Assembly (NCBI RefSeq): GCF_905475395.1
Contig: NC_058341.1
Span: 67,525,501 to 67,589,500, forward strand
Reading direction: 5' to 3'
Source: Chrysoperla carnea
Lineage: Eukaryota > Arthropoda > Insecta > Neuroptera > Chrysopidae
Length of the DNA: 64,000 bases
The notes beneath the pieces were generated by a model that made no database searches, was not told where the DNA came from, and saw only the letters and a program-made list of their open reading frames with translations. Below are positions 1 to 64,000 of this stretch, piece after piece (within the stretch, counting starts at the first letter, position 1; every line of letters starts with the position of its first letter). A program made the position numbers and the translations under genes.

Positions 1-3000
1 AAGTCAACGCAGGCTGTTTTTGACTTCTATTAAAATGATTTCTTTGGCCACACGAAAAAAAATTTGTGCAAACAAAAATAGGTGTTTTATCGGAGTTAAT
101 GGTTCATTATTGTGAATCATCATCTATATAGACACCTCGATCATAGACACTTCGTCATAGACACTTCGATACAATTCTCGATTGCCAGAACTTTCAACCC
201 TTATTCCTACGGTTTTCCGATGTTAGATTCAATCATGGAATAATTAATTTATAAACATGCTACGTAAAAGGATAACTTATTTTAATAATATGATTAAAAT
301 CGTCTTGGGAATGCTTTGAATATCAACATCAAATTTTGCTTAGTGATAACCTGTCAATACAAGCCCTCGGAAACACAAACATACATATTTCAATTTGTAT
401 GTAGAACATAATTATTGAAGCTAATCCATTTCAAAGACCTTGAAAATAAGAATTGCTTACAGCTAAAATATGCTAATCTCTCATTGTAAATGAGTAACAC
501 GAAAAAATTAACAAAAAACAATTCGAATAAGCAAATGAGTTTATGATTTGACTACTTAATTACTTTCAACACCAAAATTTTAGTACACGGTGAAACTTTT
601 CTAATGTCAAAAACTATGAAATTTTGCTAAAATAACAAAAGAATATATTATATTTTTCAATCAAACACGGTAGTTGCCTGATGTCGAATTTGCCATATTA
701 TGCATAAAAATATAAAACTAGACTTGATACCAAGACAAAATTTGAAAGTGAAATTAAATTATTTTATATGTATCTCTATGGTGATATCGGACAATGACGT
801 CACTAACCTATATCTTCCTCTTTGTTTAATTAAGAATTTTAAACGTTCATATTTTGCGAATTACAAAAGATTTTCAAAATCCTACTTCACTTTTCTGCCG
901 CTGCAGTGAAAATTCTTCGCCTGAAGTGATAAAACAAATATAGTTAGCATGCTTATTACCTTTCAAAAACAAAAATCTTTACCGGTTCATTCGTTTAGGA
1001 GCTACAATGCCACAGCCAGACACACAGATACACGGACACCTAAAACTTTAACACCTCTCTTTGTTAAAGCGGGTTAAAAAGTATATGATTGTGAATATTG
1101 TCAAAACGGCTGTGTAGAAAAAATGGCAATTTGGCGGACACGTTAAACTTATAACACCTCTCTTTGTAGTCTGGTGTGAATGGCAATTTGGTACATAATG
1201 CCTCAATCATGGGGCATTACATAGCATTAATGTATTTTCAATAAAGTCAGTGGCGCTAGACATTTTTTCTCGAAACGGAGTGACTGGACAACCAATATCT
1301 CTGTATCTAGTTTTCGTAATTTACCACCATAAATCATAAATCATGATGCATTCTTAGCTCGTAATATTAAGGATGTATGAGCATGACAACAATGTTTGAT
1401 TTAAAGGCTCAAAATTTGTTTGTAGGTAGTCTTTTACTCAAAGAATATGTGGTTAAAATTTCAGCTTAGGTATCCGTGCAAATTTTTAAGAAAAAAGTCA
1501 TTAAAAATCGATATAAAATACATTGGCTCTTATGGAGGAGTCTCAAAAAACGACATATTTTTGAAGTTTTTGATAATTTTCATTTGGAATGAATGAAAAC
1601 AAATTTTAAAAAAACTTTTTAATAGAAAGTAAACCTGACGCTATAAAATATAAGGCTCTTCGACCTGTGCAATTCTTCGTTCCTATTCTTCTTGAAATAT
1701 ATTCATACTGAGTAACGTAAGCCTATTCAATATGATTCGGAGCTGTGTATTTCGCGATACCTCTACTAGACCAAAATGTGCCTGAGATCTACTTGATACT
1801 AGATTTGGTTGGGTAGAACAATTCCTTGAATAAATTCATCGTGTAGTCAGTTTTTGGACACATCAAATTCAACAACAACAACCAAAAAAAAAATAAAAAC
1901 CAGATTATATCAAGAGATAATACAAAAAAAAAATAAGTATATGAATATTAAAAAAGTCAAGTTGTGTTGACGTAATCCATGGCAGTGATGATGCTCAGTA
2001 ATGCTAGGCAACAAGAAGTCTACTTGTGTTCGTGACTGTGTACTAGGACTGCTAGGCAGCTAGGCTAACATACAGAACACTAGAACACTGAGGTATAATA
2101 TACTTAGTTAATTCTTGGCAGACATGAAGGCACCTAATTTAGATAAAGACATCATTATCAACATTATATATAAGTTTATCTCTCTTGTTAGTCATCATAT
2201 GCTTTTTAAAAAAAATTAAATTGTATATTAATCAAATTTGGCCTTCAATATTAATTTTTGCAATACCATTTTTTTTTAATAAATTATTGTAATTAGTAAT
2301 TGTATTAATAATGATAATGATAATTATTTCTGAAGAAAAAAAAAAACTTTTTATAATACCCGGCTGGTGTGGAAAAGTACTACTCTCTTGGGTAATGTTT
2401 CTCTATCACTATGATTGATATATGATTTGAAGATTTCTTCTATTCTGATTGAAAGATATTGTTTTCTCACCGAAAATCTAAAACATGTGAGTTAGTGTAC
2501 AGTAGTAGAAACAAGAAAATGATACTGGAACTCTGGTTTGTCTTAAGATACTTTTTCACTCTCCTCATTGTTTTATTTTCTTTTTGTATTGAGTATAGTC
2601 CATGACAAAGAACTGAAAGTCCTGGCACTGAATACCAGAATGAGATTGCAGAGCTACTGTGGTGTTAAAGGAAACAGAGCATCGGACTCGTAGGCAGGAG
2701 AGGAGTCGCATAAAACGTCCCGTTCATGGAGTCAAGTTTCGAATCATGGAGTGGCTCCGACTAGCTCATTTTGATCTTAGTGGAACTTTGCGTAGAGCAT
2801 ACAAGACAGACCAAGCTATATGAGTATGGCAAAGTATATGCGTTAAGCAATGCATGTAAGAAAGAAGTGTTTTAGGCGTTATATGTTTCTTGCAATTGTT
2901 GTAGCTTCGGTTTCCTTTAAGCTGTACGGTGATACTACTGCTACTGTGTGTGCTGTGTACAACTCATCGCGTATCGAAGCTACATTCAACTCATGGCAAG

Positions 3001-4254
3001 AAAACAACATGCATATAACATCTCTTTCTTGTACGCATTGCTTAATATATACATGCGTACTCTCTCATCCTCGTGAGAGATGTACTATGCCAAAATGTAA
3101 CTTAAACAATCAATATATTACACCAGCTGGGCATTAGGTTGTGCTTGGCTGAAATTCACTAGAACACAGTTGAGAATGGTAGTGGAACTCTTGACAGGAC
3201 ATTGTCAATTGAACTACCACCTTCATAACTTGGTGTACTCTGATGGTTTCACTTGTAGAGCATGCATGCTAATTTCATCTACAGAAATCTGCAGTTCGTT
3301 TGGTAAAGAATGTTTGGGTTCGAAACCATGGATTCATCAACTCTGCGTCCCCTATCCTCGATAGAATAGTACAGCTTCAAATGAAAATAACTCCTCTTAC
3401 CCGGAGGCATCTCCGTTAATGTACCAATAGAAATAATAGCATACTTCTGAAACCCTTTGTGAAAAGTGGTTTGTCTTAAATTACCCATTCATGCTCCTTT
3501 TTTTCCTTTACCTAGATACAACTTGCCAACTTGTCCAAGTTCCGTTGTATTTGACATAGACAAAATAACACCTTTGAGAAATAAAACATACACATATGAA
3601 AAAAAGGCATTAACTGTTAAATCGTGTAATAAGTCCCCGATAAGTATTAAAAAAATACAAAATTTATCATATGAAGAGTTGTAGAAAAAAAATTTTACTA
3701 TAATTTATTAATGAATATAAAATAATTAACTAATTCATTCGCTAGTTATTGGTTTTACCTCTAAGCCTCATATCCACATTTTGTTATAATTTGTGGATAA
3801 TTGTTTAGGAATAAAAGAAATTTTTTTGTTCTTATGTTGTTATTTAGAAAAAAAAAGAAGTTATTGTTCAAGGTTTTTTGGTTGTGGTTTGAATAGCACA
3901 AAAAGGATTCCGTATGTGTATCTTGAAAAACACTGGTTTACGTGACATTAAAAACGTATCATTTTGAATTTCACAAATATAAATTAAGAAAGGATTCTTC
4001 GAAATAAATTACACAAAGGAGGTCAACACAGAGATTGAATATTGTAAAAGTAGATATTTTTTTGAAGGGAGACATTTCAAAGAGAGATAATAGTAATTAG
4101 AGTGATATTATCTGTAGTAAAGTCTACCATTACGATATGTGAACATAATCACGTAACAACCAGTTTCTAATAAAATTCACTAATTTTTGTTTGAAGGAAA
4201 AAATTATTTAATGTGACGAATATTTTAATTATAATGGTAACAAAATTTTTCGAA
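1..4254. other. No gene recognised
   Basis: A+T-rich spacer. A 95-codon frame at 2850-3137 has a hydrophobic stretch near its N-terminus but no recognisable family, no splice or promoter context, and lies in sequence that looks repetitive. A solo AAGGATGTATGAGC end is near 1370. Confidence 0.5.
1032..1167. repeat. Direct repeat, 102-bp spacing
   Basis: CACCTCTCTTTGT preceded by GGACAC occurs at 1032-1063 and again at 1134-1167; ATGGCAATTTGG also occurs twice (1122, 1181). It is a small local duplication within A+T-rich DNA. Confidence 0.6.
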
Positions 4255-4750
4255 ATATTTTTTCGTAATCGTCACTGTTTACCCGCGTCTCAAAAATGTT
4301 TATTAGACTTTCAGAATGTTTCACTAAACCGCTAGTTGTAGTATCCTGAAAATTTTCAAATCTATCTTTTATAGTTTTGGAAATAATAGACATCAAAGTT
4401 AAGCTTCTTCTTCCTAAGTTGCGCCCTCACGGGTAAACTTCGTAAACGGGTGATGTTTACGAAAGAATGATTAAAAAAAAGTTGTGAATTTTTGGTCCAT
4501 TTGCTTCATAACTATAAAAGATGGTGACGAAATATTTTCAAACAATAGTTGTCAATTTTATTTATAAGGAATAACTTTTACATTTAAACTTTTGTTCTCT
4601 CTCTTTTGAACTCTAACGGTTTAAAAGATGAATACTTTTTCATTTGATTGAATAAGCTACAAATGCACCATTTAAAACTTGGCATATCTGCGTCAACTTT
4701 GAACCTAGAAAAAACCAAAAATATGCACAATCAGCTAGAACTTTTAGTTG
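4255..4750 (-). repeat. Family A sub-family sequence
   Basis: It shares GCGCCCTCACGGGTAAACTT, ATTTAAACTTTTGTTCTCTC and AAATGCACCATTTAAAACTT with the centre of 41895-42640, abutting the forward family A copy at 4755. The two form an inverted pair. Confidence 0.55.
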
Positions 4751-4754
4751 AAGT

Positions 4755-5290
4755 TTTTATACCATGTATATATGAAATATGCTAAGTATATTAAGTTTCG
4801 TCCCAAGTTTGTAACGCTTAAAAATATTTATGCTACGAACAAAATTTTGGTATAGGTAGTCATAGAATCACCTAATTACTCCATTTCCGGCTGTCCGTCC
4901 GCCCGTCTGTGGACACGATAACTCAAAAACGAAAAGTGTTCTCAGGACGTAAAAAGTGAGGTCGAGTTCGAAAATGAGCAACATAGGTCAATTGGGTCTT
5001 GTAAACCGTTAGAGATAGAACAAAAGTTTAAGTGTAAAAAATGTTCCTTATAAAAAAATAAACAACTTTTGTTTGAAACATTTTTTCGTAAACATCACTG
5101 TTTACCCGTGTGGGGGCCAATTAGGCGGAAATTTTATAGTATGCACTATACTTGAATATCAGTTATGTGTGTGTCACATGTATGTATGTGTTATGTGATG
5201 AAGAAATCAACACTGACTATGCATGGTATTTCAACAATTAACTCAGTCAATTGTTTGTTTTCACTTGTTTTTAAATTAATTCATTGTTTT
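4755..5290 (+). mobile_element. Non-autonomous 'GGAC' family element (family A)
   Basis: It starts near TATACCATGTATATATG, then CCCAAGTTTGTAACGCTTA and the TGTCCGTCCG block. It ends in GGTATTTCAACAATTAACTC followed by AGTCAATTGTTTG. ATACCATG occurs inverted near both ends. The same order is found at 36895-37442, 39665-40220 (reverse), 49992-50515 (reverse) and 62670-63345. No coding sequence is present. Confidence 0.72.
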
Positions 5291-6178
5291 TCTGTAATTT
5301 GAAAACTGATTTAAAGTGATTAACTACCAGCCAAAAAAGTGGAGTAACCGTGATTGACCAATTTTTTGTTACGAAATTTTTACAACCTAATAAACAAGTG
5401 TGGAAAATTTCAAAGACGCAAGACTTTTTTTCTTTTTAGACATTTTGTTTCATTGTATTATAATGAATGTGGTTTTGAATTGTATTATTAAATTTTCAAT
5501 CCCTATATCTTTTTAGCCATAAGTCAGGTAATCTTCTTGATAATGTTTGCGAAAAGCTTTAAGAGATATTTGTTCTTTTTGCTTTGTTAGTGACCAACAT
5601 TCCCAATATCCAACCTATAAAAGAAGATAATTTACAGGAAATTCTTGTGTGACCATATGATCAATTTAATGTCCAGTAAATAATACACTTGAGTATTTAA
5701 ATTTAAAGAAGGTAACTCTATTCAAAGTGAAGGGCACAACCCTGAATTATATATGAAAGATAATAAAAATAAAAGAGAGATAAAAAAAAAAAGAATACAT
5801 ACTGAATACAGAACCCCATACATATGGGTAACAATCAGACCTTGACCAATATTTTTAAGAACTTGTTTCCTTTTATGATTAATAAATAATTTATTATTTA
5901 TTTATTATAACATAAGCTTAGCTTATCTGTATATTTTATATGTTACTAGGATGATGTCATGTTTCTTCCCATTTTACCCCCTTCCTCTATACCATAACCA
6001 GTGTTCTGTTTCAGTTCTATACCTGTGTTAAATAAAGTATCACGCGATTTGTCGTACCATAAAATAATATATTAAATAATTCTTCCATGCCTAATTAACT
6101 ATTGAATGAAATAATCACTTCAAATAGCAAAATGCAACAAAACAAAAAACAAGATGTTGATATGATTTTTGGGGGTCA

Positions 6179-6855
6179 CTGCAGTGGTGGATTTACACTA
6201 GGGGCAGTTGGGGCTAGCTGCAAATTTTCTAGGGCGGCAAAATTTGGAAAGTGTAAAAAAATTTTTTTTTTCTCATCAAAATTTCCCAATAGAAATTTTT
6301 ATTCTTTTAATTAACCATACATCATTTAATAGATAATTCAAGAAATTCGACTCATACAATATTTGTCAAATCGAAATAATTTAATTAATTCATTTCTTAG
6401 AAGATTTGAAATGGTAATATTTGATTTTTAATTTGCTGGAATCATAAAATTTAAATATGGTGTTTTTTTGGGAAATTAAGAATGTTTTTGAGTTTTTTTT
6501 TGCAAATCGACCAATAGCTTAACTATTCTATGCACCGACTCGGGCGTACTTCACCGTTTAGATTGTGAAGATTTAATCGTACAATTCGCAATTGAAAAAG
6601 TCAGGCGTGTTTGCCTGTGAAAAAAATTATTATAATATAATTATGAGTCGAGCTGAGGGCAAAATGTATAACTCTAATAACAAAAACAAATATTTTTTAT
6701 CAAAGTATATAATATATAATAAAATTTGCAATACATTAGATATTTTAATTTTTTTTAAATAAGATATCAAAACTACATAACTTTTAGTGATATTTCAATG
6801 ATGGGGCGGCATTTTTTTCAGTGCCTAAGGGCGGCAGAAGTTTAAATCCGGTCCT
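6179..6855. mobile_element. hAT-like MITE with 8-bp TSD GGGGGTCA
   Basis: GGGGGTCA flanks the element at 6171-6178 and 6856-6863. The ends share an inverted GGATTTA-containing terminus (left CAGTGGTGGATTTA, right complement CAGGACCGGATTTA). The interior is A+T rich with GGGCGGCA segments near both ends and no transposase. An 8-bp duplication plus a CAGTGG-type terminus points to the hAT superfamily. The 70-codon open frame crossing its left end has no support. Confidence 0.78.
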
Positions 6856-7767
6856 GGGGGTCAGGTCAATAATTTACTGATTTAACTTTTGTTTGTTGTG
6901 CGAACGTACAACACTCGGGAATCTATTTGTTTAAGAGACGGTATAGGTCGATCTTTACCCATCTGATAACCAGATGAGACATTTTTTATAATGAAATTTT
7001 ATTGGTTTCTAAACATACGCATGATACCTTATCTATCGAAGAGTATATATTTTGAATTAACTTATTTGTAATCAATTTTTTCGATGAACGGTACTTTTCA
7101 GATAAATTATACGATTATTTTCGTAATAATCTTTTTTTTGATTCGATTGGTTAACAGATGGGTGTAGTTACCTATGTTGGCTTACCTGTTCATATGGTAT
7201 GAACAGATCTACTCCGATCTGTTAATCAATCGAAATTATACCAGAGGAAAGATAATTGAATTACGAAAATATTAACTTTTTTGTCGTCAATTCTTTTATA
7301 CAAGTTCCTAAATTTGTGAAAAAGAAGTTGTATTTTATTACAAGCTCTTATTTAGTTTCAGTTTTTGTTTGTAATCAAATCTCACAAGTTAAATTAGACC
7401 CACTTTCCGATTTCTAATTAAGCTGAAATTTTGCATGTTGTGAATCGGATGACCAAGAATTGTTTGTAATTTTTGTTAAGTATGAACTGATTTTCCCTAC
7501 GTTTCCACCATATTTGATATACATACGTTTTTTAGTTTTAAATAAGAGCCGCTGAACTTAAAAAGAGTATTTTTTATTCAAAAAAGGCTTGTGAGAACGA
7601 CTAATTAAACCGAAAGAATAATTAATAACAAATATGAAAATGTATTATTTGTTGAAATTTCTTTTTGTCATATTTTCTCTATCGATTTTTGTACACATTT
7701 CGGTAATTGTAGAAACTGAAGAAGAAATAATAAAATTTCGAAACGTATTTCAAAAGAATAGTTGATT

Positions 7768-8560
7768 ATACAGTGACCTTGACTGTTCTGATACTGTACA
7801 GACTTGTTTATGATGTTGGTCCAATGTATAATCCAATTTTATGCCCTCAAACCCGAGAGCAACTTGGCCAAAAATCGCAAAACGTTCAGCTTTTTCTATT
7901 TTGGCGATTATAATCCTTAAGGGCTAGTTTTTGGTAGTATTTAAAATAGACTAAATTTGCCACAATATGTGACTAGAATCGTCTCTGAGGACCTAATAGT
8001 TTACGAGATAAAACTGTTCAAAATGCACCATTTTTTCTAACTACGCAATTTTTCCCACGTCACGCGAACTACTATAGCGTGGGGTAGTTCCACTTACCTC
8101 CGAGGATCAAAATTCATTCTAAACGGCAGAATATTGCAGAAATTGCAAAGATAGGAAAAATGATAAACTTTTATTAGCCTTTTCCTCTGAAGATTAAAAA
8201 AAGATTCTCTAGATGGCAGGGTATATTTTTACCCCCACCCCCCTAGTGTTGCCATCTAGCGGATCTTTTTTTAATCTTCAGAGGAAAAAGGCTAATTAGG
8301 TCTACAGAGACCGTTCTGGTCCTCATATTGTAGAAAATTTAGTCTACTTCAAAAACGTCCCAAATAGGTTATATCAAAATCTAGTCCGTAAAGGTTTTAA
8401 TCTAAAATTTTCACGGTTTTCTCGATTTTTGACGAAGTTGCGTTCGGCGCTCGAGGACAAAAACTTGAATTATTTATTGGGCCAACATCATAAACAAGTC
8501 TGCGAAAAATAATAACTACCGAATTTGACGTAGACTGTCATGTATAAAGTTACTAGACTA
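7768..8560. mobile_element. Long-TIR foldback element (family F), with nested central hairpin
   Basis: The left arm (CAGACTTGTTTATGATGTTG… from about 7798) is mirrored near 8500, and the termini resemble those at 40349-41326. The centre (8173-8296) is a second, almost perfect hairpin: TTAGCCTTTTCCTCTGAAG on the left and its complement on the right, around a C-rich loop. No coding potential is evident. Confidence 0.78.
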
Positions 8561-9109
8561 TTGATTAGTATAATTAATTTTTTTCCAAATAGTCTTATAT
8601 GATTACAATTGAAATTATGGCGTCAATACTTTTACTTCAAATATTAGATTTGTAATAGAAGTTTGTGTAATCGATAAAATCCTAAGATATACAGCCTAAA
8701 ATAACCTATACATATATAAAACCAACAGATAAAACAGTATTCTCCATTATGTTACATCAGAAAAATGTTCAAATAACGAAGTATTACACGTGTACAGAGA
8801 CACGCGCAAGTTTTTCTTCTTTATCTTTTATTTTGATTGTTTTTTATTACATTGATATGTTGTCAATATTTGCTTTTACTTGTTTGTGTAAATATACGTG
8901 ACGTCATACAAAACGGTTTACACCTTTCAAACGATAGATTAAATATTACAATTTTGTAAATAAAAATCTTTCAATTATTTTCTAAATAATATATCGTTAT
9001 TTGTGTAGAAAAAATATGCTGAGGCTTTCATTCTAACTATACTCCTCACATCAATGGTTAGTATTCCTGTAAATACTAGCCAAGCCTACATCGCACATTA
9101 CGAGGACTT

Positions 9110-9390
9110 CAAAATAACAATGGCATGATGTTTACATCAATTTTTGTTATGAAGAGATAGAGTCTAAGTGGGGTTCGAATCCAGGTAGCGGCAGTGTGAG
9201 CAAATATAATTAGTGTGGTAGAATTGGTCACATTGTCGTCGCTTGGATAAGAACGAAGTAACCGACTCCATCCACATCATAAATGTAATTGTATATAATA
9301 TGAATGTAGTTAAATTAATAAAGATTCACAAATAATGATGTGGATGGTCTCTGTTATAGGCGTATATGTAAGAGAAACGGAGGTTAGACC
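9110..9390 (+). repeat. SINE-like repeat with B-box
   Basis: A consensus RNA polymerase III B box, GGTTCGAATCC, lies at 9172-9182. It is followed by a body shared (in the opposite orientation) with 10840-10945 and 60055-60145, including CGTCGCTTGGATAAGAACG. I cannot see a matching A-box 44 bp upstream, so the head is degraded. Confidence 0.6.
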
Positions 9391-9478
9391 CTATTATTAT
9401 TATCATGACGAGATATACGCCAGACTTTGAATTAAACTCACAAACTCTGGCAATCCATTTGTATACCATGTATACCTA

Positions 9479-10045
9479 CAGGGTGTGCCATTTTAATCTA
9501 TACACCTAATCTATACTCAAACAAAATTTGATGGGGAGACATCCATATTCTAACATCAGTTTGGACCTAGTTCTTCGGGTTTCTAGATCCTAAACGGTAC
9601 GAGGATCTAACGGAACGAGATAATATAAGACTTAAAATTAGAAAGTTGATACTCATAAAAAGACTATTAATTTTTGTTTAAAACATTTTTTCGAAAAACA
9701 TTAGATTTCAGATTTTGTGTTTTCTTTCGATCAAATGCAACAATGACATATTTTTAAGTTGAATTTCCTCCGAAAGATAACGATATTAAAAAAAAAATGT
9801 TATAAATAAAAAATGTATGTTTTTTATGAGGAATAAGTTTCTAATTTAAAGTATTATTCCATCTCTTTACTTTTAGGATCTAAATTGACCAATAAAGCAA
9901 TTCGGAGTACTAGGTCCAATCTGATGTCAGAACATGATGTCTCCCATCAAACTCTGCAACTTTTGTTTGAGTTATTTTTTTAATGGATACCTGATGGACA
10001 TTAAAACGAGCTATTAGCTATAATAGATCAAAATGGTCAACCCTG
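9479..10045. mobile_element. Foldback MITE (family E) with TA target duplication
   Basis: The termini are inverted: CAGGGTGTGCCATTTTAATC on the left and its near complement ending CCCTG on the right, flanked by TA (9477-9478, 10046-10047). Long internal arms include ATCAAATTTTG/CATCAAACTCTG and AACGATATT/AACATTAGATT regions. A Tc1/mariner-type MITE is the natural reading. Related copies: about 51590-52175 and 60650-61250, and perhaps 58970-59230. Confidence 0.82.
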
Positions 10046-10724
10046 TATAAACACACTTATGCATAAGAGAAATTAAAGCGACGAGGCTGCTTAAGCGGAC
10101 ATTTTGGAATAGTATAGTTTTGATACATCATGGACAGGATTTTTACAGTCATAATATGCAAAATTTTAAACAAACTTTGAAAGCTTGAAATCATCACTTT
10201 CGTTTTGATTCACAGCTAAACAAAGGCAGTTATCAAATATGAGCCTTCTACAAATATTTCATTTCTAACAACACATACGTGCTTTCATAGTCGCGGTAAA
10301 GTTTAAAGTAAGTAATTAAAATAAAAATAGTGTTTTTTGATTGGCAATAAAACATGAAAATTTTTGTACTGAAATTATTAGAGCAGTAAAAATGATTTAA
10401 TTTCAAATTTGTGGTTATGAAAATGATTAAAATCATAATAATGAAAAATATATTTTTTTGGGAAAATTATCAATGTTGCTTTATTGATAAAAATTGGTTG
10501 CCATTCAATTTTAGTAAATAAATTAAAATTATTCGTCATATGTTACAAATTTAGAATATCTACAATTACAGTGAAACCAGTTTATACCAATAGCGAATAA
10601 AGCTTGTGCTAAAAAACTTCAAATTAAATTCATTTGATTCAACTTTTCTAATGGAACTCTGAATGGTCAAGTAGTCTTTACTATAAAATGATTTGGCTGA
10701 TAGTTATCAGTTTTAATAATTATA

Positions 10725-11045
10725 ACAGGGTTTAACCTCCGTTCCTGAGACATAGAAGTTTATTATTACAAAGGTTACCCATATCATTATTTGTAATCTT
10801 TATTTATGTAAACTTCATCCAAATACAAATTTTGTGATGTATGGGTGGAGTTGGTTACTTCGTTTTTGTTTAAGTGACGATAGTGTGATCGATTTACCGC
10901 CCCATTAATTATAATTGATCAGACCTTGTCTAGATTCTAACCCTCAACCTCCCAGTCTAAGTAGTCGAATGGTTAAAGGTTTTGAATATTCAAACGGTTA
11001 AAGAATTGCGCTCTTTATTCGCTCGGCGACTTAGCTGGTGTGGGG
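10725..11045. repeat. SINE-like sequence related to 59930-60625
   Basis: It contains GGTTACTTCG and ACCGCCCCATTA motifs in the same orientation as at 60060. A tRNA-type A-box, TAGTCGAATGG, follows at 10962-10972, then ATTGCGCTCTTTATTCGCTC. There is no recognisable B box at the expected spacing, so this is a decayed or rearranged copy. Confidence 0.55.
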
Positions 11046-11099
11046 GACATGCAGACTATAAATTTTTTTTGAAGGAGCACACTAACAGCAAACTGAGTA

Positions 11100-11680
11100 T
11101 TTATCGTCTAAACTGTGTTCTATAGGGGTATTTTTGGTCGTTAATTACGAATAAGATGTCAGTTCACACGAATTCTTTCATGTCTTCCGAAAATCGTGCC
11201 TTTTTTGCCAGGAACTAAAAGATAAATATTTTTGTTTGAATGTAGTCTCTAAAAACTTCTGTTACCTTGGCATAATTGTGTAAACGTAAAATTGCTCAGA
11301 AGAATCCATGTTATCTGACAACGGATTCGTAATAAACGACCAAACATACCCCTTAGAGCACAGTTTGGTTGGACAATAAATACTTAGTGTGCCGTTTTTG
11401 TGCCCAAAAAGTGGAACTTCCGGTAAAAAATGGCACGATTTTTGGTTTAATCTGACATCAGATTCGTATTCTGCGGCCAAATATACAAGATGATAATTTT
11501 AACTCAAAGTAAGAATTTCAAAAAATTTTGTGCCCTCCACTGGAGCGCTAAGGCTCCCATGACTAGGTTAAGTTGGCTGAATGTTCTTGGGGCCCTATAA
11601 ACACGTTACAACAGGTTTTATTAAAATCGGTGCTGTTGCGCTATCAGTTTGAGTCGACTATTAGTTTTAATCCAATTTTT
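11100..11680. repeat. Foldback repeat, family N
   Basis: Inverted segments share GGTCGTTAATTACGAAT-type sequence (11132 on one strand, 11310-11340 and 11460 on the other). The right part (AACAGGTTTTATTAAAATCG) resembles 38460-38510. The small open frames here are not gene-like. Confidence 0.5.
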
Positions 11681-12633
11681 CCTTACATACCAGTTCATTT
11701 AACAAAACTGTTTTCACTGTATAAAATCATATTTATTTTTTATGTAAAGATTGATTAATTAAATGGCAAGCATTCCAATAAAATATTATTGACCATAATA
11801 GTAAAATATGATAATATTTAATTAAAACCTATACGTAATTAATAATCAATCAAATTATGATTGGTTTGGTGCAGGTAATCATCATTAATTTATTTATATC
11901 ATCACCCACAGAGTCCTTGCTCTATACATAGCAACTGGCGATGTCCGATTTAATTTAATATTATTATCTTTATATTTTTAATTTTGACGTAATCAATTAT
12001 CTTAAATATTTTTATGAAAAATATTTTTCTTCAAATATATTTTTTAAAATTTTTGATATATTGACCCCATTTACTGTGATTCATGTGAAATTTTATTACA
12101 AATTGATATATTTGTCGTCACTAGGTGCTCTTGTTGTCACCGGGATATTCTTAGATTAAACAATTTTTGGTATTTTAAAAATAGTTTTTAAAGTGTAACA
12201 ACACTTTAACATGAATAGGTCAAGATTCTAGCATTCTTATCTACAGAATGGCCCACTAAACTATCACATTCGGAGTGCGTGGTTATATAAAAGAAAAAAT
12301 TCTAAGACAAAAGTTTTTTTTTTTTTTTTTTTTATCGCATCAAGGAATACATAAAAATGCAATTCTTACGAAATTCTCAATGCAGCTCCGATTTTGATAC
12401 TTTTATTTTTTAAATGTTTCCTTCTATTTAAAATTAAAAACATTTCAGAAGGGGAAATAATCTGATGTAAGAAAAGTCAGTGTGTGGACTGATATACCAA
12501 CGCTCAGCTTAAATCGCTAATGATAGAAGTTTGAATGTTCAGGAGGATATTGATTTTATACTGTGAGTGTCATTTAAAAAAGGATTTATCGAAATTCATC
12601 CTATGCAACAAATAAGTCGGAAAATACCATTAT

Positions 12634-13484
12634 ATGTGGAAAAGTAGTGGAACAGCCTCGATTTTCAAAAATTCATTTTTGTACGTGTTCCTTAGACCTT
12701 TAGGAACATTCATCTGCAATCATTTCTGCATAACTTATGAAAAATGAGAAAATTAGCGTAGTTTTCCCACCCTCAAAGCACCCCAAGTAGTAACAGTGAT
12801 AAAAAAATTTAACTTCGGTAATCATTTCTTTAAAGGATTTCGAGGTCACTGTTCATGAATTCGAGGTTAAAAAGCAATATGTCATAATAAAATCACCCCA
12901 AGAAATTTTGAATTACATTTTTTTTCTCTGTCATTTCTAGGGGTGGTTTTAATGGAGTTACAACCACATTCAGTAGCTTTTTGACCTTTAATTCATGATT
13001 AGTCACTCCCAAAACTACTGAGAGACGATTTCTGAGGTGAAATTTACAATTTTTTTTTATCATTGCCACTTTCAGATGCGATATTAATGAGATTGCAATC
13101 ATCTTCAGTTGCTTATTGATTTCGGATTCTTGATCACCGACCCAAAAAATACTCGAGTGAAAATCTCCGAGGCTACAAAAATTATTATGCCTGTCACTTC
13201 TAGTGGTAATTTTGTTAGGGTTGCAACCATCTTCAGTTTCTTTTTGAAGTCGGATTCATAATTAACGGCCCCGAAAATCCCCTGGAGACCATTCCCGGGG
13301 TGAAATTTAGATTTTTTTATACTTTTACTATTTGAAGGGTTTTGAAAGTGGAAAAACTACTCTCATTTTCTTATTTTTTGTTACTATGCAATGGTTAGTG
13401 CGTCTAAATGTTGTTGAAGGTCTTAGGAACACGTGCAAACAAGAATTTTTGAAATCGGAACTGCTCCATCACTTTTCCACATTT
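12634..13484. mobile_element. Long-TIR foldback element with internal 130-bp repeats
   Basis: Left arm GGAAAAGTAGTGGAACAG… and right arm …CTGCTCCATCACTTTTCC are inverted for about 130 bp. Between them are three diverged direct repeats of about 130 bp (starting near 12942, 13076 and 13205), each with a CAACCA/CAATCATCTTCAGT-like core. Confidence 0.75.
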
Positions 13485-14373
13485 TTCTGGTCTCATTAAG
13501 TGTACTATCTACTATCCCCTAGAGCGGTGAAGCAGAGGGTGAAAGTTTATATGGAAATATATACAAGTCGCCATTTTTGAGTTCAATACTTAACCCATTT
13601 AAAAATTTTTCTCACCCATAGAATTCTTTATTATCAGCATGGGCTGTATTTTATTTTCAAAAAAATTAGGGTTCCACACCAAAAGCTAAAATGTATTAGC
13701 TTCTGGACCTTCTGCAGAAGTTTATTTGTTCTAGTTTCGGAAGGATATTTCGGGCAGAACTTGACGGATGTTAGCTGTTAGGAAACTGAAATTGAGTACT
13801 TTAGCTGTGATGCTCGGGATGTAAGTTTAAAAGATGGCAACACGTATACAAACATTATCTATGTGATACAAATTTCACAAATACGAATGATGAAATAATT
13901 CCCAAAAATTATCAAATATGAATGATGAAATAATTCCCTAAAAATAAAAAAAACTATAAAAATAGAATTTGTACAACTTGGAAATTACAAAACCAAAACA
14001 AATTCATATTCTTTGTTCTATAAAACTTATCATCCACTGTTTCAACTTCACCTAACAACAAGTTTATGAAATAGTATATCCTTTATGTTAAAAAGTAAGG
14101 TACACACATTCATACATACATACGTCAATCAAAAATCACTCACTATGCGAAGAAAAATTCACTCAGTGGGAGCACATTTAACTATATATGTTAGCATTAT
14201 ACTTATGTTAAGACCAAAGTTACTTACACATAAAAATATAATCATACATAAATATTTAAAAATAAAAAAATAAAAACACTTTGTTTCTTTTGAATAACTA
14301 TATTCATTCGCTTCGACCTCTTCTAGGGCACAAAAGTATTATCAAAATCAAAAAATTGAATCAATCAAAAATA

Positions 14374-14667
14374 TGTTAGAAACTAACCAGGCATAAAACG
14401 TAGCGTAAGTTTTTATAAGGCCGTATTTTATAAGTTAAAAATGGTGAAAATAGAGGTATATTAGGTTAGGTTAGAGTGGCTGTCCCGGGGTGGGACACAC
14501 TTAGACCCTAGGGTCGATTGTGTTAGAAACTAACCAGGCATAAAACGTAGCGTAAGTTTTTATAAGGCCGTATTTTATAAGTTAAAAATGGTGAAAATAG
14601 AGGTATATTAGGTTAGGTTAGAGTGGCTGTCCCGGGGTGGGACACACTTAGACCCTAGGGTCGATTG
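14374..14667. repeat. Perfect tandem duplication, 147-bp unit (LINE 3' UTR)
   Basis: Units at 14374-14520 and 14521-14667 appear identical base for base. Each contains TTAGGTTAGGTTAG and ends GGGTCGATTG. It belongs to the 3' UTR of the LINE remnant on the minus strand. Confidence 0.93.
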
Positions 14668-14701
14668 TGATACCGAAAAAGGGATGGCCCATTCCCGGCC
14701 A

Positions 14702-15022
14702 CTACTCCGTGAACCATTTGGAGCTGTTTAAGAACAACAGGAGTGCTTTGACGTCGACGAACTTTAGGTCGGAGAGGTCATCAAAGAGAGGCTGGCTCAA
14801 GTAAGTGCATCTCCTCATGGCAAGAGCTGGGCAGTAAAAGAGAAGATGAGACATTGTCTCCCCTCCTCATCACTGTGACTGCTCCTGTAGTAATCGTGAT
14901 ACATTGCCAGGCCCAGGCGTTCAACATGCCTGCCGCATCCCTGTGTCCCGGTACCCATACCAGGTTTACATTCATTTGTTCCGCCAGCTGATTTAAGGAC
15001 GTACGGCAGTCCTGTACTACCT
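14702..15022 (-). pseudogene. 5'-truncated, frameshifted non-LTR retrotransposon ORF2 C-terminus
   Basis: Read on the minus strand. The first frame (about 15020-14925) gives an RNase H-like C-terminal motif, NLVWVPGHRDAAG. A later frame gives MSHLLFYCPALAMRR, then LFDDLSDLKF and LFLNSSKWFTE before a stop at 14704-14702. Together these match the end of ORF2 in R1/jockey-type LINEs (RNase H, then a zinc-knuckle-like C-terminal region). At least one frameshift lies around the GGAGGGGAG run near 14850, and sequence between the RNase H motif and the tail is lost. Upstream of about 15022 the match stops, so the copy is 5'-truncated. The 3' UTR continues to 14374. No activity is expected. Confidence 0.8.
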
Positions 15023-15487
15023 TTAAAAAATAGAGGTAGGTAATACCTTTAAAAATATGGGTGCTAGCTCGTTGGATTCGGAATTATGTCTAGAAAAAAG
15101 GGATATAGTTTTTCGCCAATATTTCATAAAAAAAAATCAAGGTGGAAATTTCCAATAAAAATTTCCACTCCGGGAAGTCTATCTCCATTATTTATAATTT
15201 TAATTTAAACGCTGAAAATTGTTCTTTTTGCGTCATTTTTTGATTGTTGTGATATCGTAAAAAACGAGTATCTCACACCAGAAAATTTTGTTCAAGTAAT
15301 AAAAATTAATTTAAAAATTTGAAAAAATTATGATCTATTTTGAACACAATAAAAAATTTCTTTAGGCGAGTTGGGTACTCTTGGTATGGAAAATAAGTAC
15401 TAAATTCGCGTAACCGTCACACTAAGAAGTGGAAACTAAACCCCAAAAAATTCAATCTCAATTTAACACCTGTGATGGATCGTGGGT

Positions 15488-15803
15488 TTCGCTGTTAGAC
15501 TACAATTCAAAAAACCTGCGTTCGCCAAACCAAACCCAGCCAAAGCATTTTAGTAGTTTTTTATACACACGTTAATAATTTCAACTTACAAATTATGTAA
15601 TATTAATTTTTTCATGTGTGTTTCATTTCAGTCGAATTTATAGTGTTCGCTGTTAGACTACAATTCAAAAAACCTGCGTTCGCCAAACCAAACCCAGCCA
15701 AAGCATTTTAGTAGTTTTTTATACACACGTTAATAATTTCAACTTACAAATTATGTAATATTAATTTTTTCATGTGTGTTTCATTTCAGTCGAATTTATA
15801 GTG
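15488..15803. repeat. Perfect tandem duplication, 158-bp unit
   Basis: Units at 15488-15645 and 15646-15803 appear identical, starting TTCGCTGTTAGACTACAATT and ending CGAATTTATAGTG. No coding or known element is recognised in the unit. Confidence 0.93.
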
Positions 15804-17504
15804 TAGAAAAATTAATCCTAAGCTTCACATGGGGAAGGTTAAATATTTTTCTTACTAAAACAGCATACTGATTTCTATAATTCTTGATGCAAGACTTGTA
15901 TAAAGGACGTATTTTTGGCCTTCTAACAGAATCAACAAGTACTTATTTTGAAATATATAATCATTTCCATTAAAGTGCACTGAGCCAACTTTCATTCTGG
16001 GAATCACATCCTTTAATTTAAAAGAATGTTTCTGCGGTTTTATTTATCTAATATTTCAAAATTGCCAAATATATTTGGAGCTTGCATAAGATTGTCACCA
16101 GACTTAAATTTTTATAATATTTACTACCTAAAAGCACAAATATATCTTACTATGGAATGAGTTTAAAAAGCCTGGCGGACTATTTCCATTTTAGATTGAT
16201 AGTATAATGGTCTTATGTAGAGAACACTACATGAACGTCGTCAAGCGGAGTCAGATAAGGACAGCTGTCCTCCTGTAGAGATTCCCAAAAATGATTCAAA
16301 GTCTACAAATTTGATTTAAAAATGTAATAATCTACTGAATTCAAACTTTTATTTTCATTGATCAAATCGCATTTCAGGTAAATTATACAATACGTCTAAT
16401 TTTAAAACCCTACCATTTTTGCATTTCTTCTCTCCTATATTTTGACTTGAATGATTTTTCAAAATTTTAATTAATGATGTGCTATTCTGTTTGTTAAACG
16501 TTGCCCATCCATTTTTATTGACTGATTATGTGAAAGAAAACGCTTTACCCTTCATATATACCAAAATGATGCTTGTAAAAATAAGCTCGCTACCTAGAAG
16601 CTAGTGTGAAAACATTAATAGATGAATAAAATGATATAATTGAAATTTTTGTGTGTTTTTCAGTATCAAAACCGTCGGTTCGTTCGTCACTATAATCGGT
16701 ATACGTACGGCTGCCGAGAGTCCTTTTGCATAAGATAGCGAAGAAATATTTGTTAATAAAGGTAATCTTCCTCAAAATATTAATCTTAATTCCAAAAAAT
16801 CATCTATAATTTCTAATGCGCAAAAAATCTGTTTCCCCTTTTTTCGCAAAATGTCCATTTAAATTTTTTTTCTTATAATTCATATTCTACATCTTTAAGT
16901 TGCCTCCCACTAGCCTATCAGCTAACAACGCCGTTGATTGACAGTATCCTATGCAATTTTATTATAGTTAAAATTTTAACCACCAGATGCCATTACCAAA
17001 GTGGTCAGTTGTTAATACAACGCAGTACCCTAAATTTTTTTGATCAAAAGTGTACATTATATTTGTATACACACGTACATACATTTTAATGTATTCATCA
17101 TAAACATCCCTAAAAAATCAACACCCTTATATATATTTTCACACATTTAGTTGATGACCTAAATTCTAAACACGTTTTCTGTGTTGGAATGCTATAATTT
17201 CGTTAGTTCATGTTCATCTCATTTTTCCCATCTTTGTTAAATAAGTGAATTAATTTAAATATTTTGATTTGAACGGGTTGATATAATAATACTTGTTCGT
17301 TCTATTTCTTATTATATGCATAGGGGGGTTGATTTAATTTAATAATACCAAGTTTTTGTGTACTATATGCTTCTTTGTTGTAAATAAAAAATCTTTTTAA
17401 TTGAATACATGTTAAATAACTTATACAGATATTATTGTGAATTGTGAATAAATTATTGACAAAGAACGATAAGTTTTTATTAAATTCGAGAGATTTTTGA
17501 AGTT
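15804..17504. other. No gene recognised
   Basis: A+T-rich sequence with no open frame beyond 61 codons, no clear inverted repeats and no splice-flanked exon that I can support. Confidence 0.5.
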
Positions 17505-18420
17505 AACTCATACTTAAGGATGTACAAGCACCAAGGCAATTTTAAATAAATAGCTAAAAGGTAACCCGAGACAACCCCGGTTCGGCCCCGGATCAGTTAT
17601 CAGCTCGTGTATTAATTATTACACTCGTGCTAATTTTTTTTTAACACAGTGTCACCATCAGTTTTATCTTCGACACTCATCATAAACACCATACTTTCTA
17701 CAGTAGTACTAATTTATATTACAAGTACAACTCACATATTAAGGATATATGGGCGTCAGGGCAATTTTGGATAAAAGACTTGATTTTTTTATATGAAGTT
17801 GGACTAAGTCTGAACCAATTCTGAAAATTTTGGAGGAGTTGCCCGATTATTTAAATAAATAAATGACTTCAAAAGTAGGCATATTTAATATTGATTTTAT
17901 GATAAAAGGGTAGATGGATATGTTTTTATAGGTTTCTCCCAAACTAATCGGCGGGAATTAAAAAAAATGCTCTTTAAATTAAAGTTAAAACCTTAATAAA
18001 ATATTGAAAACAAAACGAAGCCGTTGTGCCCGACTATTAAAGGATGTATGAGTACACGACAGTGAGGACACAAATTTAAAATGTTTTTGTTTTTTCAATT
18101 TTGATGATGAATTATGTTATAACTTGCCTAAGTTGCTGAGCGATCTAAGCCGATAGACTTTAACCGTTTGTCTACTATAAACTTTTTCGATATCTGGCGT
18201 ACCTACTTTATTTTCAAAATAACCGAAAATTGAAAACTTTGTTTAATTATTTAGCTTTTATATTTCGAAAACCAAGGCAGATATCGAAAAATTTTATTCT
18301 TATTTTTCGTCTACATTCGTGAAGTTATAACTAAATTCATAATCAAAGTCGAAAATAAGGTACAAATAATTTCAAACCTAATCCAAAATTGCCTTGGTGC
18401 TCATACAACCTTAAAAAATT
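17505..18420. repeat. Cluster of 'AAGGATGTATGAGC' repeat ends
   Basis: CACCAAGGCAATTTTAAAT (17528) is mirrored by AAAATTGCCTTGGTGCTC (18385). Further AAGGATATATGGGCG and AAGGATGTATGAGTA ends occur at about 17743 and 18042. This suggests two or more short-TIR elements side by side. A solo end is also at about 1370. Confidence 0.55.
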
Positions 18421-18969
18421 TAAATAAAAATATATAAAGTTTTTTTTTTGAACTAAAAAGTAGAAAATAATCAGAAATGATTACTTGTAAAAGCTGAACG
18501 AATTTAATTTAAAATATCAAGGATCATTTCGAGCGCCTCAATCTTTTACCAATATACGTAAGAAAAATTATTTACCTCCTTTTTAGTACAAGAAAAGCTT
18601 ATCCCGAAACTAGCATTTTTATTTACGCCCGTGAGATAATAACTACTTTTCTCACTCATTTTGCATGTAACCATTAACAGTTCATTACCGTACTCATTTT
18701 CATCAACACGTATATTTCTGAGATTGTGCCATAAAGCTTTTTTTTACATACAAATTACATTAGTAGATAGAAAGTTACGTAAAATGTAACCTTCTGGCAA
18801 CACTGCAAACTGCATGCCACCCACATTTTTGCATATCGACGAAAATACAGCGAAATAATCTAATTTTTAATTATTTGTATAGCAATATCCGTTTTTTCTC
18901 CTTGAAATATTATAACAATAAAAGTGATTAGATTGTCTTTTTCCTACAAAAGGTATAATAACTATTCAT

Positions 18970-19522
18970 TTAAGGTTGCTAAGCTCCATTACGTTGGAAC
19001 TGGACTTGAAAAAAGTCAGGTTTCTTTTTATCATATTAACCTACAAACAATGCAAAAGATTGTAATGGAATTTGTTTGTAGTGCCGATATTTATCAAGGA
19101 AAATCCATAATTTAGGGCTAAGATGATGAATAATTATGATACGGCAATTAAAAGTATTTAAATCTGCTCTAAATCGTTTGATTTTTAATGTAGTGATGAC
19201 AAAATAATTTTTAAGTTACAGTATTTTGAAAAAAATAGATAAATTAATAAAATAATGGAGTTTTATTACAAATAATTAAGTTATTTTTTATCAAATTAAA
19301 CTACAAATGATTAACAGCATATTTGAATTCTTTTAATTACCGTATTAGAATTATTTATTGATTATCTTGATCCTAAATTATGGCTTTTCCTTGATAAATA
19401 TTGTTATTACAAACAAACAAATTTTACAACAATCCATTGCATCGTTTGGAGTTTAATATGATAAGAAAAAAGCTGACTTTTTTCAAGTCCAGTTCCAGCA
19501 TGGCGAAGCTCGTTTTGAATGC
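18970..19522. mobile_element. Long-TIR foldback element
   Basis: AACTGGACTTGAAAAAAGTC at 18997 is mirrored at about 19474, with extended arms including TTATCATATTAA and TTTATCAAGGAAAA. The 63-codon frame is the left arm. Confidence 0.75.
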
Positions 19523-20364
19523 ATGAAAATTTTTTGTAACGATTGTAAACCTCATTCAAACATATAAAAATTATATATTAATTAAAAAAATGTTATTTTT
19601 TTTTCATTTTTCTTTTTTTTTTTTAACGTTAATAAATCGATTTTTAGCAGTCCAAAATAAATAAATGTGAATCCGACCGCCTGTAAAACAAAAATGCGTC
19701 ATACCGGCGATGAATAGTAAGTATTATTATGTCAAAAGTATCATTTTATGATATCGGAATTTTCCGTAACACCTGCTTTGCAAATATATATACTTTATGA
19801 ATATAGTAGCTCCATTACCAGCGCTGTTAATCTAATTGCTGTAAGGTTTCATGAAGGCTTGGAAAATTATTTTAAATCCGATTGTGACATTGAATGTAAA
19901 AATTCGTGTTTTTGTATATTTTGTAAATTAAACTTTCGAAAAAAGTTTTGTTCTCTCCTAGCTTCTAAATTACTAATCATAATTTGACAAATGAGATATC
20001 GTAAAAAACATCTTAATCGTCCGCTGGTTATGGTCGAAAAATTACGATTAAGTGATAGCACTTTTCGAAATTATAACCGCAAAATTGTTTAAAGTGAATG
20101 TATTTTTGCCTGTTCCCTTCTAACCTCTAAACTACTTATCATAATTTGGAAAATGAAATATCGTTAAAAAAGTCTTGATCGTCCGCTGGCTATGTGACGT
20201 CATAAAGTAACAAACTAAAAACAAATTTTTGTTTCATAATATCGTGTTAGGTATCAAATAAAAAGGCGAAATTAGAACCTTGAAAATACATATTTTGTTA
20301 TACTTCCTCACGAAATTATAACCCCAAAATAGTTAATTAAAAAAAACCCCAATATAAAAAAAAG

Positions 20365-20630
20365 TGCAAAAGCTAAAGTCCCGAATACAAATTCACGCTC
20401 TCTTCAAAGTAGGAAGACAAGAAAATATTTTAATCTGAAATTGTAATGACAAATAAAATCGTCATTACAATCGGGAGACCTCTTTTCCGTTCTGAGGAAA
20501 AATTTTTAATCTTAGAAGTCCTCTGATTGTAATGACGATTTTATTGATCAAAACAATTTCAGATTAAAATATTTTCGTGTTTTCCTACTTTTCAGAGCTT
20601 GATTTTGTCGTCGGGGAGTTAGTTTTTGAA
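20365..20630. mobile_element. Short foldback MITE
   Basis: Inverted arms about 110 bp long share AATATTTTAATCTGAAATTG and AATAAAATCGTCATTACAAT around a small loop. Confidence 0.75.
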
Positions 20631-21289
20631 CTTTATTACTATTAAGTTCCACAAGATTCTAAAAGATTGAGATTATTCATGGTATCTCTGGTAACGTGGA
20701 CACATCTTTTTGTTAACATAAAATGTGCGAATTTCTATTGAATATTTCTATTTAATGTGTGTGTTTATTTCGAATAAAGAATATTGCTTCGAATATATAT
20801 TGTGGTATTAAAATAAATTTTGTTTCTTTTAATATATTTATAAAAACAATTCTTTATTTTGTTCTAATAATTTTGAGAATCAATTGTTCCACAAAGTTTT
20901 GATGAATTGACAGCATACTATATTTTAAACAAAATCGATATTGTTAATCATTTTTTTATTTATATGAAATTTACCTGTAATTATAATAATATATCCACGT
21001 GATGCAAAACATCGAAAAAAAAAAATTGAAAAATCAAAAAACCCGACGAGTAAAAAGTAAACCAAACTTCATAAAAAATGAACTGAAAAGAAAAAAACAA
21101 GTCCAGCAGTTTACATAGCGACTTTAAAAGTCGGGGCCCATTGAAGTCTATACCGGTTGTCTATACCATAAAGTCATATCTTCAGTAGCGCTCCCAAGGT
21201 TAAGACGAATCGATTGACGTCTGGATCATCAAAATTGGCCCACGAGTTTGGTCTCTAGTGAGACAGATAGGAACACACATATATAGCTG
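20631..21289. other. No gene recognised
   Basis: A+T-rich spacer between a foldback MITE and a partial family A copy. Confidence 0.45.
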
Positions 21290-21665
21290 AAACACTTTAC
21301 CACTCCTTTGCGTTGCATATAATCCATTTCTGGTTGTCCGTCTGAATGTCTGTGTGCCCTTCCATCTGTGTACACAATAATTCAAAAACGAAAAGAGATA
21401 TCAAGCTGACATTTTTATGTGCTCAGGACGTTTAATTCGTAAACCGTTAAAGATAGAACAACAACTTTTGTTTGAAACATTTTTCCGTAAACATCGCTGT
21501 TTAACCGTGAGGGTGTCATTTAGGTTAGAGCATTGTATAATATTTATTATATGGGAATATCAGTTATGTGTGTGTGACATCACAGTCGACTTATACATAC
21601 ATGACTGAGGCTATCTAATAGTGATTATCTTGCTTTACTTACAACTGTTAGTTTTCACTTGTTTT
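21290..21665 (+). repeat. Family A element, partial
   Basis: It retains CCATTTCTGGTTGTCCGTCT, TTCAAAAACGAAAAGAGATA, TAAACCGTTAAAGATAGAAC and GTAAACATCGCTGTTTAACC; both ends are eroded. Confidence 0.6.
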
Positions 21666-22012
21666 ATATATTGTATCTTTAGTTATAAATACGATTTCCA
21701 TTAAGCAAATATCAAAATTAAAAATACTTCTATCCGAGCAGTCCAGTAAAAAAAATTAGCTTAATTATTACCCATGCTATATTTTTTTAATGATTCAAAG
21801 AATAGTATTCTTCCAAATATTAGTTTTTTGTCAAAACGATCTGTATACTTCACTAGAAAAAATTAAGAAGATTAATTTCAATTATCTAATCTAAGGCGTG
21901 GTAATTTGTCTCCAAATTTTAAAATTATATGCATTAGACTTTGAATTACTTATGTCCATAGTTTTGAAGATTTCTAAAGATTTTGCTTACGTGGCCCAAC
22001 TACCTTAATTCA

Positions 22013-22140
22013 TTCCATTCCAACTAATATTATAAATGTGAAAGTAATTTTCTCGGTCTGTTACCGTTTTCACGCTTAAACAGCTGAACCAATGTTGACG
22101 AAGTTAAAATTTGAAGAGGGATGAAATAAGGAATAAAAAT
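22013..22140 (+). repeat. Helitron-like or other insect interspersed repeat fragment
   Basis: CCAACTAATATTATAAATGT followed by GTCTGTTACCGTTTTCACGC matches a motif order I know from insect non-autonomous elements. A related, more decayed piece is at about 29800-29945. Only this short part is recognisable. Confidence 0.4.
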
Positions 22141-22769
22141 TTGTATGAGGAACCAATTATTTTGTTTTTATGAGGTTATTCACAGTATTATAGTTCATAT
22201 ATCATAATTTTATATTTATTTAATATCTAAACCATAACTCTCCGAAAATAGGAAAAACATCCCTTTTCACTTCTATTCACGCTAGAATGAGGGGGATTCC
22301 AAAATGGAAAAAACACCTCTCAAGTTACTATTTTTGTTCTGAACATGCTGAAAAGATGCAGTTTTTTGCTTGTGACTCTCTTTTGCTTTTGACTTCTTCT
22401 GTTTATGCTGAAAAGATACAGTTTTTTGCTTTTGACGTAAAATTTCAATAAACTTACAGTAAAAATAGAAAATTTTAAAATTTTTGTTTTAAGCCACCGT
22501 TTCGCGAAAATCGAGTTATTTTTTTTTATGTATTTGTTTTTTTTTAACATCATATACTGTTTTTTCCTGTGATGTAGGGCCATGAGCACCTGAAAAGTCA
22601 GAATTGCGAGAATTGAAAGCACAGAGAGCTCCGTGGTTGAAGATCGCCTGCCTATTCTCAAAGGGATAGAAGTAAAATTATTGGTGTTGAGCACGCCGCC
22701 AAGGCAGGGAGGTAAGTGTTTTAATAGATAGCATGTAGTGGTAGCAAGATCTGATATTCAATACTGTCT
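22141..22769. other. Lysine-rich open frame of doubtful status
   Basis: A 124-codon minus-strand frame (22320-22694) is dominated by Lys, Leu and Asn from A/T tracts and contains a local direct repeat (TGCTGAAAAGAT at two places, 64 bp apart). It is not gene-like. Confidence 0.45.
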
Positions 22770-22815
22770 CTACAGAGTATTTAAACAATTAATTCAGTCA
22801 ATAATTGAATTTTCA
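22770..22815 (+). repeat. Solo family A terminal palindrome
   Basis: AACAATTAATTCAGTCAATAATTG matches the right end of family A elements without the rest of the element. Confidence 0.5.
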
Positions 22816-23426
22816 CTAGTTTTTTTTTGCAATGGTAAGGTACTATAATTAGGAATTCTATTGGGTATTTTCCCTCAATGAGGAACATAAATTATGATTA
22901 TATGATAGTATTTTTTTCCAACATGTATCCCATTTTATGATTCCAGGAGGTATTTTTACATACTAAAAATAAAACAATTATATTATCTACACATGATATG
23001 ATATTGTGTGTCGATGTAGATGTCATGTTGTCTACGCAATGTATGAAACCTGATGACTAATGAGTAATATACAATAATAAATACTTTAATAGGTAATAAA
23101 AATAATAAATATAGGAATATAAAGTATAATTATACTTTTATAATTATTTGATAAACAAGTAATAATAATTAATTATTATATTGTTTTATAATTTACATAA
23201 GGTATACCAAAAATTTAACAACATATTTTGGGTAGTACGGACACACACGATCTCGTGGTACAATCGCAGGGAAGGATTATCTTTCGAGCAAACTATAACG
23301 CAAAACAAAGGCAATAAATAAACAAGAATTAACAGTCCCATCAAGTTAGGTAACATTTGTGGTATCAAAATTTTCCTAAACGCAAATAAAAAAGGGGCGA
23401 TTTTGATTTTCCACCATTTTTTACTG

Positions 23427-23795
23427 GTAGTGGCAATAGGTTCAAGAAGTTCTAATAGTTTCGGATAAGTAAATGTGCAAGGATATTTGAAATATTGCAA
23501 CTTAAATTCAAAATTTTTTTCGAAAAATACAAAAAAACTATCTATATCGTTAAATAACTCGAATAATAATAAAGTTACAGAAAAAAGTTTAGGGAGAAAA
23601 AATTTTTGCTTTTTTCAGCAAAATATTTTACCTAGTAAATTTTTTTTTCTAACTTTATTTTTTTCGAATCATTTATCGATAAAAACATTTTTTGTATTTT
23701 TCGAAATTTTTTTTTTTTTTTTGCCTTTAAATTGCAATATTTTAAACAAAATTTATCCAAAACTGTTAGAACTTCTTGAACCTGTTGCCATTACC
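23427..23795. mobile_element. Foldback element, palindromic throughout
   Basis: GGTTCAAGAAGTTCTAATAG on the left is mirrored by CTGTTAGAACTTCTTGAACC on the right. The inner parts (TCGAAAAATACAAAAAA and its complement) also pair. Two overlapping open frames, one on each strand, are by-products of the palindrome. Confidence 0.72.
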
Positions 23796-24563
23796 TAAAT
23801 ACAGTTAATTGGAAAACGGCAAGCAATAATTTTAGTTTCCGTGGTTAATTCATCAGTTTCTGTACTGAATAAAACACCAAAAGAATGATCCGATAAACTT
23901 TGTTTTCTTCATAAATCCGTCAATTTTTATGCACATGACTTGAAATTATTCTCATTTTCAAGGTTTTTCAATGAAGGAATCTCAAAAACTTATGAGGAAT
24001 TATTTGGCTTATTTTATGGTCCAAGAACCGGTGACTTATGATAGGTAAGTATATTGATAATATACATAAACGCTTCAACCGTGTTTTCCTATTTAAAAAG
24101 TGATTTTTTTTCCACGAGTTTTCATGATTACGGAATAATTTATTTGATCTATGAATTTAAATCTTTGTGCTACTTGTTGAAAATTAGTAAATTAAATTTC
24201 AATGAAAATAACTAAAACCAGTCCCCATATGTCCAAAAAATAAACAATTTTATTTTATTGTAATTTTTATATCAATTTTTGACAAAAAAAAACACGTTTC
24301 AAAGTTTCTCTAGAAAAAAAAATCAAAAAATTTTTTGTCTAAAAAACAAGAAAGACCCCATAGCCCGGGCCTGTCTTAAATTATTAATATTACCTATATT
24401 TAATTATTATATTATTTTATAATTTGCATGAGGTATATCTAAAATCAACATGTTGGATCGAATATACGCTGTTGGGTAAACAAATTTGATTTTTGGGTAT
24501 TTTGCTGTTATTTGTGGCCTATTTCCTTCACGCTAAAGTCTGTACCAATCAAGAAATATTATA

Positions 24564-24797
24564 CATAGAGAACGCGAGGGATCCTCTAGCCTGTAAATGG
24601 ATGCGATATGATGAATGAGAGAGAAGACTGTCAGTGAGTTCCCCTGTGTCCTTGTCATAATCATATGTACATGTATACTTATTATATGTATTAGTAAGTA
24701 TAAGTATATGTATTAGACAAGAACACAGGGGAACTTACCGACAGTCTTCTCTCTCACTTTGCATATCGCATCCACTTACAGGCTAGCGTTCTCTATC
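24564..24797. repeat. Hairpin of about 80-bp arms
   Basis: AGAGAACGCGAGGGATCC…GTCAGTGAGTTCCCCTGTGT on the left is mirrored from 24719 to 24797 with few mismatches. The loop is A+T-rich (TATGTATTAGTAAGTA). Confidence 0.82.
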
Positions 24798-25057
24798 TTC
24801 ATATCTCTATAGTACCCAATTGATTCTATTTTTGAAAATTGAGCTTCCCGAACCAGCACTCAAACCAAATAAACCAAATAAATTATTTAAGAAAGATATC
24901 GCTCTGAAAAGCATCTTTTAGTATAAAAATCGAAATAAATACTTGAACTGTTGCTGTAAGTACCAAATATTTCATCGTTTATTCCCATGTTTGCTCACCA
25001 CAAAAATTGGTGTGTTATGTTTAATAGTACGTAAATATATATCTACAAATATGTAAT

Positions 25058-25205
25058 CGGAAAAAATAGCGACGGAAAAAATAGAACCAAAAAAAATTGG
25101 TCCAGAAAAAATAGATCCAGAAATAATAGATCTGGAAAAAATAGCGATCGAAAAAATAAACTCGGACCGGAATAAATAATCTGAACAGTTAGATCCGGAA
25201 ATATA
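25058..25205. repeat. 15-bp minisatellite, diverged
   Basis: About eight copies of a CGGAAAAAATAGATC-like unit; most are 15 bp long, with the last ones longer. Confidence 0.75.
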
Positions 25206-25479
25206 AATCCCAACATTTCTGGCGTTTAAAAATAGGGCATTATTACAGACAGCGGAGATATAATCGCAAACGATATACGGCCGATATTTTTATGAGAAGT
25301 GGGCACCGTAACCACAAGACCATGGACTCATTGAGAATACTATTTAAATTTCAAGATAATAAACTATAAAAAAAGTATTGATCGGTGTTGGAAATTGTGA
25401 CACGAACTATATACAATATTTTTTTTGTCTGCATGTAATTTTTTTGTACTTCAGTGTATAAGTCTATATTTTCGGGAAA

Positions 25480-26050
25480 AAAACACTTTTAACAAAAAGA
25501 AGGCCGACTTCAAAAGAAAAACTTTTCAAAAACAAATTAATGTCCACTAAAAAGTGAAAAAATAAAGATAACATAATATAGTTAAAATTATTGTTATTTT
25601 TGCAGTCGGTATCCATATTAAGTTGTTTTAGAAAAGGTTTTCTTTTGAAGTCGGTTTTCTTTTTGTTAAAAGTTTTTTTTATTTTGTGATTTTTAGTGAA
25701 TCTGAAGTACACTAACTAATTTGTCACTAAAAAAATAATCATCGAAATCGGTTGTCGTGATATTGATTTATTCGTCCTCTTGTCGTGCGTACTTAATGCA
25801 AATTTAAGACTTTTATGGTTTTCTCATGGATGCCGTTGTCAGAACTGGATCAAAATGAAATGGGACCACACGGGAAGCACCAGCTTTTAAATAGATAAAG
25901 AATCATCGGTTCTTTATCTATTATTACTATTATTTATTCTTTATCTATATCAAAATCGGTTCACCCAGTCGAAAGTACTGAGATAGCAAACATTAAAAAA
26001 ATACAATCGAATTGAGACCTTCCTTTTTTTGTTTGAAGTCGATTAAAAAT
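25480..26050 (-). repeat. 'ACCGACTTC' interspersed repeat (family B)
   Basis: The AAGAAAACCGACTTCAAAAG motif occurs in opposite orientations near 25490 and 25640, a foldback. Beyond it is ATCCATATTAAGTTGTTTTA and, to the right, CCACACGGGAAGCACC and TCGGTTCACCCAGTCGAAAG. The copy at 30935-31445 lies in the opposite orientation. The 82-codon frame within is not gene-like. Confidence 0.65.
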
Positions 26051-26289
26051 ATAACTTAAAAAAAAGGAAATTATCTTTAACTATAATATTCTTTAGAAAG
26101 GTATTGGTGTTGATCGTAAAGATCATATCCACCACAATATAAATACATTTGTTTATGTTGAAGCAGGGAATAAATTTTGTAATAATCGTATGACTTTTAT
26201 TATATTATTTTTATTAATCATGAATAATTACATAGCATTGCATTACATAGATATGATTGGTAATAATATACCTTAAATATAATCATGAG

Positions 26290-26940
26290 CGCATCCGGTT
26301 TTGGCCAAATAGTCCAGTAATTCTATGAAAATGTACTTTTTTGATGCTACCCAGTAAAAAAAAAAGTTGGATCATGAGATTGGTATATCCTTAAAAGTTA
26401 CTACAGTTTGCAACTCTGTAGCTGTTGCACAACACTACCTAAAAAACGACTTTTACAAAAAGGCATTTTTTTCGTAATTTTTCTATAAATCGATTAATTT
26501 TCATTTTTTTTAGATTTTGCGAAAACATTTTTTTTTTTCACTCAATAAAGACTACTTTGTCATCAAATATAGAGTCATTTGCTAAAAAATTAAAAGAAAT
26601 ATGTTAAAAACAAAAACCGCCAATTTTATTGGTATTTTGCGATTTTCTCGAAAAATATACAACGTATCTTAATCAAATTCAACTCATTCGATTCATTTTT
26701 CTATTATCGACAACTTTCTACCGAAACTGTATGATACATCGTTATAAAAAAAGAAATAAATAATTTGTTGGCTTTTATGAATTTCTGACTTTTTTGTACA
26801 GACATGCAAACTATAGTACGTTTTTGAGGCTGTTTCTATCTTTCCGACCCTATTTTTTGTTTCTGGGTAGCATTAAATTCGATTTTATCATTGGGTTGTT
26901 TGTAAAATTACTGGTCTATAAAGACGATCAAAACAGGAAT
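26290..26940. mobile_element. Long-TIR foldback element
   Basis: CCAGTAATTCTATGAAAATG…ATGCTACCCAG on the left is mirrored by CTGGGTAGCATTAAATTCGA…AAAATTACTGG on the right. The interior is A+T rich without coding sequence. Confidence 0.7.
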
Positions 26941-27789
26941 TACTTTTAAAAATGATTTGGAGGAGGCCAAATTAGAAATTTTGGGCCTAATTATTTCATT
27001 AATTCAACAGTAATTTGGCATACACGTACTTAGAGTACTAAATCAATAGTAAATTCAAGTCCATCCAAAAACAGGGCATTAGCTCTGCCCTGCCCTCCTC
27101 TAAGTACGTTCATGTACATTATATCAATTTATTTTTTTATTTATTTAATTGATAAGTTTTAAATTACATCAAATAATTAATGATTAATATTATTAATAAC
27201 AATTACTACTAGGTCGACCCGTCCAGAATTCCGCTCCCATACTAACCGTAACCCGTGGCTACTCTGTACCCGTGGCTAAAAAGAACAAACGAAAAATCCA
27301 AAGAAAAGTGTAGAAAAAAATCAAAAGTTCTAAAAATTATTAGGAGAAAATTAAAAAAAGTAATTATTTGTCAAGAGTAATAGGAGAACATCTGTAAAAA
27401 CAAACATGTTTGCCTAATAGTGTTTTGAGTATTAGAAGAGCAACCGTAAAAACAATGTTTGCCTACTAAACATATTATTTAAATTTATTTAATTTATGAT
27501 ATTTTTTCGTTCATCTTTTTTGTCTAGCGTGTTTTCTCCTAAGCGGTACATTTTTAGACCGTCAATATATTTTTCCTCAAACCTAGACATAATAAGCTTG
27601 AAAATGAGGGGTGAATCATGGAATTTGATAAAGGAGTATGGAAGATAAGGACTGGACAGCAAAAAACAGCTAGAGAAATAATATATACGATAATATAATA
27701 CCTATTGATATTGTTTATTAAAGTGTCATTTTTGATTTTTTTTTTACTCATATTATGTTGTATTTGTGTGATACAAATGAGGGAAAACA

Positions 27790-28275
27790 AAATAAACGGT
27801 CCGAAACATCGGACAAGACTTTATTATATTATAAAATTGATATATTATTCTCGTAATATTTTGATTGAAAGCAGCCAATTGCAAATCTTCTCGAATTTTC
27901 CCGGATATGTGGGCTATACCAATCCTAGAAACACTTTATGGTCTACCCTTGTGCCCAGTTTAATCGAAATCGTTAGAGCCGTTTTTGTGAGAAAACCCCA
28001 AAAATCCTGTTTTGGCCTACAGGGAAGTACCCTTAAAAGAAGGCCTAGGGAAAAAATGAAAAAATAGTCTGGAATTATGACCAAACTGAACCTATGTACC
28101 GAGTTGGAGAAAAATCGGTTGAAAATTGAAGGCTCCAGCTTGGTAACAGACATACCGACATACCGACGGACGCAACATTTTTAAAAAACCCCTTTTTTGT
28201 AATCAGAGACCCTCAAAACGTATATTTCCGTTGAAACCCCGATATCGATTTTTTTTTTTGATCACAATACTTTCT
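27790..28275 (+). mobile_element. Family C element, internally deleted
   Basis: It is bounded by ACTTTATTATATTATAAAA on the left and the complementary TTTATAATATAATAAAGT on the right. The interior has CCCCAAAAATCCTGTTTTGG and CCAGCTTGGTAACAGACATA. The block GATATAAG…GGAGCCGTGGAGCTGGAG, present at 28960-29330, is missing. The 120-codon frame lies entirely within the repeat. Confidence 0.68.
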
Positions 28276-28764
28276 TATATTTATAATATAATAAAGTAAT
28301 AATTCAATAAAATATCATTTAAATTTATTCGGCATACACTATTTATAAAGCTTCGTTTAAACAACACCCTAAATAAAATACGGAATTTTGGTTTGTCAAC
28401 CTTCTAATTATAGATTACGATACAATTATAAATTAAGACACCAGCACCTACAGAGAAAATTATCATAAAATACAGATTTGTTTGGCAAACGGTTTGTCAA
28501 GGTTCGTCCACCCAGAATATTTGTTGTCCAGCCGTCAAAAAAAATTAAAAATGATAATGATTGTATTCCAGCATTTCCAAATGTGAATTTTCTTTTATAA
28601 AAAATTTATTACAACATAGAAATTTAATTCCAAGCAACTAATCAAGTGATAGTTTATTCAACAATTATTAATACTCAAGTAACAATAGTTTTTCGTTGGT
28701 TTTAGCTAAAAACCATACGTATCGCTAATTTTCCAGAAAATAATTCGGCAAATTTTCCTTTTTT

Positions 28765-29650
28765 ACTTTATTATATTATAAATATAATAAAGTATTGTGA
28801 TGGAAAAAAATCGATATCGGGGTTTCAACGGAAATACACGTTTTGAGGGTCCCTGATTCCAAAAAAGTGGTTTTTAAAAAATGTTGCGTCCGTCGGTATG
28901 TCTGTTACCAAGCTGGAGCCTTAATTTTCAACCGATTTTTTCCTAGGCCTTTTTTTAAGGGTACTTCCCTCTAGGCCAAAACAGGATTTTTGGGGTTTTC
29001 TCCAAAACGGCTCTAACGATTTCGATTAAACTGGGCACAAGGCTAGACCTTAAGGTGTTCCTAGGATTAGTATAGGCTACATATCCAGGAAAATTCGAAA
29101 AGGCCCACGCCCCTTTCCAAATACAGAAAAATGGGATTTTCTAGGGAGAGGCTAAGGGGACAGTAGTGAAACTTCGTATCAGTGTTTATATCAACAAGGT
29201 CCTAGGTTTGATATAAGTCCCCTCTGGGATCCCTCCCCCTGGAGCCGTGGAGCTGGAGGGGATGAAATCGTCAAAAGTGTTCAAATCAACCCTACCCAAA
29301 ATTGATCAAATATTATTTAAAATGTCTTTTTAAGTAGCTTTTGTAACTTGGTAATCTTTGGTAATCTTTGCTTAACCTGACCCTTACCAAACTACATCCT
29401 TCTAAATATTATATTAAATCCAATAAATACCTAAGCCTGTTAAGTAGGTGTGTAGCATAATTATTCAAATTGTTCACATAATCAAATAAATCAAATAAAT
29501 AAATGAATAAAACTTAATTAAGCCAAATTAGTGAAGTTAAGAAACTGAAGCTTTTCCTTGTTTTTAAATAATTCTTACAATTGGCTGCTTTCAATCAAAA
29601 TATTACAAGAATAATATATCAATTTTATAATATAATAAAGTCTTGTCCGA
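28765..29650 (-). mobile_element. Family C element, long copy
   Basis: The same inverted ends (ACTTTATTATATTATAAA / TTTATAATATAATAAAGT) with a fuller interior, including CCCTGGAGCCGTGGAGCTGG. It faces the shorter copy at 27790, with about 490 bp between them. Confidence 0.7.
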
Positions 29651-29660
29651 TGTTTCGGGC

Positions 29661-30934
29661 CGGTTATTAATCATTCCTTTGTTCACACAATTTAATAAAT
29701 CCTTCCTTACAAAAAACAAATCGCTGTATTCAAAAGAAGCTCGTTTATTTTTTCTTTTTTTACTACATTATTGTTGAACAAGAAACCAATCAAATCAATC
29801 CCTGTATGTTATAAATATGAAGTTAACTTTGTGTTTGTTTACGCTATCACGCAGAAACTATTCAATGAATTTTAATGAAACTTTACACTAATATAGCTCA
29901 TACATCAGAATAAGACATAAGCTATAATTTATAAAGATATAAAAAAAATATTAAATAAAAACAGTGGGTTAGTTAGAATGAAAATTTTTTAAGAAAATTT
30001 TGAGGCAGTTCCGAATTATATCAGTGGAAAACTTTTTAAATAGGTTTCCTCTTGTTTATTATGGAAATTTTATTAGTCAATTGAAACTTCAATAAAAAAT
30101 TGCATTATTCATTTTCATAGAAGCTTTTACAAAAATACATTTGCGAAATTTTCAAATTTTTTAAATCTTTGAGTAAAAGGGTCTAATCAAGTTCATCAAA
30201 AGCACATGCGAAAATTTTACTTTCTAGTTTTTTGTTACGATGCTATAAAAAGTTCGTTTTGTGTCAACGTTAGACGGATGAGAAAAGTTATAATTTTTAT
30301 GGCATTCTCACACGAGCTTTTTGGACCAACAAAGTTCTGTCAAAGCATATTTTGCATATTTTGGACTAACTTAGAAGTTGTTGTTAACATCTTTTTGAAA
30401 AAGTTTAATTTTAGAAGTGTAAAATTGGTTTTGGCAATGAATAACTTGATCAAAAAAGCTTTCGAATCGTGCATACGCATAAGATGGCATTCCTCATCCT
30501 TGCAAATGAACTGTATATGATCTCCATTTCGAGTTTCTCAAAGGTAGAACTATTTTTAAAATTTCGGAAAAAACAGAATTTTTTTAATTTTGGATAAATT
30601 AGAATTTTAAAAATACATTTAATTGCACGTTTTATAAATTATTATCATGCAAGTCTAGTTGTTCACTTTTATCTTGAAAAAAATTGTGAATGAATTTTTA
30701 TAAAATTTTCCACTATTGTATCCGTTTTTTTTAAACCGTAATATCTGTCTGTTGTTTTTTCTAAAATCGTTTCTTATCATTTTAAGTATTTGAAAACAGT
30801 GGTTTCAATTGTCTGTCTTAATAATAAATGTTTATCGATATTTAATTCTGATAACATAAATCCTTTATGTTAGGTATTTGTTAATAAGCTTTAGTAATAT
30901 TAGATACCTACTTATTGTATTATTTTTTTTCATT
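29661..30934. other. No gene recognised
   Basis: A+T-rich. A 104-codon plus-strand frame (30206-30520) has no known motif. A decayed insect repeat piece is at about 29800-29945. Confidence 0.45.
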
Positions 30935-31445
30935 TTTAACCGACTTCAAACAAAAACAAAGGAGGTTATCAATTCGACTGCATGTTTTTTTTTTTATGTT
31001 TGTTACCTCGGAACTTTCGACTGGGTGAACCGATTTTGATGATTCTCCATCTATTTGAAAGATCGTGCTTCCCGTGTGGTCCCATTTTATTTTGGTCCAG
31101 TTTTGACAACGGTATCCAATAAAAAAACCGTAAAAATCTTAAATTTGCATTAAGTATGCACGACAAGAGGACGAATAACTCAATGTCACGCCAACCGATT
31201 TCGATGATTCTTTTTTTCGTGACAAAATTAGTTAGTGTACTTCAGATTCACTAAAAATCACTAAATAAAAAAAACTTTTAACAAAAAGAAAACCGACTTC
31301 AAAAGAAAAACTTTTCCAAAACAAATTAATATGCACTAAAAAGTAAAAAAATAATTTATAATATAATGTAGTTAAAATTATTGTTATTTTTGCAGTCGGT
31401 ATCCATATTAAGTTGTTTTAGAAAAGGTTTTCTTTTGAAGTCGGC
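30935..31445 (+). repeat. 'ACCGACTTC' interspersed repeat (family B)
   Basis: It begins AACCGACTTCAAACAAAAAC, then ACTGGGTGAACCGATTTTGA, GTGCTTCCCGTGTGGTCCC, and ends in the foldback with TTTTCTTTTGAAGTCGGCT. Similar sequences are widespread in insect genomes; I cannot assign a superfamily. Confidence 0.65.
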
Positions 31446-32003
31446 TCAAAAGTTCGACGAGTTTTACGGTATAGTAACCGCAGTAATGCTATTATTATGA
31501 AGAAATATTTCAGCTTTGGTAAAATACCCTTCTCTAAGTATCTGACAATGCCTTGGAACCCTGTTATAACTGCTATTGTTATTTTACACTATTAATAGTC
31601 CTGCCTATACCATCCAAAAATGAATCCAAGTGATTTCACACGTCAAATCGATGCAGGAACGGGAGAGAGGGCGAATAATTTTCCTCATTGGGCCTATAGC
31701 CGTTTCTTATACTTGTTTTCGTGAATACCGCGATTTTTTTGTTTTGCATTTAAGTAGGTAGTCATATACGATGAACATAAGGGGTCCTTTTTTTAAGTTG
31801 ATATATACTTGAAACTCCATAAATAAATTTAATCGAGGAAAATGCATCAAAGGAAAATTTTAGTTATAAAGGCACACATCTTATACTGGCATCGAATTCG
31901 ATCTAAGTTTTCAGATTCAATTATAACCTTACTCTGATTCATAACTGTCAAACATTAGACGAACTAAATTTCGATTTTTGCCCCAATTCCTAGATCAGTT
32001 TTT

Positions 32004-32065
32004 TGTATTTTTAAAATACGTATTTTCGACTACCAAGTAGTCATCATCAGTAAGAATTAGCTAGT
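32004..32065 (-). ncRNA. Hammerhead-ribozyme-like motif, mirror copy in left arm
   Basis: Exact reverse complement of the motif at 35713-35774, so it points away from the palindrome centre on the minus strand. Its CTGATGA core lies at about 32044-32050. The two motifs would be processed only from transcripts of opposite strands. Confidence 0.6.
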
Positions 32066-32351
32066 GAATGTTACTCTTTGCTAATTTGGTGGCGGACTGC
32101 ACACTGTTACATTCGTGTTTTTACAATTTATACTGTTCACAGTATCTGTCAAATTGTAGTGTCAGTGGCGCTAGCCAATCAACTGCCATCAGTTGACTAG
32201 TCTGGCCAATGAGCATGATACTTGTGCGCAGGCCCATTCGAGTATTTTTTGACGTTTAAAATAATAAATTACAAATCTAACCTAAATTAAAAAACTATAA
32301 ATAAATCATAAAAATAAATAATCCTTTATTTTTATAACGTATTGACAATTT

Positions 32352-33863
32352 TTAGAAATTCAACTTTGATTTTGCAATTTTTATTAAATCCGAATTTGGA
32401 ATAGGTCCTTTGTCCAAGTTCATTGCTTCATTACCCATCTTTTGAATGAAGATGCTTTCATAAGCGTCTAATTCGCAAGGATTGGGTACTGATTTTAAGA
32501 GCTTAAGGTTTGATTTGTCGATTTTGTGGTCGTTTTCGATAACGTGAGCGGCTACACATGATTTTTCAATTCTTCCATATTTTAAATGGCCCATATGTTC
32601 TTTGAATCTTGTGATAATTTGTCTTCTACTTTGACCTACATACTTCTTCGAACAATTTTGACATCCAATGCAATATATTCCCGATTGTTGTTCCATGTTG
32701 ATTTTATCTTTGGGATTTCCAAGTAATTGTTTTAATTTTGTTCGACTAATGGGTGCTATTTTTAAGTTATGTTCTCCAAGTTCTTTTGTTAATTTGTTGA
32801 CGTATGGTTGAAAATATGTAAGTTTGCACCATTTCTTTTTATCGATGCTGTTTTGTTCTGGTTTCAAAGTTGTTGAATTGTTCCTTTGGATTCTTGATTT
32901 TGTTTTTCGGATCATATTTTTGATTATTTGTGGATCAAACCCGTTGTATATTGCAACTTGGTGGATGTGTTTTAATTCTTTAAAATAATTTCTGGTTGAT
33001 AATGGTATTTTAATTAATCGGTTCACTAGGAAGTTGAAAATGGCTAGTTTGTGTTGTGGTGGGCTGTTTGAATCTGCTGTGATGTACCTTTCAGTGTGTG
33101 TTGGTTTCCTGTATATGTCAAAATCTAGTTTCTTAGAATTTGTGTTTTTGGAAATTCTAATGTCAAGGAACGGAATCGAACCGTTCTTTTCGATTTCTGT
33201 TGTGAAATCAATTGAAGGGTACATGTTGTTCAGCTTATTAAGAAAATCTTGTGGATTTTCTTTTTCTGTGTCAAAAATTGTGAAGATGTCATCAACATAC
33301 CTGTACCAGACAGCGGGAAAATAACTGAATTGTTGTTTGGCTTGTTCTTCGAGGTCTGACATGAAGATGTTGCTCAAGAATGGAGATAACGGATTGCCCA
33401 TAGACGTCCCAAATGTTTGTTTGTAGTATTTACCTTCGAAGGTAAACACATTTTGTCTCATGCATAGACGTGTTAATTTTACCAATTCTGTTACTTCATC
33501 CATATGTAAACCTTGATTTTTAAGCCATTTTTCCAACGCCTTTATTGCTTCTGGTATTGGAACACTGGGATACAAAGCTTTGACATCAAATGACATTAGA
33601 ACTGCACTTGGTGCCAAATCTGTATCCTTTATTTTGTTAATTAAATCAATACTATTTTTGACGGAAGACGAATCTGATTCGTTATTTAATGTTTGGAATT
33701 TGTTTACTAGCCATTTTGCAATCTTGTATGTTGGAGAATTTATACCTGAAACTATGGGTCGCATGGATCCATCTTGTTTGTGTATTTTTGGTAAACAATA
33801 CAGACGAGGTGTTACAGGATTCGAACACTGTAATTGAAATTTTAGTTGGTTGTTAATCAACTT
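32352..33863 (-). CDS. Penelope-like RT/GIY-YIG endonuclease, left inverted copy (5'-truncated)
   Basis: This copy encodes the last 502 residues of the right-hand ORF with an identical translation. Reverse transcriptase core motifs are visible in order: PRLYCLPKIHK, the SFDVKALYPSVP aspartate motif, GTSMGNPLSPFLSNIFM, the catalytic RYVDDIF, then IPFLDIRIS. The C-terminal part has the GIY-YIG nuclease signature: GIYC, a CxxC-x2-C cysteine cluster, KYVGQSRRQ, and a later YESIFIQ glutamate. The 5' end of the ORF is the palindrome junction; there is no genuine ATG there (the first codon in the open frame is TTG). Full PLE proteins are longer, with more sequence before the RT core, so this copy is N-terminally truncated. 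It is probably not an independent functional gene, but the reading frame shows no stop or frameshift, which points to recent insertion. Confidence 0.92.
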   Translation of the reverse strand, partial: KLINNQLKFQLQCSNPVTPRLYCLPKIHKQDGSMRPIVSGINSPTYKIAKWLVNKFQTLNNESDSSSVKNSIDLINKIKDTDLAPSAVLMSFDVKALYPSVPIPEAIKALEKWLKNQGLHMDEVTELVKLTRLCMRQNVFTFEGKYYKQTFGTSMGNPLSPFLSNIFMSDLEEQAKQQFSYFPAVWYRYVDDIFTIFDTEKENPQDFLNKLNNMYPSIDFTTEIEKNGSIPFLDIRISKNTNSKKLDFDIYRKPTHTERYITADSNSPPQHKLAIFNFLVNRLIKIPLSTRNYFKELKHIHQVAIYNGFDPQIIKNMIRKTKSRIQRNNSTTLKPEQNSIDKKKWCKLTYFQPYVNKLTKELGEHNLKIAPISRTKLKQLLGNPKDKINMEQQSGIYCIGCQNCSKKYVGQSRRQIITRFKEHMGHLKYGRIEKSCVAAHVIENDHKIDKSNLKLLKSVPNPCELDAYESIFIQKMGNEAMNLDKGPIPNSDLIKIAKSKLNF

Positions 33864-35426
33864 CCAGTTACAGGATTCGTAAACGATGTAAAAGACACTT
33901 TAAAAGCATGTCCAAAGTTGATTAACAACCAACTAAAATTTCAATTACAGTGTTCGAATCCTGTAACACCTCGTCTGTATTGTTTACCAAAAATACACAA
34001 ACAAGATGGATCCATGCGACCCATAGTTTCAGGTATAAATTCTCCAACATACAAGATTGCAAAATGGCTAGTAAACAAATTCCAAACATTAAATAACGAA
34101 TCAGATTCGTCTTCCGTCAAAAATAGTATTGATTTAATTAACAAAATAAAGGATACAGATTTGGCACCAAGTGCAGTTCTAATGTCATTTGATGTCAAAG
34201 CTTTGTATCCCAGTGTTCCAATACCAGAAGCAATAAAGGCGTTGGAAAAATGGCTTAAAAATCAAGGTTTACATATGGATGAAGTAACAGAATTGGTAAA
34301 ATTAACACGTCTATGCATGAGACAAAATGTGTTTACCTTCGAAGGTAAATACTACAAACAAACATTTGGGACGTCTATGGGCAATCCGTTATCTCCATTC
34401 TTGAGCAACATCTTCATGTCAGACCTCGAAGAACAAGCCAAACAACAATTCAGTTATTTTCCCGCTGTCTGGTACAGGTATGTTGATGACATCTTCACAA
34501 TTTTTGACACAGAAAAAGAAAATCCACAAGATTTTCTTAATAAGCTGAACAACATGTACCCTTCAATTGATTTCACAACAGAAATCGAAAAGAACGGTTC
34601 GATTCCGTTCCTTGACATTAGAATTTCCAAAAACACAAATTCTAAGAAACTAGATTTTGACATATACAGGAAACCAACACACACTGAAAGGTACATCACA
34701 GCAGATTCAAACAGCCCACCACAACACAAACTAGCCATTTTCAACTTCCTAGTGAACCGATTAATTAAAATACCATTATCAACCAGAAATTATTTTAAAG
34801 AATTAAAACACATCCACCAAGTTGCAATATACAACGGGTTTGATCCACAAATAATCAAAAATATGATCCGAAAAACAAAATCAAGAATCCAAAGGAACAA
34901 TTCAACAACTTTGAAACCAGAACAAAACAGCATCGATAAAAAGAAATGGTGCAAACTTACATATTTTCAACCATACGTCAACAAATTAACAAAAGAACTT
35001 GGAGAACATAACTTAAAAATAGCACCCATTAGTCGAACAAAATTAAAACAATTACTTGGAAATCCCAAAGATAAAATCAACATGGAACAACAATCGGGAA
35101 TATATTGCATTGGATGTCAAAATTGTTCGAAGAAGTATGTAGGTCAAAGTAGAAGACAAATTATCACAAGATTCAAAGAACATATGGGCCATTTAAAATA
35201 TGGAAGAATTGAAAAATCATGTGTAGCCGCTCACGTTATCGAAAACGACCACAAAATCGACAAATCAAACCTTAAGCTCTTAAAATCAGTACCCAATCCT
35301 TGCGAATTAGACGCTTATGAAAGCATCTTCATTCAAAAGATGGGTAATGAAGCAATGAACTTGGACAAAGGACCTATTCCAAATTCGGATTTAATAAAAA
35401 TTGCAAAATCAAAGTTGAATTTCTAA
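33846..35426 (+). CDS. Penelope-like RT/GIY-YIG endonuclease, right copy (5'-truncated)
   Basis: An open frame of 526 codons. The RT domain spans roughly residues 40-310: PRLYCLPKIHK at 42-52, SFDVKALYPSVP at 114-125, GTSMGNPLSPF at 175-185, the YVDD catalytic box at 212-215, IPFLDIRIS at 253-261, and the thumb-side segment YRKPTHTERYI at 274-284. The GIY-YIG endonuclease lies at about 418-510: GIY at 418-420, cysteines at 421, 424 and 427, YVG at 431-433, a conserved-type arginine/histidine region TRFKEH at 441-446, and a candidate catalytic Glu at 492. This RT plus C-terminal GIY-YIG order is diagnostic of endonuclease-positive Penelope-like elements. The residues encoded before about 33915 come from the spacer and the left arm, so the true N-terminus is missing and no ATG supports the start; the first Met is at residue 57. 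It converges with nothing downstream; a 3' UTR of about 430 bp follows. Confidence 0.93.
   Translation: MVVNQLPVTGFVNDVKDTLKACPKLINNQLKFQLQCSNPVTPRLYCLPKIHKQDGSMRPIVSGINSPTYKIAKWLVNKFQTLNNESDSSSVKNSIDLINKIKDTDLAPSAVLMSFDVKALYPSVPIPEAIKALEKWLKNQGLHMDEVTELVKLTRLCMRQNVFTFEGKYYKQTFGTSMGNPLSPFLSNIFMSDLEEQAKQQFSYFPAVWYRYVDDIFTIFDTEKENPQDFLNKLNNMYPSIDFTTEIEKNGSIPFLDIRISKNTNSKKLDFDIYRKPTHTERYITADSNSPPQHKLAIFNFLVNRLIKIPLSTRNYFKELKHIHQVAIYNGFDPQIIKNMIRKTKSRIQRNNSTTLKPEQNSIDKKKWCKLTYFQPYVNKLTKELGEHNLKIAPISRTKLKQLLGNPKDKINMEQQSGIYCIGCQNCSKKYVGQSRRQIITRFKEHMGHLKYGRIEKSCVAAHVIENDHKIDKSNLKLLKSVPNPCELDAYESIFIQKMGNEAMNLDKGPIPNSDLIKIAKSKLNF
33864..33914. other. 51-bp spacer at the centre of the PLE palindrome
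   Basis: Unpaired sequence between the two arms. It reads in frame with the right-hand ORF (…TGFVNDVKDTLKACP…), so it is the 5'-most remnant of the right copy and is absent from the left copy. The 13-mer GTTACAGGATTCG occurs here (from 33867) and also on the same strand in the left arm (about 33809), so a short direct repeat straddles the junction. Confidence 0.85.
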
Positions 35427-35712
35427 AAATTGTCAATACGTTATAAAAATAAAGGATTATTTATTTTTATGATTTATTTATAGTTTTTTAATTTAGGTTA
35501 GATTTGTAATTTATTATTTTAAACGTCAAAAAATACTCGAATGGGCCTGCGCACAAGTATCATGCTCATTGGCCAGACTAGTCAACTGATGGCAGTTGAT
35601 TGGCTAGCGCCACTGACACTACAATTTGACAGATACTGTGAACAGTATAAATTGTAAAAACACGAATGTAACAGTGTGCAGTCCGCCACCAAATTAGCAA
35701 AGAGTAACATTC

Positions 35713-35774
35713 ACTAGCTAATTCTTACTGATGATGACTACTTGGTAGTCGAAAATACGTATTTTAAAAATACA
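35713..35774 (+). ncRNA. Hammerhead-ribozyme-like motif in PLE 3' UTR (right copy)
   Basis: The core CTGATGA is at 35728-35734. A 6-bp stem II follows: GACTAC at 35736-35741, loop TTG, GTAGTC at 35745-35750. GAAA is at 35751-35754. A short self-complementary stem III, AATACGTATT, occupies 35754-35763, then a U at 35764. Predicted cleavage is between 35764 and 35765. The sequence just upstream (TTCTTA) can pair with that just downstream (TAAAAA) as stem I with one mismatch. Type I hammerheads with tiny stem III are known from Penelope-like elements. Oddity: one extra T at 35735 between the core and stem II, which may reduce or alter activity. Seen in sequence; function is inferred. Confidence 0.62.
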
Positions 35775-35873
35775 AAAAACTGATCTAGGAATTGAGGCAA
35801 AAATCGAAATTTATTTCGACATATCCTAGAGTTCTCATTTATTATCTTCGATAATATTTATATTAGACGAACT

Positions 35874-36894
35874 GTTTAAATTAGAAAGTAGTTCTTTATA
35901 AATACGCAAACACTTTTTTTGTAAAGCGAATAGTTTAGACAGTAATTGATAGCGAAAATCTTGCTGTTTCTGCGTTTGTTCATTCAATTTGAACAAAAAT
36001 GGTCTTTATAGAAAAACTTTTAAACCACTTTTATTAATTTTAGAGTGTCTAGAAACAATTATACGAAAAAACAATTTTGGATAACACTTTTCAAAATTTT
36101 TTCTTCTTTAATCATTAAAATTTTTCAATTTTATAGTGTTCATCTATCGGTTACCAGTTATGGAGTAGAGTGAGCTTTTCATTGAGATTGAAAACCTAGC
36201 TCAAGTTACATGTCTGCGTAAGATGTGCGCTTACACATTTTTTGCTTGAAGCATTTTTATCTATAAAAGTTATTTTTCGAGTTTCAAGCATCTGTCAATT
36301 TAAAAAAGACATCATATAGTACATTTAATAAGCCTTTAGTCTTATTTTTCTATTTACACCAAAAATTAAGACCGTTCTCCTAAAATTGTTTGACAAGTTG
36401 ACAATGGCAAGGATGCAGACAAAAAAATACATAAATACAGCCATAAATAATTTTTTTGTCTCAAATAATAATTGTATAATTTTTGATAACACTTTTATTG
36501 TTATGCTTATCAATAAAAAAGTCATTTAATTAACGATTGTGATTTTTACAGTTTTTACTCGTGTTTAAATAATGATACTCTTTTTTAAGCTATTTTCAAA
36601 ATTTCCGCATGTATTTTTAGATTTATCATAATAGGTTTAGGATGCTTCACACGTGATCAAAAATCAACAGATTTGGTTTATTTTTGTATAGTTAATGTAT
36701 ACGGACAATGCGCAAAAAGGTAGGCGAACAATGTTGCTCCTACAAGAACTCATGATGATTTTTGGGACGTAATACAGTGAATCGAATTTGACAATGTGTC
36801 CCATACAGTAGTGGAAAAAGAGATTGGTGAGCGCTCACTATACATATTGTAGTTAAGGTAAGAATTATGTTCCTTTCGTTAATAATTTTTATAT
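35874..36894. other. No gene recognised
   Basis: Host flank of the Penelope-like insertion: A+T-rich, not mirrored on the left side, with no supported exon. Confidence 0.5.
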
Positions 36895-37442
36895 CCTGTA
36901 TATATAAAAAAATATATATATATACATATCTCAAGGTAAACTAATTTTAGTCCCAAGTTTGTAACGCTTAAAATATTGATGATACGAACAAAATTTTGGT
37001 AAAGGTGTTCATAAAATCGCTTATTTAGTCCATTTCTGTTTGTCCGTCCGTCAGTCGTAAATGAGCAACATAGGTAAAGTGGGTCTTGGGTCCATAGGAT
37101 TCATCTTGTAATTTACTTTTTTGTAAACATCACTGTTTACCCGTGAGGGCGCAAATTATGACATAACTTTGGTATTCATTTTCTCCAAAACCATAAAAGA
37201 TAGGAGCAATTGAAAATTTGCAGGTACCTATATTCATTGGTCTTGAAAAATTCTCAAAAATGAAACAAATTCTAGAAAATACTTTTAGAAAACCAAATAA
37301 ATGGCAATTGAAAGGCTGCCATAATTACGTTAGTTGTTTAAACCCTCCTTATTTATTTAAAATAATGCAAGCACTGACATTCAACACTTTCTATACAGGG
37401 TATTTCAACAGTTAATTCAGTCAATTGTTTGTTTTCACTTGT
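36895..37442 (+). mobile_element. Family A element
   Basis: It shares TCCCAAGTTTGTAACGCTTA, GTCCGTCCGTC and the terminal GTTAATTCAGTCAATTG block with the copy at 4755. The middle carries an extra or diverged segment (about 37230-37380). Confidence 0.68.
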
Positions 37443-38214
37443 TGTTATTATTATTAAAGATTTTGCCAACATAGCATTTGCCTCTTCACACCATTTATTT
37501 ACAGACGGATGTAGGTAATGTTACATTTTTGAACGCAAGGACTAAAAACTTTTGACCCCAACCAACCTCCCTATATTCAAAAATCTCAACTCAACCAACT
37601 CGTAATTAAAACAATAATCCGGGTCTATAAAATTTTCGGTCTAATTTTTCCAAGAATTTAAAAACGGCGGTAAGTCGGTTTAAGCACACCAATGTTAGCA
37701 TTAAGACAAAATAGCAAAATTTTAGACAAAATATTAATGGGTTCTAAAAGAAATAGTTTTGTACGTACAGCTCAATAGTTATCCCGCCAGGAAATCTCCA
37801 TTCTTTAGAAACATTATGTTAAAATCCATGAGAGGAACAAAAAAATCATTACTATTAAAATTTTTGATAAAAATGACATTTTTGTGAGTTTTGCCAAAAC
37901 GGGTGTTTAGGAAAATTGGAAATTTGGCACACAATATGAGCTAAGAATATTTAAAGATTATATTGTCTCGTATTACGAAAACCAGCAGTGGAGATATATT
38001 GTTATTATTTAAACGTTATCTACCATTTGCTGAAGTCCTGCTGTTATTACTTGGATGACCCTGTATAAGTTCTAAATGTTTTATAGTTGTTTAAGATAAG
38101 ATTAAACCTCATGCATTTAACACACTACAATCGAATGATTTGTAACGAAAATACGTAATTTTTACATTTTAATTTTATTGAAGTTGGAAATTTAATATTT
38201 CCAACTTCAATATT

Positions 38215-38515
38215 TAATATTTGTTTAAGTTATTATTGTGTCTGTGTTTTTTGAGCCATTTTTGTGCCAAAATACAGTAATTTTTGACCACATTTCGCAG
38301 ATATTTCGGAATACATTACGATGTTTGTGTAATCTAACATCGGGTTCGCATTCACCGACCAAAAATACTCATTAAATGACAAATTTAATCAAAAATAAGC
38401 ATTTCCAAAAATTTTTATATGGCCCCTGCTGAGGCCATATGCCTCCCTATGACACGTTAGAAGTTTTTTTCGTTTCATTAAAATTGGTGCTGTTTCCCAA
38501 CTTTTCCACTATAGA
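38215..38515. repeat. Family N copy, partial
   Basis: It shares TAATCTAACATCGGGTTCGC and ATTAAAATTGGTGCTGTT-type sequence with 11440-11640; the ends are unclear. Confidence 0.45.
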
Positions 38516-39664
38516 TCCTTTTTCCGGTTTATTCATTGTATTATTATGCTGAATTTTCATCAAGGAAAATGAGGTATTGTTTTTATAGCAACTGAATCAC
38601 TAACTTTCACTGACAGTAATCCCGTTTGTAGACGATTATATTAAATTTAAAGCAAATTCTGGTATTATTAATACTTTTTCATTTTTATTTTTGGCAGAAA
38701 TTATTTGAAGTTGTTGTAGCTTCTATAGAAGGCTTTATCAATCACACATCGGTATAAGCAATGTGCTTCAGTCCTAAATTTGAAAAATAGCTTTATACGT
38801 TACATTACTTTCTGATTTACACCAAAAATATACATTATGTATTTTGCATTTTCAAAAACCAATTCAAATTTACTTTGAAAACAGTGTAGAGAATCATAAC
38901 GTCTTTAATGACATCACGACTTGTCACACAATCAGTTTTGTTATACTTACATACAATCATTCCCTTTTGATGATATAAATGCATGTTTCTAGGTCGGAAA
39001 AGTGGTTATATAATTTTTTTAAATTTTCCTTAATAAAATTGCGAAAATTATTTATTATGCCTCGGAAAACAGATTTTAGGTTATTTGGACAATTTAGAAC
39101 AAAAAAGGACTTTTAAAAATTTTCTCTAAAACTAATAGTTTCAGAGATATTAAGTAATTAGAATTCGAAAAAATGCGAAAATAGCCACTTTCAATCCTGC
39201 AAAAATATACGAAAAACCAAATATTTAAAAATGTAAATTCTTTGACACGTCAAGGTAGTGATCTAAATTTCCAGTAACGTGGTCACTATGTGTATGTGTT
39301 TTTTCTTTGGACTTTGCGTGGAATAGTTTTTAAGAACTTATAGTTCCTCAAAAATGTAATGCATTATGCATTAGTACTGCATTATTATTTTGAATGCAAT
39401 CGTTACACAGTGTAAACATATAACATGTATATCACGGACAAGGTCGGACTATACAATTAATTTATAATCTACATTTTTTTTTCTTAGATAATTATCAAAT
39501 AATCACCTTGATGTTAATAAGTCATAGAAAAAAAAACAACAAAACTAACAAGAAATAAACAGAACAAAAAAAAAACAATGCAGTTTTAAGAAGCAAGAAC
39601 TTATCTATGAAATAAAGAAAAAGGAAAAAAGAATGAGAGAGATTAAAAAATTGAAATTAGAATA

Positions 39665-40220
39665 AACAAGTGAAAACAAACAATTGACTGAGTTAATTGT
39701 TGAAATACCATGCATAAATAGTATTGATTACTGTATCACATTGTACATACATATACAACTTATATAATACATACTATGCAATTTACGCCTAATTTGCGCC
39801 CTCACGGATAAACAGTGATGTTTACGAAAAAAATTTTCAAACAAAAGTTGTTTATTTTTTGATAACGAACATTTTTTACATTTAAACTTTTGTTCTATCT
39901 CTAACGGTTTACAAGATGGGTCCTATGGTCCCATAGGTCAAGACCCAATTGACCTGTGTTGCTCATTTTTGTTGCCCAACTCGACCTCACTTTTTACGTC
40001 CTGAGTACGCTGTAAAAATTTCAGCCTGATATCTTTTTTCGTTTTTGAGTTATCGTGTCCACAGACGGACGGACGGACGGACAACCGGAAATGGACTAAT
40101 TAGGTGATTTTATGAACACCTATAGCAAAATTTTGTTCGTAGCATCAATATTTTTAAGTGTTACAAACTTGGGACTAAACTTAGTATACCTTGCATATTA
40201 CATATATGCATGGTATAAAA
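39665..40220 (-). mobile_element. Family A element with (GGAC)n
   Basis: Well-preserved reverse copy. CAATTGACTGAGTTAATTG is at the left, TTTAAACTTTTGTTCTATC in the middle, a GGAC tetranucleotide run at about 40066-40081, and ACAAACTTGGGACTAAACTT before the ATGCATGGTATAAAAA end. Confidence 0.75.
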
Positions 40221-40348
40221 ACCTATTCACACATCCATACGTGTACATGCATTAGAATAATAAAATCATTGAAGAGAATACAAAAAGTGTGTATATGACC
40301 TATAGATGCCATATCAATCACTTCCAGATAAGTCTAATATTATTAATT

Positions 40349-41326
40349 CAGTAACTTTATACATTACAGTCTGCGTCAAATCCGGTAGTTCTGATTTTTA
40401 GCACACTTGTTAATGATGCTGGCCCAATGAATAATCCAAGTTTGTGACCCCGAGCGCCAAACGCAACTTTGCCAAAAATGGAAAAAAAAGTTGATTTTAA
40501 CCCTAAAAGACAAGTTTTTGGTAGTACCTTTTCAGGAATTTTTAAAGCAGACTAAATTTACTAGAAATGTCTCTGTAGACAAAACTATTTCCGAGATAAA
40601 GCCTTTCAAAGTTGATCATTTTTACGAGCTTTGCAATTTTTTTGCAATATTCTGTAGTTCTGTATTGAAATTTCAGCTTTTCTCAGATTTACGAGGGTTT
40701 ACAAAGAATCAGGGTAAAAATTCATTCAGAACGATGAAAATTATTGCAAAAAATTTCAAAGTTCGGAAAAATGAAAACCTTTAAAAGGCTTTACCTCGAA
40801 AACAATTGGGTGTACAGAGACAATTCTAGTCTCATATTGTAACAAATTTGAAATAAATTTCGATTTTTTGCCCCAATTTCCTAGATTTTTGTATTTTATA
40901 AATACGTAATACGATTACCAAGTAGTCATCATCAGTATGAATTAGCTAATCGTAATTACTCTTATGTTACTCGTTTCTAATTTGGTGGCGGACTGCTAAA
41001 AAATCGAAATTTATTTCGAAATATCCTATAGTTCTCATTTATTATTTTTGATAATATTTATAGTAACAATTTTGGTTCACTTAAAAACCATCTTGAAAAG
41101 TTACCATCAAAAACTAGTCCTTTAGGGTTGTAATCGTCAAAATCTGAACGAGCCGAAAGTTTCACGTTTTCAAAGTTTTTCCGATTTTTGACTAAGTTGC
41201 GTTCGGGGCTCGAGGTCACAAATTTTAATAATTCATTAGACCAACATCTAATAAATAATTCTGCAAAAAATCAGAACTATCGGATTTGATGCAAACTACT
41301 CCGTACTTTCAGACGACAAGGTTACT
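40349..41326. mobile_element. Long-TIR foldback element (family F), interrupted by PLE fragment
   Basis: The ends are inverted: CAGTAACTTTATACA… on the left and its counterpart …GTTACTG on the right, with long imperfect arms that include CAAATCCGGTAGTTCTGATT and, further in, a conserved run around GCCAAACGCAACTTTG. The ends fit a TA target duplication (TA at 40344-40345 and 41331-41332). The same family occurs at 7768-8560. The 40491-40784 open frame lies inside an arm and has no recognisable protein. It is best read as a non-autonomous DNA transposon. Confidence 0.75.
40850..41061. mobile_element. Short Penelope-like 3'-end copy with inverted left end, nested in a foldback element
   Basis: The left part (40850 to about 40996) is the reverse complement of the PLE 3' UTR, including TTTGGTGGCGGACTGC and a decayed hammerhead-like segment. 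It is joined directly to the right-hand tail (about 40997-41061), which matches 35800-35861. AAATAAATTTCGAT at the left and its complement ATCGAAATTTATTT near the right form an inverted repeat. An 11-bp near-duplication flanks it: GTAACAAATTT (40839-40849) and GTAACAATTTT (41063-41073), one mismatch. It interrupts the foldback element at 40349-41326. No coding sequence remains. Confidence 0.8.
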
Positions 41327-41894
41327 GAATTATGCGCGTTGTTCAATCAGTCAGTTTCTTCTCTTATATATATAGATAAGCGTAGCTTAAGAAATAAATT
41401 TAGGAAAACTAAATTTACTATTTTTTAAGTATAATTTTCTGTTTCCTCTTTCAAAACACTCCTATGCTAATTCTCGATTGAACATTCTAATGGAATCGAT
41501 TAGGTACACATAAAACTCCTGTAACTGTGAAAATTTCAAATTGATTGGATAATAAATTTATCTAGAAGTTACCGTGCGATAAAACACATATGCATACACG
41601 TATGTACTTTTTATGAATGTTACCTCTGCAATGTAGACAACTTGTAAATATATTTTTGGTATATCTTTCGTTTTAGTTTATGAGGTGCAAAATTTCCAGG
41701 GTATCTGTTATATCGATGAAAACAATTAGGAAAGATGACAATCACTTTTGTAAAGAATAGTTGCATGGATTCCGTTTGACCCCAAGAGACGGGAAACAAT
41801 TTTTTGTTGCAAAATTCACACACCATCTTCTTTTATATGATACAGTGATCATACCTTTATCGAATTGTAGAATTCAAAGTGCAATTCGAGGAAA

Positions 41895-42640
41895 AAGAAG
41901 AGAAAACAAACAATTGACTGTGTCATTTGTTGAAATACCTTGCATGTTTGCATTATTTTTAATAAATAAAAAGAGTTTAAAAAATCAACATAGTTTCGAA
42001 ATTTTCAAAATATCTCCTAGAATTTTGTTGTTGTTGTTGTACAGGAATGTTACCCAAGACCACTAGTTGATGCAACCAGCAAATATACTCCCTATCTCTT
42101 ATAGTTTTGGAGAAAATGGATACCAAAGTTTTGTCCAAATTTGCGCTTAATTGAGTAAACAGCGACGTTTAAGAAAAAGTGTTTCAAACAAAAATTGTTA
42201 TTTTTTTATAAGGAATAACTTTTATATTTAAACTTTTGTTCTATCTCTAACGGTTTACAAGATAGATCCTTTTTCATTTGATTGAATGAGCAACAAATGC
42301 ACCATTTAAAAATGGGCATATCTCGGTCAATTTTGAAGCTAGACAGTCCAAAAAAAAAAAAAAAATGTTCACAATTACTCAGCTAGAACTTTTATTTGAA
42401 CATTTTTTTTATTTGATGCAGAATTTTTTTGTAATTTACAAAAAAACGGCAAACTTTCTTCAAATTTCGGATTTCTTTTGCTCGCAAAAGTTATGCACAC
42501 CTTCCATTAAAATGATTGCCAGCTGGCTGAAATTCCTCGAACGCTATTTATGAATTCTATTTGATTAGCCTAGTAATATCAATATTGATTATAAACTCGG
42601 GACTAAACTTAGTATACCTTGATATATATTTCATATATAC
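41895..42640 (-). repeat. Family A element, mosaic copy
   Basis: It begins CAATTGACTGTGTCATTTG and ends ACTCGGGACTAAACTTAGTA. The centre (42090-42350) instead matches 4380-4730 (GAATGAGCAACAAATGCACC), so it is a recombinant or sub-family. Confidence 0.58.
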
Positions 42641-42791
42641 AGGAATTTCCAAGGATTGGAAACCCAGCTTGGCAATCACTTTTTTTCTATCAATAATATT
42701 TATATTAATTGAACTAATGGAATTCCAATTTCCGTAAAAAAAAATATCTACAGTATTTTAAATTCCAACAAAAATATAAGAAACAAGTCCT

Positions 42792-43250
42792 CAATGTAAA
42801 AATATTTGTTATACCGCATCTGTCTTTGTTTTTTGTCTTGCTGAACTAGTACTGTTATAATGCTTGTACTAGTTCTATCTTTTTTGTAACAATTTTATAA
42901 TCTTATATCCTCTCACAAGTGGTATGATGAAGTTGTTTGTATATAATATTAGTAAGATGTACTTTAAATTAAGATCATACTTCACAGGATCATTTCTGTA
43001 GTGTGTCTTCACATTATCTCTACTCAATTGTAGAGTCAATGTAACCACGATGAGGAGAAGTAGTGTGGTTTTCTGAGCGTGAGGTAGATTCGATGTTTGA
43101 CTCTAAGTGAAATTCGAATTAGCGATGATCGTTCAACCCATTTGTCTACAGATGGGTATGGAAACTGCACATGCTGAGTGGTCCTGATATTGAAATTAAG
43201 TATGAAACTAGTATTTAGAGAGCTGCATATGATTAACTAATAGTAATGGT
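42792..43250. repeat. Family D repeat, copy 1
   Basis: It contains CCTCTCACAAGTGGTATGAT, CTACTCAATTGTAGAGTCAA and CTGAGTGGTCCTGATATTG, which occur in the same order at 44289 and 47699. Function and type are unknown. Confidence 0.7.
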
Positions 43251-43334
43251 TACCGTGTGATGATAGACGAATCATTTTAGATCAAAAAAGGTTAAAATGA
43301 AGAATTTTTTTGTACCTTAACCTATCGGGCCAGT

Positions 43335-44105
43335 TTTTTTACTTTATTATTCCCTGATTCCAAAAAATGGTTTTTAAAAAATGTTACGCCCGTCGGTATT
43401 TCGATATGTCTGTTACCAAGCTGGAGCCTTCAATTTTCAACCGATTTTTCTCAAACTCGGTACATGGGTTCAGTTTGGTCATAATTCCAGAAGATTTTTC
43501 ATTTTTTCTTTAGACTCTTTTTCAAGGGTACTTCCCTCTAGGATAAAACAGGATTTTTGGGGTTTTCTCAAAAACGGCTCTAACGATTTCGATTAAACTA
43601 GGCACAAGGCTAAACCTTAAAGTGTTCCTAGGATTCGTATAAACCACATATCCGGGAAAATTCGAGAAGGTCCACACCCTAGGGAAAACCTTTCCAAATA
43701 CAGGAAAATGGGATTTTCTAGGGAGAGGCTGAGGGGACAGCAGTGAAACTTCGTATCAGGGTTTATATCAACAAAGTCCTAGGTTCGATATAACTCTCTT
43801 CTGAGACCCCCCCCCCCTGTAGCCGTGGAGCTGGAGGAGATGAAATCGTCAAAAGTGGTCAAATCAACCGTACCCAAAATTGACCAAATATTATTTATAA
43901 TGTCTTTTTAAGTAACTTTTGTAACTTGGTAATCTATGCTTACCCTCACCCTTACCAAACTACATCCTTCTAAATATTATATTAAATCCAATAAATACCT
44001 AAGCCTGTTCCTCATTACTTGTTTTTAAATAATTCTTACAATTGGCTGCTTTCAATAAAAATATTACAAGAATAATATATCAATTTTATAATATAATAAA
44101 GTCTT
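43335..44105 (-). mobile_element. Family C element
   Basis: It matches 28850-29650 (CAAGCTGGAGCCTTCAATTT, GGATTTTTGGGGTTTTCTC, AGCCGTGGAGCTGGAG) but lacks about 70 bp next to the left terminus. Confidence 0.7.
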
Positions 44106-44288
44106 GTCCGATTCGGATCGTTTATTTTAAAATGTTCAGGAAGGTCCATATATCAAAATCTACATCTAACTTCTTGCCGCTAGAAAGTTTGGCCATTACT
44201 ATGGGCCAAAAAAGCCCATTATTATAATAGGTAATTTTTGAAAATTTCAAAACCTTGAAAATATGCAAAAAATGGGCCAGATAGGTGC

Positions 44289-45040
44289 TCAATGTAAAAA
44301 TATTTGTTTGCCTCTCTTTACTTTATTCGCTTTTTTACTTTATTAGCTGTTGCAAAACTTTTACTAGTTCTATCTTTTTTTGTAAAGATTTTATATTCTT
44401 ATATCCTCTCACAAGTGGTATGATGAAGTTGTTTGTATATAATATTATTAAAATGTACATTAAATTAAGATCATACTTCACAGGATCATTTCTGTAGTGT
44501 GTCTTCACATTATCTCTACTCAATTGTAGAGTCAATGGAATCACGATGAGGAGAAGTAGTGTGGTTTTCTGAGCGTGAGGTAGATTCGATGTTTGACTCT
44601 AAGTGAAATTCGACTCAGCGATGATCGTTCAACCATTTGTTTACAGATGGGTATGGAAACTACACATGCTGAGTGGTCCTGATATTGAAATTAAGCACGA
44701 AACTAGTATTTTGAGACCTGTCCATGTGATTTACTCTGATAATCATGGTAACCGTGTACTGAGCCTTTAATATTGCAAAAGGTTTATGTCACAAGTCTCC
44801 ATGTAAGTCTCCTGGAATATCTACGCGTGAAATCCCCTCCCCAGGGGGGAGATTTTATAAATTGTCACTAAGTGATGGTTCTGTCTGCTTGTTTGATAAT
44901 TCAATAGATGTAATTCACAGTCATCCTGCAAAGTTTGAGCCCAAAAAGTCGTCCCAACTCGGAGTTATGCCGAAAAACCCGAAAATGTCGAAACGCAGTA
45001 TACAAATTTGAGGTGATGGTTCTGAAACTGTGTAAAACTT
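44289..45040. repeat. Family D repeat, copy 2 with extended right part
   Basis: The copy 1 core plus a right extension (AGTCTCCATGTAAGTCTCCT, ACGCGTGAAATC) that is shared with copy 3 but not with copy 1. Confidence 0.72.
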
Positions 45041-45061
45041 GTTTGGTTGTGTTAAGGATGT

Positions 45062-46499
45062 CCAAAGGATGAGTTTCCACGATCGTCTCGTGTTTTTGCT
45101 AGAAAATGAAAACTACCTAATTAAAATGTCTGCTTTTTTTTCCTGTACTCATATGTATTACAAACACAAAAAACCAACCAGCAGAAACTTCGAGCAAAAA
45201 ATAAATTTTGTACTTAACAACAAGAAAAAAAAATTCTTTTAGCGCCCAATTCAAAATTCATCTTATTGATGTATTTGCATACTAAACGTTGAGCCTAGGG
45301 CAGGTTATTTCCAAAATAAACACATTCAATGTTTCTATAGTAAAATTGAACCCCCCGAGCACGTCTGCCCCATTCCCACGCCGTCTACTTTATATTTTTG
45401 AGCAATCTTAAATGCAAGTTAACATTATTTTTTAACGTTTTTTAATTTGTTTTAAAGGTCAATTTTCATAAAATAGTAAATATACATTTGTTTATACATA
45501 TATACGCGTTTACTTTTTATTAAAAACTAAAAAATTAGAATGAATAGAACAAAGTGTTTTGAGAGAAAAAAATATTTACTAGATATTTTATAAAACCGTA
45601 ACTATTAGTAGTTCTGTATCAAATATTCTTTCTAAGATAATTGATTTTGTAAAAAAATCTTATATACTTTTTAAATAATTCAATTTTCTATCTTCAGTGA
45701 TTTTTCCCCCGACTATTTCTGAAGGTTCGAACTTCAAGTATATAGCTTCATTACTATTAATTCAAATATTTCGCACATTTTCGATTTATAAAGAAGCATT
45801 CGTATCAAACCGCTTGTGAGATATCATACTGTTACGACGTAAATGCGTCTATCGTGTGTAACTGCTTTTAGATCGATCGCTCCTACAGTATTAACCTACA
45901 TTTATATATATATTACTGTATTCGTTAGTTACTAAACTGTCAAAGTTTCAACACTAGTGACTTTCACGCTATCAGTTTGTTTGGAACCAGACATGCTTTC
46001 ATGTTCAGAAATGGTAGACAGTGAAATGCATATTCGGAGGGTATCACTCATGTGTTGAAGGTGAGATCAACTTGGTCTTTTTACCGAACGTACGTTACCC
46101 AAGATGGAGCAAGCGTAATTAGTTTTGTTTAAAATGTGGAAACATCATCTCTAAACATCTGATTCAAGGTCTGATTATATTTTTTAATTTCGTTATGGTT
46201 GTGATCGCCTGGTTCGCGTGTTGTTAAAACACGAAGCATTTCTTCCTTTTTTTAACCTAAAATAATTTAGCCACGTTTTGTAAAACAGAACATGCTGTAT
46301 CCAGGGAAATCTCACATTTCTTTGAACAAAATGCGATATTCATGCTCGAGGTTCATATTAAAAATTATCGCGTTTAAATATATAAATATAGGAATTTAAA
46401 AGGCTACATGAATAAATTTAATGTATTAATATTTTGTTCGATGTTTTGTAGTTGAGTAGGGTAAACTTATTCATAATGTACGAGCGCTATCGTATTTAA
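45062..46499. other. No gene recognised
   Basis: A+T-rich spacer between family D copy 2 and the 189-bp array. Confidence 0.45.
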
Positions 46500-46567
46500 A
46501 TAAATTTTATTAGTTGTTCATATTTTAATGTGAAAAGTTCTTTGGCTTTTCGGTTATTTTTTTTAGT

Positions 46568-46985
46568 TAATATAAATATCGTAACATTTAAAAATTTCAA
46601 TTGTTTAATTTTAGTGCTAAGTTTAGTAGTTCGTTAAAAGATTGCTTTGGCTAGTTTTTAGTTCATATAAATATTGTAGCAGTAAAAATTCCAATTCTTA
46701 TTTTTAGTGTTAATTTAATAGCTCGTTGATAGTTTGTTTTAGCCTAATGTTTTTGTTAATATAAATATCGTAACATTTAAAAATTTCAAATGTTTAATTT
46801 TAGTGCTAAGTTTAGTAGTTCGTTAAAAAATTGCTTAGGCTAGTTTTTAGTTCATATAAATATTGTAGCAGTAAAAATTCCAATTCTTATTTTTAGTGTT
46901 AATCTAATAGCTCGTTGATAGTTTGTTTTAGCCTAATGTTTTTGTTAATATAAATATCGTAACGTTGAAAAGGTTACAATGGTTA
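46568..46985. repeat. Higher-order tandem repeat, 189-bp unit of 95+94 bp
   Basis: Monomer starts fall at 46568, 46663, 46757, 46852 and 46946. Odd monomers begin TAATATAAATATCGTAAC and even ones TCATATAAATATTGTAGC, so adjacent monomers differ while alternate ones are nearly identical. Degenerate monomers extend the array on both sides (about 46500 and 47040). Confidence 0.85.
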
Positions 46986-47698
46986 ACCGTTAGCTCCGAT
47001 TGTAAAAGTTAGTGGTTAAATTTTAGATTAATTAACTGTCAAGATAAATATCGTGACAGTTAGGTCAAGTTTTGATAACAAAAAATGTTTCATTGAAAAA
47101 AGCAAAAATATAATATTTGGATGTATGTATTGATACTGTTAAAAATTGCTATCAGTTGTTAAATTTGTTATTCTTGTACGTGGTAACTAACTTATATTGA
47201 TTGTATAATAAATGTCAAATTCGTTACATTTAGTTATTTCTTTGGACTGACCTTCGTTTACGTTGCAGGTATTTTGAAATACTAAAACCATAGTAATGCC
47301 CAGGGATTCCTGAACGGGAATTAGGTTGGCGGGTAATTCCTCTGGAAAAGGGTTGTTATCAACCCCTACTAGGGCCCATTTAAAGACCTATGCCCGTACG
47401 CTAAAGCTGCGCTAACTCTGCGAACCGTTTAACATGGTAATACCCGGTCTTAGAGTTCAAACGCTCTTCGTAATTTCGAATCAATAAATATCAATCAGAT
47501 AACCCAATTTTGGTCTTAATTCCTTTTTGTTACAATACCGCTCGTATTCCCTTTTTAACCCCTAAGAGGGTAAACTTCCAAAAATCCCTTCTTTTGCTCC
47601 CTTACGTTACATGTGTACCAAATTTCATGCTTCCAAACCCAGCGGCTTCAACTGTGCGTTGATCGATCAGCTTCCATTCTTATATATATAAACAAGTA

Positions 47699-48480
47699 TT
47701 AAATGTAAAATATTTGTTATTACTGTATCTGTCTTTGTCTTTGTCTACTAACTTGCTGTTATAATGCTTGTACTAGTTCTATCTTTTTTGTAACAATTTT
47801 ATATTTTTATATCCTCTCACAAGTGGTATGATGAAGTTGTTTGTATATAATATTAGTAAAATGTACTTTAAATTAAGATCATACTTCACAGGATCATTTC
47901 TGTAGTGTGTCTTCACATTATCTCTACTCAATTGTAGAGTCAATGTAACCACGATGAGGAGAAGTAGTGTGGTTTCCTGAGCGTGAGGAAGATTCGACGT
48001 TTGACTTTAAGTCTAATTCGAATCAGCGATGATCGTTCAACACATTTGTCTACAGATGGGTATGGAAACTGCACATGCTGAGTGGTCCTGATATTGAAAT
48101 TAAGTATGAAACTAGTATATAGAGAGCTGCACATATGATTTACTCTGATAATCATGGTTACCGTGTACTGAGCCTTTAATATTGCAAAAGGTATATGTCA
48201 CAAGTCTCCATGTAAGTCTCCTGGATTATCTACGCGTGATATCATCCCCTCGCCAGGGGGAAGATTTGAAAAATTGTCACAAAGTGATGGTTCTGGAAAC
48301 TGTCTGCTTGTTTGATAATTCATTAGATGTATTTCTGAACAGTCATCCTGCAAAGTTTGAGCTCAACTCGGAGTTATTTCGAAAAAACCGAAAATGTCGA
48401 AAGGCAGTACCTATACAAATTTGAGGTGATGGTTCTGAAACTGTGTAAAACTTGTTTGGTTGTGTTGAGGAAATCGAAAG
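47699..48480. repeat. Family D repeat, copy 3
   Basis: Collinear with 44289-45040 throughout. A partial fourth copy follows at about 48545-48680 (TTCCACGATTCGACGTTTGA, ATGCCGAGTGGTCC). Confidence 0.72.
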
Positions 48481-48924
48481 GATGATGAAAATATGTGGGG
48501 CAGCCAGCAAGTGGTCAGGGATTTTTTTGGCAGCACTTTGAAAAACACGAATTTCCACGATTCGACGTTTGAACTCTATCCAAATTCGAGTCAACAATGA
48601 TCGTTCACCCCATTTGTATATACACAGATCGGTATGGAAACTACAGATGCCGAGTGGTCCTATTATTATATATAAACACAAAACTAAGCAAGCTTGTGCC
48701 AGCGAGCATCAAACGCATTCTAGTAATAAATCCGATAAAAGGATCCCGGGCACAATACATTGATTTTTTGATTTCGGTAACATTTTTTTGAATACTACTT
48801 GATGGATTAAAGAAAGTACTTTTGATTATGCTGATCAAAAGTTCTTATAGACGCATCCTTCAAAAACTCTTCCCTTCTGAGCTTATTATATAGTTTTTCA
48901 AATAAAAGGTTATGCCCACATGAT

Positions 48925-49080
48925 ATAATGGGATTTTCTAGGGAGAGGCTGAGAGGACAGTAGTATAACTTCGTATCAGGGTTTATATCAACAAGGTCCT
49001 AGGTTTGATATAAGTTCTCTCTGGGACCCCTCCCCCTGGAGACGTGGAGCTGAAAGCGGTTAAATCGTCAAAAGTGGTCA
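48925..49080 (-). repeat. Family C fragment
   Basis: A short piece of the family C interior: ATGGGATTTTCTAGGGAGAG through AAATCGTCAAAAGTGGTCA. Confidence 0.65.
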
Positions 49081-49098
49081 TTTTTTTTTTGAAATCTT

Positions 49099-49258
49099 TG
49101 GATTAACGTAGTTTTGATCATGCTGATCAAAAGTTCTTATGAACTCAACCCTCAAAAACCCTTCCCTTCAGCGCCCTTTTCCCTTTCCCGGAAGGGAGGA
49201 GGTTTTTGAAGGCTGATTTGATCGGCATCATTAAAACTACTTTAATCCATAGTTTTCA
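49099..49258. repeat. Hairpin around a GAAGGG loop
   Basis: GGATTAACGTAGTTTTGATC on the left pairs with AAAACTACTTTAATCC on the right, and CAAAAACCCTTCCCTTC with GAAGGGAGGAGGTTTTTG near the centre. Part of the left arm recurs at 48810-48875. Confidence 0.68.
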
Positions 49259-49592
49259 CTAAATTTTAACTGAAATCAAAAATCACTGTATTGTGTACGG
49301 GGCCTTTTGCTACCAATAAATTTTGCTTTTGCTAACATTAAACGGAAGTCTCCAATAATGTCTTCACTTATTTTTGAACATCATTAAATATTCAAATAAT
49401 GATAAGTTGCTTACTATCTGGTTAATCATGGATGGTGGAAATATTGATTCTACTATACATGAACGTTATCTTCAAATATTGCTATCTCATGGATAGAAAT
49501 CTTTCAAGAAACTGAAGAGTGACATACTTATAACTAAGAAATTGATTGATTTGTATCTCCATTAAAAAGGTTTTAATAATATCAAAAAATAA

Positions 49593-49929
49593 TCTATCTG
49601 TACTAATTATAAAGCTGGAGAGTTTGTTTGTTTGTTTGTTTGAACGCGCTAATCTCAGGAACCACTGGATCGATTTGAAAATTTTTTTCAGTGTTTGATA
49701 GTACATTTATCGAGGAAGGCTATAGGCTTTTTTATATTAGGGATCCTTTCTATGAGTCCAATAATGTAACCCAAGGTGTAAAAACCCGAAAAATCCTTAT
49801 CTTTAAACGGCGTGCGCTGCGATATTTTATTTTAAATAAAAATAGAGCCAGAGATGTAAAGGCTATAACACGGTGGTCTTTATCAGTATTTATTTTTAAG
49901 TCCAGCGAAGCGGGTGGGTATGATGCTAG
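49593..49929 (+). mobile_element. Helitron-like non-autonomous element
   Basis: It begins TCTATCTGTACTAATTATAA and ends GCTAG, and sits between host A (49592) and T (49930), the expected A/T insertion of Helitrons with 5' TC and 3' CTRR ends. It contains GTTTGTTTG repeats (about 49627-49650), GAACGCGCTAATCTCAGG and CCAGCGAAGCGGGTGG. This order is familiar from insect genomes. No Rep/helicase is present. The 81-codon frame inside is not a gene. Confidence 0.72.
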
Positions 49930-49991
49930 TGCTTAATATTATCGAAAGAACCAGAATCATAATTATCTTACTTTAATTAAGACATATACTA

Positions 49992-50515
49992 AACAAGTGA
50001 AAACAAACAATTGACAGAATTAATTGTTGAAATACCATGCATAGTCAGTGTTGATTTCTTTATCACATTACACATACATACATGTGACACATACATAACT
50101 GATACTCAAGTATGGTACATACTATAAAATTTCCACCTAATTGGCGCCCTCTCAAATGTTTCAAGCAAAAGTTGTTTATTTTTTGATAAGGAACATTTTT
50201 TACATTTAAACTTTTGTTCTATCTCTAACGGTTTACAAGATGGATCCTACGGACCAAAGACCCAATTGACCTATGATGCTCATTTACGAACTCGACCTCA
50301 CTTTTTACGTCCTGAGTACGCTGTAAAAATTTCAGCTTGATATCTTTTTTCGTTTTTGAGTTATCGTGCCCACAGACTGATGGACAACCGGAAATGGACT
50401 AATTAGGTGATTCTATGAACACCTATAGCAAAATTTTGTGCTTGGCATTTTTATGCGTTACAAACTTGGGACTAAACTTAGTATACCTTGCATATTACAT
50501 ATATGCATGATATAA
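49992..50515 (-). mobile_element. Family A element
   Basis: Reverse copy close to the one at 39665: terminal CAATTGACAGAATTAATTG, then the CTCGACCTCACTTTTTACG block and GGGACTAAACTTAGTATACC. The GGAC run is shortened. Confidence 0.75.
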
Positions 50516-51589
50516 AAGATTACAATAGAAAGAGAAAAAAACCATAAAATATATTTAAAATGGAAATGTTCTTAATTTGTACGATTTGTAACAAAAAAAT
50601 AAAGTAAAGTATTCTAAAAAAAACCTGATGGTATTATTCATCCAACACTAAAACGTTAGCAACATTAGTATTACAATACAATAGAATAGAATACATTATT
50701 ATTATACATAAATATAATATAATCATACCCACAGTATTATATTATATGGATGATGGTGGTGTAACCTTCAAACATAGTTTGTAACAAGGGACGGTAGATC
50801 AGAGGGGTGATGAAGTGCGGGAGGTTACTATATACTGTAATACTGTATTGTGTATAGTAGTGGATACACCTTCATTTGTTGCTGGCCAGACACCTTGGCA
50901 ACACAACAAACTAATACTTTTTAATCTATGATATGTTGTTATATGCAATACATCTACTATTATATTGAAAATCCTCTGTCATTTATAGCCCGTCAGCCTA
51001 TAATCAAGCGAAACTTTTTTCCTGCTTATTGAGAATTGGTAAAAGAAAGTTATTTGCAATACGTCAAACAAAATTCCCCCCATTAAAGATTGATACTGGT
51101 ACAACTACAAAATTAAATAAAATTTTAGCCATAATATATTCAAATTGGCCACCCTGAATACTCTTCTCTTGTGTTCAAAGAAATTCGTTACTTCTTGATA
51201 AATTGGTGGTTTCAGTACCAGTTTTGGTTTATGCTTCTTTTAGTGTTAGACTATCAAATATCCTGATGTTATTTGACTAATCAATCTTGCTAAGCTGATT
51301 TGGACACTTCTAGATAAAGATTGACTCTCAGACTTACAAGAAAAAACAAACTTGCAGTAAATAATGTTTTTATACAATTTTAACCAAATCTGAAATTGAA
51401 ATAAACTCTTAATCTAAATTCCGTATTCTGACATTTACGAAAGAAATTTAGAAATGTTATCCTAGCTCTGGTAAATTTTGAGAATCAAGAATAATGTGTT
51501 CTGTATAAAAGACCATGTATGGTCGAGCTCAAAAGGTAAAGTCTGTTTGCTTATTGTATAGTTATGAATTAATTATATATTATATAAAG
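50516..51589. other. No gene recognised
   Basis: Non-repetitive-looking A+T-rich DNA with no open frame of note. Confidence 0.45.
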
Positions 51590-52175
51590 TGTACCATTTT
51601 AATCTATACTGGCTAATAGCTTTTTTGTATTTAATAAATCAAAAAATAACTTAAGCAAAAACTGCAAAGTTTAATGGGGACATCGTGTTCTGATATCAAA
51701 TTCGACTTACAACATTTTTCGTCTAAACCATTATTTCGAAAATCGTTAGCTTTCGGAGAAAATGCGACTCAAAAATATGTCATTATTGCTTTAATGAAAG
51801 AAAACATACTGACTACGGAAAAGTTGTCAAGGATAATAGAGGACATTCACCCGCGTCCCTGACTTTTACCTATAATTGTCGATAAACTGTAATATCTTCC
51901 GAAAGCTAACGTTTTTCGAAAAAATGTTGTCGAACAAAAATTGTTCGAGTTTTATGAGGATCGACTTTCTAATTTAAAATGTTATTCTATCTGTTAGCCT
52001 TTAGAATTTAAATTGGCTATTAAAGCAACTCGAAGAACAAGATCCAATATGATGTCAGAACATGATGTATGTGCCCCATCAAACTCCACAAAATTTGTTT
52101 TAGTTATTTTTTGATTGGTGAATTTCAAATCGAGCTATTAGCCATTATAGATTAAAATAGTTTATTCTGTATCCA
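51590..52175. mobile_element. Foldback MITE, family E copy
   Basis: It matches 9479-10045 at its ends (ACCATTTTAATCTATA near the left; ATTATAGATTAAAATAG near the right) and in the interior (TATGATGTCAGAACATGATG). The outer bases are decayed. The 62-codon frame at 51674-51862 falls inside an arm and is not gene-like. Confidence 0.7.
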
Positions 52176-53433
52176 TTCTACTCATTTTATTTCGCAAAAT
52201 AGAGGGAATAAACCAATGAAAAAATGGCACCGCTAATGGTTTATGATTTAGTCTTATGTATTTTATTATTTAAATTTTAAAAAGTTCAATTATTCAGAAG
52301 ATTATTCATAGTCTTGCTAAAACATTATCATTTCCTCTTTGCTCTTTTCGCCTCATTTCGCTTAAGAATTTGTATATAAAATTTAATTTATTTTGTAAAA
52401 AAAAAGTTGAATTTCATTGGCTACTTTACAACAGGATTCGTCGAATTTTTACCACGAATGTGTAGATACATCAACATTCAAAATCTAAAACAAATTAATA
52501 TTTAACTCTTTTTAGTTGTGAAAATTGTGAATAGGTAATATTCAAATAAATTTTTCCCAAAACATCCAAAAATGTTTGAATTTTATAAACATATAAAATA
52601 TAACGTTTACAAAAAAAATCACTTTTTACTCTACATTCCTAACAGGCTATAAAGAAATAATCCTTCTAAAAGAATGGTAAAGGCTTTGATTTTAGAGGAA
52701 ATTGGGTTTTAACAAAAAAAAATTTTGTTACATAGATTTTAAAAATTAAAAATTTTTTATTTTCATAATATCAATTTTTCAACGAGTTTGCCGTTTCGTA
52801 TGAATAGTATTTTAATCTCTACTTAGTGCTACCAACCGTGTAGATTGTAATATAAAAACTACATACATTATTATATAATAATAATTCTGCTTTTTTTTAT
52901 TCTTTGTTTTCATATTTATTATTGTTTTATGTATTATTTTTTTGTAAACAATTAAATAATTAATAAATATTTCAAACAACAAAACTAAACATAAAATTTG
53001 ATATAAATCAGCTGTTTAAAATCGGCCATTTTGAATAAACAATTAAATACAGATGAAGAGATATAAAATAAAGCATATTCTATCTTTATTTACTTCCGTG
53101 AAACTATAAAATAAAGAGAACGCATACTAAACACATATAATTCTCTTTGTTTAACATAATTTAATACTGTTTATAAAGTATTAAATATAATTTTTCACCT
53201 AAAAATATAATCTGAATTGACCATTTCGACGTTAATTTAAATTATTAGTTTTTTGAATATCCAAAAACAAGATATAAGATTGATTAAAATGATTATTAAG
53301 TTGAAATTTACTTGAAAAGATAAACGTTCTCTATGGTCAAATCAATTAGCATTCACTACAAACACATATTAAACTTTCTAATATAATTAATTTTTGTACA
53401 ATATTAAAATGAATTAATTTAAAATGTACTTAC

Positions 53434-53605
53434 AGCCAGCGACTGGTATCGCCGAATCCGTAAGAACAGTTTCAATGATATCTGATGTCATAATTTTTGA
53501 TTTTTGTGTTGTTAAATTTGCATTTTTCGGCCAAGATGTTGTTAATTTATTAAACACCGAACTTAATTTACTATTTGATGTATTTGTCGAATCGTCTTCT
53601 GCCAT
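53434..53605 (-). CDS. First coding exon of an unidentified host gene
   Basis: On the minus strand an ATG at 53605-53603 sits in a good context (GACAATGGCAG). It opens 57 codons: acidic start MAEDDSTNTSNSK, then a Ser/Thr/Lys-rich stretch ending DSAIPVAG. The exon then runs straight into GTAAGTAC (53433-53426), a near-ideal splice donor, so the frame's later stop is intronic. Upstream, CCCTACAATTTCAG (ending at 53687) looks like a splice acceptor, so the exon may begin at 53686 with 5' UTR. Balanced, non-repetitive composition sets it apart from the repeats around it. The rest of the gene would lie at lower coordinates; no second exon is recognised in this window. I do not recognise the protein; there are no membrane segments or motifs. 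Confidence 0.62.
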
Positions 53606-53686
53606 TGTCAAAATAAAAAAGGAATTCTTAGGGGAAAATTAAAAAAAACAAACAAATAAAAACGAAAGATATAGTTTTATTTTAAA

Positions 53687-53702
53687 CTGAAATTGTAGGG
53701 AA
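53687..53702 (-). promoter_or_regulatory. Candidate 3' splice site of a 5' UTR intron
   Basis: On the minus strand a T-rich tract followed by CCCTACAATTTCAG precedes the coding exon by 80 bp. It is only a pattern match. Confidence 0.4.
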
Positions 53703-53833
53703 AAATAAAAATAAAATAAGAATGCATTAATTATTATTTTGTTATTTATTTAAAAAGATTAAAAAAATAAAGAGAACCAAGTTTAGAAACTATTATTTGT
53801 CGTCACTAGTCAACAGTGGTTAGTGATTATTAT

Positions 53834-53947
53834 ATGGAACCGGTAGATGATAACTCGGCAACAGGGAACATTATAACGAACAAAGAATCAGCTGATGATA
53901 GATATGTTCGAGCATACAGTATACAATCAATGATATATAGAAATTAG
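53834..53947 (+). other. Short open frame upstream of the minus-strand exon
   Basis: ATG-initiated 37-codon frame (MEPVDDNSATGN…SIQSMIYRN). It is less repetitive than its surroundings and lies head-to-head with the exon at 53605. It could be 5' UTR of that gene, a divergent first exon, or chance. Confidence 0.25.
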
Positions 53948-55780
53948 CGCATGCTTTTAACAAGATAAGTAGATTTTCCATTGATATTCGCAATCAGTTA
54001 TTTTCTGAATAAGTAAATCATTGGATATCATTGATCAATTATAGAAAAATTTATTTTCTCATGCTAAATATTTCACTTGGCTTATACCAATCGAGATATT
54101 CCAAATTTTATGTTTTAGAACATGAACATCATTTTTATTCTCTTATTATATAAATAAGCTACTCTTAATATTTATTTATCTACGCCCGTGAGAAAAGAAG
54201 TACTTTTCTCAATCAGTATGCGTGGGAAAAATTGTTAATAACCGCCCTAGTGTGATAATGAGTTACTTTTTGAATTTTATATTTTTCTCAATAAGCCATG
54301 AAAATTTTTATCGTTTTATCGTTTTGTACGATATACGTGTGATAACGCATTATTAACGTACTTCTGTGATTGTCAAACTGGTGCTACTCGTTGTGCAAAT
54401 TTCGCAGGCGTACTTAATAATGCTGTTATGCCATTAGTATCGTAAGTAGCTATTGTAAAATAAATATATTCGAATTCTAGGAAATGGCTTTAACGATTTT
54501 GCTTTGAACTTGAAATTTGGTATTTAATTAATATATTTTTTCCATCTCCATCTCTTACCATATTGAAGTAGCACCAGGTGTTGAATACACAAACATGACC
54601 AGACGATAAATTGGATTTTAATTATTCACCAAGGAAAATAATCTTAACGAAAAGCTTTTTAGAATACAAACTCTATTGCACTTTCCACAATTTATATGTG
54701 CTTCCTATTAAATTTTTAATAATCAATTACAGTCACTTTTTAAACAATGACGCATAGAACAGTTGATTTTCCTAATAAAAAGGTACAAAAAAAATATTTC
54801 GGCAAAATAAACACGTTTATTTGCCATAAAATGAAATTAAATTTTGAAATTTTTTATCCTTGCAGAAACGCTGTCAGCCATTTTGGTGACATAATATTGG
54901 TAAAAACAACAGTCGTGTATGTAATTATTATGTATAAATAAAGTTGATTGTAACATCACATAACCTTCAGTTACTATGAAAGCCATCAACAAACGCATAT
55001 TATTTTTGCCTATATGATGTCACATCATGGCGGCTCGTGTTTTAGGTCACGTTATATGCAGATTAAAAATTAATTTAAAAATAATAAAACACTAATGTGC
55101 TTTTATGACTCCAAATCAGAGTATTTAAGTACATTAAGTACATAAATTTTAATTTTTATCAAATTTCATAATTTATTTTTCACTACCGAAAGTAGCCTAT
55201 TGAAAAAGTTTGCGTATTTATAGGTTTCAGAAGTAACATGAAGTTGTTAATTTCAAAACGTAAAGATATAACAAAAATAATTTTGTTTTCGGGGTGAAAA
55301 TAATGCCTTCTATCAGAAAATTTAAAAAAAAGTTATTTTTCATAATTATTTATACAGAACTTTACAAATAACTCTTATCAATGATGAGTCATAAAAATTT
55401 TATGGTAATTATAATGCTTATTTTTCATTTTCAGGAAAATTTATTGTATTATGTACATGAAGGTTACAGTATCAGTTTTAATAATATGTGGTTATAAAAT
55501 TATTACCTTCATAATAATTAATTTCCAAAAATGAAATGATATCATCAGAGTCATAAAACTGACTTTTTTGCATTTTTTTGATTTTTTTGTTATTCTGTGA
55601 TAATATTAGAAAATGCCTATAAATTTTATTAGATCTCGGTAACATTAAACGTACTTCTATTACTCACTTTACCTGATTTTTGCATTTTACCCTTTTACAA
55701 CATTTAGAAGTAAGACTGAAGCTTCAATACAAGTAACCAAGCTTAGATGATATTTAAGGAGAATTGAAAAAAATACACTT
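53948..55780. other. Upstream flank of the host exon; nothing further seen
   Basis: It has fewer recognisable repeats than the rest of the window. The 64-codon frame at 54747-54941 has no motif. Confidence 0.4.
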
Positions 55781-55850
55781 GCACCAGGACTCGTACCCGA
55801 ACCTTTTGGATTCATTCTAAGCTCCCTAGCCAGTTCGACCACACGAGCTT
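55781..55850 (-). repeat. tRNA-like SINE head with correctly spaced A and B boxes
   Basis: On the minus strand an A box, TGGTCGAACTGG (55841-55830), is followed by a B-box-like GGTACGAGTCC (55797-55787). Their starts are 44 nt apart, the spacing of a true tRNA. I do not see a clean full cloverleaf, and the sequence runs on into A+T-rich DNA, so a tRNA-derived SINE or tRNA pseudogene is likelier than a working tRNA gene. Confidence 0.55.
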
Positions 55851-58800
55851 TATACACAGAGTGTAATTTTTCCAGCTCAACGAATTCTTTTAAAATTTGT
55901 TTGTCAACATTAACTTATTTATTATATATGTTTTTTTAATAGATATTGTATGCAATTTTTAACGTCAAAGCCTTTCGGTTATAATTGATGTTTAATCTGA
56001 AAAAAAGATGTTATATTTTCAATTTTGATCGGGGATATAGAAATCCCTTGTAGACATTAACGATAAATAAATAATAAATATCATTTAGTAGTTTCACTTG
56101 GTAGCTTACGTTTAAGTCTCAGCCTTAGAAAACTTTGTACAATATTTATCTTAAAGTCGATAAAAAAAAATTAGCATTAAAAACATTTATGAAGTATGAG
56201 CAACTAGAGTTAAATCGGATTTTTTATCGTATATTTGAAAAATACGAAGAAAGACTAAAATTTTAAAACCTTATGGAAATTTTCTTGATCAATGTTTACT
56301 TGAAGAGTCCATTACAAGCTCAAATTATTTAATTTTTATAGTTCTGCCATATTTTTAAAGATAAAATTATGAGGATTTGTTTTTACCATTTGACAATGAA
56401 AATATTAAAAAGTGTAGTACATTTCCTTTATACATAATTTTATTGTTAAGCTGTTGGAATCTCTCACGGATCGGTAAATGGCGATACAGTTATCGCATCC
56501 TTCAAACCTCTTTCGGTAAGTTTTGGTGAGGTTTGCTTAAATCGAAATATCTCTAAGAATGAAAATATAAATCTAAATATCTACATTGAAAACAAATATT
56601 TTTCTATAAAACGTTGCTCGAATACACATGAAATGTTGAAGACTAGTATGATTGGTCCACAATGCACCAATGTAGAGGGCTTAGCAACAGCCGTCAAAGT
56701 CAGCTGGAGTAGTCAATACTGTATTACGAACTATATTATATGGGCAAACCACCGGTATATAACCATCTCTTTTCCTATGTGTATGCTTTGTTTAAATTTA
56801 ATCAAAAATTTTATGTATTTACATGTTAATTTGCAAATTTATCTTAATACATTCATTTGAAATCATATTTCGAATCATATTCAACAAATTTTAATGAAGA
56901 TATATAAAATTTTCATTAAAATTATCTTAAAATTCTGAAAGTTTTGACACAAAGAAATGAGTGTAAGTGAGATAGTATAATAAACGTACGTCGAATTTAA
57001 GCGTATATATAACTTGCATTTCCATCGAATATCTTTGTTCAATAAGTGTGATTAAAATAAGATGGGGATACATATTAGAAATAATAAAAGTTTTTAATAA
57101 CCATAAATTTAGATAAAAAAAGGCGAAACATGAAAAAAATTAGGGTGAATTTTTATGAAGAGAAATTATTATCCGTTATAAAAAAAAAACTAGTCATTAT
57201 AATTATTTACATGAATATCAATTAATCATATTGGTAATTTGTTGTGAAGATACCTTGTAGACATAAAAATGACATTTAATAAAAAGTTTTATTATCGAAA
57301 TTTGATAACAAACAAAGAACAATGTAATCTGTTTTCTATATTTACATACAAAGAAATATAAAAATAAATTTAACGACTGTTTTTTCAAAAAAAATGTTTA
57401 TTTTGAGGCACTTATAATAGAAAGTAGGCATATTATATTAGGCTTAGTAAAAACGTTCCTAGATAGGTGGTGAATAGTAAATTTTAGTATTTCTGTTCTG
57501 TTTTGTTGGGATAACAAGATCCATTTTTGGCCTAATTCGACTAACATTATTAGGGTGATTCTATAAATGTTGGGCAACTCTATGTCTTCACAACTTTTCG
57601 TGTATATAATTAAATTAATTTTATTATTAATAATGATAATAAAAAGCTGAATAAAATTAATTATTTGTATTGACTTGCATAAATAAAATAATGAATCTAA
57701 AATCTTTCCTTATTAACTTCCCACTATAGGAAGTTATTGTAATGGGTCCGATTTTCGAAATCGAAATTTTCACCATATCTTTACATGGTTAGGACAAGGC
57801 ATTAACACTAATTTGGAGAAGATGTATGTGTATGTGTGTGTGTGTGTTTTTGTATCAAAAACAATGTCACCACATCAAATTTCATCAAAATCGCACTATC
57901 CTTTCTTATGTTATGGAAATTATGGAACAAAAAGATTTCAAAATTGAAACTTTTCAAGCGTACAGAGCCAAAACGGAGCAACTTTTACTGGGACAAGTTT
58001 AGCTAAATCGAGTAATTTTGAGCTAAGCTATATGTGGTAGAGCGTTGTAAGGACCATTTTGAAACATCCTGTACATTTCATGGTAATCGTAATCCGTCAA
58101 CAATAAACAGTACGGTGCATCCTTTTGGGATCAAATATTAAATTCCCCAGAAGTCTTTTTATATTACATTTCAATTCTATTCGTTATACATAATATCCCT
58201 TAGAGATTAAAAAAAAATTACTTATTTAATTCTAGAACATCTAAATATCAGATTACTTTTTAGACTCAAAATGTAAGAGCTATTTTATTTGTTATAAAAT
58301 TTTCCAAAATTTATCTATTCTGAATATATTAAAATCAAATCGAATTTCTTGATGACATTATACATCTTAAAAGTCAAGTACTTGATCCCAAAGGAAGACA
58401 TAAAAAATTATAGCAGTGTATTCTGTACAGTGTGTTTAAAAATTGATGTGCAACTTCATGTACATAAGTAGAGGAATAATTCCTTCCAATCAGGGCCATC
58501 TTCACCCCGGGGGTACAAGGTGTGCATGATACTCGGGATCTGGATCTTGGGTTATCCCAGCCAATCAGCTTGTACATACATACACACCATACGTAATTAA
58601 TCAGTTTTGAAAAGAAAGTACTAGACCGCTCAAAATAACTGAAAAAAGTGATTTCATTACCTTATTCGAAGGTAAGAAAAAAACTAAAAAAGGGAAGGTT
58701 TGGGCATCTAGTTTCAGACCCTACTAACGCGCAGTCTTAAAAGTGCTGGGGTTGCGATAACTTAAGCTACATATGCATATCTCGGAAACTATCAACTTTA

Positions 58801-58909
58801 TGAAATGAAGTTTCAAACAAAAATTATCGAAAATTTTTATCCTAAAAAAATGTAGAATCTAAAGTTGTGATATCTTCCACCATTTTCCCGAAAAATCGGA
58901 GAAAACGGC
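55851..58909. other. No gene recognised
   Basis: A+T-rich DNA containing the TG microsatellite. The 75-codon frame at 56633-56860 is unremarkable. Confidence 0.45.
57820..57852 (+). repeat. TG microsatellite
   Basis: A run of TGTATGTG followed by about seven TG dinucleotides. Confidence 0.85.
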
Positions 58910-59240
58910 CAAATATATATATTTATATGCTAAATAACAACATCTTGAAACCAATTGATTTTTGTAATCAGTTTTGAGATTTGACCTATTTCTTCGAGTT
59001 TCCAAACCATTTGTTCGAAAATCGTCAGCTTTCGGAGGAAATGGAACTTAAGTTCCATTTAAAAATGGAATTTAATTAAAAATATATCATTATTGCATTT
59101 AACCGAAACAAAACACGCTAACTTCGAAAAAATGATTTAGCCAAAAGTTGTCAATGGCAATAGAGGACAATCGCCTGTGCCCATGACTTTGACCTGCAGT
59201 TATCGATAAATTTAAGCACATTTTCTTTCGATTAAATATG
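58910..59240. repeat. Partial family E-like sequence
   Basis: It contains TTTGTTCGAAAATCGTCAGC, the ATTATTGCATTTAACCGAAA segment and GTTGTCAATGGCAATAGAGG, which also occur in the left arms at 60720-60840 and 51720-51845. Only one arm is clear. Confidence 0.5.
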
Positions 59241-59929
59241 GCAAAAATGACATATTTTTAAGTTTGCACATGTTTAAAGAAAAATGTTTAGTTTTTTAAT
59301 GAGTTTTTTTATGATTAACAATTTTTGTCTGAGCTATATTTTTGATAAAACTTGCCGTTTTTGAGAAAAATAAGAAAACGAAAATTTTAACCTTTGACCT
59401 TGAATAACTTTTGACACATTATTTCTACTGGTGTACTCAAGGTCTCTAGCAAAATACAGCTGTATCGGAATTGTTATTATTTGATCAATATTTTATGTTT
59501 ATTTTGACCGGTGTATTTCCACAACCAAACAACCACACATAAATGTATCATGTGATTTGATGTGATTTTAAGAAAAAAAATAACATTTAATTAAAATTGA
59601 ACAGAAAAAATTAGTTGGAACAACTTCAATTGATGTATTAATTAGAAAAAAATATATTAAATAATTATATTTTATTAGTCATTAATTATAGACTTCATGT
59701 TAAATCATTATATTAGCAGTAGAAACAGCTGATGGACGGACTGACGGACGGGTATACGTGGTGTTGTGTAAGACAAGAGGCAAGGAACGAGGGTAATGTT
59801 ATAATTACAATGAGATGAAAAACACGTTGAAGAAGCAACTGTAGCAGTAGTTGTTTTGGTCATACAGGGCAGACTATTTTAATAAATTATGGCTAATAGT
59901 TGGATTTGTATTCAGCCAATCAAATAATA

Positions 59930-60625
59930 ATAATAATAATAAAGGAGTTTACCCACCATTTTTCAGATATCCATCTATAACAGAAGCCATCCACCTCATT
60001 ATTTTTAATCTTTATGTATTTTCACCTACATCCAAACATACATACAATTAAAGGGAGTCGGTTACTTCGTTCTTATCCAAGCGACGATAGTATGATAATC
60101 AATCTACGGCCCCATTAGATACAAATGATCAGAATGGCGCTGCCAGTATTTTAAGCTGCAACCAGTGGCGTAGCTCGCCTTGGAGGGGCCCCATATCAAA
60201 ATTATTTGTGGGCCCAAATGAAGGGTGAAGATTTCTCACAAAAGAAACAAAATTGCTTTCATTAAATAAAAATAAATATTTATTGATTGATTATAAGTTA
60301 TCACTTCCTCCTAGAAATTGAGCTAGCCAAAGAATTCAAATTAAATATACACTTTTCTTGCCTTTTTTCGGTATATTGATTTATTGAAACATGTATAGCT
60401 GAAGACGATTTCAGTTTTTCTATGCTAATGTAATTAATTAATGGCCCTTTAAGTGACATTGTGGATAACATTTGCTAATTTTTGCTTGCATATGTAAGGG
60501 GCCTCTGTCGCTCGGGGGCCCCGTATCATTGGTACGCCCCTGGCTGCAACTTACCAGTAAGTAGTCAAACGGTTAAAGGCGATTGCGTCTATACTCGCTC
60601 GGGTACGGAAACGGTTCATTATATT
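59930..60625. repeat. SINE-like sequence split by the hAT MITE
   Basis: The left half (60055-60160) resembles, in reverse orientation, the repeat body at 9215-9300 (GGTTACTTCGTTCTTATCC and TACGGCCCCATTA motifs). The right half starts with a tRNA-like A-box (TAGTCAAACGG, 60562-60572) followed by GGCGATTGCGTCTATACTCG. The same two-part order occurs at 10840-11045. No intact B box is seen here. An AAT microsatellite (about 59922-59942) precedes it. Confidence 0.6.
60163..60542. mobile_element. hAT-like MITE with 8-bp TSD GCTGCAAC
   Basis: GCTGCAAC is duplicated exactly at 60155-60162 and 60543-60550. The termini are inverted: CAGTGGCGTA on the left and TACGCCCCTG on the right. Sub-terminal GGGGCCCC blocks are also inverted. 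The 380-bp body has no transposase. It sits inside a SINE-like sequence whose two halves continue on either side, so it is younger than that SINE. Confidence 0.88.
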
Positions 60626-60649
60626 TTCTAATACAACAATCAAAAAACA

Positions 60650-61250
60650 ACTTAAACAGTTCTTGGGTTGCTTAAATAGTCCATTTAGATCCTAAACGAT
60701 AATAACAAGACTAACATTTTTCGAAAATCGTTAGCTTTTGGAAAAATATGTCATTATTGCATTTAATCCAACGAAAACACGGTAGCTACAAAAAAACGCT
60801 TTAGCCAAAAGTTGTCAAGGACAATAGAGGACATTGAGAGTATCCATGATTTTGGCCTGAAATTCTAGTTTCAAGGTCAATTGACTTTAATCATGAAATG
60901 ATCTTGAAAATTTACCTGGGCTTAAAAGATTTACCCAAACGAATGACCTTTATTGTCCTTGATAACTCTTGTACAAACAAATTTTCTAAATATAGCGTAT
61001 TTTCTTTCGATTGAATAATAATATTATATTTTTAAGCTACATTCCCTCCGAAAGCTAACGATTTTAAGAAAAATGTTTATACAGAGAATGCCAGTTTTTT
61101 TTATGAGGATCACCTTTCTTATTTAAAGTGTTATTCTTTGTCTTACCTTCTAGGGCCTAAATTGACTATTATTAAAGCAACCCGGAGAACTAGGTCAAAT
61201 CTTATGTCAGAACACGATGCCTCCCATCAAACTCTACAACTATTTTATTA
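60650..61250. mobile_element. Foldback MITE, family E copy (ends eroded)
   Basis: Inverted internal arms are shared with 9479-10045: TTTTCGAAAATCGTTAGCTT on the left and CCTCCGAAAGCTAACG toward the right, with TCTTATGTCAGAACACGATG near the right end. Terminal CAGGGT sequences are not seen. Confidence 0.6.
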
Positions 61251-61441
61251 TAGATTATTATAAATTGTAGATATTCGAATGGTCCACCTCGTTATCAAAG
61301 ACGTGATTTCAACCGTAATTCCGCGTATTCATATTGCAGTATTTCAAATCAGTTATATTGTAAACTAGCTAAAAGTATAACTTTGTAATGGCTCGGGAAT
61401 GGTATCATATAAAATAGATATTTCTAAAATAAAATTATACT

Positions 61442-61807
61442 TCAATTATTGACTAATATTTTTTTATTTAATTGTTCCTCAACAAACGTTAATTTCTTTA
61501 AAACATCAGGTTGTAAACCATGATCCATGTTATTATCCGCTGTGAAAATATTCAATTCATTTTTGATTTTAAATTTATGACAAATACAACAAAACCCATC
61601 TATATTAATTTGTAAATGAAACCAACGACGATGACATACATTACATACTTCAAAATTCAAATTCTTTTGAGCAATCTCAAAATTTTCTGCATACATTTTA
61701 AAATTAATATCATCTTGATAAAGATATAATTCTTCTTGATCTTGTTTTCGTCGTTTCCGATGATCACGCATTAATGATCGATTACGATCACGCTCTTTAC
61801 GACCCAT
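61442..61807 (-). CDS. Helitron-type N-terminal zinc-finger protein fragment
   Basis: ATG at 61807. The protein of 121 residues starts with a very basic region (GRKERDRNRSLMRDHRKRR), then has CNVCHRRWF, FCCICHKFK, and NNMDHGLQPDVLKKLTFVEE. The paired CxxC motifs followed by an N-M-x-x-G…P…L…LT-x-x-E-E box are what I know from the region preceding the Helitron helicase-like domain in animal Helitron proteins and their relatives. The frame stops a few residues after the EEQL motif, so the Rep and helicase domains are absent. It may be a truncated Helitron gene or a domesticated exon. There are no stops or frameshifts inside, which is unusual for a decayed transposon. It lies just beyond a family E MITE. 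Confidence 0.6.
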   Translation of the reverse strand: MGRKERDRNRSLMRDHRKRRKQDQEELYLYQDDINFKMYAENFEIAQKNLNFEVCNVCHRRWFHLQINIDGFCCICHKFKIKNELNIFTADNNMDHGLQPDVLKKLTFVEEQLNKKILVNN

Positions 61808-62669
61808 CAACGTCGTGGCATTTTATTGCTTTAATAACAATTAATTAATAACTATAAAATTATAATAACTATAATTAAAATTTTTTCATTACTTGTATTA
61901 ATATCACTTAAATTTTTTAGTTATTCTACTGTAGAACTGCAAAAATTAATTGTCTATGTTTTGTTATCACGTTTTTTGTATTTTTCATTATGAAGCTTTT
62001 TAATACTTGAAAGAATCTACAGATGGCCACTCAATGAAAATTAATATTAAAATTGTACCAAAAAGTTATATTTTAACATAGATGATAAAATTGTTTTGTT
62101 TTTTAAACGAACAAAACAGTAAAAAAATTGGTTCATTTTTCAAGCTAGCAGGCTAGATCGAAAAAACTTCGTTCAGAAACTATTATTTAGTATTTTAATG
62201 AAATTTACAAACTTTAGGCGAAATTGGTCCAAAGGTTTCCGAGAAATTTTGACTATTTACTTTTGATTAAAGTTTGATACATTAATAAAATAGATATAAA
62301 TAAGGGCGCCTAGCGACTCAATTGTGTGTAACGCGGGAAGTTTTGCTAATAGACTTCAAGCCCTTTAATGTAAGCGATAAAGAATAAAGACATCAAACAG
62401 AGGACATTGCATAGAAATTAAATACAATTATATGGTATATTTCTCAATAAGCTTATATGAATAAGAAATAAAAATTTCCACGCAAGTAAGACTAACAATT
62501 GGTTCTTTTTCCATTCATTAAAAATACTGGTCGGTACTTCAAACTGAATATATTTACTTTACATTAGTTTCCTAGAACAATTAAGTTTTCTTTCGATTAT
62601 CTTAAATACTTGAATGTACACTGTTCATCAAAAGTATCGAACCACTTCGAAAAATTTAATTTTTACATC
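61808..62669. other. No gene recognised
   Basis: A+T-rich sequence upstream (minus strand) of the Helitron-type ORF; no promoter or further domain is recognised. Confidence 0.4.
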
Positions 62670-63345
62670 TTGCATATATGAAATATATATCAAGATATAC
62701 AAATTTTAGTTTCAAGTTTGTAGCACTGAGAACTATTAATAACGATACGAACAAAATTTTGGTTTAGATGTTCATAATCATCACCTAATTAGTCCATTTC
62801 ATCACGATAACTCAAATACGAAAGAAGATGTCAAGCTGAAATTTTTGTAGCGTGCTCAGGATGTAAAAAGTCCGACTTCGTAAATGAGCAACATAAGTCA
62901 TTTAGGTCTTGGGTCCATCTTATAAACCGTAAGAACGTAAATAGAACATAAGTTTAAATATAAGAAATTATCCCTATCAAAAATAAACAACTTTTGTTTA
63001 AATCATTTTTTCTTAAGCATCTTTGGTTACCCGTGTTTACTCCAAAACTACACAAAATACCAGTTTGAAAATTTGTAGGTTGCTTTCAATAATAATTAGT
63101 CTATTGATTATAATTTCATACCAAATCTGTCCGTTAATAAAAAGGGGGACTAATCGAAATTTTTTCGAAATTGCATAAGGGCGGCCAGAGTGTCACCATT
63201 TTATTTGAGATAACTGTTTTTATTTTTTTAACCTTATCTAATTTATAAAACACTACACTGGTCTGGTATTTGAGACTGTGTATACCGGGTTTTTTAACAA
63301 TTAACTCAATCAATTGCTTATTTTTAATTGTTTTTAACGAAATTT
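62670..63345 (+). mobile_element. Family A element, diverged
   Basis: It has CAAGTTTGTAGCACTGAG, ATCACCTAATTAGTCCATTT and a terminal CAATTAACTCAATCAATTG. An insertion-like stretch interrupts it at about 63060-63270. Confidence 0.62.
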
Positions 63346-63929
63346 CAAGCAGATGTACGTCCCTGGAAATTATCGGCAAATGTCAACCACAGTTCAATCG
63401 AAAATTAATTTTGTTTAATCTTTCTGTAATTCTGTTATTCCCTTAGCTAATAGGAGCTGGTATTCCATAACCACCTGGCGAAGAATGGTCATCTCTCAAG
63501 AAAAGCCAAGATTTATGCGTATACAAGGCTGTTGTAAAGCTAGTAGCATTATACGGCAGTAAAACTTGGGAACTATTGGAAAGAAAAGAAAATGTTGACT
63601 TTCGAATGAAATTTTTTTAATAGAATTTTTGCCCCATTAATGATGGTGATCATCGGAGGCCTAGAAGGAACTTAAAAGCTGCAGCAAAACTAAGGTGAAC
63701 TGAACATTATCGCGTTCATTAAACATGCAATATGTATAGACAGCAATTAAGTTCCTAAATAGATTAGACGAGGAAATTTAACAATTTACCACGAAAGTTT
63801 CTAAAGTAAGATGGATCGTGAGGCAGTTTTTTGCATTATTAGGTTTTAGAACGTATTTATAAACTTTGTGAACATTGCAAATTAAGAGGATAATTTTCCT
63901 CGTTTGTGCATTAAAAAATACATTTTTAT

Positions 63930-64000
63930 ACCATATATATATGAAATATACATATATAGTATATTAAGTTTAGTCCCGAGTTTGTAACGTTAAAAAATAA
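63930..64000 (+). repeat. Family A element, cut by window end
   Basis: The first 70 bp of another copy: TATACCATATATATATG, then TAGTCCCGAGTTTGTAACG. Confidence 0.6.

What the first reader, a model, noticed from the sequence alone, without database searches (positions are those of the whole stretch)
31954..35873. Penelope-like element integrated as a 1.9-kb-arm inverted dimer behind a single target-site duplication
Two identical RT/GIY-YIG ORFs face away from a 51-bp centre; mirror coordinates sum to 67778 from ORF stops to 3' UTR. One 12-bp duplication (ATTAGACGAACT) bounds the whole block, so the dimer seems to have been made during one integration event, not by two insertions. A self-primed (snap-back) second strand, in which the 5'-truncated first cDNA folds on itself and is copied, would give exactly this: near-perfect arms, a small loop, and a 3' tail present on one side only. 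Inverted terminal repeats are known in Penelope-like elements; an almost full-length inverted copy with both ORFs open is a much clearer case.
Basis: partly seen in the sequence, partly recalled or inferred. Interest (0 to 1): 0.85.

Follow-up and report, generated by a model that had tools for sequence, protein, structure and literature searches.

The report
Retrotransposon copied in from both ends
A mobile element sits in this genome as two mirror-image copies, probably because both ends of the cut chromosome were used to copy its RNA; most other copies examined have the same form, which speaks against the older idea that the first DNA copy folds back on itself.

Summary
At 31954-35873 two 5'-truncated copies of a Penelope-like element (PLE) lie head to head, 1.9-kb arms, bounded by one 12-bp target duplication. 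The rest of the genome (559 Mb, eukaryote) shows that this is the family's habit. Of 57 head-to-head insertions tabulated, 56 have exactly one outer end with a ~48-nt 'tail' and one without, 28 each way round; a duplication of 11 bp or more bounds 54 of 57. The target is dyad-symmetric, AAC-12 bp-GTY. Snap-back fails for the family: in 28 of 59 dimers the untailed arm reaches further 5' while the other arm holds the tail, so neither can be a copy of the other. Best reading: each 3' end of a staggered break primes its own cDNA, one from each of two start sites on the RNA, and the cDNAs are joined in the middle. Their 5' limits are coupled (15 of 23 long dimers within 50 nt, shuffles mean 1.7), which suggests one shared RNA. 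Head-to-head PLE repeats, with self-priming as hypothesis, are in print (PMC3846280), and so are both-strand priming and two start sites in vitro (PMC11167929); I found no paper joining the two.

The parts
31954..31965 (.). left copy of the 12-bp target-site duplication ATTAGACGAACT
   Evidence: exact match to 35862-35873, only two places in the window; family-wide duplications
31966..33863 (-). left arm: 5'-truncated PLE copy without tail (untailed cDNA; unit 2765 to 868)
   Evidence: inverted repeat I1, BLAST to unit, arm comparison
32352..33863 (-). truncated RT/GIY-YIG reading frame of the left copy (stop-to-stop frame runs to 33899)
   Evidence: the protein of the right copy was searched
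33864..33874 (.). 11-nt filler at the centre (CCAGTTACAGG); its last 8 nt with the next 5 nt make a 13-mer (GTTACAGGATTCG) also found at 33811 and, inverted, at 33955
33875..35861 (+). right arm: 5'-truncated PLE copy with tail (tailed cDNA; unit 828 to 2814)
33875..35426 (+). truncated RT/GIY-YIG reading frame of the right copy (RVT_1 E 1.7e-16; GIY-YIG E 3.6e-4, 21.2 bits, below Pfam's cut-off of 22.6)
35646..35653 (+). TATA-like box TATAAATT, about 30 nt upstream of the family's cDNA end hot spot
   Evidence: sequence; hot spot
35676..35677 (+). inferred RNA 5' end (unit 2629/2630): 21 of 118 arm ends in 59 dimers lie at 2629-2630, 23 at 2627-2632
   Evidence: that it is the RNA 5' end is inference
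35728..35754 (+). hammerhead-like core CTGATGA - stem - GAAA (by eye; no Rfam hammerhead match)
   Evidence: sequence, fold, Rfam negative
35813..35861 (+). 'tail': element sequence between the two inferred reverse-transcription start sites, on the right side only; holds a 7-bp hairpin (35840-35856) that folds no better than shuffles
35862..35873 (.). right copy of the 12-bp target-site duplication

Best explanation
Dual-ended target-primed reverse transcription. The element's endonuclease, presumably a dimer, cuts both strands at a dyad-symmetric site (AAC-12 bp-GTY), leaving 12-nt 3' overhangs. Both 3' ends prime reverse transcription inside the element's terminal repeat, one at the upstream start site (untailed cDNA), the other ~48 nt further 3' (tailed cDNA). 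The two antisense cDNAs grow toward the RNA's 5' end and their ends are then joined, with microhomology or filler. Filling in gives a head-to-head dimer inside one duplication. SHOWN from sequence: duplication, symmetric target, one tailed plus one untailed end, narrow start positions, non-nested arms, coupled 5' limits, junction types. INFERRED: enzyme dimer, 3' overhangs, order of steps, who joins the ends, and that both cDNAs come from one RNA molecule. The confidence below is for priming from both ends, with one RNA (0.55) or two (0.31).
For: 56 of 57 tabulated dimers have one tailed and one untailed end; 47 of 47 (window included) among those found with queries that left the tail out. Duplication >=11 bp in 54 of 57, control 2 of 3192. 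Symmetric target in the 32 sites with exactly 12 bp: C before it in 24, G after it in 26. Among the first 100 of 346 places of a 3'-end motif, 32 neighbours within 10 kb are -/+, 0 are +/- and 7 same strand. Non-nested arms in 28 of 59; 5' limits within 50 nt in 15 of 23 long dimers, shuffle mean 1.70, maximum 8 in 20,000 (11 of 22, mean 1.86, maximum 9, if only outermost pieces are used). Arms resemble each other more than the nearest other copy in 13 of 21 dimers, e.g. 0/2766 v 9/2765 and, in the window, 2/1904 v 9/1903. Junctions: 13 of 48 with 3 nt or more of microhomology (chance 6.5%), 26 of 48 with filler. A second PLE family (~51% amino-acid identity) has the same form in 2 of 2 loci read. 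In vitro a lizard PLE cleaves and extends both strands and starts at two adjacent sites that bound the tail (PMC11167929).
Against: No biochemistry for this element. 8 of 23 long dimers have 5' limits more than 50 nt apart. 2 loci (L080, L082) look one-armed with a flush 11- or 13-bp repeat, and 15 of 78 insertion loci remain unresolved. Three tabulated dimers show no duplication of 11 bp. In C1:139523k one variable site (unit 2497) is shared by the outer unit of one arm and the inner unit of the other, and in C3:88807k the two outer units differ at 1783: not what one linear RNA read twice gives, unless mutation or gene conversion intervened. In 5 of 21 dimers the arms are no closer to each other than to the nearest other copy, and in 3 of 21 they are further apart (e.g. 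C3:20169k 4/371 v 0/371). The lizard enzyme showed no start-site difference between strands in bulk: compatible, but no proof of linkage.
Confidence: 0.86

Rival explanations
1. Snap-back (self-primed) second strand: the first cDNA folds on itself and is copied, giving the inverted arm (first reader; self-priming was also hypothesised for rotifer PLEs, on an antisense template, in PMC3846280).
For: Head-to-head form; small loops; the window pair is nested and its filler repeats a nearby 13-mer, as a short fold-back step would. In 20 of 59 dimers the tailed arm is longer by more than 5 nt, the nested order.
Against: In 28 of 59 dimers each arm holds sequence the other lacks; the untailed outer end is at unit 2763-2777 in 56 of 57; several dimers have an internal jump in one arm only.
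Confidence: 0.06
2. Dual priming with two separate RNA molecules, one per end (the scheme called dual priming, as a speculation for L1, in PMC2837659).
For: Explains both outer ends, the duplication and non-nested arms; 8 of 23 long dimers have unrelated 5' limits; off-register sites in multi-unit arms; 8 of 21 dimers whose arms are not closer to each other than to other copies.
Against: Does not by itself explain why the two ends use different start sites in 56 of 57, nor why 5' limits coincide in 15 of 23 beyond what shared stopping places give.
Confidence: 0.31
3. L1-type twin priming: two primers on one RNA give an inverted part next to a direct part.
For: Both ends primed; one RNA.
Against: As I recall the model, the two parts divide the RNA between them; here both arms cover the same stretch from its 3' start sites.
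Confidence: 0.02
4. Assembly or library artefact, or two separate insertions.
For: Near-perfect palindromes can arise in libraries (recalled).
Against: The palindromes end at unique flanks with one duplication each in 54 of 57; 32 neighbours are -/+ and 0 are +/-.
Confidence: 0.02

Closest known systems
Endonuclease-containing Penelope elements of Adineta vaga (PMC3846280; section 6 and passages seen)
   Same: one ORF with RT and GIY-YIG; pseudo-LTRs; inverted pLTR; optional tail at one of the inverted pLTRs; 8- to 10-bp duplications; head-to-head called the most frequently observed arrangement
   Different: in the parts seen the inverted partner is mainly a pLTR, and self-priming is the hypothesis; here arms reach 1.9 to ~8 kb, both start sites are used once per insertion in 56 of 57, and non-nested arms speak against self-priming
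Poseidon from Anolis carolinensis, PAc (PMC11167929; parts 1 and 2 of 4, i.e. abstract and main text, and passages)
   Same: both strands cleaved and extended; two adjacent internal start sites that bound the tail; tandem units
   Different: bulk in vitro data; the text seen leaves second strand and later steps open and does not tie the two start sites to the two ends of one insertion
L1 twin priming and dual priming (PMC2837659; passages only)
   Same: priming from both nicks
   Different: unusual or hypothetical variants there; here the usual product among the copies examined

Membership tests
Penelope-like elements (EN-containing) | reverse transcriptase domain | tested here: met
   PF00078 E 1.7e-16, 61 bits, cut-off 29.6; this alone does not separate PLEs from other retroelements
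Penelope-like elements (EN-containing) | C-terminal GIY-YIG endonuclease domain in the same ORF | tested here: inconclusive
   PF01541 E 3.6e-4, 21.2 bits, below the 22.6 cut-off; motif GIY...YVG present by eye
Penelope-like elements (EN-containing) | single ORF of ~800 aa in tandem or partly tandem units with pseudo-LTRs | tested here: met
   804-codon open frame, tandem period 2818 nt
Penelope-like elements (EN-containing) | optional 30-50-nt tail at one end, inverted repeats, short target duplication | tested here: met
   one tailed end in 56 of 57, duplications of 11 bp or more in 54 of 57
Penelope-like elements (EN-containing) | hammerhead ribozyme in the pLTR | tested here: inconclusive
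   CTGATGA-stem-GAAA by eye; no Rfam hammerhead match
Penelope-like elements (EN-containing) | place in a tree of PLE reverse transcriptases | not tested
   no reference set was fetched; no solved structure matched
Snap-back (self-priming) product | one arm contained within the other | tested here: not met
   28 of 59 dimers not nested; the window pair itself is nested
L1-type twin priming product | inverted and direct parts divide the RNA, little overlap | tested here: not met
   arms overlap over 1.9 kb
Dual-primed target-primed reverse transcription | each outer end is a cDNA start joined to the duplicated target | tested here: met
   narrow start positions at both ends and duplications, target
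Dual-primed target-primed reverse transcription | 3' overhang break with priming by both 3' ends, shown biochemically | not testable with these tools
   only inferred from the duplication

The most novel reading that the evidence does not exclude
One RNA molecule, held by a pair of reverse transcriptases, is copied twice in a single insertion: one enzyme starts at the upstream site, the other ~48 nt behind it, each primed by one end of the same double-strand break, and both stop where that RNA ends or is broken. This would make PLEs retroelements that insert two cDNAs of one RNA as their normal route.
Probability: 0.55. Interest if true: 0.85.

Novelty: new variant of a known kind. Interest (0 to 1): 0.72.

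Why it matters
How PLEs integrate has been open: their head-to-head repeats were put down to self-priming (PMC3846280), and the in vitro work leaves the steps after first-strand priming to be validated (PMC11167929). The copies in this genome act as a natural experiment with 57 tabulated insertions that separates the models. If right, it explains inverted pLTRs, the one-sided tail, multi-unit arms and target duplications together, and it makes simple predictions for the purified lizard enzyme. Enzymes that fill a staggered break from both sides may also interest builders of DNA-writing tools.

Tried and rejected
Snap-back: rejected as the general route. Twin priming, artefact, two insertions: rejected. 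Hammerhead-cut RNA as template: the main hot spot of cDNA ends (unit 2629/2630) is upstream of the hammerhead-like core and ~30 nt downstream of a TATA box, so I read it as the RNA 5' end; Rfam gave no hammerhead. Tail hairpin: present but no better than shuffles (z 0.30). A 'convoy footprint' idea (untailed arm leading by ~15 nt) was dropped: long dimers lean that way, but over all 59 it is 28 against 20, with 11 within 5 nt. Register test in multi-unit arms: mixed. No solved structure matched; no phage record matched. The Rfam microRNA hits at the centre (all below the gathering score) are only the palindrome. PMC12910113 (passages) gave nothing on insertion structure. The organism was not identified.

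Rows and losses: 78 insertion loci of the family were looked at by letters: 57 tabulated dimers; L089 and L090, with a 13- or 17-nt tailed arm (with the 57 they make the 59); L048 and L051, head to head but one outer end not fetched; 17 others, of which 2 look one-armed and 15 are unresolved. Fetching favoured -/+ pairs, so 61 of 78 is not an unbiased share. Only the first 100 of 346 motif places were listed, and not all of those were fetched. Ten of the 57 came from a query that held the tail, so a tailed end was selected there; 9 of these 10 have one of each. The junction count took 56 rows (55 of the 57 dimers, without L055 and L061, plus L048); 8 were set aside for anchor mismatches, leaving 48. 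The 13 with microhomology include three sets of identical junctions. Arm limits were entered by hand from BLAST tables. The three dimers without a duplication of 11 bp are C3:2954k, C5:66757k (which also has the decayed end) and L060. In L055 about 180 nt between the arms stay unassigned.

Full report
What is there. The window block 31954-35873 is an inverted dimer of a PLE. Arms 31966-33863 (-) and 33915-35812 (+) are 1898 nt and differ at one site; a second mismatch listed lies in the target duplication. Both reading frames are open but truncated at the 5' side: stop-to-stop 515 and 526 codons against 804 in a complete unit. Pfam gives RVT_1 (E 1.7e-16) and a weak GIY-YIG (E 3.6e-4, below the cut-off). 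The right copy runs 40 nt further 5' and carries the tail (35813-35861); 11 nt of filler lie between the copies.

The family. G000 holds 559 Mb in 337 contigs; the window is C5:67525501-67589500. The arm has 73 matches, a lower bound, weak ones included. A 3'-end motif has 346 places, 173 on each strand, 0 in the reversed control. Of the first 100 places, 32 neighbours within 10 kb are -/+ (head to head), 0 are +/- and 7 same strand; about 0.6 neighbours are expected by chance; 28 of 61 clusters hold a single motif, and some of those proved to have a short second arm. A complete unit is 2818 nt and occurs in tandem. Arms can hold more than one unit: about 4 kb each at C1:139523k and 8 kb each at C3:88807k.

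Both outer ends are narrow and different. In 57 head-to-head insertions the outer ends are at unit 2811-2818 (tailed) or 2763-2777 (untailed), but for one decayed end at 2748. 28 are tailed on the left only, 28 on the right only; none was seen with two tails or none. By origin: 16 (query without tail) and 31 (motif without tail), all 47 with one of each; 10, whose query held the tail, 9 with one of each. If each end chose its start site at random and evenly, half would be alike.

One event. Duplications of 11 bp or more bound 54 of 57 (32 are exactly 12); flanks of different dimers paired gave 11 or more in 2 of 3192. Oriented by the tail, the 32 exact-12 sites show C at -1 in 24, G at +1 in 26, A at -4 to -2 in 16, 20 and 19, T at +2 in 22 and C or T at +3 in 31: a dyad with no clear side for the tail. 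This fits a dimeric nuclease cutting both strands (inference).

Snap-back tested. A folded-back cDNA yields an arm contained in the first. In 28 of 59 dimers the untailed arm has more than 5 nt of extra 5' sequence while the tail is on the other arm; in 20 of 59 the tailed arm is longer; 11 of 59 are within 5 nt (final limits; 25, 23 and 11 with outermost pieces). In C2:96352k, C3:2954k, C6:13301k and C1:33615k the arms have different internal jumps, or a jump in one arm only; later deletion is possible in each. On the whole the arms look separately made.

One RNA or two. Among 23 dimers with both arms beyond the terminal repeat, 15 have 5' limits within 50 nt; shuffling partners gave a mean of 1.70 and at most 8 in 20,000 trials. 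With outermost pieces only it is 11 of 22, mean 1.86, at most 9. Limits cluster at some positions, which the shuffle allows for. Arms resemble each other more than the nearest other copy in 13 of 21 dimers, equally in 5 and less in 3. Against one RNA: 8 of 23 are far apart, and sites in C1:139523k (2497) and C3:88807k (1783) are off register.

RNA 5' end. 21 of 118 arm ends in 59 dimers lie at unit 2629-2630 and 23 at 2627-2632, about 30 nt below TATAAATT (window 35646): the likely transcription start, so these may be run-off products begun in the first terminal repeat of the RNA. This is inference.

Joining. Of 48 scored junctions 13 have 3 nt or more of microhomology (chance 6.5%), 7 have 1-2 nt, 2 are blunt and 26 have filler; insertions with different duplications reuse the same 3-, 4- or 7-nt matches. 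The window filler with 5 nt of the right copy repeats a 13-mer that lies 56 nt away. This resembles polymerase-theta-type end joining (recalled, not tested).

Second family. PLE copies of ~51% amino-acid identity also lie in -/+ pairs. Two loci were read: C3:75437100-75445000 (arms 2872 nt, 100% identical; tail of about 40-50 nt on the right only; untailed arm 120 nt longer 5'; an 11-nt repeat AACATTCTCAG at both outer ends, confirmed, though the automatic test had missed it and reported 7 nt elsewhere) and C3:82943700-82951700 (6.5-kb palindrome, tail on the left only, 12-bp duplication).

Literature. PMC3846280 (section 6 and passages seen) calls head-to-head the most frequently observed arrangement and hypothesises self-priming on an antisense template. 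PMC11167929 (main text seen) shows both strands cleaved and extended and two start sites bounding the tail. PMC2837659 (passages) names dual priming for L1 as a speculation. In what I saw of the listings of searches no paper ties the two start sites to the two ends of one insertion; most subscription papers are not held, and Craig et al. 2021 could not be opened.

Noticed in passing
42971-43182, 44467-44677, 47875-48086 (+): Three U3 snoRNA gene copies in one 5-kb stretch, all matching the whole Rfam model.
   Followed up: no
L014 3646-3691 (C3:88807k): A T-rich filler of 46 nt with a T tract of about 34 lies at the junction between two 8-kb arms, as if the left cDNA had run onto a poly(A) stretch.
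   Followed up: partly
G000, whole genome: The tail motif has 1344 places against 346 for the neighbouring 3'-end motif, so further subfamilies or very short tailed arms probably exist.
   Followed up: no
L058, L060, L078; L056, L063, L076; L057, L072: Short insertions in different places share exactly the same internal junction (7-, 3- and 4-nt microhomology).
   Followed up: partly
L091 around 640-880: A one-armed tailed copy lies next to a 25-nt repeat instead of a 12-bp duplication.
   Followed up: no
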